Assembly: GCF_005885675.1 (NCBI RefSeq)
Contig: NZ_VANR01000001.1
Span: 496,001-560,000, forward strand
Source of the DNA: Polaribacter aestuariivivens
Lineage (GTDB): Bacteria > Bacteroidota > Bacteroidia > Flavobacteriales > Flavobacteriaceae
Direction of reading: 5' to 3'
Length of the DNA stretch: 64,000 bases
Shown: piece by piece, positions 1 to 64,000 of the stretch
How positions within the stretch are numbered: position 1 is the first letter of the stretch
Layout of the letters: every line of letters starts with the position of its first letter
Notes under the pieces: model-generated
Seen by the model: only the letters and a program-made list of their open reading frames with translations
Told to the model about the DNA's origin: nothing
Database searches by the model: none
Translations under genes and position numbers: made by a program

Positions 1-25
1 ACTTCTATATTTAAAATGTTACACT

Positions 26-1126
26 GTGCTTAAAAATTTCTTTCTTACCTGTTCTGGAGTCGATAAAAACCTAATTGAAAACTGTTCTAATGGTGAACAA
101 AACAAATATGTGGGCATTGGAGCCACCGTTTTTTTTACGGCAATTATGGCAACCATTGCAGGCAGTTATGCACTTTTTACTGTTTTCGATAATTTATATG
201 CTGCGATTTTCTTTGGATTAATTTGGGGATTGTTAATTTTTAATTTAGATCGTTTTATCGTTTCCACTATCAAAAAAAGGGACAACAAATGGAAAGAATT
301 TTTACAAGCTTCACCACGTATTTTATTGGCAGTTATTATTGCGATTGTAATTTCTAAACCATTAGAATTAAAATTGTTTGAGAAAGAAATTAATCAGGTT
401 TTGTTAGCAGAAAAAAACCAAATGACTTTAGATAATAAAACGCAAATAGCAGCACAATTTGCACCAGAAATCGCAAAAATAAATGCAGAAATTGAAGTTT
501 TAAAACAAGAAATAAATACACAAGAAGCAAAAACAAATGCTTTGTACGAAACCTATATTGCAGAAGCTGAAGGTAGAAAAGGAACAAAATTATTGGGCAA
601 AGGACCTGTTTATAAAGAAAAAAGAGAAAAACACGACGCTTCTTTGCTTTTATTGAATAATTTAAGAAAAGAAAACGCAGAAAAAATTAAAAATAAAGAA
701 GCAGCTATTGCAACATTAATAGAAAATCAGAAAAACTACGAAAGCAAAACACAGCCTATTATTACAAATTTTGACGGTTTGATGGCAAGAATTAATGCTT
801 TAAACAAATTGCCTTGGTTTACTTCTTTCTTTATTTTCTTGTTGTTTTTAGCGATAGAAACATCACCTATTTTTGCAAAATTAATTTCACCAAAAGGTGA
901 ATATGATTTTAAATTAGAAGACGAAGAAACTGCCGTAAAAACATGGGTAAAACAACAAGTAAACCAAAGAAATGAATTATTACAAGCAGATATTGCTGTT
1001 AACAAAAAAGTGTATGAAGATATTGCTACAGAAGAAGAAATCTATGCTTATAAACAAAAAATGGCTCGCGACTTAATGAAATTACAAGCCGATTCGTTTT
1101 ATAAAAAACAACAAAAAATGTTGTAA
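26..1126 (+). CDS. DUF4407 domain-containing membrane protein
   Basis: Matches the DUF4407 family by its N-terminal block (FFLTCSG, then GEQNKYVGIGATVFF) and overall plan. Hydrophobic segments lie near residues 32-53, 57-76, 97-113 and 262-284. Between the third and fourth is a long charged, coiled-coil-like region (about 120-255) rich in E, K, Q and A, probably on one face of the membrane. Function is unknown. The reading frame is open to the left edge of the window and the first usable start is GTG at 26; the family usually begins at this point (M-L-x-x-F-F), so the gene is probably complete, but an upstream start cannot be excluded. It is followed by palindromic repeats before the convergent phnA gene. 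Confidence 0.85.
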   Translation: MLKNFFLTCSGVDKNLIENCSNGEQNKYVGIGATVFFTAIMATIAGSYALFTVFDNLYAAIFFGLIWGLLIFNLDRFIVSTIKKRDNKWKEFLQASPRILLAVIIAIVISKPLELKLFEKEINQVLLAEKNQMTLDNKTQIAAQFAPEIAKINAEIEVLKQEINTQEAKTNALYETYIAEAEGRKGTKLLGKGPVYKEKREKHDASLLLLNNLRKENAEKIKNKEAAIATLIENQKNYESKTQPIITNFDGLMARINALNKLPWFTSFFIFLLFLAIETSPIFAKLISPKGEYDFKLEDEETAVKTWVKQQVNQRNELLQADIAVNKKVYEDIATEEEIYAYKQKMARDLMKLQADSFYKKQQKML

Positions 1127-1147
1127 TCCCTTTTGTCTTTTAAACAT

Positions 1148-1236
1148 TTTCCCCAAAGGGGAAAGTGAGCTACAAATTCTATAAAAAGAGTTTCGCAAGA
1201 GTGTCTCTCTCCTTTGGAGAGATTAAGAGAGGATTA
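1148..1236. repeat. Intergenic palindromic repeats (REP-like)
   Basis: Two short hairpins lie between convergent genes: TTTCCCC/GGGGAAA with an AAA loop (1148-1164) and CTCTCC/GGAGAG with a TTT loop (1207-1221), the latter followed by a second AGAGAGGA copy that runs into the phnA stop codon. Such CTCTCC-TTT-GGAGAG palindromes are familiar from intergenic spaces of Flavobacteriaceae genomes; neither has a strong T tract, so they look more like REP elements than terminators. Confidence 0.5.
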
Positions 1237-1824
1237 CTCTTTTTCCGCCATTTTTTTTACGTAATCTGTAATAATTACAATTTGGGTTGAGCCTACTCTA
1301 CCTTCAATATATTTTTCGTTTTCGTGGTCTAATGAAATTCTGCGAACTGCAGTTCCTTGTTTGGCAACCATACTAGAGCCTTTTACTTTCAAATCTTTGA
1401 TTAAAACTACAGAATCTCCTGCTTGTAAAATAGCGCCATTGGCATCTCTGTGAATTATTTTTTCGCTTTCGTCTAAATGATCTCCAGATTCTTTTGCGAA
1501 ACGCACATCATCATCTTCTAAATACATCATGTCTAACAAATCTTTTGGCCAACCTTCGTTTTTTAAACGAGATAACATTCTCCAAGCAACTACTTTTACA
1601 GCTCTAAATTCGCTCCACATAGCATCGTTTAAACAACGCCAATGATTTACATCTGTATTTTCTGGATTTTCAATTTGATCGATACAAGTTTCACAAGCCA
1701 ACAAACTACCATCAACACCACCTGTAGATGTTGGTTTTACTTCGTAAACAGCTAAATTATTGGTTGCAGCACATAATTCACATTTATTACCACTTCTGTT
1801 TTCTAAATCTTGTTGTAAACTCAT
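1234..1824 (-). CDS. phnA: PhnA/YjdM-like zinc-ribbon protein
   Basis: The N-terminus carries a four-cysteine zinc ribbon (C15xxC18 and C44xxC47); the C-terminal part (about 126-192) is the PhnA domain with the GDSVVLIKDLKVKG-like core. Family members are small zinc-ribbon proteins named for linkage to alkylphosphonate genes in E. coli, but no phosphonate genes are near and the family has no settled reaction, so the name says little about function here. The start codon overlaps the stop of the cyclo-ligase gene by four bases (ATGA), so the two are translationally coupled. Confidence 0.85.
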   Translation of the reverse strand: MSLQQDLENRSGNKCELCAATNNLAVYEVKPTSTGGVDGSLLACETCIDQIENPENTDVNHWRCLNDAMWSEFRAVKVVAWRMLSRLKNEGWPKDLLDMMYLEDDDVRFAKESGDHLDESEKIIHRDANGAILQAGDSVVLIKDLKVKGSSMVAKQGTAVRRISLDHENEKYIEGRVGSTQIVIITDYVKKMAEKE

Positions 1825-2372
1825 TTCTTAGGATATATTATTTGGTTCAAAGCTACATCAAATTTGTGAATGTCGTTAATTTTTGAAACGGGTTTAAAAA
1901 AATTAATTCCAATTGTTTTTACGGTAGGTTTGCATTCCGCTAAAAAACCGTCGTAAAACCCTTTTCCATAACCAACTCTGTAATTATTTTTATCGGAAAT
2001 TAGCATCGGCACAAAAACTAAATCTATTTCCTTTGGGTGTATTTCTTTGGCATTTATAGGCTCTGGAACTCCCCAAGAATTGACTTCTAATTTGGTGTTT
2101 TTATCGAAAATAAAATGTTGTAATGTATTGTTATCGAAATCGCACTTACTCACTACAATTGTTTTGTTATTTTTATTTAAAAAATCGATAATGGGTTGTG
2201 TGTTAATTTCATCGTATTTTCTAATGGTTAAAAAAAGATGAACAACTTGTATTTCAGAAAAATCCAATTCAAAAATTTGATTGTAAATATCTTGCTCCAT
2301 TTCTAATTTTTGATTTGGAGATAATTGCTTTCTTTTTGCTTTGTATATTTTTCGAAGTTCTTTTTTAAACAT
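1821..2372 (-). CDS. 5-formyltetrahydrofolate cyclo-ligase
   Basis: A 183-residue protein of the MTHFS/YgfA family: basic N-terminus (FKKELRKIYKAKR), a central LVFVPMLISD strand and the family signature RVGYGKGFYDGFL near residues 133-145 that builds the ATP/substrate site. It would convert 5-formyl-THF to 5,10-methenyl-THF using ATP in the cytoplasm, returning a dead-end folate to one-carbon metabolism. It lies seven bases downstream of ade and overlaps phnA by four bases, suggesting an ade-cyclo-ligase-phnA transcript. Length is typical of the family. Confidence 0.93.
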   Translation of the reverse strand: MFKKELRKIYKAKRKQLSPNQKLEMEQDIYNQIFELDFSEIQVVHLFLTIRKYDEINTQPIIDFLNKNNKTIVVSKCDFDNNTLQHFIFDKNTKLEVNSWGVPEPINAKEIHPKEIDLVFVPMLISDKNNYRVGYGKGFYDGFLAECKPTVKTIGINFFKPVSKINDIHKFDVALNQIIYPKK

Positions 2373-2379
2373 ACGCTTT

Positions 2380-4017
2380 TTATTGAATTTCTAATGAAGT
2401 AAATTGAAAACTATTTCCATCAAACAACCCTTTGTCAGACAGTTTTAAAGAAGGAATTACCAACAAAGCCATAAATGACAAACTCATATAAGGAGCTCGT
2501 AATTTACTACCCATTTGTTTAGCCATTTTATCTAATGTTGCATACGATTTTCCAATTTCTTGAGCAGATTTGTCGCTCATAATTCCTGCAACTGGTAATG
2601 GAACTATTTTTTTTTCTTTTGAATTTACAGCACAAACTCCTCCTCTATTTTCAATAATTAAATTTACAGCTTTACAAATTGCTTCGTCAGAAACACCAAC
2701 TGCAATAATATTGTGAGAATCGTGCCCAACTGAACTTGCAATGGCACCTTCTTTTAATCCGAAGTTTTTGATGAATGCAATTGCTGGTTTATCATTATTA
2801 TAACGATTTACAACTGTCATTTTTAAAACATCTGTTGCTGTATTTGAAACTAAATTACCATCTGTAATTAAGCTTTTTGCTTCAATTTGATTGGTAACTA
2901 ATTCGCCATCCAACGCTTCAATTACTCTAATTTTTTCTGCGGAAGAATCAAATCTAAAATCTTGTATTTTCTTTTTATCTGTGTTAAAATTATTCAATAC
3001 CTCAAAATCTACATGTTTTACAAACGACTTTCCGTTTTTAGCAACCAATGCTCCATTAATGTAAGTTTCCAAAACTTTGAATTTTTGTAAATCTTCCACA
3101 ACAATAAAATCGGCAGTATCTCCGGTTTGTAATAACCCAACGTCTAAATTGTAATATTTTACAGGATTTACACAAGCTGCTTGTAAAACTTTAAAAACAT
3201 CAATACCTTTCAAAACTGCTCTTTCACAAAGTTGATTGATATGACCTAACAACAAATCATCTGGATGTTTATCATCAGAGCAAAACATCATTTTTTCGAA
3301 ATATTCTGGTAGTAAATCAATTAAAGCTTCAAAGTTTTTTGCGGCACTTCCTTCGCGAATTAAAACCTTCATTCCTTTTTGTAATTTCTCTAAACCTTCT
3401 TCATAAGAAAAACATTCGTGGTCTGTAGAAATTCCTGCAGCAATGTATTTAGTTACATCCTCTCCTCTTAATCCAGGAGCATGCCCATCAACTGGTTTGT
3501 TGTTGTTTTTTGCATGTTTTATTTTTGCTAAAACCTCTTCATCATCAAACAAAACACCAGGATAATTCATCATTTCTGCCAGATACTTAATATCTGGATT
3601 TTGCATCATTTTTTTAATGTCGTTTGAATTTATAACTGCTCCTGCACTTTCAAAAGAAGTTGCTGGCACACAACTTGGTGCTCCAAAATTGAATTTTAAC
3701 GGAACTTTCTTTCCATTTTCAATCATAAATTCAACACCCTTTACGCCTAAAACATTGGCAATTTCATGCGGATCTGAAACTGTAGCAACTGTTCCGTGAG
3801 TTACCGCAATTTTTGCAAATTCAGAAGGTACTAACATAGAACTTTCAATATGTATATGTGCATCTATAAAACCTGGTAAAATAAAATTTTCTTGGTTGTG
3901 ATTAGCTGTTCTAATTTCTAAAATTTTCCCATTTTTAACTTCAACCTCGCCTTTGAAAATTCTTTTATTTTGAATATCTACAATATTTCCTTGTACAATC
4001 ATGTTAATACTTTTCAC
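2380..4017 (-). CDS. ade: Adenine deaminase
   Basis: A 545-residue amidohydrolase-fold protein. The metal-binding [13 protein letters not shown] motif (about 48-60), the DHEC segment and the [12 protein letters not shown] motif (about 245-256) are diagnostic of bacterial adenine deaminases, as is the C-terminal LPVAGIMSD block. It hydrolyses adenine to hypoxanthine and ammonia in purine salvage. It is first in a likely three-gene minus-strand operon. The family usually runs 550-590 residues, so this copy is slightly short but has all the recognisable motifs. Confidence 0.95.
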
Positions 4018-4078
4018 AAAACTACAAATAATAAAAAGGGAATTTTAAAAAACTAAATAGAAAGTATTATTTTTGATT

Positions 4079-4789
4079 ATGAATAAAACCCAAGGCTTTA
4101 TAGAGTTTAAAAATTGGACTGAAAATCAAAATTTTTCCTTACAAGAACTATTTCCTACAATAAAAAAAAATGAAATTTTTAATATTGATTTAAGTACCAA
4201 AAACACTTTAGTAAAAACGGAAAGTGAATTTAATAATCCTGAATATTTTTCAGAGAAATTAGAAGAAATTCAATTAAAAAACCCTACTAAAATTATTGCT
4301 GGTGGATATTTAGAAAAACGTGCTTTGTACACTTCAGATATTTACAATGCTACAGATAAAAATAGTCATGAAAAAAGAAACATTCACTTAGGTGTTGATT
4401 TTTGGTTACCAAGCGAAACACCAGTTCATGCCATTTGTGATGGCGAAGTTGTTTCTGCTACTCACCAAAAACCATACAAAGGTTATGGTGGTTTTATTAT
4501 TTTAAAGCATACTTTTAATGAAGTAATTTTTTACACATTGTATGGACACTTATCTAAAAAAAGTACTTTAAAATTTTCTGTTGGTGACATCATTAAAAAA
4601 GATGCTAAAATTGGCGTTTTAGGTAATTATGCTGAGAATGGAGAATGGGTTCCGCATTTGCATTTTCAAATTATGCTATCACTTTTAAATTACGACAATG
4701 ATTTTCCTGGAGTTGCTTTAGAAAGTGAATTAGCTTTCTGGAAAACAGTATGCCCAAATCCAAACATGCTTTTAAAAATGAACTCTTAA
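4079..4789 (+). CDS. M23-family metallopeptidase-like protein without signal peptide
   Basis: Contains the M23/LytM metal-site motifs HLGVD (H103, D107), YGH (H157) and PHLHFQ (H193, H195), numbered from the ATG at 4079; a TTG two codons upstream gives the longer reading but is a less likely start. There is no signal peptide or membrane segment, unusual for a peptidoglycan endopeptidase. The C-terminal DFPGVA...CPNPNMLL block resembles the M23-like middle domain of the phosphotransferase-M23-class-III-aminotransferase fusion proteins, so a non-peptidoglycan role is possible. All zinc ligands appear intact. The preceding ade gene is divergent. Confidence 0.85.
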   Translation: MNKTQGFIEFKNWTENQNFSLQELFPTIKKNEIFNIDLSTKNTLVKTESEFNNPEYFSEKLEEIQLKNPTKIIAGGYLEKRALYTSDIYNATDKNSHEKRNIHLGVDFWLPSETPVHAICDGEVVSATHQKPYKGYGGFIILKHTFNEVIFYTLYGHLSKKSTLKFSVGDIIKKDAKIGVLGNYAENGEWVPHLHFQIMLSLLNYDNDFPGVALESELAFWKTVCPNPNMLLKMNS

Positions 4790-4846
4790 TATAATTTGTT
4801 ATCATTAAAAATATAAACCTTATTTTTATAAACCAATACAAAATTT

Positions 4847-7800
4847 ATGATACTTAAAAAACAATTATACATTCTCTTATTTGCAATTTCTTCGATAGTA
4901 ATTGCACAAGAAAAAAAAGAAAAATGGAATGTAAATAATCCGCATGAAAACTGGTTATACAATTCTTTCAACTTAAGTACAGATGAAGGTACTTGGATGA
5001 ATTTAGATGTGAGTCCTGATGGAAAAACAATTGTTTTTGATTTATTAGGTGACATTTACAAAATGCCAATTTCTGGAGGAACAGCTACCATATTAAGATC
5101 TGGTTTAGCGTACGAAGTACAACCAAGATTTAGCCCAAATGGAAAATATATTTCTTTTACAAGTGATGCTGAAGGAGGTAACAATATTTGGGTAATGAAA
5201 GCTGATGGAAGTGAAGCAAAATCCATCACAAAAGAAAAATATAGATTGTTAAACAATGCTGTTTGGACTCCTGATGGAAAATCTTTAGTTGCTAGAAAAC
5301 ATTACACTTCAACACGTTCTGTAGGTGCTGGAGAAATGTGGCAATACCCTCTTTCTGGTGACGCTGGCTTAAGATTAACTTCAAGAAAAAACGATCAGCA
5401 AGATGTGAATGATCCTTCAATTTCTGCTGATGGAAAATATTTGTATTATGCTGAAGATATGTATCCAGGAGGTTTTTTTCAATACAACAAAGACCCAAAC
5501 AAGCAAATTTATGTAATCAAACAGTACAACTTTGAAACTGGAGAAATTAAACAAATAACTGGTGGTCCAGGTGGTGCAGCAAGACCAGTAGTATCAAAAG
5601 ACGGTAAGTTATTAGCTTTCGTAAAACGTGTTAGGACAAAAACAGTTTTATATATACATGAATTAGAAACAGGTAAAGAATACCCAATTTATCATGATTT
5701 AAGTAAAGACCAACAAGAAGCTTGGGCTGTTTTTGGGGTATATCCTCATTTTACGTGGTTACCAAACAACAAAGAAATTATTTTTTGGTCTGAAGGAAAA
5801 ATAAATAAAATTAATATAGATTCTAAAACAGTAGTAAATATTCCTTTTGAAGTAAATCAAGATATTAAATTGGCTCAAACGCATCATGTAAAAAGAAAAG
5901 TTTTTGAACCTAGTTTTACTTCTAAAATGATAAAAGATGTAGAAACTTCTGCTGATGGAAAAACCATAATTTTCACATCTTTAGGACATATTTACAAAAA
6001 AGAGTTACCTAATGGAGCACCTATAAGAATAACCGATTTAACAGATTTTGAAGCTGAACCTAGTTTTTCTACTGATGGGAATTCTGTAATTTTTGTAACT
6101 TGGAATGATGAAGAGCTAGGTGCCATTTACAAAGTAAACTTAGATGGTACAAACTTAACAAAACTAACCTCTGAAGAAGGAATTTACAGAACACCTCGTT
6201 ATAACAATGCTGGAACCAGAATTACGTATCGTAAAGAAAGTGGAAATGGCGATCAAGGTTTTGATTACACAAAAAAAACAGGAATTTATACAGCTTATTT
6301 AGATGGAACTGGAGCAAACAAAATAACTGATGATGGAGAATTTCCAATGTTTTCTGCTAATGACGAACGCATTTTTTATCAAACAGGAGGTTCTTTTTTT
6401 GGAGGATTAACCAAAAAATTAAAAAGTGTAAATTTAAATGGAAAAGACGAAAAAAGTCATTTTTCATCAAAATTAGCAAACAGATTGGTACCAAGTAAAG
6501 ATAATAACTGGGTTGCTTTTATACATTTGCACAAGCTATATGTTGCTCCTTTTGTAATGAATGGAAGCGAAATTAATTTAGATGCGAATACAACATCTTT
6601 TAACGTAGAAAGCTTATCTGAAAATGCAGGAATTAACTTACATTGGTCTAACAACGACCAAAAAGTTCATTGGACATTAGGTGAAGATTATTTTACGAAA
6701 GCAATTGTAAACAACACTACAAATCCGTTTGCAAAAACCAATTTATCTTCCGAAACTACAACCACTTTAAAAATTGGTTTAACTACAAAATCAGATATTC
6801 CTGAAGGGAGAATCGCTTTTACAAATGCACGCTTAATTACAATGCATGAAGATAAAGTTATAGAAAATGGAACTATTGTAGTGTATCAAAATAAAATAGA
6901 AAAAATAGGAAGTTCAAAAGAGATTTCCATACCATCTAATGTAAAAATATACGATATGAAAGGCAAAACAATTATGCCTGGTATTGTTGATGTTCATGCA
7001 CATGTTGGTGCTTTTAGAAACGGTTTAAGCACTCAAAAACACTGGCAATTTTATGCTAATTTAGCTTTTGGTGTTACAACTGCTCATGATCCATCTGTAA
7101 ATACTGCTGCTGCTTTTACTTTGGAAGAATTACAAAAAAGCGGACAATTAGTAGGCCCAAGAATGTTTTCTACAGGCTTTATTTTATATGGTGCTGAAGG
7201 TGATTTTAAAGCTGTTGTAAACAACTTAGAAGATGCACGATTTGCAATATCTAGAACCAAAGCTTTTGGTGCAAAATCTGTAAAAAGTTACAATCAACCA
7301 AGAAGAGAACAGCGTCAACAAATTATGCAAGCTGCAAGAGAATATGGTGTAAACGTAGTGCCAGAAGGTGGTTCTAATTTTTATGCCAATATGAGTATGA
7401 TTTTTGACGGTCATACAGGTATTGAACATAATATTCCTGTAGCTCCTTTGTATAAAGATGTTTTAGAGCTTTGGAAAAATAGTAAAACTGGTTACACACC
7501 AACTTTGATTGTAAATTATGGTGGTATGAGTGGTGAGTATGAGTGGTATCAAAAATCAAATGTTTGGGAAAACGAAACACTTTTAAAATATACACCAAGA
7601 TATGTAATAGATTCAAGAGCTAGACACAGAACTATGGTGCCTGAAGAGGAATATAAAAACGGACATATTTTAACTTCAGAATCTGTTACTAACCTCTCAA
7701 AATTAGGTGTAAAAGTAAATTTAGGTGCTCACGGACAATTACAAGGTTTGGGTGCGCATTGGGAATTGTGGATGTTACAACAAGGTGGTTTATCAAATTT

Positions 7801-8116
7801 AGAAGCCTTAAAAGCTGCTACCATAAATGGTGCTGAATATATTGGAGCTTCTGATGAAATAGGTTCTTTAGAAAAAGGAAAATTAGCAGATTTAATTATC
7901 ATGGATAAAAATCCTTTAGATAATATAAAAAATTCTAATTCTGTAATTTATACAATGATAAATGGGCGTTTATACGATATAAATACCATGAATGAAATTG
8001 GAAATTATAATAAAGAAAGGGGAAAATTTTATTTTGAAAATGAAAACTACAACCAAGGTTTTCCTGTGAATTTAAAAACAAATAGCTTTACAACACCTAC
8101 TTGTAGCTGCCATTAA
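4847..8116 (+). CDS. Secreted amidohydrolase with TolB-like beta-propeller
   Basis: A 1089-residue protein with a signal peptide (residues 1-20, ending VIAQ). Residues about 45-640 hold repeated PD40/TolB-type propeller blades (xSPDGKTIVF, FSPNGKYISF, SADGKYLYYA, STDGNSVIFV). Residues about 660-1070 are a metal-dependent amidohydrolase with IMPGIVDVHAHVG as the HxH metal motif and a typical C-terminal GSLEKGKLADLIIMDKNP block. The family combines a periplasmic propeller with an imidazolonepropionase/prolidase-like hydrolase; the substrate is unknown. The C-terminus ends in a cysteine-rich TPTCSCH. A perfect 40-bp palindrome terminates it. Confidence 0.9.
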   Translation: MILKKQLYILLFAISSIVIAQEKKEKWNVNNPHENWLYNSFNLSTDEGTWMNLDVSPDGKTIVFDLLGDIYKMPISGGTATILRSGLAYEVQPRFSPNGKYISFTSDAEGGNNIWVMKADGSEAKSITKEKYRLLNNAVWTPDGKSLVARKHYTSTRSVGAGEMWQYPLSGDAGLRLTSRKNDQQDVNDPSISADGKYLYYAEDMYPGGFFQYNKDPNKQIYVIKQYNFETGEIKQITGGPGGAARPVVSKDGKLLAFVKRVRTKTVLYIHELETGKEYPIYHDLSKDQQEAWAVFGVYPHFTWLPNNKEIIFWSEGKINKINIDSKTVVNIPFEVNQDIKLAQTHHVKRKVFEPSFTSKMIKDVETSADGKTIIFTSLGHIYKKELPNGAPIRITDLTDFEAEPSFSTDGNSVIFVTWNDEELGAIYKVNLDGTNLTKLTSEEGIYRTPRYNNAGTRITYRKESGNGDQGFDYTKKTGIYTAYLDGTGANKITDDGEFPMFSANDERIFYQTGGSFFGGLTKKLKSVNLNGKDEKSHFSSKLANRLVPSKDNNWVAFIHLHKLYVAPFVMNGSEINLDANTTSFNVESLSENAGINLHWSNNDQKVHWTLGEDYFTKAIVNNTTNPFAKTNLSSETTTTLKIGLTTKSDIPEGRIAFTNARLITMHEDKVIENGTIVVYQNKIEKIGSSKEISIPSNVKIYDMKGKTIMPGIVDVHAHVGAFRNGLSTQKHWQFYANLAFGVTTAHDPSVNTAAAFTLEELQKSGQLVGPRMFSTGFILYGAEGDFKAVVNNLEDARFAISRTKAFGAKSVKSYNQPRREQRQQIMQAAREYGVNVVPEGGSNFYANMSMIFDGHTGIEHNIPVAPLYKDVLELWKNSKTGYTPTLIVNYGGMSGEYEWYQKSNVWENETLLKYTPRYVIDSRARHRTMVPEEEYKNGHILTSESVTNLSKLGVKVNLGAHGQLQGLGAHWELWMLQQGGLSNLEALKAATINGAEYIGASDEIGSLEKGKLADLIIMDKNPLDNIKNSNSVIYTMINGRLYDINTMNEIGNYNKERGKFYFENENYNQGFPVNLKTNSFTTPTCSCH

Positions 8117-8140
8117 ATTTATTATAAGAAATAACTAATA

Positions 8141-8187
8141 AAGGCTTTTCAAATGAAATATATTTCATTTGAAAAGCCTTCTTTTTT
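8141..8187. terminator. Bidirectional terminator, perfect 40-bp palindrome
   Basis: Bases 8141-8160 and 8161-8180 are exact reverse complements with no loop bases (AAGGCTTTTC arm ends), followed by CTTTTTT on the plus side. It lies between the convergent amidohydrolase and MmcQ-like genes. Confidence 0.85.
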
Positions 8188-8203
8188 ATTAGAATTACTT
8201 CAA

Positions 8204-8572
8204 CTATAAATTCTCTAATTCTGCTTGTAATTTCTTTGGCAAACCTTTCACAACCAATTTATAAGAATGATTTATAAGTTCTCTAACCAAATCATCAGAA
8301 ACATCTGAAGAATTTATAGTGACAGTGTTCCAATGTTTTTTGCTCATGTGAAATCCAGGTGCAATTCCTTCATATTCTCCACGCAATTCTTCAGCTTTAT
8401 CTGGATTGCATTTTAAATTTATTTTCTGTTCACCATTTTCCCATTTACTTAAACCCACCAAAGCAAACATTTTATCCATTACTTTAAAAACAAGAGTTAC
8501 ATCATCAAAAGGAAAATGTTCTGTAACTCCTTTTTTGGCAATACAAAAACCTCTTAATTGTTCTATGTGCAT
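8204..8572 (-). CDS. MmcQ/YjbR family protein
   Basis: A 122-residue single-domain protein of the MmcQ/YjbR (CyaY-like fold) family: N-terminal LRGFCIAKKGVTEHFPFDD, a central KINLKCNPDKAEELR strand-helix and the C-terminal HWNTVTINSSDVSDDLVRELI block are typical. Members bind DNA in some reports, but no role is established. It is a single gene between a convergent terminator and the divergent corA. Confidence 0.88.
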   Translation of the reverse strand: MHIEQLRGFCIAKKGVTEHFPFDDVTLVFKVMDKMFALVGLSKWENGEQKINLKCNPDKAEELRGEYEGIAPGFHMSKKHWNTVTINSSDVSDDLVRELINHSYKLVVKGLPKKLQAELENL

Positions 8573-8642
8573 AAAGTCTGTTTAAAGTAGTTTTAATTTT
8601 CAATTTAAAAAAGTATCTTTAACTAAGCAAATATTTATTCAA

Positions 8643-9623
8643 ATGGAACAAAATTTTCTTGATAACACTACAATTATAAATTATTCTGATAAAAATTATG
8701 AGAAAACAAAATTTTTAGCACTTTCTCAAATAGATTTATCTGCTCATTCTAATTCCACAAAATGGATTAATACTTACGGCATAGAATATCAAGATGAATT
8801 TAAATCTGTTATTTTAGAAAATAATTTAGACGATTTTTTGATTAAATTATTAATGGAAGAAGAACATGCTACCAAAGTAATTGTATTAGAAAATTTACTA
8901 TTTGTTACGGTTAAAGTTTTAAAAACCGAAGGAAAAACGTTAGATGATGAGCAAATGATTTTTATAGTATCTCCCAATTTTTTATGGTCTATACAAGAAA
9001 AACCAGGAGACTATTTTAATTGGATTCGTGAACGTTTAGAAGGTCATAAAGGTATTGTTAGAAAAAAGAAAGCTGACTATTTACTTTATTTAATTATTGA
9101 AGCAATTATAGACAATTACCAAGAAACTTACGCGAAACATGCCGAAATTAGTGCCTCTCAATTAAATGCAACACTTATAAAACCTACTCCAGAGTTTACA
9201 TCTTTGGTAGAAACCAGAAAACAAGAATTGTTTAGTTTTAAAAAAGCTGCAATTGGTTTAAGAGACATGATTGTTAAATTAGAAAAAGTAGATATTAAAG
9301 GTGTAGATATTAAATATTTTAGTGAAATAAAAGAGCAAACCAACAACCTAATTTCTAATATAGATTTTGAATTACAAGAATTGGAAAGTAAAATAAATTT
9401 GATTTTTAGTATCCAAGGACATCGTTTAAATGAAGTAATGAAAACATTAACTATTTTGTCTGTAATTTTTATTCCCCTAACATTTTTAGCAGGAATTTAC
9501 GGAATGAATTTCGAGCACATACCTGAATTAAAATTTAAATATGGGTATTTTATTTTATTAGGAGTAATGGTTTTAGTAACTTTTGGAGCTGTTTGGTATT
9601 TTAAACGTAAGAAATGGTTTTAA
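8643..9623 (+). CDS. corA: CorA-type magnesium/cobalt channel
   Basis: A 326-residue protein with the CorA plan: a soluble alpha/beta cytoplasmic funnel, a long helical stalk (about 190-255), and two C-terminal membrane helices (about 262-284 and 298-318). The signature YGMNF (GMN at about 287-289) sits at the end of the first helix as in the pore of CorA channels, and a basic KRKKWF tail follows. It would carry Mg2+ (or Co2+/Ni2+) across the inner membrane. Single-gene unit. Confidence 0.93.
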   Translation: MEQNFLDNTTIINYSDKNYEKTKFLALSQIDLSAHSNSTKWINTYGIEYQDEFKSVILENNLDDFLIKLLMEEEHATKVIVLENLLFVTVKVLKTEGKTLDDEQMIFIVSPNFLWSIQEKPGDYFNWIRERLEGHKGIVRKKKADYLLYLIIEAIIDNYQETYAKHAEISASQLNATLIKPTPEFTSLVETRKQELFSFKKAAIGLRDMIVKLEKVDIKGVDIKYFSEIKEQTNNLISNIDFELQELESKINLIFSIQGHRLNEVMKTLTILSVIFIPLTFLAGIYGMNFEHIPELKFKYGYFILLGVMVLVTFGAVWYFKRKKWF

Positions 9624-9675
9624 TATTTAGTATTAATTAGAACACGAATTTCTCGAGTTTCGCTAAAAAGAATGA

Positions 9676-9702
9676 CACAGATTTCACGGATTTTACAGAT
9701 TT
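9676..9702. repeat. Three tandem 9-bp units (CACAGATTT type)
   Basis: CACAGATTT, CACGGATTT and TACAGATTT follow one another directly in the space between corA and the DUF4260 gene. An upstream CACGAATTTCTCGAGTTTCGC stretch looks like degenerate copies of the same unit. No function can be read from it. Confidence 0.55.
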
Positions 9703-9715
9703 GATTGGTTTCATA

Positions 9716-10063
9716 TTACCCTATTTTCCCTAAATGCGTATTTTTAAAACTATCTGTATATTTTAATCCATAACCTAAAATTCTATCGAAAGAAGAATGT
9801 CCAAAAAGAATGATTCCTATCAACTGAATACTTTCCTGTTTAAAATAAATTCCAAAAAAATACACTATAATGGCAATTGCTTTGTGATGCAAAAAATTAT
9901 AACAATAAGCACCTATTTTAGGGTTTATTAAATAACCGAAAAAACTAATATCTGGAAAAAAAAATAAAGCAAGATACCACCACCAATCGAAATTTAATTG
10001 ATTAAATAAAACAATTGACAGGATAAATAGCATTAATTCTTCAACTTTTATAAGTGCTTTCAT
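9716..10063 (-). CDS. DUF4260 family membrane protein
   Basis: A 115-residue protein with four hydrophobic segments and the DUF4260 signatures: an N-terminal KVEELMLFILSI, the FFFPDISFFGYLINPKIGAYCYNFLHHK block and the C-terminal HSSFDRILGYGLKY motif. Function is unknown. It begins three bases after the stop of the cyclase-family gene, so the two are probably cotranscribed. Confidence 0.88.
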   Translation of the reverse strand: MKALIKVEELMLFILSIVLFNQLNFDWWWYLALFFFPDISFFGYLINPKIGAYCYNFLHHKAIAIIVYFFGIYFKQESIQLIGIILFGHSSFDRILGYGLKYTDSFKNTHLGKIG

Positions 10064-10066
10064 AAA

Positions 10067-10816
10067 TTACTTAATAATCTTATACAAAACAGGCTTGCTA
10101 GGTGTTGCATCATTCTCAAAAGGTGCAATCATTAAATTCAATAAATATTCGCCATCTTCTACAGAATTTGGTACGTAAATAAACTCCGTAATTGTGGCAT
10201 TCATTCTTATTTTTCCAGAAGTATTCCAGAAAGCATTATGTGCTAACAACTCTCCATCATCTTTTTCCTTATCTACTGAAGGCAAATCAATTAATAAATG
10301 TTTTATACCTTTTTCTTTTAAATAAACAGCTGCTTCCTCTAGTAAATAAGGCGGATTTGTATTAGAATAACTCATAGATTTTTTATCTGTTAAATTTGGT
10401 ATTGTTCTAATTACAATGGCGTCTCTTTTTTTATTTCCTAAAGCAGTTTTTAATTGTCTTGCAGAAATTACCAAATCTTCACCTTTACTTTCAGGAGCAA
10501 CAGTTACTACTTCTGCAAGAAATATAAAATATTTTAAATTTTTATTTACAGAATGCACTTTTTCTGTAATATGACCCACACATTCTGTATGAGTAATATG
10601 TGAATGTGGATTGAAATGTATATTGTTAAAATTTACAACTGCACCTTCAGAAACCTTTACAATTTCTCCATCTATTTCTTCTGGAAATATCTTTGGATCA
10701 TCTACATACCAAGCATTTACATTCTTTTTTGAAACATCTATAGGTATTGAAATATCTAAAGGATCTGAGATGTTTACTGTTATTTTCCTGGAATTGTATT
10801 CTATAGTTGCTTTCAT
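10067..10816 (-). CDS. Cyclase-family (kynurenine formamidase-like) hydrolase
   Basis: A 249-residue protein of the metal-dependent cyclase/KynB superfamily. The usual HxGTHxDxPxH metal motif appears as HSHITHTECVGHI (about 73-85), so the pattern is recognisable but the DxP part is replaced by EC. A DLPSVDKEKDDGELLAHNAFW block corresponds to the second active-site region. It probably hydrolyses an amide or lactone in the cytoplasm; the substrate is unknown and kynurenine genes are not nearby. It precedes the DUF4260 gene by three bases. Confidence 0.82.
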   Translation of the reverse strand: MKATIEYNSRKITVNISDPLDISIPIDVSKKNVNAWYVDDPKIFPEEIDGEIVKVSEGAVVNFNNIHFNPHSHITHTECVGHITEKVHSVNKNLKYFIFLAEVVTVAPESKGEDLVISARQLKTALGNKKRDAIVIRTIPNLTDKKSMSYSNTNPPYLLEEAAVYLKEKGIKHLLIDLPSVDKEKDDGELLAHNAFWNTSGKIRMNATITEFIYVPNSVEDGEYLLNLMIAPFENDATPSKPVLYKIIK

Positions 10817-10906
10817 TTATATACTTAACTTTTTCTGAAATTTTTACGAATATCTCAAATATACCTTTTTAAAACATATTTAAAAACTCTTAAAGTATTT
10901 TTAGTA

Positions 10907-12049
10907 TCAATTCACCATAAAAAGATCAGATGCAATACCATCACATAAAAATTTTCCTTTTTTGGTTGTGGAAATTTTTAAAGTTCCACTTGAAGTTGTT
11001 GTTACTTCTAACAGCGCTTGTTTTATGTATTTTTCAGATTGCTTTTTTAAATATTGCAGATAGTTTTCACCGAAATCATTTTTTATTTTATCAAAAGAAA
11101 TTCCCCAAATAGTTCGTAAACCCGTCATTATATATTCATTATAAACATCGGTTTTAGATAAAATTTCTCTTTCAATTGGTAATTTATTGTCTTGAATGGA
11201 TTTTATATATTTCGTATTATTTCTAACATTCCAACTGCGTTGTTTCCCATCGAAAGAATGTGCAGAAGGTCCAATTCCTAAATAAGATTTTCCTAACCAA
11301 TAAGCCGAATTATTTTTGCTAAAAAAATTTTCTTTTCCAAAATTTGATAATTCATAATGTATAAAATCAGCTTTTTTTAATTCTTCTAATAAAATATAAA
11401 ACTGTTCTTGTGCTTTTTCTTCATCAACATTGCTAATTTTTCCTTTTGCAATTAATGTTTCTAGGGCTGTTTTGGGCTCTACTGTTAATGCATAGCTAGA
11501 AATATGAGGAATCCCAAAACTCAAAGCAGTTTTTATGTTTTCTCTCCATTCTTCATTGGTACAATCTGGAATACCGTAAATTAAATCGACAGAAATGTTT
11601 GTAAAATATTGCGAAGCAATTTGTAAACAGTTTTTAGCTTCTTTTGAATTGTGAGCGCGATTCATCAATTTTAAATCTTTCTCAAAAAAAGATTGAACTC
11701 CAATACTTAATCTGTTTATTGGTGAATTGGAAAGCTCTATAATTTTTTCTTCAGATAAGTCATCTGGATTTGCTTCTAATGTAATTTCTGGGTTTTCTAC
11801 AACTACAAAATTATTGTAAACAGCATTTATTAAAAGCTGAATTTCTTCCGTATTTAAAACAGATGGAGTTCCTCCTCCAAAATAAATGGTTTCAACAGTT
11901 TTATTATCTAACTCATCTTTTCTGATTTCGATTTCTTTAACTAATGATGAAATCATTTCTTCTTTTTTCTTCAAAGAAGTAGAAAAATGAAAGTCGCAGT
12001 AAAAACAAGCTTGTTTGCAAAAAGGAATGTGAATATAGATGCCAGACAT
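10907..12049 (-). CDS. hemW: Radical SAM heme chaperone HemW
   Basis: A 380-residue radical SAM protein starting MSGIYIHIPFCKQACFYCDFHF; CxxxCxxC (CKQACFYC) supplies the 4Fe-4S ligands, followed by YFGGGTPS and RLSIGVQSF motifs and the C-terminal HemN-type domain. HemW delivers heme in bacteria and is often annotated as oxygen-independent coproporphyrinogen oxidase-like. The frame extends 11 codons further to a TTG at 12082, but that part is encoded by the repeat flank of the S23 cassette, so ATG at 12049 is the better start. HemW normally follows ruvC closely; here the S23 cassette intervenes. Confidence 0.93.
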   Translation of the reverse strand: MSGIYIHIPFCKQACFYCDFHFSTSLKKKEEMISSLVKEIEIRKDELDNKTVETIYFGGGTPSVLNTEEIQLLINAVYNNFVVVENPEITLEANPDDLSEEKIIELSNSPINRLSIGVQSFFEKDLKLMNRAHNSKEAKNCLQIASQYFTNISVDLIYGIPDCTNEEWRENIKTALSFGIPHISSYALTVEPKTALETLIAKGKISNVDEEKAQEQFYILLEELKKADFIHYELSNFGKENFFSKNNSAYWLGKSYLGIGPSAHSFDGKQRSWNVRNNTKYIKSIQDNKLPIEREILSKTDVYNEYIMTGLRTIWGISFDKIKNDFGENYLQYLKKQSEKYIKQALLEVTTTSSGTLKISTTKKGKFLCDGIASDLFMVN

Positions 12050-12050
12050 A

Positions 12051-12080
12051 AAATAGTTCTCAGTAGCAGTATCAGTTGGC
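12051..12080. repeat. Left inverted-repeat flank of the S23 cassette
   Basis: Read on the minus strand this holds three to four degenerate six-base units (AACTGA-TACTGC-TACTGA-GAACTA). The plus-strand flank on the other side of the four-helix-bundle gene reads AACTGC-(TACTGC)n-TACTGA-AAACTA, so the two ends are inverted copies differing mainly in unit number. Confidence 0.7.
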
Positions 12081-12084
12081 AAAC

Positions 12085-12450
12085 TTATTTAACACCAAAT
12101 TTACCAGGGTTATTTATCATATAATTAATTAACTTTCCAACTTCTGAGTTTTCAGAAGATAAATTTTCAAAAGTACCTTTATCAATGTATTTACACTCTA
12201 AAGCAAACATTAACCAAGTTAAAGTTTCTGAATTTTCAGCATCAGAATCAGTTAATTTACTTGAAAAATGTTTTGGATATTGTCTTTTTCTATAAGCTTC
12301 TGATATATTTGCAGATACACTTCTAGAAGATCTTCTTATTTGATCTGTTAGAGAATATCTTTCTTCTTTTGGAAAAGATTTAGAAATTTCAAAAATTTTC
12401 ATCGATAAATTAAACGATTTTTTAAATGCTAATAGATCTATAAAGCTCAT
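12085..12450 (-). CDS. S23-type four-helix-bundle protein
   Basis: A 121-residue all-helical protein of the S23 / four-helix-bundle family (originally described from intervening sequences of 23S rRNA genes; fold related to the Avd protein of diversity-generating retroelements). The conserved segment is YSLTDQIRRSSRSVSANISE at about 42-61, followed by YRKR. No catalytic residues are expected; the role is unknown. The gene stands alone inside a cassette bounded by inverted six-base repeats, between hemW and ruvC, which suggests it arrived by insertion. No transposase or reverse transcriptase is present nearby. Confidence 0.88.
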   Translation of the reverse strand: MSFIDLLAFKKSFNLSMKIFEISKSFPKEERYSLTDQIRRSSRSVSANISEAYRKRQYPKHFSSKLTDSDAENSETLTWLMFALECKYIDKGTFENLSSENSEVGKLINYMINNPGKFGVK

Positions 12451-12482
12451 AAGTTATGTTGTATTACAAATTGTTAACCCTA

Positions 12483-12564
12483 ACTGCTACTGCTACTGCT
12501 ACTGCTACTGCTACTGCTACTGCTACTGCTACTGCTACTGCTACTGCTACTGCTACTGCTACTG
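12483..12564. repeat. Hexanucleotide tandem array (ACTGCT)13.7
   Basis: Thirteen perfect ACTGCT units plus a final ACTG, with no interruptions, directly upstream of the four-helix-bundle gene and 12 bases from the ruvC stop. It is the expanded right flank of the S23 cassette and is inverted relative to the left flank. Perfect identity implies recent expansion, so the copy number probably varies between strains. Confidence 0.95.
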
Positions 12565-12576
12565 AAAACTAAAAAT

Positions 12577-13128
12577 TTATTTAATCTTTTTAGGATTCTG
12601 CTTTACAAAACTTGCCCAACCAGTATAATTCTTACCTCCAATAACTTTACCTGAGTTGTAAAAATGACAAACTGCAGCTGCTAAACCATCTGTTGCATCT
12701 AAATTTTTTGGTAACGTTTTTAAATTTAAAAGCGATTTTAACATCAAAGCAACTTGCTCTTTACTCGCGCTTCCATTTCCTGTAATTGCCATTTTAATTT
12801 TCTTTGGTAAATACTCAGTAATCGGAATTTCTCTAGACAAGCCTGCAGCCATTGCAACACCTTGTGCTCTACCTAACTTTAACATCGATTGTACATTTTT
12901 TCCGAAAAATGGTGCCTCAATAGCAATTTCATCAGGATTGTAGGTATCAATTAATTCAATTGTTCTTTCAAAAATTAATTTTAGTTTTAAATAATGGTCA
13001 CTATATTTTGTAAGAATTAATTCATTCATTTGAATAAATTCCATTTTTTTTCCTACCACTTTTATCAAACCAAAACCCATTATTGTAGTTCCTGGATCTA
13101 TTCCTAAAATAATTTTTTCTATAGCCAC
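12577..13128 (-). CDS. ruvC: Holliday junction endonuclease RuvC
   Basis: A 183-residue RNase H-fold nuclease. Acidic active-site residues sit in GIDPGT (about 9-14), the IEAPFF segment (E at about 69) and the C-terminal [12 protein letters not shown] block. It cleaves Holliday junctions during recombination together with RuvAB. The C-terminal tail after the domain ([19 protein letters not shown]) is typical of Bacteroidota. Its 3' end abuts the repeat flank of the S23 cassette, and the usual follower hemW lies beyond it. Confidence 0.95.
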
Positions 13129-13192
13129 AATCTTAGATTGTTTTTAAATTTATCATCATTATTACTGATGATTATTTATTACTTTGCACAAA

Positions 13193-14152
13193 ATGTACAA
13201 CTCGCTTTCATACAAATCTAAACAATTCTTTTGGTTGCTCATAAAACTAACTATTGTATTTGGTTGTGGATTTTTTATTTGGAAAAGATTGGCTACTAAT
13301 AGTGAGTTTCATTTTCCTGATTTTTATCAAAATTTGATTAAAAACGACCTTTTTTCTATTAAAAACATCTTTTTTTTATTCATTTTTACATTTTTAAACT
13401 GGTTCTTAGAAATTACAAAATGGGAAACTCTTGCTTCATTTTGTATAAAAACAAGTAAAAAAAATGCTGCAATTCAGAGTTTTGCTTCTTTAACTACTTC
13501 TTTAATTACACCAAACAGAATTGGTGAATATGGTGCAAAAGCATTGTATTTTGATAAATCTTTTAGAAAGCAAATCGTAGGCTTAAATTTAATAGGCAAT
13601 TTTTATCAAATGACAATAACGCTTGTTTTTGGAGTTATTGGGTTTTCTTATTTTGCATACAAACACAATATTTCTGTTGATTATGATAAAATGTCACAAT
13701 TTGTCTTGGTGGGAATTGTAATTTTTTTAGTTCTTTTTTTATTTGTAAAATATTTTAACTCTAAAAATAATTTTATAAAAAAGATACAAGTTTTTATTTA
13801 TAAAATTCCACTAAAAACAAACTTTAAAGTGGTTTTGATTTCTTTGTTACGATTTGTTGTTTTTTCGCATCAATTTTACTTTTTGCTGAAGATTTTTAAG
13901 GTTGATATTTCTTATATAGATGCCATTTCCGCCATAACATCTGTTTATTTTATTAGTTCTATTATACCTATGTTATCGGTTTTTGATGTTATTTTAAAAG
14001 GTACTGTAGCTATTTGGGTATTTTCTTTTTTTACTATTGAACCACTTGTAGTTTTGTCTGTTACAACAATTATGTGGATTTTTAATTTTGTATTTCCTGC
14101 AATTATTGGAAGTTATTTTGTGTTGACTTTTAAACCTAGCTTCGTAAAATGA
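13193..14152 (+). CDS. Lysylphosphatidylglycerol synthase TM-region family (UPF0104) protein
   Basis: A 319-residue integral membrane protein with about eight hydrophobic helices, of the LPG synthase flippase-domain/AglD family; the segment SLITPNRIGEYGAKALYF is the family hallmark (consensus around TP-x-R-x-GE). There is no soluble lysyl-transferase domain, so it is probably a lipid or lipid-linked-sugar flippase-like protein. ATG at 13193 is preferred over TTG at 13184. Its stop overlaps the start of the following glycosyltransferase by four bases (ATGA), implying a shared role in making a glycolipid or envelope glycan. Confidence 0.85.
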   Translation: MYNSLSYKSKQFFWLLIKLTIVFGCGFFIWKRLATNSEFHFPDFYQNLIKNDLFSIKNIFFLFIFTFLNWFLEITKWETLASFCIKTSKKNAAIQSFASLTTSLITPNRIGEYGAKALYFDKSFRKQIVGLNLIGNFYQMTITLVFGVIGFSYFAYKHNISVDYDKMSQFVLVGIVIFLVLFLFVKYFNSKNNFIKKIQVFIYKIPLKTNFKVVLISLLRFVVFSHQFYFLLKIFKVDISYIDAISAITSVYFISSIIPMLSVFDVILKGTVAIWVFSFFTIEPLVVLSVTTIMWIFNFVFPAIIGSYFVLTFKPSFVK

Positions 14153-15303
14153 TTTGGTTTATCACTTTCATACTCATTACATACGCAATTTTAATTATTG
14201 CCTTGGCTTTTGGGTTTGCCAAAGCTGATGAATTTAAACCTAAAAATTTAGCGTCGAAAACTTCATTTTCTGTGATTATTCCTTTTAGAAATGAAGCTAA
14301 AAATTTGCCGGATTTACTAAAATCTATTTCCTTATTAAATTACCCAAAAGAATTGATAGAATTTATTTTTGTAAATGATGCTTCTTCTGACGATTCTGTA
14401 GAAATTATTAGTAATAACATTTCTTGTCAGGTTAAGCGCAGTCAAAACCTAAAACTACCAGATTGTGATCGAGGAAATATTTTACTTATAAATAATGTTA
14501 GAAGGTCAAACTCTCCAAAAAAAGACGCAATTACAATTGCGATTTCAATTGCTAAAAATAATTGGATTGTAACCACAGATGCAGATTGTATTTTACCAGA
14601 AAATTGGTTAAAAGCTTTTGATGATTTTATACAAGTCAACCATCCAAAAATGATAGTTGCACCCGTAAATTATGTAGCTGAAAATAATTTTTTAGAGCAA
14701 TTTCAATTGTTAGATTTTATGAGTTTGCAAGGAACAACTATTGGTGGTTTTGGAATAAATTTTCCTTTTATGTGCAATGGTGCAAATTTGGGTTATAAAA
14801 AAGAAGACTTTCTAAAACTAAACGGTTTTGAAGGAAACAATACCATTGCAAGTGGTGATGATGTTTTTCTGTTTGAAAAATTTTTAGAAAGTGATAAAAA
14901 ATCTGTTCAGTTTTTAAAATCAGAAGATGCTATGGTTATTACTTTTTCTGTAAAAACTTGGAAAGATTTGATAAATCAAAGAATTCGTTGGGCTTCTAAA
15001 ACAAGTAGATTTAAAAATTATAAAATAAAATTAATTGGTTTATTGGTGTTTTTAGTAAACCTAATTACTCTGTTTAGTTTATTTTATTTTGATAATTTCA
15101 TATTTGCTTTTCTTCCAATAACCGCGAAAATAATTATTGATTTGTGTTTATTTCTGCCAACAATCAATTTTTATCAACATAAAAAAACATGCTACAAATG
15201 GTATTTGTTTTGTGGTATTTTCTATCCGTTTTTTAGTGTGTTTGTTGTATTTAAAGCTGTTTTTTTTAAATACAATTGGAAAGGAAGAAAGTTTAAGAAG
15301 TAA
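14149..15303 (+). CDS. Family 2 glycosyltransferase, membrane-anchored
   Basis: A 384-residue GT-A-fold enzyme. After an N-terminal membrane helix (about 2-22) come FSVIIPFRNEAKNLPDLLKS (about 39-58), the DxD-type metal motif TTDADC (about 142-147), a SGDDVFLF acceptor-site block and QRIRWASKTSRFKN, the QxxRW-like motif of processive GT2 enzymes, then three C-terminal hydrophobic segments. It likely transfers a sugar to a lipid acceptor at the inner membrane. Translationally coupled to the UPF0104 gene upstream. Confidence 0.9.
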   Translation: MIWFITFILITYAILIIALAFGFAKADEFKPKNLASKTSFSVIIPFRNEAKNLPDLLKSISLLNYPKELIEFIFVNDASSDDSVEIISNNISCQVKRSQNLKLPDCDRGNILLINNVRRSNSPKKDAITIAISIAKNNWIVTTDADCILPENWLKAFDDFIQVNHPKMIVAPVNYVAENNFLEQFQLLDFMSLQGTTIGGFGINFPFMCNGANLGYKKEDFLKLNGFEGNNTIASGDDVFLFEKFLESDKKSVQFLKSEDAMVITFSVKTWKDLINQRIRWASKTSRFKNYKIKLIGLLVFLVNLITLFSLFYFDNFIFAFLPITAKIIIDLCLFLPTINFYQHKKTCYKWYLFCGIFYPFFSVFVVFKAVFFKYNWKGRKFKK

Positions 15304-15323
15304 ATAATTTAGCAAACAGGTTT

Positions 15324-15394
15324 AGCCCTGATTGAAACGACATCCTTTTTTCTTTTTCAGAAAAAAGATATAGTGGAAAGCAGGAAATAGCTTC
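15324..15394. repeat. Flavobacterial REP-like palindromic repeat
   Basis: Imperfect inverted repeat with outer AGC/CCTG and CAGG/AGCT arms, a conserved GATTGAAACGACATCC left half and GTGGAAAGCAGG right half, and an inner stem ATCCTTTTTTCT/AGAAAAAAGAT around TTTTC. The same layout (GATTGAA-C, T-rich/A-rich hairpin, AAAGC-x-GA) recurs at 26231-26318. Repeats of this look are common between genes in Flavobacteriaceae. Confidence 0.6.
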
Positions 15395-15405
15395 AAAAAA
15401 AAGAC

Positions 15406-15537
15406 TTAAAATAAATATTCCATAATAGCTTCTGCTTTGAACCAAAGTATTAAAGCTATTGCTAATAGTATTACTAAAAAAAGTCCTTTTTTAGGTTTTG
15501 CTTCTTTTTTTCTTCCAAATTTTCTCTTGAATTCCAT
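15406..15537 (-). CDS. Small single-helix membrane protein, 43 aa
   Basis: A short open frame, MEFKRKFGRKKEAK at the start and ending AIMEYLF. A strongly basic N-terminal half (about residues 4-17) is followed by one hydrophobic helix (about 18-33, GLFLVILLAIALILWF), giving a clear N-in single-pass topology. It lies 51 bases downstream of mnmD on the same strand. The charge/hydrophobic pattern is far from random for AT-rich intergenic DNA, so it is likely a real small protein of unknown function; no family is recognised. Confidence 0.6.
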   Translation of the reverse strand: MEFKRKFGRKKEAKPKKGLFLVILLAIALILWFKAEAIMEYLF

Positions 15538-15588
15538 TTTACGATATTTTAATTGTGTTTTATGAAAAACATATTAAAAAGTGTGCAA

Positions 15589-16245
15589 TTAACTTTTTTT
15601 AATTGCTCTTAACATTTCTCTTTTTCCTGGAGGTCCAGGTAAACGCTCTACAGTGAAACCAACAGCTTGCATAGCTCTTCTAACGCTCCCTTTTGCTGAA
15701 TAGGTTACCAAAATACCATCTTGTTTTAAAGCTGTAAACATTTTTGAGAAGATTTCCTCAGTCCATAATTGAGGCTGAACACGAGCTCCAAAAGCATCAA
15801 AATATATTAAATGAAAAGCATTTTCATCTGTTATATCTTCAAAAAATTGCTTACGTTTTAAGAGTGAAAAACTTGGAGTAATTTGGTGTTTTTCTTCCCA
15901 AGAAACTTTGTGCATTTTATTAAAAATTGCGTTGTTATCTTTGGCATTTAAAACAGAAATAAAGTTCATTTTTTGAACTTCTTCTGGTGTAACTGGGTAA
16001 GCCTCTACACCAACGTAATTCACTGGTTTTTTTGCTTCTAAGTAAGTAATAAAAGCATTTAAACCTGTACCAAAACCAATTTCGAGTATGGAAACTTCAT
16101 TTTCTGAAACCATCTTTAATCCACTTTCTATAAATACATGGTATGTTTCGTTTATAGATCCATTTTTGGAGTGATATTGCTCATTCCAATCTGGTAAATG
16201 AATGGTGGTAGAACCGTCTGAAGTTATTAATATTTCTCTTTTCAA
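15589..16245 (-). CDS. mnmD: tRNA (mnm5s2U34)-methyltransferase MnmD
   Basis: A 218-residue SAM-dependent methyltransferase of the MnmC N-domain/MnmD type. The motif I glycine-rich loop is ILEIGFGTGLNAF (about 53-65) and the FDAFGARVQPQLWTEEIF block (about 149-166) carries the active site; TYSAKGSVRRAM and LPGPPGKREMLRA are family signatures. It completes methylaminomethyl modification at the wobble uridine of tRNA. It is the stand-alone version lacking the FAD-oxidase half of the proteobacterial MnmC fusion, as usual in Bacteroidota. Confidence 0.93.
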   Translation of the reverse strand: MKREILITSDGSTTIHLPDWNEQYHSKNGSINETYHVFIESGLKMVSENEVSILEIGFGTGLNAFITYLEAKKPVNYVGVEAYPVTPEEVQKMNFISVLNAKDNNAIFNKMHKVSWEEKHQITPSFSLLKRKQFFEDITDENAFHLIYFDAFGARVQPQLWTEEIFSKMFTALKQDGILVTYSAKGSVRRAMQAVGFTVERLPGPPGKREMLRAIKKS

Positions 16246-16270
16246 AACTCGAAATTGGTTTTATAAAAAA

Positions 16271-16780
16271 TTACTTTGTACCTATTAAAACACCATTTGC
16301 TTCAAAAGCAAATTCTTTTTTTGGCTCGGTAATTTTTGCAATTTCTTCTTTACTTTTTCCTGCATCTTCTGCATAATGTTGTAGTTCGTCAACTGGTGTA
16401 ATTTTCACGAATGCTTTACCTGCAACAATTACTTCTTTTCCTTGAGAATCTAAAGGCATAAAAAAACCGTAATCTTTAAAACGAACCATAGTTTCTGTAG
16501 TTTTATTTAAAGGTAATTTCATCCAACATCCTTTTTTAGAACATACTTCTTTAATTTCTGAAGTAAACTTCACATCAATTGTATCACCAACATTCATGTT
16601 TTCGAATTTTGCTAACATTTGATCTTTTGTTAGTGCATCTTTTTCTGAAATTTTGTCTCCAAAAGTGGCATATGCTACTTCTTGAGTAGCTGTTTCTAGT
16701 TCCTTATTTTCTTTTTTTCCTTCTTTACAAGCTGTAAAAACTAAAAATGCTATTGCACAAAATTTAATTGCTAATTTCAT
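16271..16780 (-). CDS. DUF4920 lipoprotein
   Basis: A 169-residue lipoprotein with a lipobox (FTAC, C18), then a charged linker and a DUF4920 domain: ATFGDKISEKDALTKDQM, the central CSKKGCWMKL cysteine pair (about 79-84) and VRFKDYGFFMPLD. Function is unknown; the C-x3-GCWM element resembles OB-fold metal or copper-handling domains, but this is inference. It lies 25 bases upstream of mnmD on the same strand and may be cotranscribed with it. Confidence 0.88.
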   Translation of the reverse strand: MKLAIKFCAIAFLVFTACKEGKKENKELETATQEVAYATFGDKISEKDALTKDQMLAKFENMNVGDTIDVKFTSEIKEVCSKKGCWMKLPLNKTTETMVRFKDYGFFMPLDSQGKEVIVAGKAFVKITPVDELQHYAEDAGKSKEEIAKITEPKKEFAFEANGVLIGTK

Positions 16781-16870
16781 TTAAAAACTATTTATTTAAT
16801 TATACCACAAATGTATGAAATTTAACATGAAATCTCGTTTTTTTATATGACACCAGATAAATAAATTATG

Positions 16871-16878
16871 TACATTTG
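16871..16878 (+). promoter_or_regulatory. -7 promoter box of ilvE (TACATTTG)
   Basis: Exact match to the Bacteroidota -7 consensus TAnnTTTG, 24 bases before the ilvE start. No clear TTTG -33 element is found at the expected spacing. Confidence 0.4.
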
Positions 16879-16902
16879 TAGCGAAATTTAATTGACTAAA
16901 CA

Positions 16903-17961
16903 ATGAGTTCTAAGATAGAAATTAAGCGTATTGATAAATCTAAAATAGATAGTGTAGATTTTAATAATTTACCTTTCGGAAGTGTTTTTTCAGATCATAT
17001 GTTCACCTGTACATTTAAGGATGGCAAATGGCAAAATCCAATTATTGAGCCTTTTGCACCAATTTCTTTAAGTCCAGCAGCTAAAATTTTTCATTACGGG
17101 CAATCTATTTTTGAAGGAATGAAAGCTTATAAAGATGCTGAAGGAAATACACTTTTATTTAGACCTTTAGACAATTGCAAACGTTTAAACAAATCTGCTG
17201 AGCGTTTGGTAATTCCACAAATACCAGAAGATGTTTTTATGGATGGTTTAAAGGAATTATTAAAAGTTGATGAAGCTTGGATTCCAACAAATGAGGGTAG
17301 TTCTTTGTACATTCGTCCATTTATGTTTGCTTCTGGAAACGGTTTTCATGCATCTCCTGCAAACGAATATAAATTAATAATTGCTACAGCACCTTCTGGA
17401 GCATATTTTGCTGGTAAAGTAAAAGTTTTAATTGAAGAAAAATATGCAAGAGCAGCAAATGGTGGTGTAGGTTTTGCAAAAGCTGGTGGTAATTACGCTG
17501 CGCAATTTTACCCAACACAATTAGCTATAGAAAAAGGCTACAATCAAGTAATTTGGACAGATGACAATACACATGAGTTTATTGAAGAAGCTGGTGCAAT
17601 GAATATTTTTATTAGAATTAATGACACTCTAATTACGAGCCCAACAAGTGATAGAATTTTAGACGGAATAACGCGTAAAAGTATTATTCAAATTGCAGAA
17701 GACATGAATATTGATGTTGAAGTTAGAAAAATTTCTGTTTCTGAAGTAATTGCTGCTGCACAAGCAGGAAACTTAAAAGAAATGTTTGGAGCAGGAACTG
17801 CTGCAGTAATTTCTCCAATTGCTGGTTTTGGTTATCAAGGTTCAGATTATGATTTACCAGAATTAGAAACTCCTTTCGCAGGAATTTTAAAGAAAGCCAT
17901 TACAGATATTCAAACAAACAAAGCAAAAGACCCTTATGGTTGGAGAGTTGTTGTGAAATAA
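16903..17961 (+). CDS. ilvE: Branched-chain amino-acid aminotransferase
   Basis: A 352-residue fold-type IV PLP enzyme of the long (BCAT group) form. FHYGQSIFEGMKAYK (about 65-79) is the N-domain signature; the PLP lysine is in GFAKAGGNYAAQ (about 188-199), and EEAGAMNIF and the DGITRKSI phosphate-cup block follow. It transaminates leucine, isoleucine and valine with 2-oxoglutarate. It is a single-gene unit with its own -7 box and a strong terminator. Confidence 0.95.
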   Translation: MSSKIEIKRIDKSKIDSVDFNNLPFGSVFSDHMFTCTFKDGKWQNPIIEPFAPISLSPAAKIFHYGQSIFEGMKAYKDAEGNTLLFRPLDNCKRLNKSAERLVIPQIPEDVFMDGLKELLKVDEAWIPTNEGSSLYIRPFMFASGNGFHASPANEYKLIIATAPSGAYFAGKVKVLIEEKYARAANGGVGFAKAGGNYAAQFYPTQLAIEKGYNQVIWTDDNTHEFIEEAGAMNIFIRINDTLITSPTSDRILDGITRKSIIQIAEDMNIDVEVRKISVSEVIAAAQAGNLKEMFGAGTAAVISPIAGFGYQGSDYDLPELETPFAGILKKAITDIQTNKAKDPYGWRVVVK

Positions 17962-18020
17962 ATAGTAAGTTTTTAATTATTACTGCTTATAATTTATTTT
18001 TAATAATATATAATTTTATA

Positions 18021-18052
18021 AAAGCATCAATTTACGTTGATGCTTTTTTTTA
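18021..18052 (+). terminator. Rho-independent terminator of ilvE
   Basis: Stem AAAGCATCAA (18021-18030) pairs with TTGATGCTTT (18037-18046), loop TTTACG, followed by a T run. Confidence 0.85.
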
Positions 18053-18075
18053 TCTTTAATTTTTAATTTCCTATT

Positions 18076-19023
18076 ATGAAATATTTTGCAATTACTATTT
18101 GTTTGTTTTTGTTTTCTTGTCAAAACTCAAACGTCAAAAAACAGTCTGAAAATCAACATAAAAGCGGACAATACATTACTGTTTTAGGAATTGCTCAAGA
18201 TGCTGGTTATCCTCATATTGGTTGTCAAAAACAATGTTGCGCAAATTTTTACAACGGAAATTTTAAAAAACAAAAAGTAGTTTCTTTGGGTTTGGTTGAT
18301 AAAGAAAATTCGCAAAAATGGTTATTTGAAGCAACACCAGACATCAGCACACAATTAGCAGATTTAGAACAAAACCATTTAAAAACTACCAATTTAATTG
18401 ATGGTATTTTTTTAACACACGCACATATTGGACATTATGCAGGACTTATGTATTTTGGTAGAGAAGCTTTAGGAAAACAAGGAACAAGAGTTTATACAAT
18501 GCCAAAAATGAAAGAATTCTTATCTAAAAACGGACCTTGGAATCAACTAGTAGAATTAAAAAATATTGTTTTTGAAAACCTACAAAAAGACACTAGTGTT
18601 GTTTTAAATGATAAATTAAAAGTAACTCCTTTTTTAGTACCTCATAGAGATGAGTTTTCGGAAACTGTTGGTTATAAAATTGAAGGAGAAAATAAAACTG
18701 CTTTGTTTATACCTGATATTAATAAATGGAGTAAATGGCAAAAAAATATTGTTGAAGAAGTAAAAAAAGTGGATATTGCTTTTTTAGATGCTACTTTTTT
18801 TAAAGATGGAGAAATTAACAGACCCATGTCTGAAATTCCACATCCTTTTATTGAAGAAACTGTTTCATTATTTAAAAATGAAACTTTGAAAACTAAAAAT
18901 AAGGTAGTTTTTATACACTTCAATCATACAAATCCAGCATTACAAAAAACAGCAGCTGAAAAAACTAAAATTGAAAAATTAGGTTTCAAATTTGCTTTTG
19001 AAGGTATGAATTTTGGCTTGTAA
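18076..19023 (+). CDS. PqqB-like MBL-fold lipoprotein
   Basis: A 315-residue exported lipoprotein (lipobox LFSC, C15) with a metallo-beta-lactamase fold. GIAQDAGYPHIGCQKQCC (about 38-55) is the PqqB-like N-terminal signature with conserved cysteines. The metal motif reads H115-A-H117-I-G119-H120: the Asp of the usual HxHxDH is glycine. FVPHRDEFSETVGY-like and FIPDINKW blocks supply later ligands. It may hydrolyse or bind a small molecule in the periplasm; it is not evidence of PQQ synthesis, as no other pqq gene is present. Confidence 0.85.
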   Translation: MKYFAITICLFLFSCQNSNVKKQSENQHKSGQYITVLGIAQDAGYPHIGCQKQCCANFYNGNFKKQKVVSLGLVDKENSQKWLFEATPDISTQLADLEQNHLKTTNLIDGIFLTHAHIGHYAGLMYFGREALGKQGTRVYTMPKMKEFLSKNGPWNQLVELKNIVFENLQKDTSVVLNDKLKVTPFLVPHRDEFSETVGYKIEGENKTALFIPDINKWSKWQKNIVEEVKKVDIAFLDATFFKDGEINRPMSEIPHPFIEETVSLFKNETLKTKNKVVFIHFNHTNPALQKTAAEKTKIEKLGFKFAFEGMNFGL

Positions 19024-19131
19024 GTTAAATTATTGTGCAGTTAGTTTTTAAATTTAAAAACATTAATTTCGTTATCGTTTGATATAACAGATTAAAACTT
19101 GCAATATCATTACATTGGCAAAAATTTGAAA

Positions 19132-19317
19132 ATGAAAAACAATCTACTACTTTTTATAATTGGATTTGTTACATATAGCTCTTTTGGACAAGTCAAAGAG
19201 ATTTTCCTGAATGATGACTTAGTAAATATTACAGAATCTGAATTTAAAAAAATTACCAAAGAGCCTACCATACAAAAACACAATCACAAAACTCCAAAAA
19301 TCACCTCTCTAAAATAG
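19132..19317 (+). pseudogene. Short secreted protein, probably a truncated remnant
   Basis: From ATG at 19132 it encodes 61 residues: a signal peptide (KNNLLLFIIGFVTYSSFGQ) followed by only about 40 residues (VKEIFLNDDLVNITESEFKK...). The mature part begins like a larger secreted protein but stops inside the 3' end of the convergent MazG-like gene, overlapping it by 17 bases. I read it as the 5' remnant of a gene cut by rearrangement; a genuine small secreted peptide remains possible. Confidence 0.5.
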
Positions 19318-19687
19318 CTTTAATATTAGGTTTAAAGTAATTTGGCCCTTTTAATACTTTACCATCTTCTCTATAAATTGGTTTTCCATCTTCACCTAAT
19401 TTACTCATATTAGAGCGTTGTATTTCATTAAAAACCTCTTCAATTTTATCTTGCATTCCATGTTCTATAATGGTACCACATAAAATGTATAACATATCAC
19501 CTAAAGCATCTGCCACTTCTACTAAATCGTTATTTTGTGCAGCTTCTAAATATTCTTCATTTTCTTCTTTCATTAAATTAAAACGTAGCATGTTTCTATC
19601 TTCACCAATATTTGCAATTGGTTTGTTGTTCATGTTCAATTTAAAAGCGGTGTGAAATTCGGTTACGGCTGCAATTCTTTTTTTCAT
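19301..19687 (-). CDS. MazG-like nucleoside triphosphate pyrophosphohydrolase
   Basis: A 128-residue all-alpha NTP-PPase-type protein. The metal-binding motif pair is ENEEYLEA (ExxE) and EVADALGDMLYI (ExxD), about residues 42-68, typical of MazG/PRA-PH-like enzymes that hydrolyse nucleoside triphosphates to monophosphate and pyrophosphate. The C-terminal GEDGKPIYREDGKVLKGPNYFKP block is typical of the stand-alone family. Probably nucleotide-pool cleaning; the substrate is not determined. Confidence 0.85.
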   Translation of the reverse strand: MKKRIAAVTEFHTAFKLNMNNKPIANIGEDRNMLRFNLMKEENEEYLEAAQNNDLVEVADALGDMLYILCGTIIEHGMQDKIEEVFNEIQRSNMSKLGEDGKPIYREDGKVLKGPNYFKPNIKAILER

Positions 19688-19855
19688 TTATAGTATGTAT
19701 TTCAAGGTATTATTATAACTCTAATTATTTAATAATTTGTAATTTTGTAAAATAGAATTCTTACTGATTTTTTAGATTTACAATATATTGAAACTTTATG
19801 AAAAACAAAGGTTGAAATGTGGCTATTAATCAACAAGATATAAAGAATAAATTTT

Positions 19856-20062
19856 ATGTTTTTAAGTGCTTTTTTTACAACAGGTAGAATTATTTTTATG
19901 ATTTTTTTCATTATTGCATTTTTAGCATTAATGATTTATAGCTACAGAAAAGATATTAAAAACCACGAACGCTACTATAATGGAGCTGGCAAAAAAGTAT
20001 TAATTTACGGTGGTTTAATTGTAATTATTTTTATGGCTATTCGTTTTTTTTCAGGCCATTAA
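19856..20062 (+). CDS. Small two-helix membrane protein
   Basis: A 68-residue protein with two hydrophobic helices (about 8-29 and 47-64) separated by a polar loop, YRKDIKNHERYYNGAGKK. The pattern is clear for a real inner-membrane protein and I believe similar proteins occur across Flavobacteriaceae, but no function or named domain is recognised. It is convergent with the membrane gene that ends at 20068. Confidence 0.65.
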   Translation: MFLSAFFTTGRIIFMIFFIIAFLALMIYSYRKDIKNHERYYNGAGKKVLIYGGLIVIIFMAIRFFSGH

Positions 20063-20067
20063 TTACT

Positions 20068-20832
20068 TTAAGATCTACTTACTTTTTTTATTCTTTTTAA
20101 ACGTTTCCATGCTATTTTGTGTCTTTGCGTGTACATAAAAAAGCAACTAACATCTAAAAGAAAATAAAACAAACTAATACCACTTGGTGGATTGTTACTT
20201 GGTAAAAAGTCGAAAACTCCAAAAGCTGTACTTGGCCAACTCCAAGCTCCAAAAGCTGTACCTCCAATTTCTAAAATGGCTACCAAAAGATACATAGAAA
20301 GAAAAAACAACCTATCTTTTGGTCTTTTCCAAAGTAGTAGAAATACAAAACCTGTCATTACAAAACCAAAAACATCTCCAAAAAAAAGTAAATATAGTGT
20401 AGCAAATAAAGCTATAAAATAGCCAAATAATTGTTCTATAGCTTTGTGATGTTTTTGAACTATTGATGCTTTGCTAAACATAAAAATTCGTCCGTATAAA
20501 GCTGCATGACCTAAAGGAACGTAAAAGGGTACATTTTCTAACCTATAAGTATACATATTTAAAGCTCTTGAAAACAAATACTCACCACCAAAGCCAAGAA
20601 TTACAGCATAAATCATTAACTCTTTAACTCTTGGTGTGGATCTTAAATACATTTTTAAGAAACCAGCAATCATTAAAATATTAATTAATGTTTGAGAATT
20701 GGTAACGTTTTCTGCAAACCAAATTCCATCAAAAAACAATACAAAAACAAAAAATACAAAACGACCAATTTCTCTATTAAATATTGATGTAATTTGTTGT
20801 AAATCTGATTTTGGAATGTGCTTTATTTTCAT
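20068..20832 (-). CDS. Polytopic membrane protein, paralogue of the one at 55100-55858
   Basis: A 254-residue protein with about seven hydrophobic helices and a basic tail (KIAWKRLKRIKK). It shares long stretches with the protein at 55100-55858: GEYLFS, MYTYRL-NVP-YVP-GHA, FGFVMT, and FGVFDFLPSNNPPSGIS-FYFLLD. The last block, with adjacent Trp, Asp, Asn and Pro residues, is the best candidate for a functional site. No named family is recognised. Its start overlaps the stop of the tag gene by four bases, so it is translationally coupled to a DNA repair enzyme. Confidence 0.75.
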   Translation of the reverse strand: MKIKHIPKSDLQQITSIFNREIGRFVFFVFVLFFDGIWFAENVTNSQTLINILMIAGFLKMYLRSTPRVKELMIYAVILGFGGEYLFSRALNMYTYRLENVPFYVPLGHAALYGRIFMFSKASIVQKHHKAIEQLFGYFIALFATLYLLFFGDVFGFVMTGFVFLLLWKRPKDRLFFLSMYLLVAILEIGGTAFGAWSWPSTAFGVFDFLPSNNPPSGISLFYFLLDVSCFFMYTQRHKIAWKRLKRIKKVSRS

Positions 20833-21389
20833 TCTTCAATATATTTAAAGCAATTTATAGTATGGTCATTTACCATACCAACAGCTTGCATAAAAGCATA
20901 CATTACTGTAGATCCAACAAATTTAAATCCTCGTTTTTTTAAATCTTTAGAAATTATATCGGAAATTTTTGAAGTTGCAGGAACTTCATCTCTCGAACGA
21001 AACTTATTAATTATAGGTTGATTGTTTACGTAACTCCAAATAAACTTAGAAAAAGAGCCAAATTCTTTTTGAATTTCCATAAAAAATTGTGCATTGGTGA
21101 TGGCACTTCTTATTTTTAGTTTGTTTCTAATAATGCCAGCATCTTGTAAAAGTGATTCATATTTACTTTCTGGGTATTTTGCAATTTTTTTATAATCGAA
21201 ATTATCAAACGCTTTTCTAAAATTTTCTCTTTTATTTAAAATGGTAATCCAACTTAAACCTGCCTGAAAGGTTTCTAAAATTAAAAACTCGAACAAAGTC
21301 TCATCATCATATACAGGTACACCCCATTCATCATCGTGATATTTTTTATATAACTCACTGCCTGTAACCCAAAAACACCTATTTTCCAT
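20829..21389 (-). CDS. tag: DNA-3-methyladenine glycosylase I
   Basis: A 186-residue Tag-family glycosylase. CFWVTGSELYKKYHDDEWGVP (C5, H18) and the C-terminal NDHTINC (His, Cys) supply the zinc site; FEFLILETFQAGLSW (about 33-47) and the RKAFDNFD segment are family signatures. It excises 3-methyladenine from alkylated DNA. Its stop overlaps the start of the polytopic membrane gene by four bases (ATGA). Confidence 0.95.
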   Translation of the reverse strand: MENRCFWVTGSELYKKYHDDEWGVPVYDDETLFEFLILETFQAGLSWITILNKRENFRKAFDNFDYKKIAKYPESKYESLLQDAGIIRNKLKIRSAITNAQFFMEIQKEFGSFSKFIWSYVNNQPIINKFRSRDEVPATSKISDIISKDLKKRGFKFVGSTVMYAFMQAVGMVNDHTINCFKYIEE

Positions 21390-21485
21390 AAATTTTAAAA
21401 AGTCGAAAATTAGTGTTAAATCGATTAAAAATCAACCTATTTTGGAATAATTTTTGCACCTTTATTATTATTAAACAAATTGATT

Positions 21486-21920
21486 ATGAAACTTTTAAAA
21501 TATTTTTTATTTATTTTTTGCATAATTTCATTTTTATGGGCTTGTGGTTCATCTCCAATTAAAAACGGAGATGTAGAAAAAGAACAACCTGTGGTTATTG
21601 CTAATGATAGTTTAGAGTATGAAATTATAATTATAGATCCAGGTTTTACAACTTTTTTAAATACTGTTGCGCAACCAGAAGGTTTTTACAATCAAAGTTA
21701 TTTGGAGGCTAGAAACAGAGCTTGGGTAGTTACTTGGAATCAAAGAGCTCAAAACCCAAGGTCATATAATGATACTATTTATGAAAACATAATTGACTAT
21801 CAACCAAATATAGATTATGGCTATGAAGTAAATTATAAGCTGTTTAACTATTTTTTATTTGCCCAGAGAAAATACAATATGAATTTGGGTGGTGGTTTTA
21901 GAACCAGAAGAATTAATTAG
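21486..21920 (+). CDS. DUF6146 lipoprotein
   Basis: A 144-residue lipoprotein (lipobox LWAC, C20) whose mature part matches the Bacteroidota DUF6146 family: YEIIIIDPGFTTFLNT, FYNQSYLEARNRAWVVTWNQRAQ and IDYGYEVNYKLFNYFLFAQRKY. Role unknown, presumably periplasmic or outer-membrane. ATG at 21486 is preferred to TTG at 21480. Its 3' end overlaps the convergent folA by four bases. Confidence 0.85.
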   Translation: MKLLKYFLFIFCIISFLWACGSSPIKNGDVEKEQPVVIANDSLEYEIIIIDPGFTTFLNTVAQPEGFYNQSYLEARNRAWVVTWNQRAQNPRSYNDTIYENIIDYQPNIDYGYEVNYKLFNYFLFAQRKYNMNLGGGFRTRRIN

Positions 21921-22405
21921 ATTTTTTGATAACTCACAAAACTATAATCGTACTTATTTTTTTCATCAGCTTTAAAATCTTCTTTTGAAATTATTTTCCA
22001 AACTTTTGGATTTATTTCTGGAAAATACACATCTGCTTCAAAACTTTTGTGAACAATGGTAATATCTAATTGATCTGCTAAATCTTTTTCAATAGTTTCC
22101 TTATAAATTTGTGCCCCTCCAATAATAAATATTTTTTCTTCTTCTTTTGCAAGCTCAAGAGCTTCTTCTAAACTATGAGCAATTAAACAACCGTCTTTAA
22201 AATAATTTTTATTTCTAGTAATAATTACTGTTGTTCTATTTGGTAAAGGTTTTCCAATAGACTCAAAGGTATTTCTACCCATTAATATGTAATGGCCTGT
22301 TGTAATTTTTTTAAACCGTTTTAAATCTGCAGGTAAATGCCAAATTAAATCGTTGTTTTTTCCTAAGGCATTATTTTTAGCAATAGCAGCAATTACAGTA
22401 ATCAT
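21917..22405 (-). CDS. folA: Dihydrofolate reductase
   Basis: A 162-residue DHFR: TVIAAIAKNNALGKNNDLIWHLPADLK (about 3-29) has the substrate-loop residues, with the active-site acidic position in LPADLKRFK; GRNTFESIG and IFIIGGAQIY are the NADPH-binding blocks. It regenerates tetrahydrofolate, needed after ThyA, whose gene lies 700 bases away on the same strand but behind a terminator, so in a separate unit. A TATTTTTG box lies 19 bases before the start. Confidence 0.95.
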   Translation of the reverse strand: MITVIAAIAKNNALGKNNDLIWHLPADLKRFKKITTGHYILMGRNTFESIGKPLPNRTTVIITRNKNYFKDGCLIAHSLEEALELAKEEEKIFIIGGAQIYKETIEKDLADQLDITIVHKSFEADVYFPEINPKVWKIISKEDFKADEKNKYDYSFVSYQKI

Positions 22406-22705
22406 ATTTCAAATGAATTTTTAGCAAAAATAATAGAAATGATGAGAGAATTTGACTTTTTTAAGAGTTTTCAGCAAAAAATAAGCATTTACGAAACCGT
22501 TTTCGAGCTAAAACAACTGAAAATCAGACAGAAACTATTGCTATTATTTTTAAACATACGATAAATAATACTCCCTTTTTTTTTTGATTACCATATGAAT
22601 AGCAATTGATATTATTAAAACGATAATTCTTTGTTTTTCAAAGGGATATTGTTTGAATATTGGTGATTGTTCAATAAATTTACAGAAAATTTGAAAACAA
22701 ATATT
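22406..22705. other. 300-bp intergenic region between folA and the CBM48-like gene
   Basis: Divergent promoter space. On the minus side a TATTTTTG box serves folA. The near-palindrome CGAAACCGTTTTCG lies at 22492-22505. An open frame of 41 codons (22439-22564, plus strand) has no recognisable features and I do not call it a gene. Nothing else was found. Confidence 0.5.
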
Positions 22706-23002
22706 ATGGCAATTAAAAAACAATTTTTAAAAAGCAAACCAGTTTGTAAAGTAACTTTTACGGTACCTACTGAAAACGCAAATAATGTAGCAGTAGTTGG
22801 TAATTTTAATGAGTGGAATGCTGAAGCTACTCCATTAAAAAAATTAAAAAACGGTTCTTTTAAAGGAACTGTAGATTTAGAAGCTAATAATTCTTATGAG
22901 TTTAGATATTTAATTGATGGTGAATATGTAAACGAAGTTGAAGCAGATGCTTTTGCTTGGAACGAATTTGCTAGTGCAGAAAACTGTGTTATAAAGCTAT
23001 AA
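22706..23002 (+). CDS. Stand-alone isoamylase early-set (CBM48-like) domain protein
   Basis: A 98-residue protein from ATG at 22706 (the frame is open to 22667, but MAIKKQFLKS is the natural start). It is a single immunoglobulin-like glycogen-binding/early-set domain: VTFTVPTENANNVAVVGNFNEWN, then FRYLIDGEYVNE-EADAF and NEFASAENCVIKL. Such domains bind alpha-glucans in branching enzymes and AMPK beta, but free-standing copies in Flavobacteriaceae have no assigned role; no glycogen genes are present here. Confidence 0.85.
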   Translation: MAIKKQFLKSKPVCKVTFTVPTENANNVAVVGNFNEWNAEATPLKKLKNGSFKGTVDLEANNSYEFRYLIDGEYVNEVEADAFAWNEFASAENCVIKL

Positions 23003-23020
23003 AAGCTTCTAAAAATATAG

Positions 23021-23062
23021 AAGAGCTTTCAAACAGTTTAATTCATTTGAAAGCTCTTTTCT
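23021..23062. terminator. Bidirectional terminator between the CBM48-like gene and thyA
   Basis: AAGAGCTTTCAAA (23021-23033) pairs with TTTGAAAGCTCTT (23046-23058), 13 bp without mismatch, loop of 12 bases, T run on the plus side and A-rich sequence on the other. Confidence 0.85.
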
Positions 23063-23070
23063 ATTTCTTT

Positions 23071-23895
23071 TTAAATTGCAACTTTTCCTTTTATATGAGG
23101 ATGTGGATTGTAATCTACCAGTGTAAAATCTTCGAACGTAAAATCGAAGATACTTTTAACCTCGGTATTTAGTTTCATTTTTGGCAAAGGCCTAATATCT
23201 CTAGACAATTGTAATTCTAATTGTTCAATATGGTTATTATAAATATGTGCGTCACCAAAAGTGTGAATAAACTCGCCTGCTTCATAACCACAAACTTGAG
23301 CCATCATCATGGTAAATAATGCATAACTCGCAATATTAAAAGGAACTCCTAAAAAAATATCTGCGCTTCTTTGGTATAACTGACAAGAGAGTTTACCATC
23401 TGCTACATAAAACTGAAAAAAAGCATGACAAGGTGGTAATGCTGCTTTTCCATTGGCTACATTTTCAGAAAAAGAAACAGAAGTATCTGGCAATACTGAT
23501 GGATTCCAAGCAGAAACCAACATTCTTCTTGAATTCGGATTCTTTTTTAAGGTAGCTATCACTTCCTTTAATTGATCTATATCATCACTGTTCCAATTAC
23601 GCCATTGATGACCATAAACTGGACCTAAATCACCATTTTCATCAGCCCATTCGTTCCAAATTCTTACGCCATTTTCTTGCAAATATTTAATATTTGTATC
23701 ACCTTTAATAAACCAAAGTAACTCGTAAATAATTGATTTTAAATGTAGTTTTTTAGTGGTAACCATTGGAAAACCTTCACTTAAATCAAAACGCATTTGG
23801 TGCCCAAAAACACTTTTTGTTCCAGTTCCTGTTCTATCTCCTTTTTCGTTTCCGTTTTCTAAAACGTGCTTTACTAAATCGTGGTATTGTTTCAT
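23071..23895 (-). CDS. thyA: Thymidylate synthase
   Basis: A 274-residue ThyA. The nucleophile cysteine is in [12 protein letters not shown] (about 157-168); the [20 protein letters not shown] block (about 177-196) and the [15 protein letters not shown] motif bind dUMP, and RTGTGT near the N-terminus is the phosphate-binding arginine loop. It makes dTMP from dUMP using 5,10-methylene-THF, producing DHF for FolA. Confidence 0.97.
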
Positions 23896-23955
23896 GCTAA
23901 TGTGTATGCGTTATTTGTGTTTGTTTCTTTTGATGAAGTACACATTGTAAAAATA

Positions 23956-23989
23956 AAAAAAGCTTCAAGATTTTTTCGAGAAGCTTTTT
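23956..23989 (-). terminator. Terminator downstream of the CNT transporter gene
   Basis: AAAAAGCTTC (23956-23965) pairs with GAAGCTTTTT (23980-23989); on the minus strand the stem is followed by a T-rich run. It lies about 60 bases past the stop at 24049. Confidence 0.7.
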
Positions 23990-24048
23990 AAAAATATGTA
24001 AAAGTTATCAACGTTTTGCAAATAACATTTTGAATTTATGTTTTACTA

Positions 24049-25473
24049 TTATCCAATAATCATTCCTGCTATTGTTGCAGACATTAAAGAAGCAATTGTA
24101 CCACCAATTAATGCTTTCATTCCAAATTCTGATAAAGTTTTACGTTGCCCAGGAGCTATTGATCCTATACCTCCAATTTGTATTCCAATGGAAGCAAAAT
24201 TAGCAAAACCACATAGCATGTAAGTTGCCATGATTATAGATTTCTCGTAGTTCAAATGAACAACATTGGCTACATTTTTTAATTCTGCTAATTGAATATA
24301 TCCAACAAATTCACTGGCAGCTAATTTAATTCCTAACAATTGCCCCATCATTGTAATATCTGCAGAATTCACTCCAATTAACCACATTAATGGCGCGAAA
24401 ATAGATCCTAAAACAAACTCTAAAGACAGACTTTTATATGATGAATTTGCTGCAATTGTTTCATTTAAAGATGTAAAATTCCAGCCAAAATATTCAATCC
24501 CGTCAAAATTACCAATACCTCCTAAAATTCCGTTTATCATTGCAATAACCGCTACAAATACTAATAACATTGCTCCAACATTTACTGCCAATCGCAAACC
24601 TTCTGTAGTTCCGTTTGCAATTGCATCTAAAACATTAGAACCAATTTTTTCTTGAGAAACTCTTACATCTGTATTTACCTCTTCGGTTTGCGGATATAAT
24701 ATTTTCGAAATTACAATTGCACCTGGAGCTGCCATTACAGAAGCTGCTAATAAATGTTTGGCAAAAACAAGTTCTAACTCTTTGTCTCCTCCACCTAAAA
24801 AGCCTATGTAAGCTGCTAAAACAGCACCTGCAACAGTTGCCATTCCACCAATCATTACTAAAAGCATTTCAGATTTGTTCATTTTTTCTAAATATGCTTT
24901 TATCAAAAGTGGCGCTTCAGTTTGTCCTAAAAAAATATTTCCTGCAACTGACAAGCTTTCCATTCCAGAAATTCCTAAAAATTTAGACAACACTCTTGCT
25001 AATATTTTTACTACTTTTTGAATAATTCCTAAATAAAATAACAACGATGTTAATGCGGAAAAGAATATAATTGTTGGTAGTACCTGGAAAGCAAAAATGT
25101 ATTGAAACTTCGTTAAATCTACCATGTCACCAAACAAAAATGCGCTTCCTGCTTTTGTATATTCTAAAATATCAATAAAAATTTCTCCAATAAAATCGAA
25201 AATTACTTGAATAAATTTTACTTTTAAAACTCCTATGGCAATAATTAATTGAATTGCTAAACCAATCCCTATTTTTTTCCAATCAATTGCTTTTTTATTA
25301 GAACTAAATAAAAACGCAATTATTAATAATGCAAACATCCCTAAAACACCTCTCCAAAGACTTCCAAAAGTAAATCCTTCACTTTCAATTATTCCTTTTA
25401 CAAGTGGATCTGTACTTTGTGAAAAAATGTTTACTGATAATAAACAAAAAAGAGCTAATAATAATTTTTTCAT
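24049..25473 (-). CDS. Concentrative nucleoside transporter (NupC/CNT family)
   Basis: A 474-residue inner-membrane transporter with an N-terminal signal-like first helix and about ten further hydrophobic helices. The CNT signatures are GQTEAPLLIKAYLEKMNKSEM (about 183-203), the TVAGAVLAAYIGFLGG re-entrant segment and ICGFANFASIG-like MLCGFANFASIGIQIGG near the C-terminus. It would import nucleosides with Na+ or H+. It lies 12 bases after the bifunctional-nuclease gene, so they may be cotranscribed. It complements the salvage enzymes Ade and dNK elsewhere in the window. Confidence 0.93.
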   Translation of the reverse strand: MKKLLLALFCLLSVNIFSQSTDPLVKGIIESEGFTFGSLWRGVLGMFALLIIAFLFSSNKKAIDWKKIGIGLAIQLIIAIGVLKVKFIQVIFDFIGEIFIDILEYTKAGSAFLFGDMVDLTKFQYIFAFQVLPTIIFFSALTSLLFYLGIIQKVVKILARVLSKFLGISGMESLSVAGNIFLGQTEAPLLIKAYLEKMNKSEMLLVMIGGMATVAGAVLAAYIGFLGGGDKELELVFAKHLLAASVMAAPGAIVISKILYPQTEEVNTDVRVSQEKIGSNVLDAIANGTTEGLRLAVNVGAMLLVFVAVIAMINGILGGIGNFDGIEYFGWNFTSLNETIAANSSYKSLSLEFVLGSIFAPLMWLIGVNSADITMMGQLLGIKLAASEFVGYIQLAELKNVANVVHLNYEKSIIMATYMLCGFANFASIGIQIGGIGSIAPGQRKTLSEFGMKALIGGTIASLMSATIAGMIIG

Positions 25474-25485
25474 TGTATTGTTGGT

Positions 25486-26100
25486 TTAAGAGCGTTTGCT
25501 AATTTCATCTCTAATTTTAGCTGCTAGTTCGTAGTTTTCATCTTCTACTGCTTTTGATAATTGTTCGTTTAGTTCTGAAACCGACAAATCAGAAAAGCTA
25601 TTTTTTGCTTCGTTTATATTAAAGTCTTCAATTTCTATGGTTTCTTTTTCAAGGTCTGAAGTTTCATTAATTGCCAATTCTTCTTCTAATTTTAAATAAA
25701 TACCTGCTTTATCTAAAATATTTTCATGGGTAAAAATTGGTGCCTTAAAACGAACTGCTATTGCTATTGCATCTGAAGTTCTTGTATCTATTGTTTCCTC
25801 TACTCCATCTTTTTCACAAACTAAGCTAGAAAAGAAAACGCCATCTACTAATTTATGAATTATTACCTCTTTTATATTTATTGAAAAACGATCTGAAAAT
25901 GTTTTAAACAAATCATGTGTTAAAGGTCTTGGTGGTCGTATTTCTTTTTCTAAAGCTATGGCTATAGATTGTGCTTCAAATGCTCCAATAATTATTGGTA
26001 ATGTTCTGTTTCCTTCCATTTCACTTAGCACTAATGCATATGCACCACTTTGTGTTTGACTGTAAGAAATTCCTTTTATAGTTAGTTTTATTAAACTCAT
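25486..26100 (-). CDS. Bifunctional-nuclease-family protein with UVR motif
   Basis: A 204-residue protein. Residues about 1-130 are the BFN (DUF151) domain with GISYSQTQSGAYALVLSE, LPIIIGAFEAQSIA and ETIDTRTSDAIAIAVRFKAPIF signatures. Residues about 165-204 form a UvrB/UvrC-type helical hairpin (LNEQLSKAVEDENYELAAKIRDEISKR) that usually mediates protein contact. The plant and bacterial BFN domain has reported nuclease activity; the physiological role here is unknown. Confidence 0.9.
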   Translation of the reverse strand: MSLIKLTIKGISYSQTQSGAYALVLSEMEGNRTLPIIIGAFEAQSIAIALEKEIRPPRPLTHDLFKTFSDRFSINIKEVIIHKLVDGVFFSSLVCEKDGVEETIDTRTSDAIAIAVRFKAPIFTHENILDKAGIYLKLEEELAINETSDLEKETIEIEDFNINEAKNSFSDLSVSELNEQLSKAVEDENYELAAKIRDEISKRS

Positions 26101-26230
26101 GTATTTTTTTGGGAAAATAAAATTAGCTCTTGGTTTATTACTTTAAGGTAATTTTTGAGGGCACAATTTACTAAAAATTATATAGTGAATTGGCTTATTT
26201 TTAGGGAATTTAAGTTTTGAGAGTTACAAA

Positions 26231-26318
26231 AGCCTGCGTGAAGGATTGAAGCATTTGTTTGAGCTCTTTTGTTTTGCTTTTTTTGCAAAAGAAAAAGCGA
26301 GTGCGTAAAGCCTGACGA
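26231..26318. repeat. REP-like palindromic repeat, related to 15324-15394
   Basis: Starts AGCCTGCGTGAAGGATTGAAGC and ends GTAAAGCCTGACG, with an inner T-rich/A-rich hairpin (TTTTGC-TTTTTTT-GCAAAA extended by CTCTTTTG and GAAAAAGCGAG). Shares with the repeat at 15324 the GATTGAA-C left half and AAAGC-x-GA right half. Confidence 0.6.
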
Positions 26319-26352
26319 AATTATTTTTTAAATTGTAATTGAAGTAAATTAA

Positions 26353-26388
26353 AAAACCTATCAAATTAATTATTGATAGGTTTTCTTA
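26353..26388 (-). terminator. Terminator downstream of etfA
   Basis: AAAACCTATCAA (26353-26364) pairs exactly with TTGATAGGTTTT (26373-26384) around an eight-base loop; about 45 bases past the etfA stop. Confidence 0.8.
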
Positions 26389-26428
26389 AAATTTTGTGTT
26401 GAAATAATTTGGGCACGCCCAAAAAACA

Positions 26429-27391
26429 TTATGATGCTTTAAAAGCTTTCATTTTTTCAATTAATTTTGGAACTACCTCAAAAGCGTCACCAACAATTCC
26501 ATAGTCTGCTGCTTTAAAAAATGGAGCTTCTGGATCTGTATTAATTACTACTTTTACTTTAGAGGCGTTTATACCTGCTAAATGCTGAATTGCACCAGAA
26601 ATTCCGATAGCTATATATAAATTAGATGCTACTGGTTTACCTGTTTGCCCAACATGTTCTGAATGTGGTCTCCAACCTAAATCAGACACTGGTTTTGAGC
26701 ATGCAGTTGCTGCCCCTAAAACGTCTGCTAGTTCTTCAATCATTCCCCAATTTTCTGGTCCTTTCAAGCCTCTTCCTGCCGAAACAACTATTTCTGCATC
26801 TGCAATGGTTACTTTTCCTGTTACTTTGTCTATTTTTTCTGATTTTACACCTAAATCTTCTTCTGAAATAGTTACTTCTAAATTTTCTAAAGTTCCTTCT
26901 ACCGAATTTTCATGAACTCCGAAAGAGTTTTTAGCAACTCCAACAACTTTATTTTCTGTTGAAATTACAGTGTTTGAAAATGCTTTATTTGAAAAAGCCT
27001 TTCTTTTTACTGTAAATGGTGATGTGTTTGATGGTGCTGCTACAACATTTGAAGCATAACCTGCATTTAATGCAACTGCTACAAGTGGAGCAACATACAA
27101 ACCGTTGATACTTGAATCTACAACTACCACATTCGCATTTGATGCATCTGCTGCTTGTTTGATAACTGATGCATACGCTTTTGCATTAAATGTTGCCAAA
27201 GTATCGTTAGAAACAGTTAATACTTTTTCTGCTCCGTAAGTAAATAATTGTGATGCATCAGTTGCATTTATTGTTAAAACAACTAAGTTGGTACTTAATT
27301 GTTCTGCTAATTTTTTTCCGTATGAAACTACCTCAAAAGCAGTTTTTTTAAATTTTCCGTCTGTTGAATCGGCAAAAACTAAAACTGACAT
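26429..27391 (-). CDS. etfA: Electron transfer flavoprotein subunit alpha
   Basis: A 320-residue EtfA. The C-terminal FAD-binding domain is clear: VVSAGRGLKGPENWGMIEELADVLGAA (about 202-228), CSKPVSDLGWRPHSEHVGQTGK (about 231-252), YIAIGISGAIQHLAGI and VINTDPEAPFFKAADYGIVGD. With EtfB it accepts electrons from acyl-CoA and other dehydrogenases and passes them to the ETF:quinone oxidoreductase. It follows etfB with a 76-base gap on the same strand. Confidence 0.96.
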   Translation of the reverse strand: MSVLVFADSTDGKFKKTAFEVVSYGKKLAEQLSTNLVVLTINATDASQLFTYGAEKVLTVSNDTLATFNAKAYASVIKQAADASNANVVVVDSSINGLYVAPLVAVALNAGYASNVVAAPSNTSPFTVKRKAFSNKAFSNTVISTENKVVGVAKNSFGVHENSVEGTLENLEVTISEEDLGVKSEKIDKVTGKVTIADAEIVVSAGRGLKGPENWGMIEELADVLGAATACSKPVSDLGWRPHSEHVGQTGKPVASNLYIAIGISGAIQHLAGINASKVKVVINTDPEAPFFKAADYGIVGDAFEVVPKLIEKMKAFKAS

Positions 27392-27467
27392 ATATATATA
27401 TTTTTTTTAAAATTATTAATTTGTGTACATGCAATAAATTAGATATTTATTTAATTGTTACACGCTG

Positions 27468-28214
27468 TTAAATTACTTTAGCTTCGTTGTGAAGTAAGTT
27501 AATTAAATCATCTAAGTTATCGGCATCTACTAATTTTACAGCTCCTTTTGGTGCTGGTTTTTCAAAAGATTTTGTTGTAGTTTTTGCTTCTGAACTTGTT
27601 GCTTCCAAAACATTTAATGGTTTTTTTCTAGCCATCATAATTCCACGCATGTTTGGTATACGTAAATCTTTTTCTTCAACAATTCCTTTTTGACCACCAA
27701 TAACAATTGGTAAACTAGAAGAAACCGTTTCATTTCCACCATCAATTTCTCTTACAGCAGTTATGTTTTCTCCCTCAATTTCTAATCCAACACAACCATT
27801 TATAAAATTAAAATTAGATAACGAAGCCAACATTCCTGGAACCATTTGTCCGTTATAATCTGCTGATTCTTTTCCCGCTAAAACAAGATCATAACCACCA
27901 TTTTTTACTATTGCTGCTAATTCTTTGGCTACTAAAAACCCATCAGTTGGATTTATATTTACACGAATTGCATCATCTGCACCAATAGCCAACGCTTTTC
28001 TCAAAGTAGGTTCTGTATTTGCTTCTCCTACATTTACAACTGTTACAGTTGCTCCTTGCTTTTCTTTAAACCACATTGCTCTGGTTAAACAAAATTCGTC
28101 GTAAGGATTTATTACAAACTGAACCCCATTTGTATCAAAAGTTTCATTGTTGTCTGTAAAATTAATTTTTGAAGTGGTATCAGGCACGTGACTAATACAT
28201 ACTAATATTTTCAT
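27468..28214 (-). CDS. etfB: Electron transfer flavoprotein subunit beta
   Basis: A 248-residue EtfB: KILVCISHVPDTTSKI start, GVQFVINPYDEFCLTRA, KALAIGADDAIRV and LAGKESADYNGQMVPGMLA (AMP/ADP-binding) blocks. It forms the heterodimer with EtfA. The upstream space shared with pdhB carries a 36-base palindrome (28263-28298) that is probably an operator controlling this operon. Confidence 0.96.
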   Translation of the reverse strand: MKILVCISHVPDTTSKINFTDNNETFDTNGVQFVINPYDEFCLTRAMWFKEKQGATVTVVNVGEANTEPTLRKALAIGADDAIRVNINPTDGFLVAKELAAIVKNGGYDLVLAGKESADYNGQMVPGMLASLSNFNFINGCVGLEIEGENITAVREIDGGNETVSSSLPIVIGGQKGIVEEKDLRIPNMRGIMMARKKPLNVLEATSSEAKTTTKSFEKPAPKGAVKLVDADNLDDLINLLHNEAKVI

Positions 28215-28262
28215 AAATTTTAGTTTTATATCGTTTTTCTTGGTACGAAATTACGGCTTTTT

Positions 28263-28298
28263 TTTAAAAAATACTATGCACGCATAGTATTTTTTAAA
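28263..28298. promoter_or_regulatory. Palindromic operator between etfB and pdhB
   Basis: TTTAAAAAATACTATGC (28263-28279) and GCATAGTATTTTTTAAA (28282-28298) are exact reverse complements around AC. It lies about 50 bases upstream of the etfB start and lacks the T tract expected of a terminator at this place between divergent genes, so it looks like the site of a dimeric repressor (TetR-like, by size and symmetry; inference). Confidence 0.6.
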
Positions 28299-28308
28299 TT
28301 ATTTAACA

Positions 28309-28320
28309 GTTTTCGAAAAC
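28309..28320. promoter_or_regulatory. 12-bp palindrome GTTTTCGAAAAC
   Basis: Exact 12-base palindrome between etfB and pdhB, just right of the larger operator. Possibly a second regulator site; short AT-rich palindromes also arise by chance. Confidence 0.3.
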
Positions 28321-28392
28321 GATTGCGAAATAAATAGCTAATATTTCTCTCACTTTGTACAAATGTGTTTAAAAAAATGACAATTAATTCCT

Positions 28393-28400
28393 TACTTTTG
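28393..28400 (+). promoter_or_regulatory. -7 promoter box of pdhB (TACTTTTG)
   Basis: Exact TAnnTTTG match 33 bases upstream of the pdhB start. Confidence 0.45.
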
Positions 28401-28433
28401 CAAGTGAAAAATAATAATTACAATTTATCATAG

Positions 28434-29411
28434 ATGAAGACAGTTCAATTCAGAGAAGCAATTTGTGAAGCAATGAGCGAAGAAATGCGCAGAGATGAAA
28501 GCATTTATTTAATGGGAGAAGAGGTTGCAGAGTATAATGGTGCTTACAAAGCTAGTAAAGGAATGTTAGATGAATTTGGCGCAAAAAGAGTAATAGATAC
28601 TCCAATTGCTGAATTAGGTTTTGCAGGTATTGCTATTGGTTCTGCCATGAATGGTAACAGACCTATTGTGGAATATATGACATTCAACTTCTCACTTGTA
28701 GGAATTGATCAAATTATAAATAATGCCGCAAAAATTAGACAAATGTCTGGAGGACAATTTAATTGTCCAATTGTTTTTAGAGGTCCAACTGCTTCTGCGG
28801 GTCAGTTAGGTGCAACACATTCACAAGCTTTTGAAAACTGGTTTGCTAACACACCAGGTTTAAAAGTAATTGTTCCTTCAAACCCTTACGATGCTAAAGG
28901 TTTATTAAAAGCTGCAATTCGTGATGATGATCCAGTTATTTTCATGGAATCAGAACAAATGTATGGTGATAAAATGGAAATTCCAGAAGGAGAATACATA
29001 ATTCCTATAGGAGTTGCAGATATTAAAAGAGAAGGTACAGATGTTACCATCGTTTCTTTTGGAAAAATAATTAAAGAAGCATACAAGGCTGCTGACGAAT
29101 TAGCAAAAGAAAATATTTCAGTAGAAATTATTGATTTAAGAACTGTTCGTCCAATGGATCATGCAGCCATTTTAACGTCTGTAAAGAAAACAAATAGATT
29201 GGTTATTTTAGAAGAAGCGTGGCCATTTGCAAGTGTTGCTTCAGAAATTACTTACAGAGTACAAAACGAAGCATTTGACTATTTAGATGCACCAATAAAA
29301 AGAATTACAACTGCAGATACACCTGCACCATATTCGCCAGTTCTATTTGAAAAATGGATACCAAATTCAAATGATGTTATAAAAGCTGTAAAAGAAGTTT
29401 TATACCTATAG
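28434..29411 (+). CDS. pdhB: Pyruvate dehydrogenase E1 component, beta subunit
   Basis: A 325-residue alpha2beta2-type E1 beta chain: KTVQFREAICEAMSEEMRRDESIYLMGEEVAEYNGAYK start, the PIAELGFAGIAIGSAMNGNRPIVEYM block (TPP-contact glutamate in AELGF), GQLGATHSQAFE and PSNPYDAKGLLKAAI, then the C-terminal transketolase domain. It decarboxylates pyruvate with PdhA (not in the window), feeding acetyl-CoA. A stand-alone gene with its own promoter box and terminator; the partner must lie elsewhere, or E2 may be adjacent to it there. Confidence 0.93.
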   Translation: MKTVQFREAICEAMSEEMRRDESIYLMGEEVAEYNGAYKASKGMLDEFGAKRVIDTPIAELGFAGIAIGSAMNGNRPIVEYMTFNFSLVGIDQIINNAAKIRQMSGGQFNCPIVFRGPTASAGQLGATHSQAFENWFANTPGLKVIVPSNPYDAKGLLKAAIRDDDPVIFMESEQMYGDKMEIPEGEYIIPIGVADIKREGTDVTIVSFGKIIKEAYKAADELAKENISVEIIDLRTVRPMDHAAILTSVKKTNRLVILEEAWPFASVASEITYRVQNEAFDYLDAPIKRITTADTPAPYSPVLFEKWIPNSNDVIKAVKEVLYL

Positions 29412-29431
29412 TTATATTATACAATCAAAAA

Positions 29432-29467
29432 AAAACCTTTCCCATGTTTGGAAAGGTTTTTTTTTTT
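29432..29467 (+). terminator. Terminator of pdhB
   Basis: AAAACCTTTCC (29432-29442) pairs with GGAAAGGTTTT (29450-29460), loop CATGTTT, followed by a long T run. Confidence 0.9.
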
Positions 29468-29546
29468 GACTAATAACAAATACTATTTCGAAATCAATTG
29501 CGTAAATTAATCAACCTAATTCTATTACAAAATAATATAGTTTCAC

Positions 29547-29554
29547 TATTTTTG
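29547..29554 (+). promoter_or_regulatory. -7 promoter box of ppa (TATTTTTG)
   Basis: Exact TAnnTTTG match 31 bases upstream of the ppa start. Confidence 0.4.
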
Positions 29555-29585
29555 ACCCCGAATTTAAATATGAAAAAAGACAGTT

Positions 29586-30113
29586 ATGAGTGAGCAAAAA
29601 ATAAAGACTTTTGATGTATTGATAGAAATTCCTAAGGGAAGCAGAAATAAATATGAATATGATTTTGAACTAAATAAAATTCGTTTCGATAGAATGCTGT
29701 TTTCATCAATGATGTATCCTGCAGATTATGGTTTTGTACCTGAAACCTTAGCTTTAGATGGAGATCCATTAGATGTTTTAGTTTTAGGACACGAACCAAC
29801 TTTTCCAATGTGTGTTATTGAAGTGAAACCAATTGGAGTTTTTCACATGACTGATGAAAAAGGACCAGATGAAAAAGTTATTTGTGTTCCTGTTTCTGAT
29901 CCAATTTGGAATAAGAAAAATGATTTATCAGATTTAAACCCTCATAGATTAAAAGAAATTGAACACTTTTTTAAAGTTTATAAAGATTTAGAGAAGAAAA
30001 AAGTAGATGTTGGTGGTTGGGGAGATGCAAAAGAAGCCTGTGTAATTTATGAAGACTGTGTTCGCAGATATGAGAAAAGTGACCATAAAAAAAATGGTAA
30101 TTTTACTATATAA
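29586..30113 (+). CDS. ppa: Inorganic pyrophosphatase, soluble family I
   Basis: A 175-residue family I PPase: EIPKGSRNKYEYD (about 13-25), RMLFSSMMYPADYGFVPET (about 36-54) and DGDPLDVLVLG with the metal-binding DxDPxD (about 58-68). It hydrolyses cytoplasmic pyrophosphate. It is followed after a terminator by the membrane pyrophosphatase hppA, so the cell has both a wasteful and an energy-conserving route for the same substrate. Confidence 0.96.
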   Translation: MSEQKIKTFDVLIEIPKGSRNKYEYDFELNKIRFDRMLFSSMMYPADYGFVPETLALDGDPLDVLVLGHEPTFPMCVIEVKPIGVFHMTDEKGPDEKVICVPVSDPIWNKKNDLSDLNPHRLKEIEHFFKVYKDLEKKKVDVGGWGDAKEACVIYEDCVRRYEKSDHKKNGNFTI

Positions 30114-30138
30114 ATAGTCAAAGCAATAAAAAATTATG

Positions 30139-30175
30139 AACCTCTTAAAATTAAACATTTTAAGAGGTTTTTTAT
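30139..30175 (+). terminator. Terminator of ppa
   Basis: AACCTCTTAAAA (30139-30150) pairs exactly with TTTTAAGAGGTT (30158-30169), then a T run. Confidence 0.88.
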
Positions 30176-30235
30176 TTCATTCTGATTTTCTTACTTTTAC
30201 CGCCGTTTTAAACTAATCAAAATTAAATATAATAT

Positions 30236-32686
30236 ATGGAATCAATGATGATTTGGATGCCAATTGCAATGGCAGTTTTAGGTTTAATCTACATGTGGAT
30301 TAAGCAATCTTGGGTAATGAAACAAGATGCAGGTGATGGTAAAATGAAAGAAATTTCAGATTACATTTACGAAGGAGCTTTGGCTTTTTTAAGTGCAGAA
30401 TACAAATTACTTGCAATTTTTGTAGTAATAGTAAGTGTTGCTTTGGCAGCTGTTTCTTTTATAGTGCCAACAACTCACATTCTTATTGTTGTTGCGTTTA
30501 TTTTTGGAGCTGTTTTTTCTGCCTTTGCAGGAAATATAGGAATGAAAATAGCAACGAAAACAAATGTTAGAACCACACAAGCTGCAAAAACAAGTTTACC
30601 AAATGCCTTAAAAGTATCTTTTGGTGGTGGAACTGTAATGGGACTTGGAGTTGCTGGTTTAGCTGTATTAGGCTTAACTGCATTTTTTATCTTTTTCTTC
30701 TGGTATTTTATGGGAAGTGAGTGGACTTCTACAATGGATATGACTATTGTTTTAGAAACGTTAGCTGGTTTTTCTTTAGGTGCAGAATCCATAGCACTGT
30801 TTGCGAGAGTAGGTGGTGGTATTTATACAAAAGCAGCAGATGTTGGAGCAGATTTAGTAGGTAAAGTAGAAGCTGGTATTCCTGAAGATGATCCAAGAAA
30901 CCCTGCTACAATTGCAGATAATGTTGGTGATAATGTTGGGGATGTTGCTGGTATGGGTGCAGATTTATTTGGTTCTTACGTGGCAACAGTGTTAGCTGCA
31001 ATGGTTTTAGGAAATTATGTTATTAAAGATATGGGAGGATCCATTGCTGATAAATTTGGTGGTATCGGACCTATTTTATTACCAATGGCAATTGCTGGTG
31101 CTGGTATTATTATTTCTATCATTGGTACTTTATTGGTAAAAATAAAAGACAATAGCGCTAAAGAATCTCAAGTTATGGGTGCCTTAAATAAAGGAAACTG
31201 GACTTCTATTATATTAGTTGCACTTTCTTGCTACGGTTTAGTTACTTGGATGTTACCAGAAACTATGAAAATGGAATTTTTCGGTGAAGGTTTACAAGAA
31301 ATTTCTTCTTTAAGAGTTTTTGGAGCTACAATAGTAGGTTTAATAGTTGGTGCAGTAATATCATCAGTTACTGAATATTACACAGGTTTAGGTAAAAAAC
31401 CAATTTTAAAAATTGTTCAACAATCTTCAACTGGAGCTGGAACCAATATTATTGCAGGTTTAGCTACTGGTATGATTTCTACATTTCCATCAGTATTATT
31501 ATTTGCTGGTGCAATTTGGGCTTCTTATGCTTTTGCTGGTTTTTATGGAGTTGCTTTAGCAGCTTCTGCTATGATGGCTACAACTGCAATGCAATTAGCT
31601 ATTGATGCGTTTGGACCTATTTCTGACAACGCTGGTGGAATTGCTGAAATGAGCGAACAAGAACCTATTGTGAGAGAACGTACAGATATTTTAGATTCAG
31701 TTGGTAACACAACTGCTGCAACAGGAAAAGGTTTTGCAATTGCTTCTGCTGCATTAACGTCTTTAGCTTTATTTGCTGCTTATGTAACTTTTACAGGTAT
31801 TGATGGAATTAATATTTTTAAAGCGCCAGTTTTAGCAATGTTATTTGTTGGTGGAATGGTACCAGTTGTATTTTCTGCTTTGGCAATGAATGCTGTTGGA
31901 AAAGCTGCTATGGAAATGGTACAAGAAGTTCGTCGTCAGTTTAGAGATATTGCTGGAATTATGGAAGGTACTGGAAAACCAGAATATGATAAGTGTGTTG
32001 CAATTTCTACAAAAGCTTCCTTAAAAGAAATGATGTTACCAGGTTTATTAACTATTGGTTTCCCATTAATTATTGCTTTTGCTCCATTAGCTTTTGGAAT
32101 GGATAAATTAGCCATCGCAGAAATGTTAGGTGGTTATATGGCTGGTGTTACTGTTTCTGGTGTACTTTGGGCAATTTTTCAAAATAATGCAGGTGGAGCT
32201 TGGGATAATGCAAAAAAATCTTTTGAAGCTGGTGTAGAAATTGATGGAGAAATGACTTACAAAGGTTCTGAAGCTCATAAAGCTGCTGTGACTGGAGATA
32301 CTGTTGGTGATCCTTTTAAAGATACTTCTGGACCTTCTATGAATATTTTAATTAAACTTACTTGTTTAATTGGATTGGTAATTGCACCAATTTTAGGTGG
32401 TCATACTATTGATGAAAATGATACTACTGAAATTGTAGAAATTGAAGTTGTTAGTAATTACGAAGGAATTTCTGGTGGTGAAGACTTAAACAACAAAACA
32501 GAAACAACTGTAGAAATGCTTACAAACGATGTGAACGGAATTGTAACTGCTAACGTAGAGATAAGAAAAACTGTAAATGGAAAAACAACAGTAACTACTG
32601 AAACTTTTACAGGAACTGAAGATGAAGTAAGAGACCAACTAAAAGATGTTGAAGGAATTAAAATAAAAATTAAAGATAAAAACTAA
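30236..32686 (+). CDS. hppA: Membrane pyrophosphatase, K+-dependent (probably Na+-pumping) type
   Basis: An 816-residue integral membrane PPase with about 16 hydrophobic helices. The catalytic loop [22 protein letters not shown] (about 203-224) is followed by [22 protein letters not shown]; the second loop is [15 protein letters not shown], and [15 protein letters not shown] comes near the end. In [12 protein letters not shown] the residue that is lysine in K+-independent pumps is alanine, marking the K+-dependent clade, whose members in Bacteroidota are often Na+ pumps (inference). After the last helix (ILGGH) there is a hydrophilic tail of about 80 residues rich in T, E, V and K, absent from compact family members. 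Confidence 0.94.
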
Positions 32687-32707
32687 ATCATCTTTTAATC
32701 GAATTAG

Positions 32708-32738
32708 AAAAGCCACAAAATATTGTGGCTTTTTTTTG
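32708..32738 (+). terminator. Terminator of hppA
   Basis: AAAAGCCACAA (32708-32718) pairs with TTGTGGCTTTT (32723-32733), short loop, T run. Confidence 0.88.
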
Positions 32739-32767
32739 CTTTTTATTATCTTGTAAACAAAAAATAA

Positions 32768-33772
32768 ATGGGCTTTTTTAGTAAAGATTCACTTCAAATT
32801 ATTGTTTTTCAAAGTTATAGTACAGACTCACATTTTTATGCAAGAGGAAGAGCATTACAAGATGAAAAAATTAATTTAGAGCGAGAAAATTTTTTCAGTT
32901 TATTAATAAACACTTGGAAACGTTTTGAAAGTGATGAAGTTAAAAATACAGCGATTACAATAACTTTGCCCAACAACTTTAAAATAAATACAATAACAGA
33001 CAATGCTGGCTATTTTATTATTGATGAAAAAATTGAAAACCTTTCTAGTCTAACAAATGATGAAGGTTGGCTTCATTTTAAAGCTTCTTACACCAATGTA
33101 AATGTGCGAAGAGCTATTAACAATAAAAATAAGTTTTTAGGAGAATTATTAATTCCAGATAAAAATGCAGAATTTGGAGTAATAAGTGACATTGACGATA
33201 CAATTTTACATACAGGAGTAGTTTCTACCTTTAAATGGCGACTTTTATTTAATACATTTTTTAAATCACCTACAAAAAGAAAGGCTTTAGAAGGCGCCTC
33301 TAAATTTTACAGTTTGTTACATTTGGGGAAATCTGGTAAGAATGCAAATCCAATTTTTTATGTAAGTCATAGTCCTTGGAATTTGTATAGATATTTAGAA
33401 GTTTTTTTAAAGAAAAATAATTTTCCAAAAGGAGCTATTTTATTAAGAACTTTTGGAAATATGTTTCAGAAAAAAACTCCAGAAACCATTCCTCAAAAAC
33501 ATAAAGAAATTGTAAATATTTTAAAAACATATCCGAATTTAAAATTTATTTTAATTGGTGATGCTGGTGAATATGATGCTGATATTTATATGGAAATTGT
33601 AAAGAATTATCCGAATAGAATTGCTGCAATATATCTACGAAGTGTTAAGCACGTAAAAAAAATGGCACGCATAAAAGAATTAATTAAGGATTATTATGAT
33701 ACTCCTTTTCTTATAGTAAATTCTAGTAAAGAAGCTATCAATCATGCCAAAAAACAACAATTTATAAAATAA
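32768..33772 (+). CDS. App1-like (DUF2183) phosphatase-domain protein
   Basis: A 334-residue protein. The C-terminal half is the App1/DUF2183 HAD-type domain with the catalytic DxDxT motif in ISDIDDTILHTGVV (about 139-152), FYVSHSPWNLYRYLEVFL and ILIGDAGEYDADIYMEIV. The yeast relative App1p is a Mg2+-dependent phosphatidate phosphatase. The N-terminal half (about 1-130) has a beta-rich layout (GYFIIDEK, DEGWLHFKASY) like the usual family front domain. Bacterial members' substrates are not established. No signal peptide, so probably cytoplasmic. Confidence 0.88.
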   Translation: MGFFSKDSLQIIVFQSYSTDSHFYARGRALQDEKINLERENFFSLLINTWKRFESDEVKNTAITITLPNNFKINTITDNAGYFIIDEKIENLSSLTNDEGWLHFKASYTNVNVRRAINNKNKFLGELLIPDKNAEFGVISDIDDTILHTGVVSTFKWRLLFNTFFKSPTKRKALEGASKFYSLLHLGKSGKNANPIFYVSHSPWNLYRYLEVFLKKNNFPKGAILLRTFGNMFQKKTPETIPQKHKEIVNILKTYPNLKFILIGDAGEYDADIYMEIVKNYPNRIAAIYLRSVKHVKKMARIKELIKDYYDTPFLIVNSSKEAINHAKKQQFIK

Positions 33773-33848
33773 AAAACTGCTTAAACAAAATTTAAACAGT
33801 TTACTTTTTTCTTTATAAGCTATATATATTTTTATAGACTATGTGTAT

Positions 33849-34010
33849 TTAGTTTTTTACGCCACCTCTAATTAAAGAAAGTATAAATAATACTATAAAT
33901 ATAAAAAATATAATTTTAGCGATTCCTGCAGCTGCTCCAGCTATACCTCCAAATCCTAATACTGCAGCTATTAATGCGATAATTACAAATGTGATTGTCC
34001 AACGTAACAT
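33849..34010 (-). CDS. DUF1328 (UPF0391) small membrane protein
   Basis: A 53-residue protein starting [20 protein letters not shown], then [20 protein letters not shown] and ending LIRGGVKN: two membrane helices joined by a glycine/alanine-rich turn, the exact pattern of the DUF1328/YtjA family. Members are commonly induced by envelope, osmotic or stationary-phase stress. It opens a run of stress-type genes. Leader and stop are clean; stop TAA at 33849-33851. Confidence 0.9.
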
Positions 34011-34153
34011 AATTTTAAGTTTTTAATGGTTAATATATAAATAGTTTTACCTATTTCTTACATTACAAATCTAAACGTTTAACAGGTAGTTAATTAACCC
34101 TAACAAATTCATTCTTAACTCATACAAGTAAATTATAAGTTTTATAAATAAAA

Positions 34154-34180
34154 AAAAAGATGCTTTCGCATCTTTTTAAT
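34154..34180 (-). terminator. Terminator downstream of the first PA2169-type gene
   Basis: AAAAAGATGC (34154-34163) pairs with GCATCTTTTT (34168-34177) around a TTTC tetraloop-like turn. Confidence 0.8.
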
Positions 34181-34197
34181 TTTTAAATAAGAATAGT

Positions 34198-34650
34198 TTA
34201 ACTAATTTCTTCTAAAGATTTAATGTTATATAATCCGTTTTCAATCCTACTTTTTTGTGACTCTAGTAATTTTTTTGTGCTTGAAGGCAAACTTAGTTCG
34301 TTTAAAACATCATTATATTCTTCAATAGCTGCTTTTTCTCCAGTAATTGCCTCTTCTAACATAGATTCTTCATCGTCCATTGAAAACATTGCTTTTATAT
34401 CCATCCAAGCTCTGTGTGCAGCTCCTGCAACACTTCCACCTTTATCAACATTTTGATTGTAAGACTTTATCTCGGTTTTTAAATCATGTCCAAAATTATA
34501 TCTCTCTTGTGCTTTCATTTCGAAATATTTTTTAAGAGATACATTTTCTACATTTTCAGCTGCTTTTTTAAATCCTTTTTCTGCATCATATGTTTTTTCT
34601 AATAATGCATTTAATTTAATTCCTACTTCTTCTGTATATGTACTCATCAT
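34198..34650 (-). CDS. PA2169 family (DUF2383) four-helix-bundle protein
   Basis: A 150-residue all-alpha, ferritin-like protein of the PA2169/DUF2383 family: LNALLEKTYDAEKGFKKAAENV, MKAQERYNFGHDLKTEI, AAHRAWMDIKAMF and EESMLEEAITGEKAAIEEYNDVL. Glu and His positions are compatible with a metal site, but the role is unknown; members cluster with general-stress genes. Two consecutive ATGs make the first residue uncertain. A paralogue lies at 47121-47567. Confidence 0.9.
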   Translation of the reverse strand: MMSTYTEEVGIKLNALLEKTYDAEKGFKKAAENVENVSLKKYFEMKAQERYNFGHDLKTEIKSYNQNVDKGGSVAGAAHRAWMDIKAMFSMDDEESMLEEAITGEKAAIEEYNDVLNELSLPSSTKKLLESQKSRIENGLYNIKSLEEIS

Positions 34651-34805
34651 ATAATAATTTTAATGAATGCTTGTTTGTTTTAAAGATGCCAAACAATTTA
34701 CATCTTGTAGTGTTTTAACCACTTTTGCATTGTAAAATTAAGGGTATATTAGTTAGTTAATTAGTTCAAAAGAATTGATTTTTAATTCAAATAGTTTTTT
34801 TTGAA

Positions 34806-35240
34806 TTATAAATTTTCACTCATGTGTTTTCTATATTCATTCGCCAGATTTTCTTTTTCTTTTTCTGAAAACACTTTTCCTGATAATTGAAAAAAGGTAT
34901 GTTCTTCATCTTCTAAATGATGCTCTACTTTATCTCTTAGTTGTTTTGCAATTTTTAACCAAGCTGGAGAGTCGTATTCAGTTTCTTCCAACTGCTCAAT
35001 TAATTCGTCAATTTCATGATGCTCTGCAATACCATGTCTTGCTTTCTCTTGCATCATATCATTAGAAATTAAAGGTTTGTAAAAATGACGCTCTTCTGCA
35101 TTTGAATGAACCACTAATTCAGTTTTCAACTGCTTAAATAAAATATTTCTAGTTTTAGTATCACCAGAAGTTTCTACTAATTTATTTAACAAATCTCTCT
35201 GTTTATCATGGTCTTTTCTTATTTCTTCGTAAATATTCAT
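34806..35240 (-). CDS. Hemerythrin HHE-domain protein
   Basis: A 144-residue four-helix protein with the full di-iron ligand set of the hemerythrin family: HDKQRDLLNKL (H11), HSNAEERHFYKPL (H and E), HHEIDELIEQLEE and HHLEDEEHTFF. Cytoplasmic members sense or bind O2, NO or iron. Lies beside the PA2169 protein, a pairing common in bacterial stress islands. It is divergent from the AraC-type regulator gene, with a shared 144-bp promoter space. Confidence 0.92.
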   Translation of the reverse strand: MNIYEEIRKDHDKQRDLLNKLVETSGDTKTRNILFKQLKTELVVHSNAEERHFYKPLISNDMMQEKARHGIAEHHEIDELIEQLEETEYDSPAWLKIAKQLRDKVEHHLEDEEHTFFQLSGKVFSEKEKENLANEYRKHMSENL

Positions 35241-35372
35241 AGTAAGTATTTTATATTACTAGCTAAGTTAAAAATCTCCATTATGAGTTTTATGCTCTTT
35301 TCATAATTATTTTAACCTATTTGATTTAATTAGAATATTTTTAGATTTATAATATTACACTTCAAAATTGTT

Positions 35373-35380
35373 TACTTTTA
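35373..35380 (+). promoter_or_regulatory. -7-like box of the AraC-type regulator (TACTTTTA), 4 bases from ATG
   Basis: One mismatch to TAnnTTTG, positioned exactly four bases before the start codon, like the boxes of the histidine kinase, GldA and the 55.1-kb membrane protein. Predicts a leaderless transcript. Confidence 0.35.
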
Positions 35381-35384
35381 CCTC

Positions 35385-36419
35385 ATGATTGAAATTGAAT
35401 TAAATGCTAATAGTGATATAGGCTTGATAACACAAATGAAAGAAGCCATAGGTGGAACTATTGAAGATAAATGGAGTGAGTGTATTCTTACAGTTAATAA
35501 CGAAAATGCAATAGGCAATATTAGATTTATACCTTTTGACTGGGGTGTTAATTTATTAGACTTTAATATAAAATTTCATAAAGATTTTGTTTTTAGCATT
35601 AAAGCTGTAGATAAATACAATCCAATACGTTTTATATATCCTTATGTTGGTTATTTGAAACATAGATTTGGCATACATAATGAAGAAAGTAAAATTGACC
35701 AATACCAATCTTTAATTTTCACAAATAAATCTGGTGGTTACAACTATTTACATTTTCCGAAAAACGAACAATTAGAAATTAATTTTATTGAAATTGTTAG
35801 AAGAAAATTTTTAAAAAAAAGAACCACAAACGTTACCACCTTAAATGATAAACTTCATGAAATGTTTGTTGACACAAATCATGAATACAGATTTGCAAAT
35901 TATGGTACTTTTAGCCTTAAAATGGCAGATCTTGTAAAAAAGCTAAAAAATGTGAAAGGAAAAGGAATGTTGCGCATTTTAAAAATAGAAGCAAAAGTGT
36001 ATGAAATATTATCATTTCACATACAACAGCACAACCGTCTTTTAGAAGGTGTTTCTTTACCAACTTCTTTAACAAAGAGTGAATTAAAAATAGTTAGAAA
36101 ACTAGGCAATGCTATACTAAAAAAACCTGCTGAAAGTTATTCTTTAGACGAACTTTCTATAAAATCTGGCTTAACGCAAGCTAAATTGCAAGATGGTTTT
36201 AAATTTTTGTTTAATAGAACTGTTACAGAATATATAAGGCATGTACGTTTAGAATCTGCAAGAGACATGCTTAAAAATACCGATTTAAATATTTCTCAAA
36301 TAGTTTATAGCATTGGATTTAGCAGCAGAAGTTATTTTTCTAAAATTTTTAGAGAAAAGTATGACATTACACCAAATGAGTTTAAGAAAAAACTTTTGAT
36401 TGTTGTACAAGAAAAATAA
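35385..36419 (+). CDS. AraC-family transcriptional regulator
   Basis: A 344-residue regulator. Residues about 240-340 form the two-helix-turn-helix AraC DNA-binding domain: YSLDELSIKSGLTQAKLQDGF and the signature ARDMLKNTDLNISQIVYSIGFSSRSYFSKIFREKYDITPNEF. The N-terminal 230 residues have no named sensor domain but contain LNANSDIGLITQMKEAIGG, seen in flavobacterial regulators. Divergent from the hemerythrin gene and inside the stress cluster, which it may regulate (inference). Confidence 0.9.
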   Translation: MIEIELNANSDIGLITQMKEAIGGTIEDKWSECILTVNNENAIGNIRFIPFDWGVNLLDFNIKFHKDFVFSIKAVDKYNPIRFIYPYVGYLKHRFGIHNEESKIDQYQSLIFTNKSGGYNYLHFPKNEQLEINFIEIVRRKFLKKRTTNVTTLNDKLHEMFVDTNHEYRFANYGTFSLKMADLVKKLKNVKGKGMLRILKIEAKVYEILSFHIQQHNRLLEGVSLPTSLTKSELKIVRKLGNAILKKPAESYSLDELSIKSGLTQAKLQDGFKFLFNRTVTEYIRHVRLESARDMLKNTDLNISQIVYSIGFSSRSYFSKIFREKYDITPNEFKKKLLIVVQEK

Positions 36420-36422
36420 ACA

Positions 36423-36453
36423 TAAAAAAACCTCAATGCTTTCGCATTGAGGT
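36423..36453 (-). terminator. Terminator of the YtxH/holin-like/DUF6327-like operon
   Basis: ACCTCAATGC (36430-36439) pairs with GCATTGAGGT (36444-36453), loop TTTC. Only the minus-strand side carries a T run (from the A7 at 36424), so it mainly serves the minus-strand operon, while also separating it from the AraC gene. Confidence 0.75.
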
Positions 36454-36517
36454 AATTAATCAACCAACCACTTATAAGTTATTTAAAAAATAACCTTATA
36501 GTTTCTTTAATATTTTT

Positions 36518-36718
36518 CTACTTAAAAATCTTTTTTACAAGAATTAACAAACCGTATTTACTTGCGAATTTTAAAAAATTACCAACCATTGTAAGTGGTT
36601 TTAGTTGGTTTACAAAATCACTTTTTACAATTTTTAATTCTTCTAAAGCAATTTGTCTTTCTAAACTTAGCATTTTTAAGTCACGCTCTATATCAGAAAA
36701 GTTCGTATATTTTTTCAT
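36518..36718 (-). CDS. Small DUF6327-like protein
   Basis: A 66-residue protein with an amphipathic N-terminal helix (YTNFSDIERDLKMLSLERQIALEELK) and a hydrophobic C-terminal part (FLKFASKYGLLILVKKIF). Resembles the Bacteroidota DUF6327 family, though I hold the family name with moderate confidence. It is last of three genes (YtxH, holin-like, this one) whose order parallels the enterobacterial ElaB/YqjD-YqjE-YqjK module of membrane-associated stress proteins. Seven bases separate it from the gene before. Confidence 0.75.
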   Translation of the reverse strand: MKKYTNFSDIERDLKMLSLERQIALEELKIVKSDFVNQLKPLTMVGNFLKFASKYGLLILVKKIFK

Positions 36719-36725
36719 CTTTAAA

Positions 36726-37073
36726 TTATTTTGAAAATTTATTTGACATAATTCTTATGATGGATTTATCCAATTGTTTTCTTCCAAGAAATATGAAAAT
36801 TCCTAAAACAAAAAATATACCACCCACAGCCAAATAACCCAAGGCTACACTTTCAAAAAAGTCACCTAAAACAATTGCTAATGCTACTGATGAAAACATG
36901 AGTCCTATCAAAATTAATCCTCCAATTACTAAAAGTTTTGAAATGGTACTAAATGATACGGTTAACGTATGAAATGCTTTTAATTTGTAATATTCATAAG
37001 TTGCGTTTACATATTTTTTTCCCTTATCTACTCCGCTATCTGAAGAATTGTTTAAAGATTCAAATATACTCAT
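36726..37073 (-). CDS. Phage-holin-family (YqjE-like) membrane protein
   Basis: A 115-residue protein with a polar N-terminus (about 1-40) and two hydrophobic helices (about 45-68 and 76-95). It falls in the holin-X/YqjE-like superfamily; despite the name these chromosomal copies are not phage lysis genes but accompany YtxH/ElaB-type ribosome- or membrane-stress proteins. Three bases separate it from ytxH upstream, so the two are one operon. Confidence 0.8.
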   Translation of the reverse strand: MSIFESLNNSSDSGVDKGKKYVNATYEYYKLKAFHTLTVSFSTISKLLVIGGLILIGLMFSSVALAIVLGDFFESVALGYLAVGGIFFVLGIFIFLGRKQLDKSIIRIMSNKFSK

Positions 37074-37076
37074 AGA

Positions 37077-37469
37077 TTATGCTGTTTGGATTTTTCCTTT
37101 TCCGTCTTTATTATCGCTTACGTTTTTTTGTAATTTTTTATTTTGTGCTTTTAATTCACTTAATTTTTTCTCTAAAGATGAAATTACGTCATCAGCTTTA
37201 TAACTAACATTTGAAACAACATCTTCTAATTGAGCATCAAATGATTGTTTTTTTTCACTGTAAGTAGCACTTACTCTTTCTTTTAAATCAGATGCAGTTG
37301 CTGAAACTTTCTCTGATAATTCACTTGCTGTTTCAGAAATTTTATCTTTTGCTGATAAAGCTTCATTTTTTATTTTCTTTCTCGTATTTTCTCCTTTGTC
37401 TGGTGCAAATAGAATACCTGCTGCTGCACCTACAATTGTTCCTAATAATACTCCTGATAAATTTTTCAT
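37077..37469 (-). CDS. YtxH domain-containing protein
   Basis: A 130-residue protein: an N-terminal glycine-rich helix (LSGVLLGTIVGAAAGILFAPDKGENTR, about 4-30) diagnostic of YtxH, followed by an extended charged helix with repeated K/E/S/A heptads (about 32-105) and a lysine-rich end. B. subtilis YtxH is a general-stress protein. First of the three-gene operon. Confidence 0.9.
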   Translation of the reverse strand: MKNLSGVLLGTIVGAAAGILFAPDKGENTRKKIKNEALSAKDKISETASELSEKVSATASDLKERVSATYSEKKQSFDAQLEDVVSNVSYKADDVISSLEKKLSELKAQNKKLQKNVSDNKDGKGKIQTA

Positions 37470-37573
37470 TTTTATTTTTTTTAATTATATTATATTGTGA
37501 TGTATCGATTAATACACTACAAATATACAATCATATTACATTGTTATTTAACTGTATAAAGTTAAATATTGAC

Positions 37574-38425
37574 TCAAACACTTAAACATTCAAAATTAAC
37601 GATTTCATTCGTGTTTTTTTGAGCAATTCTATTGATTGAAGCTTCATTTAACTGAAGTATACGTGGATAACCTCCTGTTATTTGACAATCTCTCATCAAA
37701 ATAATTAATTTTCCTGAGGGTGTCAGTTGAACTGTACCTGGTAAAACTGAAGACGTTAAAATTGAAGGAAAATTATTTTCCAAGACTTCAATTAGCCTAT
37801 ACCCCATTCTATCTGAATCTTTTGAGATGGTAAAACCCGTTTCAAACAATTGTTTTTGTTGTTTTTTAGACAGTAAATCAAACTCTGGACCTTTAAAACA
37901 TTCAATTGCTTTTGATTTGAAGTAATTTTCATTTACTTTAATAGATGCATTTGTATTGTTTTCTTCATTATAATTTTGATTGATTTGTAAAATATCACCA
38001 GTTTTTATTGTGTATGATTTTGTAATACCTGCAAACATGCTTCTACTATTTAGTACTTTTTCTGATAAAATTCCGTTCGAAACGGCTACATAGGTTCTTG
38101 CACCAAAATTTACTTTTCCAAAAGACAAAACATCATTTTTTTTGATAACTATTTTTTGATTCAATTTGATGGCTTTTTGATTTATTTTTGGTGAAAAGTC
38201 AGCACCAGAAATACAAATGTTAGTCGCTGTCAAAAATTGAAAACTGCAATTATTAAAAGCTATTTCTAAAACGGCGTAATCTAAATTATTATTTAAAATA
38301 GTGTTTGCTAAATCTGCTGAAAAAGTATCCATAACACCAGAAAACGGCACTCCAATTGAAGAAAATCCAAACCTACCTTTGTCTTGAATTGTTGTAAAAA
38401 AACCTGCTTTTAATACCTTAATCAT
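37574..38425 (-). CDS. pxpC: 5-oxoprolinase subunit C
   Basis: A 283-residue biotin-dependent carboxyltransferase-like protein: FGFSSIGVPFSGVMDTFSADLAN (about 20-42), CISGADFSPKI, and the C-terminal TSSVLPGTVQLTPSGKLIILMRDCQITGGYPRI block. PxpC partners PxpB in ATP-dependent opening of 5-oxoproline to glutamate. Its start overlaps the pxpB stop by four bases. End of a four-gene operon. Confidence 0.93.
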   Translation of the reverse strand: MIKVLKAGFFTTIQDKGRFGFSSIGVPFSGVMDTFSADLANTILNNNLDYAVLEIAFNNCSFQFLTATNICISGADFSPKINQKAIKLNQKIVIKKNDVLSFGKVNFGARTYVAVSNGILSEKVLNSRSMFAGITKSYTIKTGDILQINQNYNEENNTNASIKVNENYFKSKAIECFKGPEFDLLSKKQQKQLFETGFTISKDSDRMGYRLIEVLENNFPSILTSSVLPGTVQLTPSGKLIILMRDCQITGGYPRILQLNEASINRIAQKNTNEIVNFECLSV

Positions 38426-39150
38426 ATTTTAAAGGTTTTTGATACTGTATAGGTATTTTGCTTTACTTCTTTTTGAATTTTCAAAAAATCATTTTTAGAA
38501 ATTTCAACAAATTTTATAAAATCTCCTGAGTTTGCAAAACAAGGTTGTTGCTTGTTAATATTAAAAAAATCAATAGGAGTTTTACCTATAATATTCCAGC
38601 CTCCAGCACTTTCAGAAGGATAAACACCTGTTTGCTTGCCTCCAATACCAACAGCGCCTTTGGGTACTTTTAATCTTGGATTTGATTTTCTATTAAAATG
38701 AATTTTTTCATCCAAACCTCCTAAATATAAAAACCCAGGTAAAAAACCTACAAAATAAACTCTGTACAAACTTTGAGTGTGTAATTTTATAATTTCAGAA
38801 GTTTGTAAATTCAATTTTTCTGACATTTCTAGTAAATCGATACCAAATTCCAAATCATAACAAACTGGTATTTCCCACAAAAAGGAAGCTTTTTTAAAGG
38901 TTTTGGTTTTTGATGCATATATTTTTTTAAGATGCTCTACTTCAATCTGAAAACTATGAATTTGATGCTTAAAAATAAGTGTTAGTGAATTATATGCTAC
39001 AATATAATCAACAATGCTATTATTTTTTTTGGCTTTAATTTTAGACTGAAACAGTAAAATTTCTTCAGAAATTTCCACAGCAATTCTAGGTTCCCATTCT
39101 ATGAGAATTGCTTTTTCTCCAAAAGGTTTGTATGTAATTTTATCAAACAA
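38422..39150 (-). CDS. pxpB: 5-oxoprolinase subunit B
   Basis: A 242-residue KipI/PxpB-like protein: the RVYFVGFLPGFLYLGGLD block (about 130-147), RKSNPRLKVPKGAVGIGGKQTGVYP (about 152-176) and GGWNIIGKTPIDFF are diagnostic. It overlaps pxpA by eight bases and pxpC by four, so the three are translated in a fixed ratio. Confidence 0.94.
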   Translation of the reverse strand: MFDKITYKPFGEKAILIEWEPRIAVEISEEILLFQSKIKAKKNNSIVDYIVAYNSLTLIFKHQIHSFQIEVEHLKKIYASKTKTFKKASFLWEIPVCYDLEFGIDLLEMSEKLNLQTSEIIKLHTQSLYRVYFVGFLPGFLYLGGLDEKIHFNRKSNPRLKVPKGAVGIGGKQTGVYPSESAGGWNIIGKTPIDFFNINKQQPCFANSGDFIKFVEISKNDFLKIQKEVKQNTYTVSKTFKI

Positions 39151-39874
39151 TTTTTATGTTTTTATCTTTTAAAACATTATTAATAAACTGTAAAATTTCA
39201 ACGGAATTTACATGATCTCCATGCACACAAAAAGTATCTGCTTGTATTATTTTTTCATTTCCAGAAATTGTTAACACTTTACCATTTTTCAAAACATTAA
39301 ATATGTGCTTAAAAACATCTTCTGGTTTTTCTATAATCGCATTTTTTTGCGCTCTAGAAACTAATGATAAATCATCGTTATAATTTCTATCAGCAAAAAA
39401 TTCATATTTTATTCGAATATTATTTTTTAAAGCAATCTTTTCAATCTCAGAATTATATGGCACATATAAAAAACAATTATTGGTGTATTTTTTTATGATT
39501 TCAATAAATTTTTCCGCTTCCTTTTTCTCTTTAGCAATTAAATTATATAATGCTCCATGAGGCTTTATATGATGCATTTTCTGGTTGAAATTAAGCAATC
39601 GTTCTTGAAATAAATTCATCTGATTTTCGATGCTTATTTTTAAAACTTCATCAGATATATACATCACTTTTCTTCCAAAGTTTTTAACATCAGGAAAACT
39701 TGGATGAGCTCCTATTTTTACATTATTATCAACTGCTAACTGTATGGTTTTGTCTATAGAATTTTTATCACCAAAATGACCTCCACAAGCAATATTACAT
39801 GAAGAAATAAATGGAAATAACAAGTGTTCGTTTACAACTCCTTCACCAACATCACAATTTATATCAATTTTCAT
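39143..39874 (-). CDS. pxpA: 5-oxoprolinase subunit A
   Basis: A 243-residue LamB/YcsF-family protein: IDINCDVGEGV, SCNIACGGHFGD, GAHPSFPDVKNFGR and VKPHGALYN-like HIKPHGALYNL motifs, ending with the VHGDH block. It provides the hydrolase-type subunit of the PxpABC complex that recycles 5-oxoproline formed from glutamine or pyroglutamyl peptides. Immediately follows the Nramp gene with no gap. Confidence 0.95.
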   Translation of the reverse strand: MKIDINCDVGEGVVNEHLLFPFISSCNIACGGHFGDKNSIDKTIQLAVDNNVKIGAHPSFPDVKNFGRKVMYISDEVLKISIENQMNLFQERLLNFNQKMHHIKPHGALYNLIAKEKKEAEKFIEIIKKYTNNCFLYVPYNSEIEKIALKNNIRIKYEFFADRNYNDDLSLVSRAQKNAIIEKPEDVFKHIFNVLKNGKVLTISGNEKIIQADTFCVHGDHVNSVEILQFINNVLKDKNIKIV

Positions 39875-41101
39875 TTATAAAAAATTTAGAACTTTTAAAA
39901 TTCCTTTTACACCTAAAAAAATGGTAATTATTAAAATAATAAAACCTAATATATTTTGTGTTTTTGAGTTTACAAAATCTCCTAAAATTGATTTTTTATT
40001 TACAATCCACAATAAAACACCTGCAATTATTGGCAATAATAATCCGTTTGCAACTTGTGCAAATTGTATAATTTCTATGGGTTTTATTCCTACAGAAGAA
40101 AATAAAACTCCTAAAAAAAGAATGGTCATCCAAACAAATCGAAATTTTTTAGATTTTAAACCTCCACTCCATCCTAAACAACCTTCAGCTACATAAGCAG
40201 CTGCTAAAGGTGCTGTAATTGCCGAAGTTATTCCAGCTGCAAACAAACCTAAACCCATAAAATACTTTGCAAATTCGCCATATAATGGCGCCAAACCTTT
40301 TGCTAAATCAGCTGCATTAGAAACATCTGAAGTTTGTATTGCTGTTGCAGAAATAATAATAGCCATAGAAACTAAACCTCCTAAAATAATAGATATGATA
40401 GTATCTTTTTTAGCAAATTTTAAATCTTCTTTTTTATGCCAACGTTCTTTTACTAAAGATGCATGTAAAAACAAATTGTATGGCACTACTGTTGTACCAA
40501 CCAAACCAATAATTGTTAAAATGCTTTTTTCTGGAAATTTTGGTATTAAAAGTCCTTTTAAAACTTCTAGTATATTCGGTTTTGTAATAATTGCTGTTGC
40601 TACAAATGAAACACTCATTAATAAAACTAAACTAATTAACGCTTTTTCTAAAAATTTGTAATTCCCGATAAATAGCAGTAAAAAAGCAATAATTCCAATT
40701 AAAAAACTCATCAAGTTAAAAGTATTAGCACCCAATGAAAAATTATAGTTTCCAAAAATACTTTCCAATCCTAAAATTCCTCCACTAATATTTCCTGCTT
40801 CGTAAGATGCATTTCCAATAACTACTGCCGATAAAATTAAAATGGTAATAAATTGTTTTAAGTAAGGTGTTTTAATTTCTTGCCTAATAACTTCAGATAA
40901 TCCTTTTTGAGATATTATACCTAATCTTGCAGCCATTTCTTGTAAAATTATCGTCGCAATTATAGATAATAACATTGCCCACAATAAATTAAACCCAAAA
41001 TTTACACCTGCCAAAGTGCAAAGAGTTACAGTTCCTGGACCAATAAATGCAGCTGCAATTAAAGTTCCTGGGCCAATTTTTTTAAACCATTTTTTAATCA
41101 T
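39875..41101 (-). CDS. Nramp-family divalent metal transporter
   Basis: A 408-residue inner-membrane protein with about 11 hydrophobic helices. GPGTLIAAAFIGPGTVTLCTLAG (about 11-33) is the Nramp first-helix motif, in which the metal-binding DPGN is replaced by GPGT, and VVPYNLFLHASLV corresponds to TM6, where the usual MPH is replaced (Y-N-L-F-L-H). Loss of the DPGN aspartate suggests a divergent substrate, perhaps not a transition metal. Its operon with pxpABC is a recurring arrangement in bacteria and hints at an organic substrate such as 5-oxoproline (inference). Confidence 0.88.
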   Translation of the reverse strand: MIKKWFKKIGPGTLIAAAFIGPGTVTLCTLAGVNFGFNLLWAMLLSIIATIILQEMAARLGIISQKGLSEVIRQEIKTPYLKQFITILILSAVVIGNASYEAGNISGGILGLESIFGNYNFSLGANTFNLMSFLIGIIAFLLLFIGNYKFLEKALISLVLLMSVSFVATAIITKPNILEVLKGLLIPKFPEKSILTIIGLVGTTVVPYNLFLHASLVKERWHKKEDLKFAKKDTIISIILGGLVSMAIIISATAIQTSDVSNAADLAKGLAPLYGEFAKYFMGLGLFAAGITSAITAPLAAAYVAEGCLGWSGGLKSKKFRFVWMTILFLGVLFSSVGIKPIEIIQFAQVANGLLLPIIAGVLLWIVNKKSILGDFVNSKTQNILGFIILIITIFLGVKGILKVLNFL

Positions 41102-41141
41102 AAATTAAATGTTGATTAAATATACTCTAAAAATAAAAAAA

Positions 41142-41158
41142 CACCTCAAATTGAGGTG
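41142..41158 (-). terminator. Terminator downstream of pckA
   Basis: CACCTCAA and TTGAGGTG form an 8-bp stem with a one-base centre; on the minus strand it runs into a T7 tract (plus-strand A run 41134-41141). Confidence 0.7.
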
Positions 41159-41186
41159 CTTTATTGAGGGAAAATAAAAAATTGTA

Positions 41187-42797
41187 TTAAAAAGCGTAAC
41201 GTTGAGGACCTCCTCTACGAATATCTTCATTTGCTACTTCTTCAAATTGCTTAAAATTGTTTCTAAAAGCGTTTGATAATTTAAATGCTGTTTTATAGTA
41301 AGCCTCATCATCATTCCAAGTTGCTCTAGGACTCAGCAGTTCTGTTGGAACTCCTGGACAAGTTCTTGGCTGTGCAACTCCAAAAACAGAATGGATATGA
41401 TAATCTTCATATCTGTAGCTACCTAAATCACCATTTAAAACTGCAGAAATCATTGCTCTTGTATATTTTAAAGGCATTCTTTTACCAACTCCATATTGAC
41501 CTCCAGACCAACCTGTATTTATCAACCAAACATTTACTCCAGCATCTTTCATTTTTTTACTTAACATTTCAGCATATTTTGTAGGATGCAAAGGCATAAA
41601 AGGTGCTCCAAAACAAGCTGAAAAACTAGGTGTTGGTTCTACAATTCCTGCTTCAGTTCCTGCAACTTTTGCTGTGTAACCAGAAATAAAGTGATATGCA
41701 GCTTGATTTGGTGTTAGTTTAGATATTGGAGGCAAAACTCCAAAAGCATCAGCAGTTAAAAAGAAAATATTTTTTGGGTTTTTTCCTATTGATGGTTCTT
41801 GAATATTATCTATATGATAAATTGGATAACTAACTCTTGTATTTTGTGTAATTGAAGTATCTGCAAAATCAATTACGCCGTCTTTATCCATCACAACATT
41901 TTCAAGTATTGCTCCTTTTTTTATTGCTCCGAAAATTTCTGGTTCTTGTTCTTGAGACAAATTAATCACTTTTGCATAACAACCACCTTCAAAATTAAAA
42001 ACGGTGTTTTCTGCGGTCCAACCATGTTCATCATCACCAATTAAACTTCTATCAGGATCTGTAGAAAGTGTAGTTTTTCCTGTTCCAGAAAGTCCAAAAA
42101 ATATAGCTGTATCTCCATCTTTACCAACATTTGCAGAGCAATGCATTGGCAAAGTGTTTTTGTATACTGGCAGTATAAAATTTAAAGCAGAAAAAATTCC
42201 TTTTTTAATTTCTCCTGTATAACCAGTTCCACCTATTAAAGCTATTTTTTTTGTGAAATTTAAAATTGCAAAATTATGTTGTCTTGTACCATCAACATCA
42301 GGGTTTGCCATAAAACCTGGTGCATTTATTACAGTCCATTCTGGATTAAAGTCTTTCAACTCATCTTCAGTAGGTCTTAAAAACATGTTGTAAGCAAACA
42401 TGTTGCTCCAAGGATATTCGTTTACAACTCTAATATTTAGTTTGTAATTTTCATCTGCACATGCGTATGAATCTCTTACGAAAATTTCTTTTTCAGATAA
42501 ATAATTAACTACCTTGTCATAAAGTGCATCAAACTTTTGTGAATCGAATGGAATATTAATTTTACTCCACCAAACTTTGTCTTCGGTAATTGCATCTTTT
42601 ACAATAAAACGGTCTTGTGGAGAGCGTCCAGTAAATTCTCCTGTATTTACAGCAATGGCACCTAAAGAAGATGTTACTCCTTGATTTTTTTCTAAAGTTT
42701 CATTATGCAATTCATCAGAAGATAATTGGTAACGAATTGTAGCATTTTTGATTCCTAAATTTTCTAACGAAATCGATTTCGTATTTAAATTTATCAT
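41187..42797 (-). CDS. pckA: Phosphoenolpyruvate carboxykinase (ATP)
   Basis: A 536-residue ATP-type PEPCK from ATG at 42797 (the frame is open 13 codons further but MINLNTKSI matches the family start). GRSPQDRFIV, the P-loop FFGLSGTGKTTLS, LIGDDEHGW (metal-binding) and NTGWSGGQYGVGKRM are present. It converts oxaloacetate to PEP in gluconeogenesis in the cytoplasm. Single-gene unit with a terminator. Confidence 0.96.
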   Translation of the reverse strand: MINLNTKSISLENLGIKNATIRYQLSSDELHNETLEKNQGVTSSLGAIAVNTGEFTGRSPQDRFIVKDAITEDKVWWSKINIPFDSQKFDALYDKVVNYLSEKEIFVRDSYACADENYKLNIRVVNEYPWSNMFAYNMFLRPTEDELKDFNPEWTVINAPGFMANPDVDGTRQHNFAILNFTKKIALIGGTGYTGEIKKGIFSALNFILPVYKNTLPMHCSANVGKDGDTAIFFGLSGTGKTTLSTDPDRSLIGDDEHGWTAENTVFNFEGGCYAKVINLSQEQEPEIFGAIKKGAILENVVMDKDGVIDFADTSITQNTRVSYPIYHIDNIQEPSIGKNPKNIFFLTADAFGVLPPISKLTPNQAAYHFISGYTAKVAGTEAGIVEPTPSFSACFGAPFMPLHPTKYAEMLSKKMKDAGVNVWLINTGWSGGQYGVGKRMPLKYTRAMISAVLNGDLGSYRYEDYHIHSVFGVAQPRTCPGVPTELLSPRATWNDDEAYYKTAFKLSNAFRNNFKQFEEVANEDIRRGGPQRYAF

Positions 42798-42890
42798 TTT
42801 TATAATTTTAGTTGTGTTTCTACTATTACGCAACAAAATTAAACAATATTTCTATACAAGTTTATTTTTGAATAAAAAATTATGTTATAA

Positions 42891-43271
42891 TTATTGATTT
42901 CTTAATTTCTTTACAAATATCATAATCATCGAAAACCACCCCACTATAAAGAACAATCCTCCAACTGGAGTTACAAACCAAATTGTATTGGCTGAAATGG
43001 TAGATAATTGAATTGCATATATTGAACCTGAGAAAAATAAAATTCCTAAAAAAAACAAATAACTAATGAGATTTTTTTGATTTTCTGAAAAACCTTGATA
43101 TGTATTTACAAAAAGCAATACAATTACATGATACATTTGGTAACGAACTGCTGTCTCAAAACTTAATAATTGTTCAGAACTGAGTGTTTCTTTTAAAGCG
43201 TGTGCCCCAAAAGCACCTAAAATTATTGCCAAGAGACCTAAAAAACAAGTAATTATAATATTTTTAAACAT
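42891..43271 (-). CDS. DUF423 membrane protein
   Basis: A 126-residue protein with four membrane helices; LGAFGAHALKETLSSEQLLSFETAVRYQMYH (about 20-50) is the DUF423/YgdD signature and VTPVGGLFFIVGW the C-terminal one. Role unknown. Confidence 0.92.
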   Translation of the reverse strand: MFKNIIITCFLGLLAIILGAFGAHALKETLSSEQLLSFETAVRYQMYHVIVLLFVNTYQGFSENQKNLISYLFFLGILFFSGSIYAIQLSTISANTIWFVTPVGGLFFIVGWFSMIMIFVKKLRNQ

Positions 43272-43344
43272 TTTTAGTGGTTTTTGTTAAATTTTAAACA
43301 ATTGTAGTATCTTAGTATCATCACAAAAATAAGCGATTTTACTT

Positions 43345-44715
43345 ATGAAATATATTTTAATTATTGGTGCTGGTAAATCAAGTTCTTTTTTAATAAAATA
43401 TTTATTAAAAAAATCTGATGAAGAAAATTTAAAACTAATTATTGGTGATATTTCAACAGACTATGCAAATAAGCTAATTAACAACCATAAAAATGCTGAG
43501 ACAATTGTTTTAGATGTTTTTAATAAAAAACAACGTGAGGAAAATATTAAGAAAGCAGCTATTGTAATTTCTATGTTACCAGCAAGGTTTCATATTGATG
43601 TAGCTAAAGATTGTATCAAGTTTAAAAAACATATGGTAACTGCTTCATATATTTCTAATGATATGAAAAAATTAGACAAAGAAGCAAAAGAAAATGGTTT
43701 AATTTTTATGAATGAAATTGGTTTAGATCCAGGAATAGATCATATGAGTGCAATGCAAATTATTGATAGAATTAGAGATAATAATGCTAAAATGTTGCTT
43801 TTTGAATCGTTTTGTGGTGGTTTGGTTGCCCCTGAAAGTGATACTAATTTATGGAATTACAAATTTACTTGGAATCCAAGAAATGTAGTACTTGCAGGAC
43901 AAGGTGGAGCTGCTATGTTTATACAAGAAGGTACTTATAAATACATTCCTTATCACAAATTATTTCGTAGAACAGAGTTTTTAACTATTAATGGTAGTGG
44001 AAAGTTTGAGGCGTATGCCAATAGAGATTCCTTAAAATACAGAAATGTTTATGGTTTAGATGACATACCAACAATGTATAGAGGCACTATTAGAAAAGTA
44101 GGTTTTTCTAGAGCTTGGAACATTTTTGTACAACTTGGTATGACTGATGATTCTTATACAATTGAAAATTCTGAAAATATGAGTTACAGAGATTTTGTAA
44201 ATCTATTTTTGGCCTATTCTCCATCAGATTCTGTAGAATTAAAATTGCGTTCTTATTTGAAAATAGATCAAGATGATGTAATGTGGGAAAAATTAATTGA
44301 ATTAGACATTTTTAATCATAAAAAGAAAATTGGAATTAAAAATGCAACTCCAGCACAGGCTCTTCAAAAAATATTATCAGACTCTTGGACTTTAAAAGAA
44401 GACGATAAAGATATGATTGTAATGCAACACCTTTTCGGTTATGAAATTGATGGAGAAAAACGTCAAATCGAAAGTAGTTTAGTTGTTTATGGTGAAAATC
44501 AAACCTACACAGCTATGTCAAAAACAGTAGGACTTCCTGTTGCCATTGCAGCTTTAAAAATACTAAGAGGTGAAATTAAAACTCCTGGAGTTCAATTACC
44601 AATTTCTAAAGAAGTATATGAACCAATTTTAAAAGAATTAGAAGGATATGGAATTAAATTTATTGAAAAAAAGGTTCCTTATTTAGGCTATAATCCAAAC
44701 ACTGTAGTTGGATAG
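43345..44715 (+). CDS. Saccharopine dehydrogenase-family protein
   Basis: A 456-residue oxidoreductase with an N-terminal Rossmann fold (IGAGKSSSFLIKYLLKK, about 5-21), AAIVISMLPARFHIDVAKDCI, NEIGLDPGIDHMSAMQII (about 128-145) and a long C-terminal saccharopine reductase-type catalytic domain including ESFCGGLVAPESDTNLWNYKFTWNPRN. It is close to the lysine-ketoglutarate reductase/saccharopine dehydrogenase family of Bacteroidota; saccharopine oxidation in lysine breakdown is the simplest function, but the exact substrate is inferred. Confidence 0.88.
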   Translation: MKYILIIGAGKSSSFLIKYLLKKSDEENLKLIIGDISTDYANKLINNHKNAETIVLDVFNKKQREENIKKAAIVISMLPARFHIDVAKDCIKFKKHMVTASYISNDMKKLDKEAKENGLIFMNEIGLDPGIDHMSAMQIIDRIRDNNAKMLLFESFCGGLVAPESDTNLWNYKFTWNPRNVVLAGQGGAAMFIQEGTYKYIPYHKLFRRTEFLTINGSGKFEAYANRDSLKYRNVYGLDDIPTMYRGTIRKVGFSRAWNIFVQLGMTDDSYTIENSENMSYRDFVNLFLAYSPSDSVELKLRSYLKIDQDDVMWEKLIELDIFNHKKKIGIKNATPAQALQKILSDSWTLKEDDKDMIVMQHLFGYEIDGEKRQIESSLVVYGENQTYTAMSKTVGLPVAIAALKILRGEIKTPGVQLPISKEVYEPILKELEGYGIKFIEKKVPYLGYNPNTVVG

Positions 44716-44716
44716 T

Positions 44717-45439
44717 TTACATTTTCAAATAAAAATCTTTTACTAAATCAACATACTCTTTTGTATATTGATGACGTTCAGTTTCAATAACTAAATTTGT
44801 TACTTCTATTTCTTTTTGTTGAAAAGAAAACTCCAACAAACTTCTTTTAATTTTTGATGTTTCATTCCCTTGAACTCGACAAACTCTATTTAAAAATAAG
44901 TTATTTTCTTTTGCTAAATTGATAAAACTCTCTTCTTCTTTAAAAGGTATTATTGTTGCAAATATTCCATTTTTTGATAAAATTTTAGCAACTCCAATGA
45001 CCAATTCATCAAAAGATAAAGATGATGTAAAACGTGCTTTGTTTCTTGACTCATTTTCGGTTTCAAAATCGTCGTTATAAAAAGGCGGATTTGTAACAAT
45101 TAAATCATACGTTTCTTCTTCCTCATAAATTTCATTAGCAAATTCTTGAAAAGTAGCATTGTAACAATACAATCTATCTCCCCAATCTGAATTCTCAAAA
45201 TTTTCTACAGTTTGTTCGTAAGCATTTTCATCAACCTCAACAGCATCAATTGTCATGACGTCTGAACGTTGTGCTATCATTAAAGAAATTACACCAGTTC
45301 CAGATCCTATATCTAAAACTGTATCTGGGTAATTATCAACAGTACACCATGCACCTAATAAAACACCATCTGTTCCAATTTTCATGGCTGTTTTATCGTG
45401 ATTGATTGTAAATTGTTTAAATTGGAATGGTTTGTTCAA
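44717..45439 (-). CDS. trmN6: tRNA1(Val) (adenine-N6)-methyltransferase TrmN6-like
   Basis: A 240-residue class I SAM methyltransferase: FQFKQFTINHDKTAMKIGTDGVLLGAW (about 5-31), VLDIGSGTGVISLMIAQR (motif I), and the N6-adenine signature DLIVTNPPFYNDDF (about 131-144). Matches YfiC, which methylates A37 of tRNA1-Val. It lies downstream of the tRNA-Ser terminator, pointing the same way. The convergent saccharopine dehydrogenase gene ends one base away. Confidence 0.92.
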   Translation of the reverse strand: MNKPFQFKQFTINHDKTAMKIGTDGVLLGAWCTVDNYPDTVLDIGSGTGVISLMIAQRSDVMTIDAVEVDENAYEQTVENFENSDWGDRLYCYNATFQEFANEIYEEEETYDLIVTNPPFYNDDFETENESRNKARFTSSLSFDELVIGVAKILSKNGIFATIIPFKEEESFINLAKENNLFLNRVCRVQGNETSKIKRSLLEFSFQQKEIEVTNLVIETERHQYTKEYVDLVKDFYLKM

Positions 45440-45461
45440 AATTAAATACTTTTAAAAAGAA

Positions 45462-45491
45462 AAAATTCTACGAAGTTTTACGTAGAATTTT
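45462..45491 (-). terminator. Terminator of the rpsP-rimM-tRNA-Ser unit
   Basis: AAAATTCTACG (45462-45472) pairs exactly with CGTAGAATTTT (45481-45491); on the minus strand it follows the tRNA directly and ends in T6. Confidence 0.88.
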
Positions 45492-45500
45492 ATTTTATCG

Positions 45501-45587
45501 CAGAGAGGAAGGGATTCGAACCCTCGATACAGTTACCCATATACTACCTTTCCAGGGTAGCTCTTTCGACCACTCAGACACCTCTCT
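45501..45587 (-). tRNA. tRNA-Ser (anticodon GGA)
   Basis: On the minus strand the acceptor arms AGAGAGG and CCTCTCT enclose a 16-base D region with GAGTGG, anticodon stem CTACC/GGTAG around loop CTGGAAA (anticodon GGA), a long variable arm and the T loop GGTTCGAATCC. The discriminator is G and the CCA end is not encoded. The long variable arm and G73 confirm serine. It lies three bases downstream of rimM. Confidence 0.97.
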
Positions 45588-45590
45588 AAT

Positions 45591-46115
45591 TTACAAATAC
45601 AATTCAATTAACCCTTCAGGGGTTTCAACTTCTATTGTATTTTTTTCTCTATTTACCTTTTTAATAAATTCATCTACCATAGGAATAAAAATTTCTTTTC
45701 CTTCTCTATCAATTTCAAAAAGTGGTTGTGCTGCTTTGTCGTTTATGTGAACAATAGTTCCAACTTCTCCAAAATTAGCATCAACAACTTTAAAACCAAT
45801 TACTTCATGATAGTAAAATTTATCACCAGTTAATTTTGGTAACATTGTGGTTGGTAAATAAACTCCACATTTTAAAATCGAATCTGCTTCTTCTTCAGAG
45901 TATACATCTTCAAACTGTACACGTAATTGATTTCCTTTGTGAAGTGAACTTTTTTCAATAAAAAATGGAACCAAGTTTGCGCCAAATTCGACGTAAAGTG
46001 ATTCCATTTCTTTGTACAACTCAGGCTCATCTGTATCTAACTTGATAACAACTTCACCTTTAAAACTATATTTTGTAACAATTCTGCCTAAATAAAAACA
46101 ATCTTCTTTACGCAT
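45591..46115 (-). CDS. rimM: Ribosome maturation factor RimM
   Basis: A 174-residue RimM: FYLGRIVTKYSFKGEVVIKLDTDEP (about 6-30) in the N-domain and the PRC-barrel C-domain with YYHEVIGFKVVDANFGEVGTIVHIND and EIFIPMVDEFIKKVNREKNTIEV. It binds S19 and helps 30S assembly. Follows rpsP by 19 bases, the standard pairing; trmD is absent and replaced downstream by the tRNA-Ser gene. Confidence 0.96.
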   Translation of the reverse strand: MRKEDCFYLGRIVTKYSFKGEVVIKLDTDEPELYKEMESLYVEFGANLVPFFIEKSSLHKGNQLRVQFEDVYSEEEADSILKCGVYLPTTMLPKLTGDKFYYHEVIGFKVVDANFGEVGTIVHINDKAAQPLFEIDREGKEIFIPMVDEFIKKVNREKNTIEVETPEGLIELYL

Positions 46116-46134
46116 TATTGCTCAAAATTAAAAT

Positions 46135-46680
46135 TTACTCAGTTGCTTTTGCTTGTGCGTCATCTATAGATTCTGGAGCAGCTTCTGTAGCTTCTTCAGT
46201 TTCTGCAGCTGGTTCCTCAACTTCTTCAACAACTGGTTTCGCTGCTTCAATTCTAGCTTCGTTTACCGCTTTTTCTGCTGCTAAAGCTTTTGCTTTTGCT
46301 TCAGATTCAGCTTTTGATAAACCTGCTTCTTTATCAGCAATTTTAGCTGCTTTTTCCTCTAACCAAGCTGCAAATTTTGCGTCTGCTTGTTCTTGAGTTA
46401 AAGCTCCTTTTCTAACACCACCAGCTAAATGATTTTTTAACATAGCACCTTTGTAAGATAAAATGTTTTTTGCAGTATCAGTTGGTTGTGCACCATTTTG
46501 TAACCATGTTACAGCTAAATCTACATCTAAGTTAATTTCTGCTGGGTTTACATTAGGATTGTAAGTACCAATTTTTTCTAAGTATTTACCATCTCTTTTT
46601 GCACGAGCGTCAGCGGCAACTATCCAATAGAATGGTTTCCCTTTTTTTCCGTGTCTTTGTAATCTGATTTTTACAGACAT
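46135..46680 (-). CDS. rpsP: 30S ribosomal protein S16 with long acidic/alanine tail
   Basis: Residues 1-85 are canonical S16 (VKIRLQRHGKKGKPFYWIVAADARAKRDGKYLEKIGTYNP). The protein runs on to 181 residues through an alanine/glutamate/lysine-rich helix (about 105-150) and an acidic, low-complexity end (EEVEEPAAETEEATEAAPE). E. coli S16 is 82 residues; extended S16 tails are usual in Bacteroidota. First gene of a unit with rimM and tRNA-Ser. Confidence 0.97.
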   Translation of the reverse strand: MSVKIRLQRHGKKGKPFYWIVAADARAKRDGKYLEKIGTYNPNVNPAEINLDVDLAVTWLQNGAQPTDTAKNILSYKGAMLKNHLAGGVRKGALTQEQADAKFAAWLEEKAAKIADKEAGLSKAESEAKAKALAAEKAVNEARIEAAKPVVEEVEEPAAETEEATEAAPESIDDAQAKATE

Positions 46681-46749
46681 AATTTGTTAATTTTTTAAGG
46701 TTCACGACCTTGATTATTAAAAATCCTACCATCTCGTAGTAAGTGGGCG

Positions 46750-46757
46750 CAAAAATA
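46750..46757 (-). promoter_or_regulatory. -7 promoter box of rpsP (TATTTTTG)
   Basis: Exact TAnnTTTG match on the minus strand, 69 bases upstream of the rpsP start, giving a leader of about 65 bases. Confidence 0.4.
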
Positions 46758-46896
46758 CAAAAACCTTTTGAAACTAAAACCCTAATTTTCAACATTTTTT
46801 TTAAGCGTTTTAATGGACTTTCTACTATATGTTTTTATGATGAATTTATTTCAGCATCTTTAACATTTAAAAGGTACGTTAATTAATAATAAACTG

Positions 46897-46917
46897 ATAC
46901 TGAATCGTGTTCAGTAT
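46897..46917. promoter_or_regulatory. Inverted repeat ATACTGAA-N5-TTCAGTAT
   Basis: Two exact 8-base arms around TCGTG in the rpsP/PA2169 promoter space; no T tract follows and no gene ends nearby, so an operator is more likely than a terminator. Confidence 0.4.
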
Positions 46918-47042
46918 AAAAAGGATGTCATTTCAATTCCTAACACACTCAATCAATCTTAATAAAAACCTTAAAAAAACACTAAAATTCAAATGAGTTA
47001 AGAATCAAATCTTTTGCACTAATAGAAACTTTACATCTAATC

Positions 47043-47050
47043 TATATTTG
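47043..47050 (+). promoter_or_regulatory. -7 promoter box of the second PA2169-type gene (TATATTTG)
   Basis: Exact TAnnTTTG match 70 bases upstream of the start at 47121. Confidence 0.4.
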
Positions 47051-47120
47051 TAATATCATAAGATGTGAAACAATACGCATCTCAAAACAATTTATTGGAA
47101 TTTAAAATGAAAATGATATT

Positions 47121-47567
47121 ATGAAGTACACAGAAAAAGTTTCAAACAAATTAAACGAATTATTAGAAAAAAATTATGATGCAGAAAAAGGTTACTTAAA
47201 TTCTGCCGAAAACGTTGAAAGTCCAAAACTAAAAATGTTTTTTAAAAATAGAGCATCAGAAAGAAGTATGTTCGCCAAAGAAATAAGAACAGAAATTTTA
47301 TCTTACGGACAAATTCCTGAAGATGATGGTTCTTTTAAAGGCTTAATGCACAGAAACTGGATGACGTTAAAATCATTATTTAGCTCTAATGACGAAGAAG
47401 CAATTTTAGAAGAAGTGTTAAGAGGAGAAAAAGCAAGTTTAGAAGAATACACTGAAATTTTAAAAGAAGATTCATTTGCACCTTCTACAAGAAAAATGTT
47501 AGAAAATCAAAAACAACAAATTCAATCTGCTATCAATAGTTTAATGGTAGAAGAAGAATTGGCATAA
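47121..47567 (+). CDS. PA2169 family (DUF2383) four-helix-bundle protein, second copy
   Basis: A 148-residue paralogue of the protein at 34198-34650, sharing the pattern KLNELLEKNYDAEKGYLNSAENVE, RASERSMFAKEIRTEI, MHRNWMTLKSLFS, EEAILEEVLRGEKASLEEY and the end PSTRKMLENQKQQI. It is isolated from other stress genes and has its own promoter region and terminator, suggesting separate regulation from the first copy. Function unknown. Confidence 0.9.
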   Translation: MKYTEKVSNKLNELLEKNYDAEKGYLNSAENVESPKLKMFFKNRASERSMFAKEIRTEILSYGQIPEDDGSFKGLMHRNWMTLKSLFSSNDEEAILEEVLRGEKASLEEYTEILKEDSFAPSTRKMLENQKQQIQSAINSLMVEEELA

Positions 47568-47602
47568 CAACTAAAATTAATCAATTATTCAATTGATTTT
47601 TA

Positions 47603-47637
47603 AATAGTCAATCCATTTTTGGATTGACTATTTTTTT
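47603..47637 (+). terminator. Terminator of the second PA2169-type gene
   Basis: AATAGTCAATCCA (47603-47615) pairs exactly with TGGATTGACTATT (47620-47632), loop TTTT, T run. Confidence 0.9.
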
Positions 47638-47725
47638 GTTAATAAGTCAGTATAAAAAATCAACTTAAAATCTCTTATGATTTTGTAATTTTAACTCTCC
47701 AAAATTATTAGAAAAAAACCATTTT

Positions 47726-50700
47726 ATGTACTTAGTTTTCGATACAGAAACCACAGGTTTACCCAAAAGTTGGAATGCACCAATTACAGATACAGACAAC
47801 TGGCCTAGGTGTGTTCAAATTGCGTGGCAACTACATGATAAAATGGGAAATGTTATTGAGCATAATGATTTTCTAATAAAACCAGAAGGTTATAACATCC
47901 CTTTTGATGCAGAAAGAATTCACGGAATTTCTACAGAACTAGCTGAAGAACAAGGCATAGAACTAAATAAAGGTTTACAATTATTTAAAGAAGCTTTAGG
48001 GAAAACAAAATTTATTGTCGGTCAAAATTTACAGTTCGATATTAATATTATGGGTTGTGAATTTCATAGATTAGGAGTTGAAAACAACCTAACTTCGCTC
48101 CCAGTTTTAGACACATGTACCGAAAAAACAGCTTTATTATGTCAAATACCTGGAGGTCGTGGAGGAAAATTTAAACTACCAACGTTAACAGAACTACACA
48201 ATCATTTATTTGGCGTTGGTTTTGGTGAAGCTCACAATGCAACTGCCGATGTAGAGGCAACAACCCGTTGTTTTTTAGAATTGATTCGCTTACGAGAATT
48301 TACCAAGGAAGAGTTAGACGTAGATGAGAGTTACTTCAAAAATTTCTCAGAAGCAAATCCAAAACCGATTCAGGTTATTGGCTTAAAACACATCAATCTA
48401 AAAAAAGAAAGTGATAAAATTCGTAAACGTCTTGAAAAGTTAAAAGACGTTGCTGAAACAAAATCTACTTCAGAAGGTTTAGCTGAATTAAAAGATGTAA
48501 AATTTGCACACTTACATAACCATACACAGTTTTCTGTTTTACAATCTACCATGCAAATTGCAAACATCGTAAAAACTGCAGCAAAAGATAATATGCCTGC
48601 AATTGCAATGACAGACACTGCAAACATGATGGCATCTTTTCATTTTGTAAGTGCCATTTTAAATCATAACAAAACTGCAGAAAACCCTATAAAGCCAATA
48701 ATTGGTTGTGAGTTTAACATTTGTGAAGATCATAAAAACAAAACTGTAAAAGACAATGGTTATCAAGTTGTTTTATTAGCTAAAAACAAAAAAGGATATC
48801 ATAATTTAGCTAAAATGTCTTCTATAGCATTTGTAGATGGATTTTATTACGTTCCAAGAATCGACAAAGAAGTTGTAAAAAAATACAAAGAAGATATTAT
48901 TGTTTTAACTGGTAACTTGTATGGTGAAGTTCCTAGTAAAATTCTAAATCTTGGAGAAAATCAAGCAGAAGAAGCCTTGCTTTGGTGGAAAGAGCAATTT
49001 AAAGATGATTTATACATCGAGTTGATGCGTCATAATCAACAAGATGAAACCATTGTAAATGAAACTTTATTAAAATTTTCTAAAAAACATGATGTTAAAG
49101 TTGTAGCGACCAACAACACATTTTATTTAGAAAAAAAAGACGCAAACGCACACGACATTTTACTGTGTGTAAAAGATGGCGAAAAGCAAGCGACTCCAAA
49201 AGGAAAAGGTCGTGGTTATAGGTATGGTTTACCAAATGAGGAATATTATTTTAAATCTTCGGATGAAATGAAAACCTTATTTGCAGACATCCCTGAAGCA
49301 ATTATAAACATTCAAGAAATTGTAGATAAAATTGAAATTTTTACGCTAGCAAGAGATGTTTTGTTACCCGCTTTTGATATTCCTGATGAATTTAAAGATC
49401 CTGAAGATGAAAAAGATGGGGGCAAAAGAGGTGAAAATAATTTCTTACGTCATTTAACATACGAAGGTGCAAAAAAACGTTATGGTGAAATAACCGAATC
49501 TATAAAAGAACGTTTAGATTTCGAGTTAGAAGTTATTGAAAAAACAGGGTATCCAGGTTATTTCTTAATTGTTGAAGATTTTATACGCGAAGCCAGAAAT
49601 ATGGATGTTGCAGTAGGCCCAGGACGTGGTTCTGCAGCAGGTTCTGTAGTTGCTTACTGTTTATGGATAACAAATATAGATCCTATTAAATATGATTTAC
49701 TTTTTGAGCGTTTCTTAAATCCAGAACGTGTATCAATGCCAGATATTGATATTGATTTCGATGATGAAGGACGAAGCAGAGTTATGGATTATGTAATTGA
49801 TAAATACGGTGCAAACCAAGTAGCACAAATTATTACCTATGGAACCATGGCAGCAAAATCTTCTATTAGAGATACTGCCAGAGTTTTAGATTTACCACTT
49901 TTTGAAGCCGATAGAATTGCAAAATTAATTCCAGGAATTAAACTAAAAAATATTTTTGGTGATGATGCCAAAAGTAAAAGTAAGGTAGATGGTTTACGTG
50001 CTGAAGAAAAACAGCTTGTAGAAGAATTAAAACACATGTCTTTTGGAAACGATCTGGTTTCTGAAACCATTAATAAAGCCACCATTTTAGAAGGTTCTGT
50101 TAGAAATACAGGAATACATGCTTGTGGCGTAATTATTACACCTGGAGATATCACAAACTATGTTCCTGTTGCTTTGGCAAAAGATTCTGATATGTATGTC
50201 ACCCAATTTGACAACTCTGTAGTAGAATCTGCAGGTTTGTTAAAAATGGATTTTCTTGGATTAAAAACACTAACTTTAATTAAAGATACCGTTAAAATTG
50301 TAAAAGCAAAACATGGTATAGAACTAGATCCAGAAACGTTTCCTTTAGATGATGAAAAAACATATGAATTGTTTCAAAGAGGAGAAACTGTAGGTATTTT
50401 TCAATATGAATCTCCAGGAATGCAAAAACATATGCGTTCTTTAAAACCAACCGTTTTTGCAGATTTAATTGCAATGAATGCTTTGTACAGACCTGGACCC
50501 ATGGAATACATTCCTAGTTTTATCAACAGGAAACACGGTACAGAAGATATTGAATACGATTTACCTGCCATGGAAGAATATTTGGCAGAAACTTACGGAA
50601 TTACAGTGTACCAAGAGCAAGTAATGTTGCTCTCGCAAAAGTTGGCAGATTTTACCAAAGGTGAAGCCGATGTTTTACGTAAAGCAATGGGTAAAAAACA

Positions 50701-52063
50701 AATTGCGGTTTTAGATAAAATGAAACCAAAATTTATTGAACAGGCTGCTGCAAATGGTCACGATGCTAAAAAGTTAGAAAAAATCTGGAAAGATTGGGAA
50801 GCCTTTGCAAGTTATGCTTTTAACAAATCTCACTCTACTTGTTACGCGTGGATCGCTTACCAAACTGCCTATTTAAAAGCACATTACCCTGCAGAATATA
50901 TGGCATCTGTACTTTCCAATAACATGAATGACATCAAATCCGTTTCGTTTTTCATGGAAGAATGTAAACGAATGGGACTAAAAGTTTTAGGCCCAGATTT
51001 AAATGAATCTTTCTTAAAATTTTCTGTAAATAAAGAAGGTGCAGTGCGTTTTGGAATGGCTGCAGTAAAAGGTGTTGGAGCATCAGCTGTAAGAGCAATA
51101 ATTAAAGAACGTGAAGAAAACGGAAATTACACTTCAATTTTTGATTTAGCCAAACGTGTAGATTTACGTGCTGCCAATAAAAAATCTTTTGATAGTTTGG
51201 TAAAAGCAGGTGCTTTTGACTCTTTTTCAGACACACACAGAGCGCAGTATTTTGCCACAGACGAAAAAGGGTTAACGTTTTTAGAACGTGCTATGAAATT
51301 TGGTAGTAAATACCAAGAAAACGAAAATTCGGCACAAGTTTCTATGTTTGGTGAAACATCATCTGTTCAATTTCCAGAACCAGACATTCCACAATGTGAA
51401 ACTTGGGGAAATATGGAACTATTAAAACAAGAAAAGGAAGTTATTGGAATTTATATTTCTGCTCATCCATTAGATGATTTTAAAAATGAAATGATATTTT
51501 GTAATGCTGCTTTAAAACATTTTAAAGGAGATATTGCAAAATATGTAGGAATGAACTTAGCATTTGCTGGAATTATTTCTGATGTACAACATCGAGTTTC
51601 AAAAGCTGGAAAAGGTTGGGCAATGTTTACTATGGAAGATTATGGTGATACACATGAATTTCGAATTTTTGGCGAAGACTATTTAAAAATGCAACATTTT
51701 TTAACCTTAAACTCATTTTTATTTGTTCGTTGTACAATACAACCTGGTTGGACCAATAAAGAAGGTGTAACTGGAGAACCAAGACTAAAATTTACAGAAA
51801 TGAAGCTGTTGCATGATATTATGGATAATCTTTGTAAAAAAATAACTATAAAAATTCCTTTAGAAGATATTAAAGAAAATACTATTTTAAATCTAGAAAC
51901 TATTCTTAAAAATAATCCAGGAAAACAATCTTTAAATTTTACTGTTTGGGATGAAAAAGAAAAGTTAGAAGTGAGTTTGCCAAGTAGAAATACAAAAATT
52001 CAGGTTTCTAGCGAATTATTAGCTACTTTAGAAAGTCAGCAAATTCAGTTTAAACTAAATTGA
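47726..52063 (+). CDS. dnaE: DNA polymerase III alpha subunit with N-terminal exonuclease domain
   Basis: A 1445-residue replicative polymerase. Residues 1-190 are a DnaQ-type 3'-5' exonuclease: VFDTETTGLP (ExoI, D5/E7), GQNLQFDINIMG (ExoII) and AHNATADVEAT (ExoIIIepsilon-type H...D). Residues from about 260 form the PHP domain (HLHNHTQFSVL). The polymerase core follows with GPGRGSAAGS (about 633-642) and the catalytic PDIDIDFDD (about 672-680), then the HhH and OB-type C-terminal regions (GFGMAAVKGVG, and AGIISDVQHR). A fused proofreading domain is usual for DnaE of Bacteroidota. Single gene. Confidence 0.95.
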   Translation: MYLVFDTETTGLPKSWNAPITDTDNWPRCVQIAWQLHDKMGNVIEHNDFLIKPEGYNIPFDAERIHGISTELAEEQGIELNKGLQLFKEALGKTKFIVGQNLQFDINIMGCEFHRLGVENNLTSLPVLDTCTEKTALLCQIPGGRGGKFKLPTLTELHNHLFGVGFGEAHNATADVEATTRCFLELIRLREFTKEELDVDESYFKNFSEANPKPIQVIGLKHINLKKESDKIRKRLEKLKDVAETKSTSEGLAELKDVKFAHLHNHTQFSVLQSTMQIANIVKTAAKDNMPAIAMTDTANMMASFHFVSAILNHNKTAENPIKPIIGCEFNICEDHKNKTVKDNGYQVVLLAKNKKGYHNLAKMSSIAFVDGFYYVPRIDKEVVKKYKEDIIVLTGNLYGEVPSKILNLGENQAEEALLWWKEQFKDDLYIELMRHNQQDETIVNETLLKFSKKHDVKVVATNNTFYLEKKDANAHDILLCVKDGEKQATPKGKGRGYRYGLPNEEYYFKSSDEMKTLFADIPEAIINIQEIVDKIEIFTLARDVLLPAFDIPDEFKDPEDEKDGGKRGENNFLRHLTYEGAKKRYGEITESIKERLDFELEVIEKTGYPGYFLIVEDFIREARNMDVAVGPGRGSAAGSVVAYCLWITNIDPIKYDLLFERFLNPERVSMPDIDIDFDDEGRSRVMDYVIDKYGANQVAQIITYGTMAAKSSIRDTARVLDLPLFEADRIAKLIPGIKLKNIFGDDAKSKSKVDGLRAEEKQLVEELKHMSFGNDLVSETINKATILEGSVRNTGIHACGVIITPGDITNYVPVALAKDSDMYVTQFDNSVVESAGLLKMDFLGLKTLTLIKDTVKIVKAKHGIELDPETFPLDDEKTYELFQRGETVGIFQYESPGMQKHMRSLKPTVFADLIAMNALYRPGPMEYIPSFINRKHGTEDIEYDLPAMEEYLAETYGITVYQEQVMLLSQKLADFTKGEADVLRKAMGKKQIAVLDKMKPKFIEQAAANGHDAKKLEKIWKDWEAFASYAFNKSHSTCYAWIAYQTAYLKAHYPAEYMASVLSNNMNDIKSVSFFMEECKRMGLKVLGPDLNESFLKFSVNKEGAVRFGMAAVKGVGASAVRAIIKEREENGNYTSIFDLAKRVDLRAANKKSFDSLVKAGAFDSFSDTHRAQYFATDEKGLTFLERAMKFGSKYQENENSAQVSMFGETSSVQFPEPDIPQCETWGNMELLKQEKEVIGIYISAHPLDDFKNEMIFCNAALKHFKGDIAKYVGMNLAFAGIISDVQHRVSKAGKGWAMFTMEDYGDTHEFRIFGEDYLKMQHFLTLNSFLFVRCTIQPGWTNKEGVTGEPRLKFTEMKLLHDIMDNLCKKITIKIPLEDIKENTILNLETILKNNPGKQSLNFTVWDEKEKLEVSLPSRNTKIQVSSELLATLESQQIQFKLN

Positions 52064-52115
52064 TTCTTAATAGTTAATAAATAAAAAGTTTTTTTACTAA
52101 ATATCAATTAAGCCT

Positions 52116-52123
52116 TATTTTTG
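52116..52123 (+). promoter_or_regulatory. -7 promoter box of the FAD lactone oxidase gene (TATTTTTG)
   Basis: Exact TAnnTTTG with a TTTA (consensus TTTG) exactly 19 bases upstream (52093-52096), the best two-element promoter seen in the window. The start codon is 17 bases past the box. Confidence 0.55.
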
Positions 52124-52139
52124 TAGCTTATTTAAAATA

Positions 52140-53447
52140 ATGAAGCCAAAAAAAAATGGTATTTGGACAAGTTGGAATGAAAATCTAACCTACAAATACA
52201 AATCTCTTTATAAAGTTACTACAGAAAAAGAATTACAAGAAATTATTAAAAAAAGCGATAAAGTGCGTTTTTTTGGTAGCAAACAATCGTCTGCAGATAT
52301 TGCTGCTGGTTTAGAAAACTTAATTGATATTACTTCTTACAATAAAATTTTATCCTATAATGATACTGAACATACCATTACAGTTCAGTCTGGATTAATT
52401 TTAGGTGATTTAATAGATGCTGTAGAGGCCAAAGGCTGGTGTATTCCATGTTTACCTGATATTAACACCATTACTATTGGTGGTGCTTTAGCAACTGGAA
52501 CTCATGGCACAAGTGGAAAATTATTGTGCGAATACATGACTTCTTGTACATTGGTTTTAGCTGATGGTTCTCTAAAAGTGATTAACAAAGATGATGAATT
52601 AATGAATGCAGTTCGAGTTTCTTTAGGTGCTTTAGGGGTTATGTCCACAATTACTTTTAAATGCGAGCCTATTTACACTTTGCATGTAAAAGAAGGTCCA
52701 GAAGATGATGCTAAATGGTTGCCAAAAATTAAAGTAAGACTTCAAAAACACGATTTCTTAAGAATTTTATGGTTACCTCATACTGATAAAGGCTACGTAA
52801 TTACTGGAGATAAAATTGATTCAGAAACAGCAATTCAAGAAGATTTAGGTCCAGAATACTTAAAACATCGACGAAAAGCTTCTAAAATTTTATATAAATA
52901 CACGCATATTTTTCCTTGGATTACGGCTATTGCAAACAAGCTATTATACAAAGGTTTTTTCAGCTCTAAAAAAGAACACAAAGGGTCTTTATACCAAGCA
53001 ACTGTAACAAAATCGAGAGGTTCTACTTTAGAATTGGCAGAATGGACTATTGGTTTGGATAAATTTACAGCCGTTTTTGAAGAGTTAAAAACTGAGATTA
53101 ATAAATGGAGCAACAAATCTTTTATTCATATTCCTATGGATATTCGTTTTGTATATAAAGATAGATCTTGGTTGAGTTATGCTTACGGTAAAGACATTGT
53201 AACCATTGGTTGTGTTTCCAGAAATGCTGCAACTGCAGATACCTATGAAGCTTTTAAAACTATTGAAAATATTTTTTTAAAACATGGTGGAAAACCGCAT
53301 TGGGGAAAACGTTTTACAGCAAAAGATGCTGAGTTTTCTAAAATTTATGAAAAATGGGAAGATTTTAAAGTTTTAAGAAAAGAAATGGATCCAACCAATA
53401 AATTTTTGAATCCTTATTTGACTCAATTATTTAACGAAAAAAACTAA
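52140..53447 (+). CDS. FAD-linked lactone/alditol oxidase family protein
   Basis: A 435-residue VAO-fold protein: FAD-binding domain about 20-185 with TVQSGLILGDLIDAVE, PDINTITIGGALATGTHGTS (about 114-133) and the C-terminal D-arabinono-lactone oxidase domain ending RKEMDPTNKFLNPYL. In the first loop, where many relatives have a His that binds FAD covalently (GSGHS or GTRHS), this protein has G46-S-K-Q49-S, so FAD is probably held non-covalently. Substrate unknown (sugar lactone or polyol). Followed after five bases by the HAD gene; the two likely form an operon. Confidence 0.88.
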   Translation: MKPKKNGIWTSWNENLTYKYKSLYKVTTEKELQEIIKKSDKVRFFGSKQSSADIAAGLENLIDITSYNKILSYNDTEHTITVQSGLILGDLIDAVEAKGWCIPCLPDINTITIGGALATGTHGTSGKLLCEYMTSCTLVLADGSLKVINKDDELMNAVRVSLGALGVMSTITFKCEPIYTLHVKEGPEDDAKWLPKIKVRLQKHDFLRILWLPHTDKGYVITGDKIDSETAIQEDLGPEYLKHRRKASKILYKYTHIFPWITAIANKLLYKGFFSSKKEHKGSLYQATVTKSRGSTLELAEWTIGLDKFTAVFEELKTEINKWSNKSFIHIPMDIRFVYKDRSWLSYAYGKDIVTIGCVSRNAATADTYEAFKTIENIFLKHGGKPHWGKRFTAKDAEFSKIYEKWEDFKVLRKEMDPTNKFLNPYLTQLFNEKN

Positions 53448-53452
53448 AATTT

Positions 53453-54103
53453 ATGTTGCCAAAAGGTGTTTTATTTGATTTTGATGGAGTTGTTGTAGAT
53501 AGTGCTGCAAGTCATAATGCAGCTTGGGAATCTGCTTTTAGAGAGTTGTTTAATGAGCAAATAGTGGCATTTCCTAAGCATTTATCTGGAAAATCGCCCA
53601 TGGTAATTGCAAATTATTTTTGCAGTGTTATTGGTAAAGAAGTACAAACTGAAGAATTATTCTTTTTGAAAGACAAGCATTTAGACATTTATTTTAAAAC
53701 TCCAAAATTATTACCTGGTGTACATGAATGTACAGATTTTCTTACTAAAAAAAGCATTAAATACGGAATTGCAAGTAATGCAACCAAACAGTTTTTAAAA
53801 AATAGTGTAGAAAAATTAAAGCTGAATTTTACCACTGTTTTCGGACTTCAAGATTATGAAAAGCCAAAACCTTCACCTGAAGCATATATAACTTTAGCAA
53901 AGGCTTTAGGTTTTACAGAAAACGATTTTAAAGACATTTGGGTTTTTGAAGACAGTTTAACAGGAACCACTGCTGCAAAATTAGCAGGTATGATTCCTAT
54001 TGGAATTTTAACGCAATTTTCTGAGGAAGAATTGAAGGAAGCTGGAAGTAAAATGGTGTTTCCTACTTTGCTGGAAGCTTATCAATATTTAAAAGCTCAA
54101 TAA
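53453..54103 (+). CDS. HAD-superfamily phosphatase/beta-phosphoglucomutase-like
   Basis: A 216-residue subfamily IA HAD protein. Motif I is LFDFDGVVVDSAA (about 7-19), motif II IASNATKQF (S/T at about 105), motif III lysine in KPKPSPEAY, and motif IV VFEDSLTGTTAA (about 164-175). It would dephosphorylate or isomerise a small sugar phosphate. The five-base gap to the lactone oxidase gene suggests a shared sugar or polyol pathway. Confidence 0.9.
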   Translation: MLPKGVLFDFDGVVVDSAASHNAAWESAFRELFNEQIVAFPKHLSGKSPMVIANYFCSVIGKEVQTEELFFLKDKHLDIYFKTPKLLPGVHECTDFLTKKSIKYGIASNATKQFLKNSVEKLKLNFTTVFGLQDYEKPKPSPEAYITLAKALGFTENDFKDIWVFEDSLTGTTAAKLAGMIPIGILTQFSEEELKEAGSKMVFPTLLEAYQYLKAQ

Positions 54104-54170
54104 ACATTCAATTTTACCACATAAGAATATAGAAAAGATAGTATTACGTAATGAAATAGATTGAAAATTT

Positions 54171-55064
54171 CTAATTTGTTAACTCTGTAAATAAACTTTC
54201 TAACGTTTTATTTTCCGAACTCAATTCAAGGATTTTTAAGTTATTTTTTTGAGCAAAATCAAATATTTCTGAGCGCATATCTTCCTGAAAATTGAACGTA
54301 AGTTTCCATGTATTTTGGTTCAAATATATTGCTGAAACTAAATTTTTTAATTGATTTATTAAAACCTCTTCAACGTTTGTATTGAAAATAACTTTTATGA
54401 CTTGTTGGCTATTTGTTTGCAATTCAGCTATTTTTTTATCAATAATAAGTTCTCCTTTTTTTATAATAATTACTCTATCACAAACAGCTTCAACCTCTTG
54501 CATAATGTGTGTAGAAAATAATACTGTTTTGTCTTTTCCTAAATCTTTAATTAATGCTCTTATTTCTACTAATTGATTTGGATCTAAACCTGTAGTTGGC
54601 TCATCTAAAATCAAAATTTTTGGATTGTGCAAAATAGCTGCTGCTAAACCAACTCTTTGTTGATAACCTTTAGAAAGCTTATTTATTTTCTTGTGAGCTT
54701 CTGCAGACAAACCTACTTTTTCGATACAAATTTCAATGTTGCTTTTATCAACTTTATATATGGCTGCTTGAAATTGTAAATATTCACGTACATACATATC
54801 TGAATACAAAGGATTGTGTTCTGGCAAATACCCAATTAATTTTTGTGCATCTAATGGATGCTGTAAAACATCAATTTCATCCACTAAAACGCTACCTTCA
54901 TTAGGTTTTATATAACCTGTTAAGATTTTCATCATGGTAGATTTTCCTGCTCCATTTGGACCTAAAAAACCTATAATTTGTCCTTTTTCAGCAGAAAAAG
55001 AAATGTTATTTAGTGCTTTTTGAGTATTGTAAGCTTTTGAAACAGAAGAAACTTTTATAGACAT
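54171..55064 (-). CDS. gldA: Gliding-motility ABC transporter ATPase GldA
   Basis: A 297-residue ABC ATPase: Walker A LGPNGAGKSTMMK (about 34-46), Q-loop IGYLPEHNPLY, signature LSKGYQQRVGLAAA, Walker B ILILDEPTTGLD and the switch histidine in FSTHIMQEVEAV, followed by a GldA-type C-terminal extension (about 220-297). GldA works with permease genes gldFG, which are not adjacent here. It marks the host as a Bacteroidota member with the gliding gene set, though GldA alone does not prove gliding. Confidence 0.9.
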   Translation of the reverse strand: MSIKVSSVSKAYNTQKALNNISFSAEKGQIIGFLGPNGAGKSTMMKILTGYIKPNEGSVLVDEIDVLQHPLDAQKLIGYLPEHNPLYSDMYVREYLQFQAAIYKVDKSNIEICIEKVGLSAEAHKKINKLSKGYQQRVGLAAAILHNPKILILDEPTTGLDPNQLVEIRALIKDLGKDKTVLFSTHIMQEVEAVCDRVIIIKKGELIIDKKIAELQTNSQQVIKVIFNTNVEEVLINQLKNLVSAIYLNQNTWKLTFNFQEDMRSEIFDFAQKNNLKILELSSENKTLESLFTELTN

Positions 55065-55068
55065 ATAA

Positions 55069-55076
55069 CAAATGTA
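55069..55076 (-). promoter_or_regulatory. -7 box of gldA (TACATTTG), 4 bases from ATG
   Basis: Exact TAnnTTTG on the minus strand followed by TTAT and ATG. With transcription starting a few bases past the box, the mRNA would have essentially no 5' leader. Confidence 0.45.
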
Positions 55077-55099
55077 GTTGAATAAATTTAATAACGACT

Positions 55100-55858
55100 T
55101 TAAGCTGTTTTTAGTCTAATTTTTCTAATGTTTTTCATTCGAAACCAAGCTTTTTTGTGGCGTTGTTTGTAAAACCATAAAGTACCCAAGTCTAAAAGAA
55201 AATAAAAAAAACTAATACCACTTGGCGGGTTATGACTAGGTAAAAAATCGAAAACTCCCCAAGCTGTAGTTGGCCACCACCAACATTTATAAGTTGTTCC
55301 GATAATTTCTAAGTAGGCAACACTAATATACATGGTTAAGTAAAAAAGGCGTTCTCTGGGTTTATTTCTGAGAATAAATAATGTGGCAATAGTCATTACA
55401 AAACCAAAAACATCATTTTTAAAAACTAAAAAAACGGTTGCATAAATAAAAATAAAAATACTTAGAAATTTTTCAATTTTAATACGGTGTTTTATAATAG
55501 AGGCTGCTTTAGAAAAATACAACACTGCCACATATACAATTGCATGACCTGGAGGCACATAATGTGGTACATTACCCAATCTATAAGTATACATACCTAA
55601 TAAAATAGAAAAAAGATACTCGCCAATAATTGCTATAATTACTGCAGATATCATTTGCTCTCTAACTCTCTTGTTTACTTGCCAAAAAATAATTAAAAAA
55701 CCAATAAACATGCTAATATTGGCGTATAACTGGGCATTTTCAGTAATTTTCACCATATAAAAACTATCTAAAAAAAGACCAAAACCAATAAATAAAAAAA
55801 GTGCTCCTAAACTTTTAAAAGTTGCATAAAAAGGAGATTTAGATGCTAACAAACTCAT
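55100..55858 (-). CDS. Polytopic membrane protein, paralogue of the one at 20068-20832
   Basis: A 252-residue protein from ATG at 55858; an upstream in-frame ATG at 55909 lies inside a terminator stem and is rejected. About seven hydrophobic helices. Shares with the 20-kb protein GEYLFS, MYTYRL-NVP-YVPPGHA, FGFVMT and the block WGVFDFLPSHNPPSGISFFYFLLD (split here: VFDFLPSHNPPSGIS, then FFYFLLD), and the basic tail (HKKAWFRMKNIRKI). Function unknown; a conserved WPTTAW precedes the key block. Confidence 0.75.
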   Translation of the reverse strand: MSLLASKSPFYATFKSLGALFLFIGFGLFLDSFYMVKITENAQLYANISMFIGFLIIFWQVNKRVREQMISAVIIAIIGEYLFSILLGMYTYRLGNVPHYVPPGHAIVYVAVLYFSKAASIIKHRIKIEKFLSIFIFIYATVFLVFKNDVFGFVMTIATLFILRNKPRERLFYLTMYISVAYLEIIGTTYKCWWWPTTAWGVFDFLPSHNPPSGISFFYFLLDLGTLWFYKQRHKKAWFRMKNIRKIRLKTA

Positions 55859-55862
55859 ACCA

Positions 55863-55870
55863 CAAAAATA
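55863..55870 (-). promoter_or_regulatory. -7 box of the 55.1-kb membrane gene (TATTTTTG), 4 bases from ATG
   Basis: Exact TAnnTTTG on the minus strand, followed by TGGT and the ATG at 55858. Supports that start and a leaderless transcript beginning just after the upstream operon's terminator. Confidence 0.45.
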
Positions 55871-55882
55871 ACTAAAGTAAAT

Positions 55883-55917
55883 AAAAAATGGCTCAATAAA
55901 TTGAGCCATTTTTTTTA
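55883..55917. terminator. Terminator of the TonB-type barrel operon
   Basis: AAAAAATGGCTCAA and TTGAGCCATTTTTT form a 14-bp stem around a short TAAA loop, 20 bases past the barrel gene stop at 55933. T runs on both sides. Confidence 0.88.
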
Positions 55918-55932
55918 TAATATATTGTAGTA

Positions 55933-58683
55933 TTAAAGTTGATATCTTACTCTAAAACTAATAAATCTTGGTAAAATAAAACGCTCGTTTATAGAAGAAG
56001 ATATTGTACCTTGACTAATACTTGCCTCTGAACCAGTAGCTAGTAAGTTATTACCTACTAACTCATATTCCCATTTTGCATCTTTATCTTTTCTGTATGC
56101 TAATTTTGCATTCCAAATACTAAAAGTATTTGTTGCAGAACCGTTTTGTCTTTGTTCTGTGAAAGAAAAATCAGAAGTTAATGTTACAGAATTCCATAAA
56201 TAAGCATCAAAATCTATAGAAGGAGAGTGATTTACAGTTTTCACATCTACATTTCTAGCTGTGTTACTTTGGTCTGAAAATGATATTCTATACCTTAAAG
56301 ACACATTAGGTGCCTTTGTAAAGTTGGTACCTATTCTAGTATTAAAGCCTCTTGCATATACCTCATTTGTATTGGCATTACTATTTAAAAACTGATATGT
56401 TTTTCCGTATGAGAAATTACCACCTATTGAGGTCTGAATTTTCCCAAATCTTTTTCCAGCATTAAAGCTTGCACTTAAATTTTCATTATCTAAAGGAGAA
56501 TTTATTGATGTGGCAGTAGAAACTGCTGAACCAGGAACAAAAATAGTATTTCTATTTACTTGGTCTGCAGTTTTTCTATAATTTACAAAAGCAAAAACAT
56601 TTGTGTTATTGAATAAATTAAAACTTCTGTAAAATAGTCTTAAGTTATGAGAATTAGAATTTAACAATTCTGCATTTCCTGCAAAAAATGAATCATAGTC
56701 ATTAGCAACAATACCTCTAGCTACTTGAGTAACATCTGTAAAATTAATTTGTTTTTTATACGTAAGGGTTAAGCTTTCACTTCTTTTAAATTGAGCAACT
56801 GCTTCAAACTCTGGCAAAATTTCTTCAAAGGTATCTTTGAAAAATTCTGTACCATATTGTGTGTTGTTTGAATTGTATGAGTGAAATGTTACACCTGGTG
56901 TAAACGTAAAAATACCTGACTTTAAACGGTATCTTACACCTGCATAAATATCTGTAAAGTTGTATTCTGTATCGTTTGTAATTTGCTCATCGTCAATACC
57001 ATCTATATCTGGATTGGGATTAAACTCATTACCATTGTCTAAAATTTGAAAGAAACGAGAGTTAAAGTTTTGTTTGCTTAAAATAGTACCTGCTACAAAG
57101 TTTAAATTACTTTTTCCGTTTAAAATATAGTAGTAATCTAATTTGGCATCTAATTGATTTGATTTTACTTTTCTATCTTGTTCTAAGGTATAAAACATAT
57201 TTGTTCTATCTAACCCTAAATCGTCTGCAGCATCATCAAAACCATCATTATCAACATCATTATTATTATTTGGATTATTCTCTAAAGCTGCCACATAAAA
57301 CGGATCTTCGTCTTGCAATACATGTGTTACTTCTAAAGCAAAAATATTTTTTTCGTTTGCAGTATAGAAATAACTAAAATCTTGATTTATGGTATATGGT
57401 GTTGCTCTTTCAGTTTCAGTAACATCACTAAACAATCTAGAGTCTACATTTTCTGTTGTAAATTCATTTGAAAAACGACCAGAAATATTATAGTTTAATT
57501 GGTTGCTAAAGTTCTTTTTATAAACTGCTCCAAAGCGAAACAAACCTGTGTTACTTGTTTGAGAAGTTTCAGTATCTCTAAATTCATCTGGCGTTGCTGG
57601 ATCTATATAATCTATATCATTTATATTTCTTTGCCCATTACTATTACTTGACCATATTAAAAACCCAGTTAAATCTAATTTTTTATTTGGAGAATAACTA
57701 AAATTGAATGCAGACAATCTAGTTTCTATTCTATTGGCATTTCTAGCGCCAGCATTTAAAAAACCAATGCCTGCACTTGCTAAATTAATATTGGTACCAT
57801 TAGAAGGACTTTGTGTAACAAAACCTCCACTAAAACCTCTAACATCTCTTCTACTTAAAACAACGTCTCCTAAATTGTTTAAATCTCCAATAATATTTAT
57901 GGTATATTTTGGTGTGTAGTAAAATAATTTTGGTTGAAATAAATACAATTCTGTATCTGGTGAGTTTCCTACACCTGCTGTAACATCACCAAACCAAAAA
58001 TTCTTTTTACCTTCTTTTAATTTGATGTTTATAGCAACTCTATCTTGGTTGTTTTGTACGCCACTTAATTGACTAACATTACCATAATTTCTTAATACCT
58101 GAATTTTATCTACAGCATTTGATGGTATGTTTTTAGAAGCTAATTTGGTATCACCACTAAAAAATTCTTTACCATCTACCATTATTTTTTCAACAACCTT
58201 ACCTTCTACCTCAATTTGCCCTTGGTCGTTTACTTCTACTCCTGGTAATTTTTTTAGAACGTCTTCTAATTTACGTTCAGAACCATTTTTAAAAGAATCT
58301 GCATTATAAATTATAGTGTCTCCTTTTATAGTTACTGGCATTTTAGAAACAATGGTAATTTCATCTAAAGAATTATCTTCTTTTAAAGTGATGTTTTTAA
58401 CAATATCTTCTGTAGTAGTTGTTATTTCAAAATCGGCTGATTTGAAACCAATATAACTTATTTTTATTTCGAAAGTACTGTTTTTTTCAAGGTCTAATTT
58501 GTAGTTTCCTTTTGCATCAGTAAAACCATAAGATGCCATTTTTTTGGTTACTTTATTAATAGCTAAAACGTTTGCCATTTCTAATGGTTCGCCAATACTA
58601 TCTTTTACCACACCTTTTAGTTGAACTTGGGCATTGGATATTAATGTTACCATAAAAATGGTAAGTAGTAGTAATTTTTTCAT
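55933..58683 (-). CDS. Outer-membrane TonB-type beta-barrel protein with carboxypeptidase-regulatory domain
   Basis: A 916-residue outer-membrane protein: signal peptide (1-18, ending SNAQ), CarbopepD_reg-like beta-sandwich (about 20-110: LKGVVKDSIGEPLEMANV), plug-like region (about 120-215: LEDVLKKLPGVEVNDQGQI, EGKVVEKIMVDGKEFFSGD), then a beta-barrel rich in alternating aromatic strands and ending in an aromatic-hydrophobic strand (FRVRYQL). No SusD partner is present. The substrate is unknown. It is the last gene of an operon with two GLPGLI proteins and a small secreted protein. Confidence 0.88.
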   Translation of the reverse strand: MKKLLLLTIFMVTLISNAQVQLKGVVKDSIGEPLEMANVLAINKVTKKMASYGFTDAKGNYKLDLEKNSTFEIKISYIGFKSADFEITTTTEDIVKNITLKEDNSLDEITIVSKMPVTIKGDTIIYNADSFKNGSERKLEDVLKKLPGVEVNDQGQIEVEGKVVEKIMVDGKEFFSGDTKLASKNIPSNAVDKIQVLRNYGNVSQLSGVQNNQDRVAINIKLKEGKKNFWFGDVTAGVGNSPDTELYLFQPKLFYYTPKYTINIIGDLNNLGDVVLSRRDVRGFSGGFVTQSPSNGTNINLASAGIGFLNAGARNANRIETRLSAFNFSYSPNKKLDLTGFLIWSSNSNGQRNINDIDYIDPATPDEFRDTETSQTSNTGLFRFGAVYKKNFSNQLNYNISGRFSNEFTTENVDSRLFSDVTETERATPYTINQDFSYFYTANEKNIFALEVTHVLQDEDPFYVAALENNPNNNNDVDNDGFDDAADDLGLDRTNMFYTLEQDRKVKSNQLDAKLDYYYILNGKSNLNFVAGTILSKQNFNSRFFQILDNGNEFNPNPDIDGIDDEQITNDTEYNFTDIYAGVRYRLKSGIFTFTPGVTFHSYNSNNTQYGTEFFKDTFEEILPEFEAVAQFKRSESLTLTYKKQINFTDVTQVARGIVANDYDSFFAGNAELLNSNSHNLRLFYRSFNLFNNTNVFAFVNYRKTADQVNRNTIFVPGSAVSTATSINSPLDNENLSASFNAGKRFGKIQTSIGGNFSYGKTYQFLNSNANTNEVYARGFNTRIGTNFTKAPNVSLRYRISFSDQSNTARNVDVKTVNHSPSIDFDAYLWNSVTLTSDFSFTEQRQNGSATNTFSIWNAKLAYRKDKDAKWEYELVGNNLLATGSEASISQGTISSSINERFILPRFISFRVRYQL

Positions 58684-58719
58684 TATGTGTTTGTTAGCTT
58701 AAATTATTTGTTTGTTAAG

Positions 58720-59559
58720 TTAGTTTCTACCTCTTCCTCTACCTCTAAAACGCTCTCTCATTTCCTCCATTTTTTTAGTGATAATTTCTACATATTCTTC
58801 TCTACTAACTTCTTCTCCTTTTGTTGGTTGTTCTATTTCTATTTTGTCTTCTGGATTTATTACAATTTCCGTACATAAAATGGTAGTTCTACCTTCATTA
58901 ACTTCTAATATTAAACCTGGTAAACCCCAATATTCTCCTGGTCCATTACTTACTGGAAGTTGTGGTGTATACCAAGCTGTAATGGTTATTTTGTTTACTT
59001 CTTCTGTATTAGCTGTGTTTGTAGAATCTTTTTTCTCATCTTCTTTATTGTTATTTCTTCTTCTTCCGAAGTTTGAAAAATCTAAAGGGTCTACATCTTT
59101 AGTTAATGTTGCGTTATAACAGATATAATTACCTATTTGTTTGGTTTCTGTTCCTAATTCCCACTTTGGAACTTCCATAGTATCTGTAATTAAGAATTTT
59201 TTTCCAAAAAACTCAGTAGATTCTAAAGCCACTAAGTTTTTAGTGTTTTTGTATTTGGTTCCACCACCTGTTAAACCTCCCCAACCTCTTCCACCACCAG
59301 CTCCAGGAGCTGCTAGCTTTTCTTCTTCTTTGTATGTAGACGATGTTTTATCAAAAGTTAAAATAAATGTTTTTTCTAAAAAAGATTTCATTCTTGCAGC
59401 AATTTGGTTTTTCTGAGCTTCAGACATTTGTCCGTTTCTAGAAAATCTACTCATATCCATTGTTGTTTTAGACATGTAAGTTGCTTTTCCTTGAAATTCC
59501 TTTTGTGCAAAGGTTGTTATTGTTACTAGCGCTAAAGCGAAGGTAAATAGTGATTTCAT
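58720..59559 (-). CDS. GLPGLI family secreted protein (1)
   Basis: A 279-residue exported protein (signal peptide to FAQ at residue 18) of the GLPGLI family; the namesake YWGLPGLILEVN is at about 212-223, with SNGPGEYWG just before. Other family marks are FQGKATYMSKT and WYTPQLP. It carries a glycine-rich insert (APGAGGGRGWGGLTGGGTK, about 91-109) and an arginine/glycine end (RFRGRGRGRN). Function is unknown; the family is Bacteroidota-specific and often lies beside TonB-type barrels. Confidence 0.9.
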   Translation of the reverse strand: MKSLFTFALALVTITTFAQKEFQGKATYMSKTTMDMSRFSRNGQMSEAQKNQIAARMKSFLEKTFILTFDKTSSTYKEEEKLAAPGAGGGRGWGGLTGGGTKYKNTKNLVALESTEFFGKKFLITDTMEVPKWELGTETKQIGNYICYNATLTKDVDPLDFSNFGRRRNNNKEDEKKDSTNTANTEEVNKITITAWYTPQLPVSNGPGEYWGLPGLILEVNEGRTTILCTEIVINPEDKIEIEQPTKGEEVSREEYVEIITKKMEEMRERFRGRGRGRN

Positions 59560-59654
59560 ATTTTTTTATCTAAATTTTTGACCAAAATTAATGCTAATGG
59601 TTAATCATTAGACTTAAAAAAAACATAAAAGTTTAATTTAATTTTAAATTAATT

Positions 59655-60494
59655 TTAACCTCCGAATTTGATATTTACACCATTACCTAAGTCTAAACCA
59701 TTTCTACCTTTCATTTTCTCCATCATTTCGTCTGTTTTTTCTTTTCTAATTTTGTTAAATTTCTTTTGAGAAACAACTTTGCCTTTTTTTGGTTCTTGAA
59801 TTGTAATTTTTTCCTTTGGATTTAAAATAATTTCTGTACAAACAATTATTTTTTTTCCATCATTTATTTCTAAAATTAACCCTGGTAAACCTTGATAATT
59901 TGAAGGGCCATTGCTTAAAGGAATTTGGGGTGTATACCAAGCTGTGGTAACTATGGTTTCTTTTTTAACTTCTTCTACAGGTTCTCCATTTTTAACAGTA
60001 ATATTTTTTCTTTCTACTTCTTTAGAAAAAGTGGCTTTATAACAGGTGTAAGTTCCTATATTTTTAGTTTCAGAAGATAACTCCCACTCATATTTTGGTA
60101 ATTTGTCTTTGATTAAAAAGCGTTTTCCTTGTATTTCTGTTTGATTTAAATAACTGTTCTTTTTTAAATTCTTGAAATAAATATCAGATGCTCCTGAACC
60201 ACCTAACGAAAAGACTTTGATACCTGCCCCACCAACCTGTGGTTTTGGCGCATTTAATTTTACATCTTCTTTGTAGGTTGATACATTTTTATCGAAATTT
60301 AAAATGTACGTTTTTTGATTCATTTTCTCCAAGCGCTTTCTAATCTCCTCTTGCATTTTATCGTCTACAGCTTTATCGTCATCTATTTCAAAATTACTTT
60401 TCTGACTTGTTTTGTATATAGCTTTTCCTTGAAAATTTTGTGCATTTACTGTAAATACAAAAAATAATACGAATGTTGTAAATATTGCTTTCAT
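59655..60494 (-). CDS. GLPGLI family secreted protein (2)
   Basis: A 279-residue paralogue of the gene downstream, with signal peptide to VNAQ (about 19), FQGKAIYKTSQKS, the WYTPQIPLSNGPSNYQGLPGLILEIND block (split: WYTPQIPLSNGP and YQGLPGLILEIND) and KGKVVSQKKFNKI. The two GLPGLI genes evidently arose by tandem duplication; the gap between them is 95 bases. Four bases separate it from the small secreted protein gene upstream. Confidence 0.9.
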   Translation of the reverse strand: MKAIFTTFVLFFVFTVNAQNFQGKAIYKTSQKSNFEIDDDKAVDDKMQEEIRKRLEKMNQKTYILNFDKNVSTYKEDVKLNAPKPQVGGAGIKVFSLGGSGASDIYFKNLKKNSYLNQTEIQGKRFLIKDKLPKYEWELSSETKNIGTYTCYKATFSKEVERKNITVKNGEPVEEVKKETIVTTAWYTPQIPLSNGPSNYQGLPGLILEINDGKKIIVCTEIILNPKEKITIQEPKKGKVVSQKKFNKIRKEKTDEMMEKMKGRNGLDLGNGVNIKFGG

Positions 60495-60498
60495 GATG

Positions 60499-60861
60499 TT
60501 AGTTTTTATATTTTTTTGATATTTTTATGATTGATTTGACTCCTTTTTTAGCCTTTATAATTAAAGAGTCAATATTTTTTGATTCTCCAGAAACTTTTAT
60601 TGAGCTTTTAAATTTGTATTTCGATTTTTTCAAATCCATACCAAAACTCATTTCTACAATATCTTCTGGTTTATTAGATTCAAAAACTTCTTTTACGTTT
60701 TTCCAATCTATGGTTTCTAGTTCTTCAATCGTGTCTACCATATAAGAAACTGAATTTACAGTTACGCCTGAGTTTAAAGATTTTTTATTTTCTAGAGTTA
60801 TTTCTTGTGCATAAAATACAGAAGCCGTAAGAAACAATAATAAAGTTATAATTTTTTTCAT
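60499..60861 (-). CDS. Small secreted protein, first gene of the GLPGLI operon
   Basis: A 120-residue exported protein from ATG at 60861 (MKKIITLLLFLTASVFYAQ is a clear signal peptide; the frame is open eight codons further). The mature part has VNSVSYMVDTIEELETIDWKNVKEVFES and ends lysine-rich (KKGVKSIIKISKKYKN). No family is recognised. Its position four bases before a GLPGLI gene and beside a divergent two-component system suggests it is a periplasmic component of that system. Confidence 0.7.
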   Translation of the reverse strand: MKKIITLLLFLTASVFYAQEITLENKKSLNSGVTVNSVSYMVDTIEELETIDWKNVKEVFESNKPEDIVEMSFGMDLKKSKYKFKSSIKVSGESKNIDSLIIKAKKGVKSIIKISKKYKN

Positions 60862-60923
60862 TTTGTCTGGTTTTAAAATTAACACTACAAAGATGCAACA
60901 GTAAATAATTTTTTTTAGTTAAT

Positions 60924-60943
60924 GAGTGTTAACGAGTGTTAAC
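60924..60943. promoter_or_regulatory. Tandem 10-bp repeat GAGTGTTAAC x2
   Basis: Two exact head-to-tail copies of GAGTGTTAAC with one-helical-turn spacing in the divergent promoter space, 26 bases upstream of the histidine kinase's -7 box. Direct repeats at about 10-11 bp are the usual binding sites of OmpR/PhoB-type response regulators such as the one encoded two genes on. Confidence 0.6.
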
Positions 60944-60969
60944 CAACTGATTTTATTAAAATTACTACC

Positions 60970-60977
60970 TATATTTG
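60970..60977 (+). promoter_or_regulatory. -7 box of the histidine kinase (TATATTTG), 4 bases from ATG
   Basis: Exact TAnnTTTG followed by AACC and the ATG at 60982. No TTTG -33 element is visible where expected, which fits an activator-dependent promoter with the tandem repeat just upstream. Confidence 0.5.
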
Positions 60978-60981
60978 AACC

Positions 60982-62556
60982 ATGGATACAAAAAAATACC
61001 ATTGGGTTTTTTATTTTATTGCAGTAACAATTGTTGCTACAATTGCTATTCAATTCTATTGGAATTATAAAAATTACGAAGAGAATAAGAGGCAAGTTAC
61101 TAATGAAATTCAATTAAGTTTAGACAATGCTATTGAAGAGTATTTCTCTTCATTAGCTAAAAGTAATTTTTTAACAATTGTTGAAGCTAAAGATTTTAAA
61201 ATCATTGACAATTTAAATCAAACCGAGAATCATAAAAAACCAAAATTTACCATTAATAATATTAGAATTACATCAGATGAAAATTTATCGAAAGAAAAAG
61301 TAGATTCTATGATGAATTCTACAAAAAAATTCGTTTCAAAATTTAACTCAAAAAAAGATTCTTTAAGCTACACAATAGATAAAAAGAAAACAGATTCTGT
61401 AAAAATTTATACAAAAATTACTGATTTTAAAAATCGTTACAACTTAAAATCTGACGGCTCAAAAACAGAAATTAAATATTTTAAAGGTAAAAAAGCAGCA
61501 GATAGTTTAAAACTAATTGATAACTTAAAGCCTATTTTTATTTCTTTTTTAGATCAAACCATTCAGTATCAAAAAATTGATTCTTTAATAGAAAATCAGT
61601 TAAAACAAAGAGAAATAAATATCCAAACTAGTTTTCGTCATTATAAAAAAGACACATTATTTCATAAAACAAAAGACAGTTTGTTTAATGCTAGTTACAA
61701 TACCATAAAATCAAAATCTACCTACGTAAAAGAAGGTGAAGGTTTTGAGTTGGCTTACACAAATTCTAATTTAGAGGCACTAAAAAGAAGCTCTTTTGGT
61801 ATATTTTTATCATTTTTATTAGCAATGGCAGTAATTTCGTCGTTATTTTATTTGTTAAAAATCATCAATCAGCAAAAGGAATTGGCAACAATAAAAAATG
61901 ACTTAATAAGCAATATTACACACGAATTCAAAACCCCAATTGCAACGGTTTCTACAGCCATAGAAGCTATAGAAAATTTTAACGTTTTAAAAGATACAGA
62001 AAAAACAAAAAAATACTTGGCAATGTCTTCTGTTCAGCTAAAAAAACTACATCAAATGGTAGAAAAGCTGTTAGAAACTGCTACCTTAGATAGCGAACAA
62101 TTAATATTAAAAAAAGAAACAATTGATGTGGTAGAAACCATTGAAAAATTGGCAAACAAACATCAGTTTTTACATGCCTCAAAAAATATTTCTTTCTCAT
62201 CAAATCTAAAACCTATTTATGTTAATGTAGATAATTTTCATTTTGAAAATGCAATTTCTAATTTAATTGACAATGCTATAAAATACGGTGGTAATGATAT
62301 AGAAATAACTATAAATTCCATTTTAAATACTACAGAAATTTCTGTTGCAGATAATGGAAAAGGAATTGACAAAAATCAACAAGAAAAGATTTTCGATAAA
62401 TTTTATAGGGTTCCAAAAGGAAACACGCATGACGTAAAAGGCTTTGGTATTGGTTTGTATTACTGCAAAAAAATAATTGAAAAACACGATGGAACCTTAC
62501 ATTTGTCATCTACAAAAAATAATACCATTTTTAAAATAAACTTACCAAATGAGTAA
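60982..62556 (+). CDS. Sensor histidine kinase
   Basis: A 524-residue membrane kinase. TM1 about 8-27, a long periplasmic sensor region (about 30-268, lysine-rich, no named domain), TM2 about 270-291, then HisKA with phospho-acceptor His314 in ISNITHEFKTPIA and HATPase_c with NLIDNAIKYG, VADNGKGID and GFGIGLYYCKKI. It overlaps the response-regulator gene by eight bases. Divergent from the GLPGLI/barrel operon, which it probably controls (inference from context). Confidence 0.93.
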   Translation: MDTKKYHWVFYFIAVTIVATIAIQFYWNYKNYEENKRQVTNEIQLSLDNAIEEYFSSLAKSNFLTIVEAKDFKIIDNLNQTENHKKPKFTINNIRITSDENLSKEKVDSMMNSTKKFVSKFNSKKDSLSYTIDKKKTDSVKIYTKITDFKNRYNLKSDGSKTEIKYFKGKKAADSLKLIDNLKPIFISFLDQTIQYQKIDSLIENQLKQREINIQTSFRHYKKDTLFHKTKDSLFNASYNTIKSKSTYVKEGEGFELAYTNSNLEALKRSSFGIFLSFLLAMAVISSLFYLLKIINQQKELATIKNDLISNITHEFKTPIATVSTAIEAIENFNVLKDTEKTKKYLAMSSVQLKKLHQMVEKLLETATLDSEQLILKKETIDVVETIEKLANKHQFLHASKNISFSSNLKPIYVNVDNFHFENAISNLIDNAIKYGGNDIEITINSILNTTEISVADNGKGIDKNQQEKIFDKFYRVPKGNTHDVKGFGIGLYYCKKIIEKHDGTLHLSSTKNNTIFKINLPNE

Positions 62557-63226
62557 TATAAAAGTACTTTTAGCAGAAGACGAAGCTAGTTTAGGAATGA
62601 TTGTGAAGGAAAGTTTAGAATCTCGAAATTTTACCGTTTTTCATGCAGAAAATGGTGAAGAAGCTTTAAAAATGTATGAGGAAGAAAAACCAGATATTTT
62701 GGTATTAGACGTTATGATGCCAAAAAAAGATGGTTTTACAGTTGCCAAAGAAGTAAGGCTAGAAAACAAAAAAATACCCATTATATTTTTAACTGCTAAA
62801 TCACAAATTTCTGATGTATTAGAAGGCTTTAACAATGGTGGAAATGATTATTTGAAAAAGCCTTTTTCTATGGAAGAATTAATTGTACGAATTAAAGCTT
62901 TATTAAATAGAATTGAATTAAAATCGAATACAGAACACATAAAAATTGGCAAATACACGTTTAATGTAACTAAACAAATTTTATCTTTTAATGATGATGA
63001 CCAACAATTAACTCATAGAGAAGCACAATTGTTATTTTATCTTTTTGAGAAAAAAAATCAAATTTTAGACAGAACTTTTATTTTGAATAAACTATGGGGA
63101 AATGACGATTTTTTTAATGCTAGAAGTATGGACGTTTTTATATCTAAATTAAGAAAGAAACTAAAAAAAGACGAAAACGTACAAATTATTAACGTACGTG
63201 GTTTTGGTTATAAATTGCTGTGTTAA
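62549..63226 (+). CDS. OmpR-family response regulator
   Basis: A 225-residue regulator: receiver domain about 3-118 (acidic pocket EDE, phospho-acceptor D54 in LVLDVMMPKKDGF, T in FLTAKS, K in YLKKPF) and a winged-helix Trans_reg_C domain (about 130-225: LTHREAQLLFYLFEKKNQILDRTFIL, RSMDVFISKLRKKL, NVRGFGYKL). Cognate partner of the kinase with which it overlaps. Confidence 0.95.
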   Translation: MSNIKVLLAEDEASLGMIVKESLESRNFTVFHAENGEEALKMYEEEKPDILVLDVMMPKKDGFTVAKEVRLENKKIPIIFLTAKSQISDVLEGFNNGGNDYLKKPFSMEELIVRIKALLNRIELKSNTEHIKIGKYTFNVTKQILSFNDDDQQLTHREAQLLFYLFEKKNQILDRTFILNKLWGNDDFFNARSMDVFISKLRKKLKKDENVQIINVRGFGYKLLC

Positions 63227-63289
63227 TTCTTTTAAAATTACAAAATTTATGTACCTTTAGCATTCTTTTTTAATTTTATACTTTTAAAT

Positions 63290-63904
63290 ATGCACGTTGC
63301 AATTGCAGGAAATATTGGCGCTGGTAAAACTACACTAACCAAACTTTTAGCCAAACATTACAAATGGAAACCTCATTACGAATCTGTTGAAGAAAATCCA
63401 TATTTAGACGATTTTTACGGCGAAATGGAACGTTGGTCTTTCAATTTACAAGTATATTTTTTAAATAGTCGTTTTCGTCAAATATTAGAATTAAGACAAT
63501 CTGGAAATAACATCATACAAGACAGAACTATTTATGAAGATGCCCATATTTTTGCACCTAATTTGCATGCAATGGGTTTAATGACTAATAGAGATTATAG
63601 CAATTATAGCTCTTTATTTGAGTTGATGGAAAATTTAGTTTCTCCACCAGATTTATTAATTTATTTACGTGCAGATATTTCTACATTGGTTGGGCAAATT
63701 CATAAACGTGGTCGTGAGTATGAAAACTCTATTTCTATTGATTATTTAAGTAGATTAAATGAACGTTACGAAGCTTGGATTTCTACTTACAAAAAAGGAA
63801 AACTACTAGTTATAGATGTTGATAATTTAGATTTTGTTGATAATCAAGAAGATTTAGGATACATTATAGATAGAATAGATTCTCAAATAAATGGCTTATT
63901 TTAA
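63290..63904 (+). CDS. Deoxynucleoside kinase
   Basis: A 204-residue dNK-family kinase: P-loop GNIGAGKTTLTKL (about 7-19), EENPYLDDFYGEMERWSF (about 35-52), DRTIYEDAHIFA (about 83-94, the DRS-like motif) and the lid RGREYENSI. It phosphorylates deoxyadenosine/deoxyguanosine or related nucleosides, matching the nucleoside importer and adenine deaminase elsewhere in the window. Confidence 0.93.
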   Translation: MHVAIAGNIGAGKTTLTKLLAKHYKWKPHYESVEENPYLDDFYGEMERWSFNLQVYFLNSRFRQILELRQSGNNIIQDRTIYEDAHIFAPNLHAMGLMTNRDYSNYSSLFELMENLVSPPDLLIYLRADISTLVGQIHKRGREYENSISIDYLSRLNERYEAWISTYKKGKLLVIDVDNLDFVDNQEDLGYIIDRIDSQINGLF

Positions 63905-63924
63905 ACTAAAAATAAAGTAATAAA

Positions 63925-63957
63925 AAAAGGGTGAAAATTTAATTTTCACCCTTTTTT
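63925..63957. terminator. Bidirectional terminator after the deoxynucleoside kinase gene
   Basis: GGGTGAAAATT (63929-63939) pairs exactly with AATTTTCACCC (63941-63951), flanked by A7 and T6 runs. Confidence 0.88.
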
Positions 63958-63959
63958 AT

Positions 63960-64000
63960 TTACTGACTTAATGCATTTTTTAAATCTTTTAGTAAATCGT
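63960..64000 (-). CDS. 3' end of a gene running off the right edge (partial)
   Basis: On the minus strand the last 13 codons read DLLKDLKNALSQ then TAA at 63962-63960. The helical, charged tail and the position right at a bidirectional terminator support a real C-terminus. Too short to identify. Confidence 0.45.
   Translation of the reverse strand, partial: DLLKDLKNALSQ

What the first reader, a model, noticed from the sequence alone, without database searches (positions are those of the whole stretch)
12051..12575. S23 four-helix-bundle gene in a cassette with inverted six-base-repeat ends, inserted between ruvC and hemW
Reading outward from the gene, both flanks show the same sequence in opposite orientation: AACTGA-TACTGC-TACTGA-GAACTA on the hemW side and AACTGC-(TACTGC)n-TACTGA-AAACTA on the ruvC side. 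Only the S23 gene lies inside. ruvC and hemW are normally close neighbours (about 40 bases apart if the cassette is removed). Together this looks like a minimal, non-autonomous mobile unit whose only gene is a four-helix-bundle protein of the family also seen in rRNA intervening sequences and related to the retroelement accessory protein Avd. How such cassettes move, and whether the protein takes part, appears undescribed to my knowledge.
Basis: partly seen in the sequence, partly recalled or inferred. Interest (0 to 1): 0.65.

Follow-up and report, generated by a model that had tools for sequence, protein, structure and literature searches.

The report
Mobile S23 cassettes with matched arms
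A small gene of unknown function (S23) sits between two housekeeping genes inside a pair of mirrored short-repeat arms, and the same gene-plus-arms unit recurs at dozens of gene junctions across several bacterial phyla with each gene lineage carrying its own repeat motif, so it looks like a widespread and apparently undescribed small mobile element related to the insertions known from bacterial ribosomal RNA genes.

Summary
Between ruvC and hemW lies an S23 (PF05635) gene with inverted 6-mer arms; no background stretch scored as high (0 of 7,884). The genome has 11 S23 genes. In 171 loci (142 from the genus) and 65 further loci (mostly cyanobacteria) S23 genes tend to have their own pair of inverted short-repeat arms: strong matches in 40% and 72%, against 2% and 7% when arms are swapped between loci, and 2 of 60 other window genes. 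Arms run G-rich before and C-rich after the gene. In Bacteroidota 48 of 52 sites are sense insertions between codirectional genes. S23 is under purifying selection. Outside the genus arms resemble each other when the S23 proteins do, even at unrelated sites (0 of 1000 permutations). In Microcystis a cassette with 98%-identical S23 sits at two unrelated junctions, homology ending at the arms. The same junctions can be clean-empty, solo-arm, arm-pair without S23, or hold another S23 type. So this is a cognate, mobile cassette with the anatomy of rRNA intervening sequences, but in mRNA operons. In the genus it mostly stays put. How it moves and what S23 does remain inferred; this genome has no reverse transcriptase.

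The parts
12577..13128 (-). ruvC, upstream neighbour in the operon
   Evidence: PF02075 E 2e-43; ORF
12451..12576 (-). 5' arm and S23 leader (5' with respect to transcription): TTTTTAGTTTTCAGTAGCAGTAGC..., G-rich polarity
   Evidence: sequence; inverted match to the 3' arm; -36.6 kcal/mol duplex
12482..12566 (.). hexamer array (TACTGC)n inside the 5' arm
   Evidence: Tandem Repeats Finder score 164, 100% matches
12085..12450 (-). S23 / four-helix-bundle gene, 121 aa, pI 9.2
   Evidence: TIGR02436 103 bits; PF05635 107 bits; PDB relatives 2rld, 2gsc; site orthologues dN/dS 0.17; pI
12051..12084 (-). 3' arm: GTTTGCCAACTGATACTGCTACTGAGAACTATTTT, C-rich polarity, ends at the hemW start codon
   Evidence: I1/I8
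10907..12050 (-). hemW, downstream neighbour, same strand
   Evidence: PF04055 and PF06969; ORF; conserved start MSGIYIHIPFC seen in relatives

Best explanation
The feature is one copy of a mobile cassette made of an S23 gene enclosed by a cognate pair of inverted short-repeat arms. It sits in the sense direction at a stop/start junction inside an operon and is presumably transcribed with that operon. SHOWN by sequence comparison: the arms match their own mate, follow their S23 lineage to unrelated sites, have a fixed G-then-C polarity relative to S23, and S23 is under purifying selection. Also SHOWN: junctions exist in full, arm-pair-only, solo-arm and clean-empty states, and a near-identical cassette occurs at two unrelated junctions in Microcystis. 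INFERRED: in the transcript the arms can pair and close the S23 frame in a loop, as in 23S rRNA intervening sequences, so host RNases may trim the cassette RNA out between the neighbouring cistrons and limit its cost. INFERRED: the basic S23 protein (related family members form pentamers) binds its own arm motif in RNA or DNA and helps the unit spread or persist. UNKNOWN: the enzyme that moves it; no reverse transcriptase is encoded in this genome and the cassette carries no nuclease.
For: Arm matching: strong inverted match 40% vs 2% swapped and 0.6% shuffled in 171 loci, 72% vs 7% in 65 further loci, 2 of 60 other window genes; RNA duplex -20.4 vs -10.7 kcal/mol, stronger than swapped at 46 of 48 sites. 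Orientation: 165 of 171 loci between two same-strand genes, 48 of 52 sites vs 24 of 61 same-strand triples in the window, p 1e-15. Polarity: 42 of 48 sites, 49 of 65 loci outside the genus, no skew in control genes. Arms travel with S23: 0 of 1000 permutations, S23 at 70% identity or more gives arm similarity 45 vs 20; nearest different-site S23 in the Bacteroidota set 22 vs 16.6. Mobility: Microcystis, S23 98% identical at two unrelated junctions; alternative junction states; empty sites; the ruvC-hemW junction needs 15 changes among type A, type B and empty. Selection: dN/dS 0.06-0.47. rRNA IVS anatomy: sense ORF, inverted-repeat ends, heptamer repeats, RNase III excision (PMC4990558).
Against: No sign of selection for pairing in the sense RNA: between arms G.U pairs are not in excess over A.C (127 vs 166) and sense duplexes are not more stable than antisense, so the RNA-stem step is weak. 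In the Bacteroidota set the overall correlation of S23 similarity with arm similarity is nil (-0.009); only near neighbours show it, and site changes are close to the minimum (60 for 52 sites). Outside the genus orientation is looser (38 of 65 with both neighbours on the S23 strand). Many arrays of the same motifs lie without S23. No target-site duplication was recognised. Junction turnover could partly be homologous recombination of alleles.
Confidence: 0.72

Rival explanations
1. A fixed operon gene: S23 is an ordinary, vertically inherited regulator of its operon, and the arms are its binding sites or a leader/attenuator; nothing moves.
For: Near one-origin-per-site tree (60 changes for 52 sites), purifying selection, sense orientation, arms within one site co-vary slightly (own 15 vs same-site swap 14).
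Against: Same lineage plus motif at unrelated junctions, clean empty sites and solo arms in close relatives, no obvious shared function among the 52 host operons, two different S23 types at ruvC-hemW.
Confidence: 0.12
2. A DNA transposon of the MITE kind: the arms are terminal inverted repeats acted on by a transposase in trans, and S23 is only a passenger.
For: Terminal inverted arms, S23-less arm pairs, homology of recent copies begins and ends at the arms.
Against: No transposase in the cassette, no target-site duplication seen, sense-only insertion at operon junctions in Bacteroidota, arms lack a common end sequence and instead follow S23 lineage, S23 is conserved by selection.
Confidence: 0.1
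3. A retroelement satellite: the S23 RNA is copied by a reverse transcriptase in trans, as the Avd protein helps diversity-generating retroelements.
For: S23 is related to Avd (bAvd 43.6 bits over cut-off 40; DivGenRetAVD 34.7 bits); sense orientation and fixed polarity suit an RNA intermediate.
Against: This 100%-complete genome with 11 S23 genes has no reverse transcriptase, and several S23-rich relatives (G017, G020, G028, G055) have none either. Movement in the past with a lost RT is not excluded.
Confidence: 0.05
4. Neutral repeats: arms are made by slippage and template switching between the two sides of a small palindrome, with no role for S23.
For: Tandem copies, variable copy number, no G.U excess, arrays without S23 are common.
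Against: Arms of a given motif accompany a given S23 lineage to unrelated sites; fixed polarity; other window genes lack such arms. Slippage may well extend the arms, but does not explain the pairing with S23.
Confidence: 0.08

Closest known systems
rRNA intervening sequences (IVS) with an S23 ORF (Leptospira, Coxiella)
   Same: S23 ORF in sense in a longer transcript, ends that pair into a stem, short tandem repeats beside the ORF (GACAGAT heptamers in Coxiella), sporadic presence, ORF decay (PMC4990558).
   Different: Located between protein-coding genes of operons, not in rRNA; 11 copies in this genome; motif specific to S23 lineage; S23-less derivatives and solo arms.
REP/REPIN elements with RAYT transposases
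   Same: A gene flanked by inverted repeats, with gene-less inverted pairs and solo repeats scattered between genes.
   Different: The gene is S23, not a Y1 tyrosine transposase; arms are arrays of 6-9 nt units; operon-junction, sense-only placement in Bacteroidota. RAYT features are recalled from general knowledge.
TAACTGA direct repeats of Beggiatoaceae, Cyanobacteria and Bacteroidetes (MacGregor 2015, PMC4679880) and cyanobacterial STRR
   Same: The same heptamer forms the 3' arm of type-B S23 cassettes, in the same polarity just before start codons.
   Different: That paper reports no link to S23 and no mechanism; most cyanobacterial arrays found here have no S23 nearby, so only part of them can be cassette remains.
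DGR protein Avd
   Same: Same four-helix-bundle superfamily.
   Different: Below the DGR Avd cut-off (34.7 vs 80 bits) and no reverse transcriptase in this genome.

Membership tests
S23 / 23S rRNA-intervening-sequence protein family (PF05635, TIGR02436) | profile match over the curated cut-off | tested here: met
   107.3 vs 33.8 bits; 103.1 vs 24 bits
rRNA intervening sequence | inserted in a 16S or 23S rRNA gene | tested here: not met
   between ruvC and hemW; 48 of 52 sites lie between two protein-coding frames on the S23 strand
rRNA intervening sequence | ends complementary, able to form a stem around the ORF | tested here: met
   91% over 23 nt; -36.6 kcal/mol
rRNA intervening sequence | excised from the transcript by RNase III | not testable with these tools
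   needs RNA data
Diversity-generating retroelement | reverse transcriptase present | tested here: not met
   no PF00078 match in this genome
Diversity-generating retroelement | Avd equivalog score | tested here: not met
   34.7 bits, cut-off 80
REP/RAYT (REPIN) | inverted pairs and solo copies of the repeat without the gene | tested here: met
REP/RAYT (REPIN) | RAYT transposase gene between the repeats | tested here: not met
   only S23 lies between the arms
MITE / insertion sequence | target-site duplication | tested here: inconclusive
   none recognised against empty sites whose gap is only a few nt
MITE / insertion sequence | terminal inverted repeats | tested here: met

The most novel reading that the evidence does not exclude
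S23 proteins are sequence-specific partners of their own repeat arms, and together form a class of minimal mobile cassettes in operon junctions found in several phyla, ancestral or sister to rRNA intervening sequences, whose decayed arms make up part of the unexplained short tandem repeats of Bacteroidota and Cyanobacteria.
Probability: 0.4. Interest if true: 0.88.

Novelty: new variant of a known kind. Interest (0 to 1): 0.72.

Why it matters
The S23 family occurs in about four of five Bacteroidota genomes sampled (235 of 296) and has no known function. The cassette view gives it one to test: a protein and its cognate repeats that live in operon junctions. It would tie together three separate loose ends: rRNA intervening sequences and how they got there, the S23/Avd fold, and orphan short tandem repeats in Cyanobacteria and Bacteroidota. 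It also offers ready-made cognate pairs (different S23 lineage, different motif) for binding and mobility tests.

Tried and rejected
Sense-strand RNA pairing test (G.U vs A.C between arms, sense vs antisense duplex): no support for RNA-specific selection. Global S23-vs-arm correlation in the mostly-genus set: none (-0.009); it holds for near neighbours and outside the genus. Reverse-transcriptase link: absent from this genome. Rfam: only sub-threshold matches to unrelated families. Starting from TAACTGA arrays: only 3 S23 frames in 822 kb, all within 200 nt of an array, so S23 is not with most cyanobacterial arrays, and inverted partners of S23-less cyanobacterial arrays are rare (5 left, 1 right of 101). 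High inverted scores at two other window genes (8203-8572, 42890-43271) looked like AT-rich chance matches. Literature searches in the held library found the Coxiella IVS and TAACTGA papers and no description of operon S23 cassettes; one of these searches was spoiled by an ambiguous abbreviation, and subscription papers are mostly not in that library. A structure prediction was not run, as solved relatives exist.

Full report
OBSERVATION. On the minus strand the order is ruvC (12577-13128), 5' arm (12451-12576), S23 (12085-12450), 3' arm (12051-12084), hemW (start codon 12050-12048). The 5' arm holds (TACTGC)n, 13.7 exact copies. The arms are inverted, 91% over 23 nt, and score 36 against at most 28 in 7,884 comparisons with other stretches of the window. 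Their predicted duplex is -36.6 kcal/mol. The protein is S23/TIGR02436, with solved relatives 2rld and 2gsc.

GENERALITY. The genome carries 11 S23 genes; 49 of 58 genus genomes and 235 of 296 Bacteroidota genomes have them. I parsed 171 loci (142 genus, 29 from other Bacteroidota). Their own flanks match inverted in 40% (score 30 or more), against 2% when flanks are swapped between loci and 0.6% after shuffling. The window's other genes reach this in 2 of 60. The motif differs per locus: GTATTAAG at fadB-fadA, TTTTGGTTGTT at metH1-metH2, AGCTTTTAGC at hemL-hemE, ACGAACA in polysaccharide genes, and so on (gene names read from the flanking protein sequences). RNA duplex energy is -20.4 kcal/mol for own arms and -10.7 for swapped, own being stronger at 46 of 48 sites.

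PLACEMENT. 165 of 171 S23 genes lie between two genes on their own strand, a median 54 nt after the upstream stop and 45 nt before the next start. By site this is 48 of 52, against 24 of 61 same-strand triples in the window, p 1e-15. The 5' arm is G-rich and the 3' arm C-rich at 42 of 48 sites; control genes show no skew. S23 dN/dS at single sites is 0.06-0.47.

EMPTY SITES AND TURNOVER. At ruvC-hemW the genus shows S23 type A (TACTGC-like arms), a second S23 type B (TGATAAC arms), decayed copies, solo 3' arms, and clean empty junctions with overlapping stop and start. On a ruvC+hemW tree these states need 15 changes; one supported sister pair is filled (G037) and empty (G034). batA-batB and fadB-fadA are 0-5 nt apart in most genomes that lack the cassette there, and in some hold S23-less inverted arm pairs. 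The S23 tree needs 60 changes of site for 52 sites, so within this group cassettes are mostly inherited in place.

ARMS TRAVEL WITH S23. S23 pairs at different sites have more similar arms the closer the proteins; the nearest different-site S23 has arm similarity 22 against 16.6 for random ones, though the global correlation in that set is nil. In 65 loci reached through other records (mostly cyanobacteria; also Chloroflexi, Vibrio, Beggiatoaceae and other Bacteroidota) 72% have strong inverted arms against 7% swapped, polarity holds in 49 of 65, and arm similarity at sites with no shared neighbour rises with S23 similarity (Spearman 0.187, 0 of 1000 permutations; 45 at 70% identity or more, 20 at 20-35%). 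DFKDLKIWQKGM-type S23 goes with GGGAACAG or GGCAACAG arms in Fischerella, Scytonema, Okeania, Crocosphaera and Microcystis. Cyanobacterial type-B-like S23 (63% identical to the type B of this genus) also has TGATAAC arms; these were found by searching for that heptamer, so this last pairing is not an independent test.

A RECENT MOVE. In Microcystis, S23 cassettes with 98% identical protein lie at two unrelated junctions (AcrA-AcrB-like and before a NUDIX-like gene), and their alignment breaks down outside the arms. In sister genomes these junctions hold the full cassette, arms without S23, a solo 3' arm, or an S23-less pair of another motif nested beside leftover TGATAAC units.

MECHANISM. Shown: a cognate gene-plus-arms unit that occupies operon junctions, moves rarely, decays and can be absent cleanly. 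Inferred: the transcript forms a stem with S23 in the loop, as in rRNA intervening sequences, which carry a sense S23 ORF, inverted ends and heptamer repeats and are cut out by RNase III (PMC4990558). Against that step, mismatches between arms show no G.U excess and sense duplexes are not favoured over antisense. The cassette may therefore act as DNA, with sense orientation explained by the need for read-through transcription. No reverse transcriptase is present in this genome, which argues against a DGR-like route.

KNOWN AND NEW. The S23 family, rRNA IVS, Avd, REP/REPIN pairs and short tandem repeats are known. TAACTGA repeats before start codons were described without a mechanism (PMC4679880); here the same heptamer is the 3' arm of type-B cassettes. 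That explains only part of them: most cyanobacterial arrays I fetched have no S23 nearby. I found no paper describing S23 cassettes at operon junctions, within a library that lacks most subscription journals.

Noticed in passing
L063 and L208, ruvC-hemW junction: In two genomes the junction instead holds a 1.1 kb insert with an unrelated open frame, so the junction accepts other insertions too.
   Followed up: no
L213 (G028), after ruvC: A long array of about 100-nt repeats (CAGATTACTTC...) fills the region after ruvC, a different repeat family.
   Followed up: no
L217-L327: Many TAACTGA arrays in Okeania, Microcystis and other cyanobacteria have no S23 and no inverted partner; their origin is open.
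   Followed up: partly
L252 (Arcicella) 2256-2290 and upstream: TCAGTTA and TAACTGA arms enclose a terminator-like hairpin instead of S23.
   Followed up: no
L193 (G259): A rare S23 cassette that appears antisense to both neighbours.
   Followed up: no
L010, L016, L019, L028, L088, L124: Arms with period-7 units CGAnnAW whose inner positions vary strongly, at several polysaccharide-gene junctions; the variation looks patterned.
   Followed up: partly
several loci: A number of S23 copies carry in-frame stops, that is decaying copies alongside conserved ones.
   Followed up: partly
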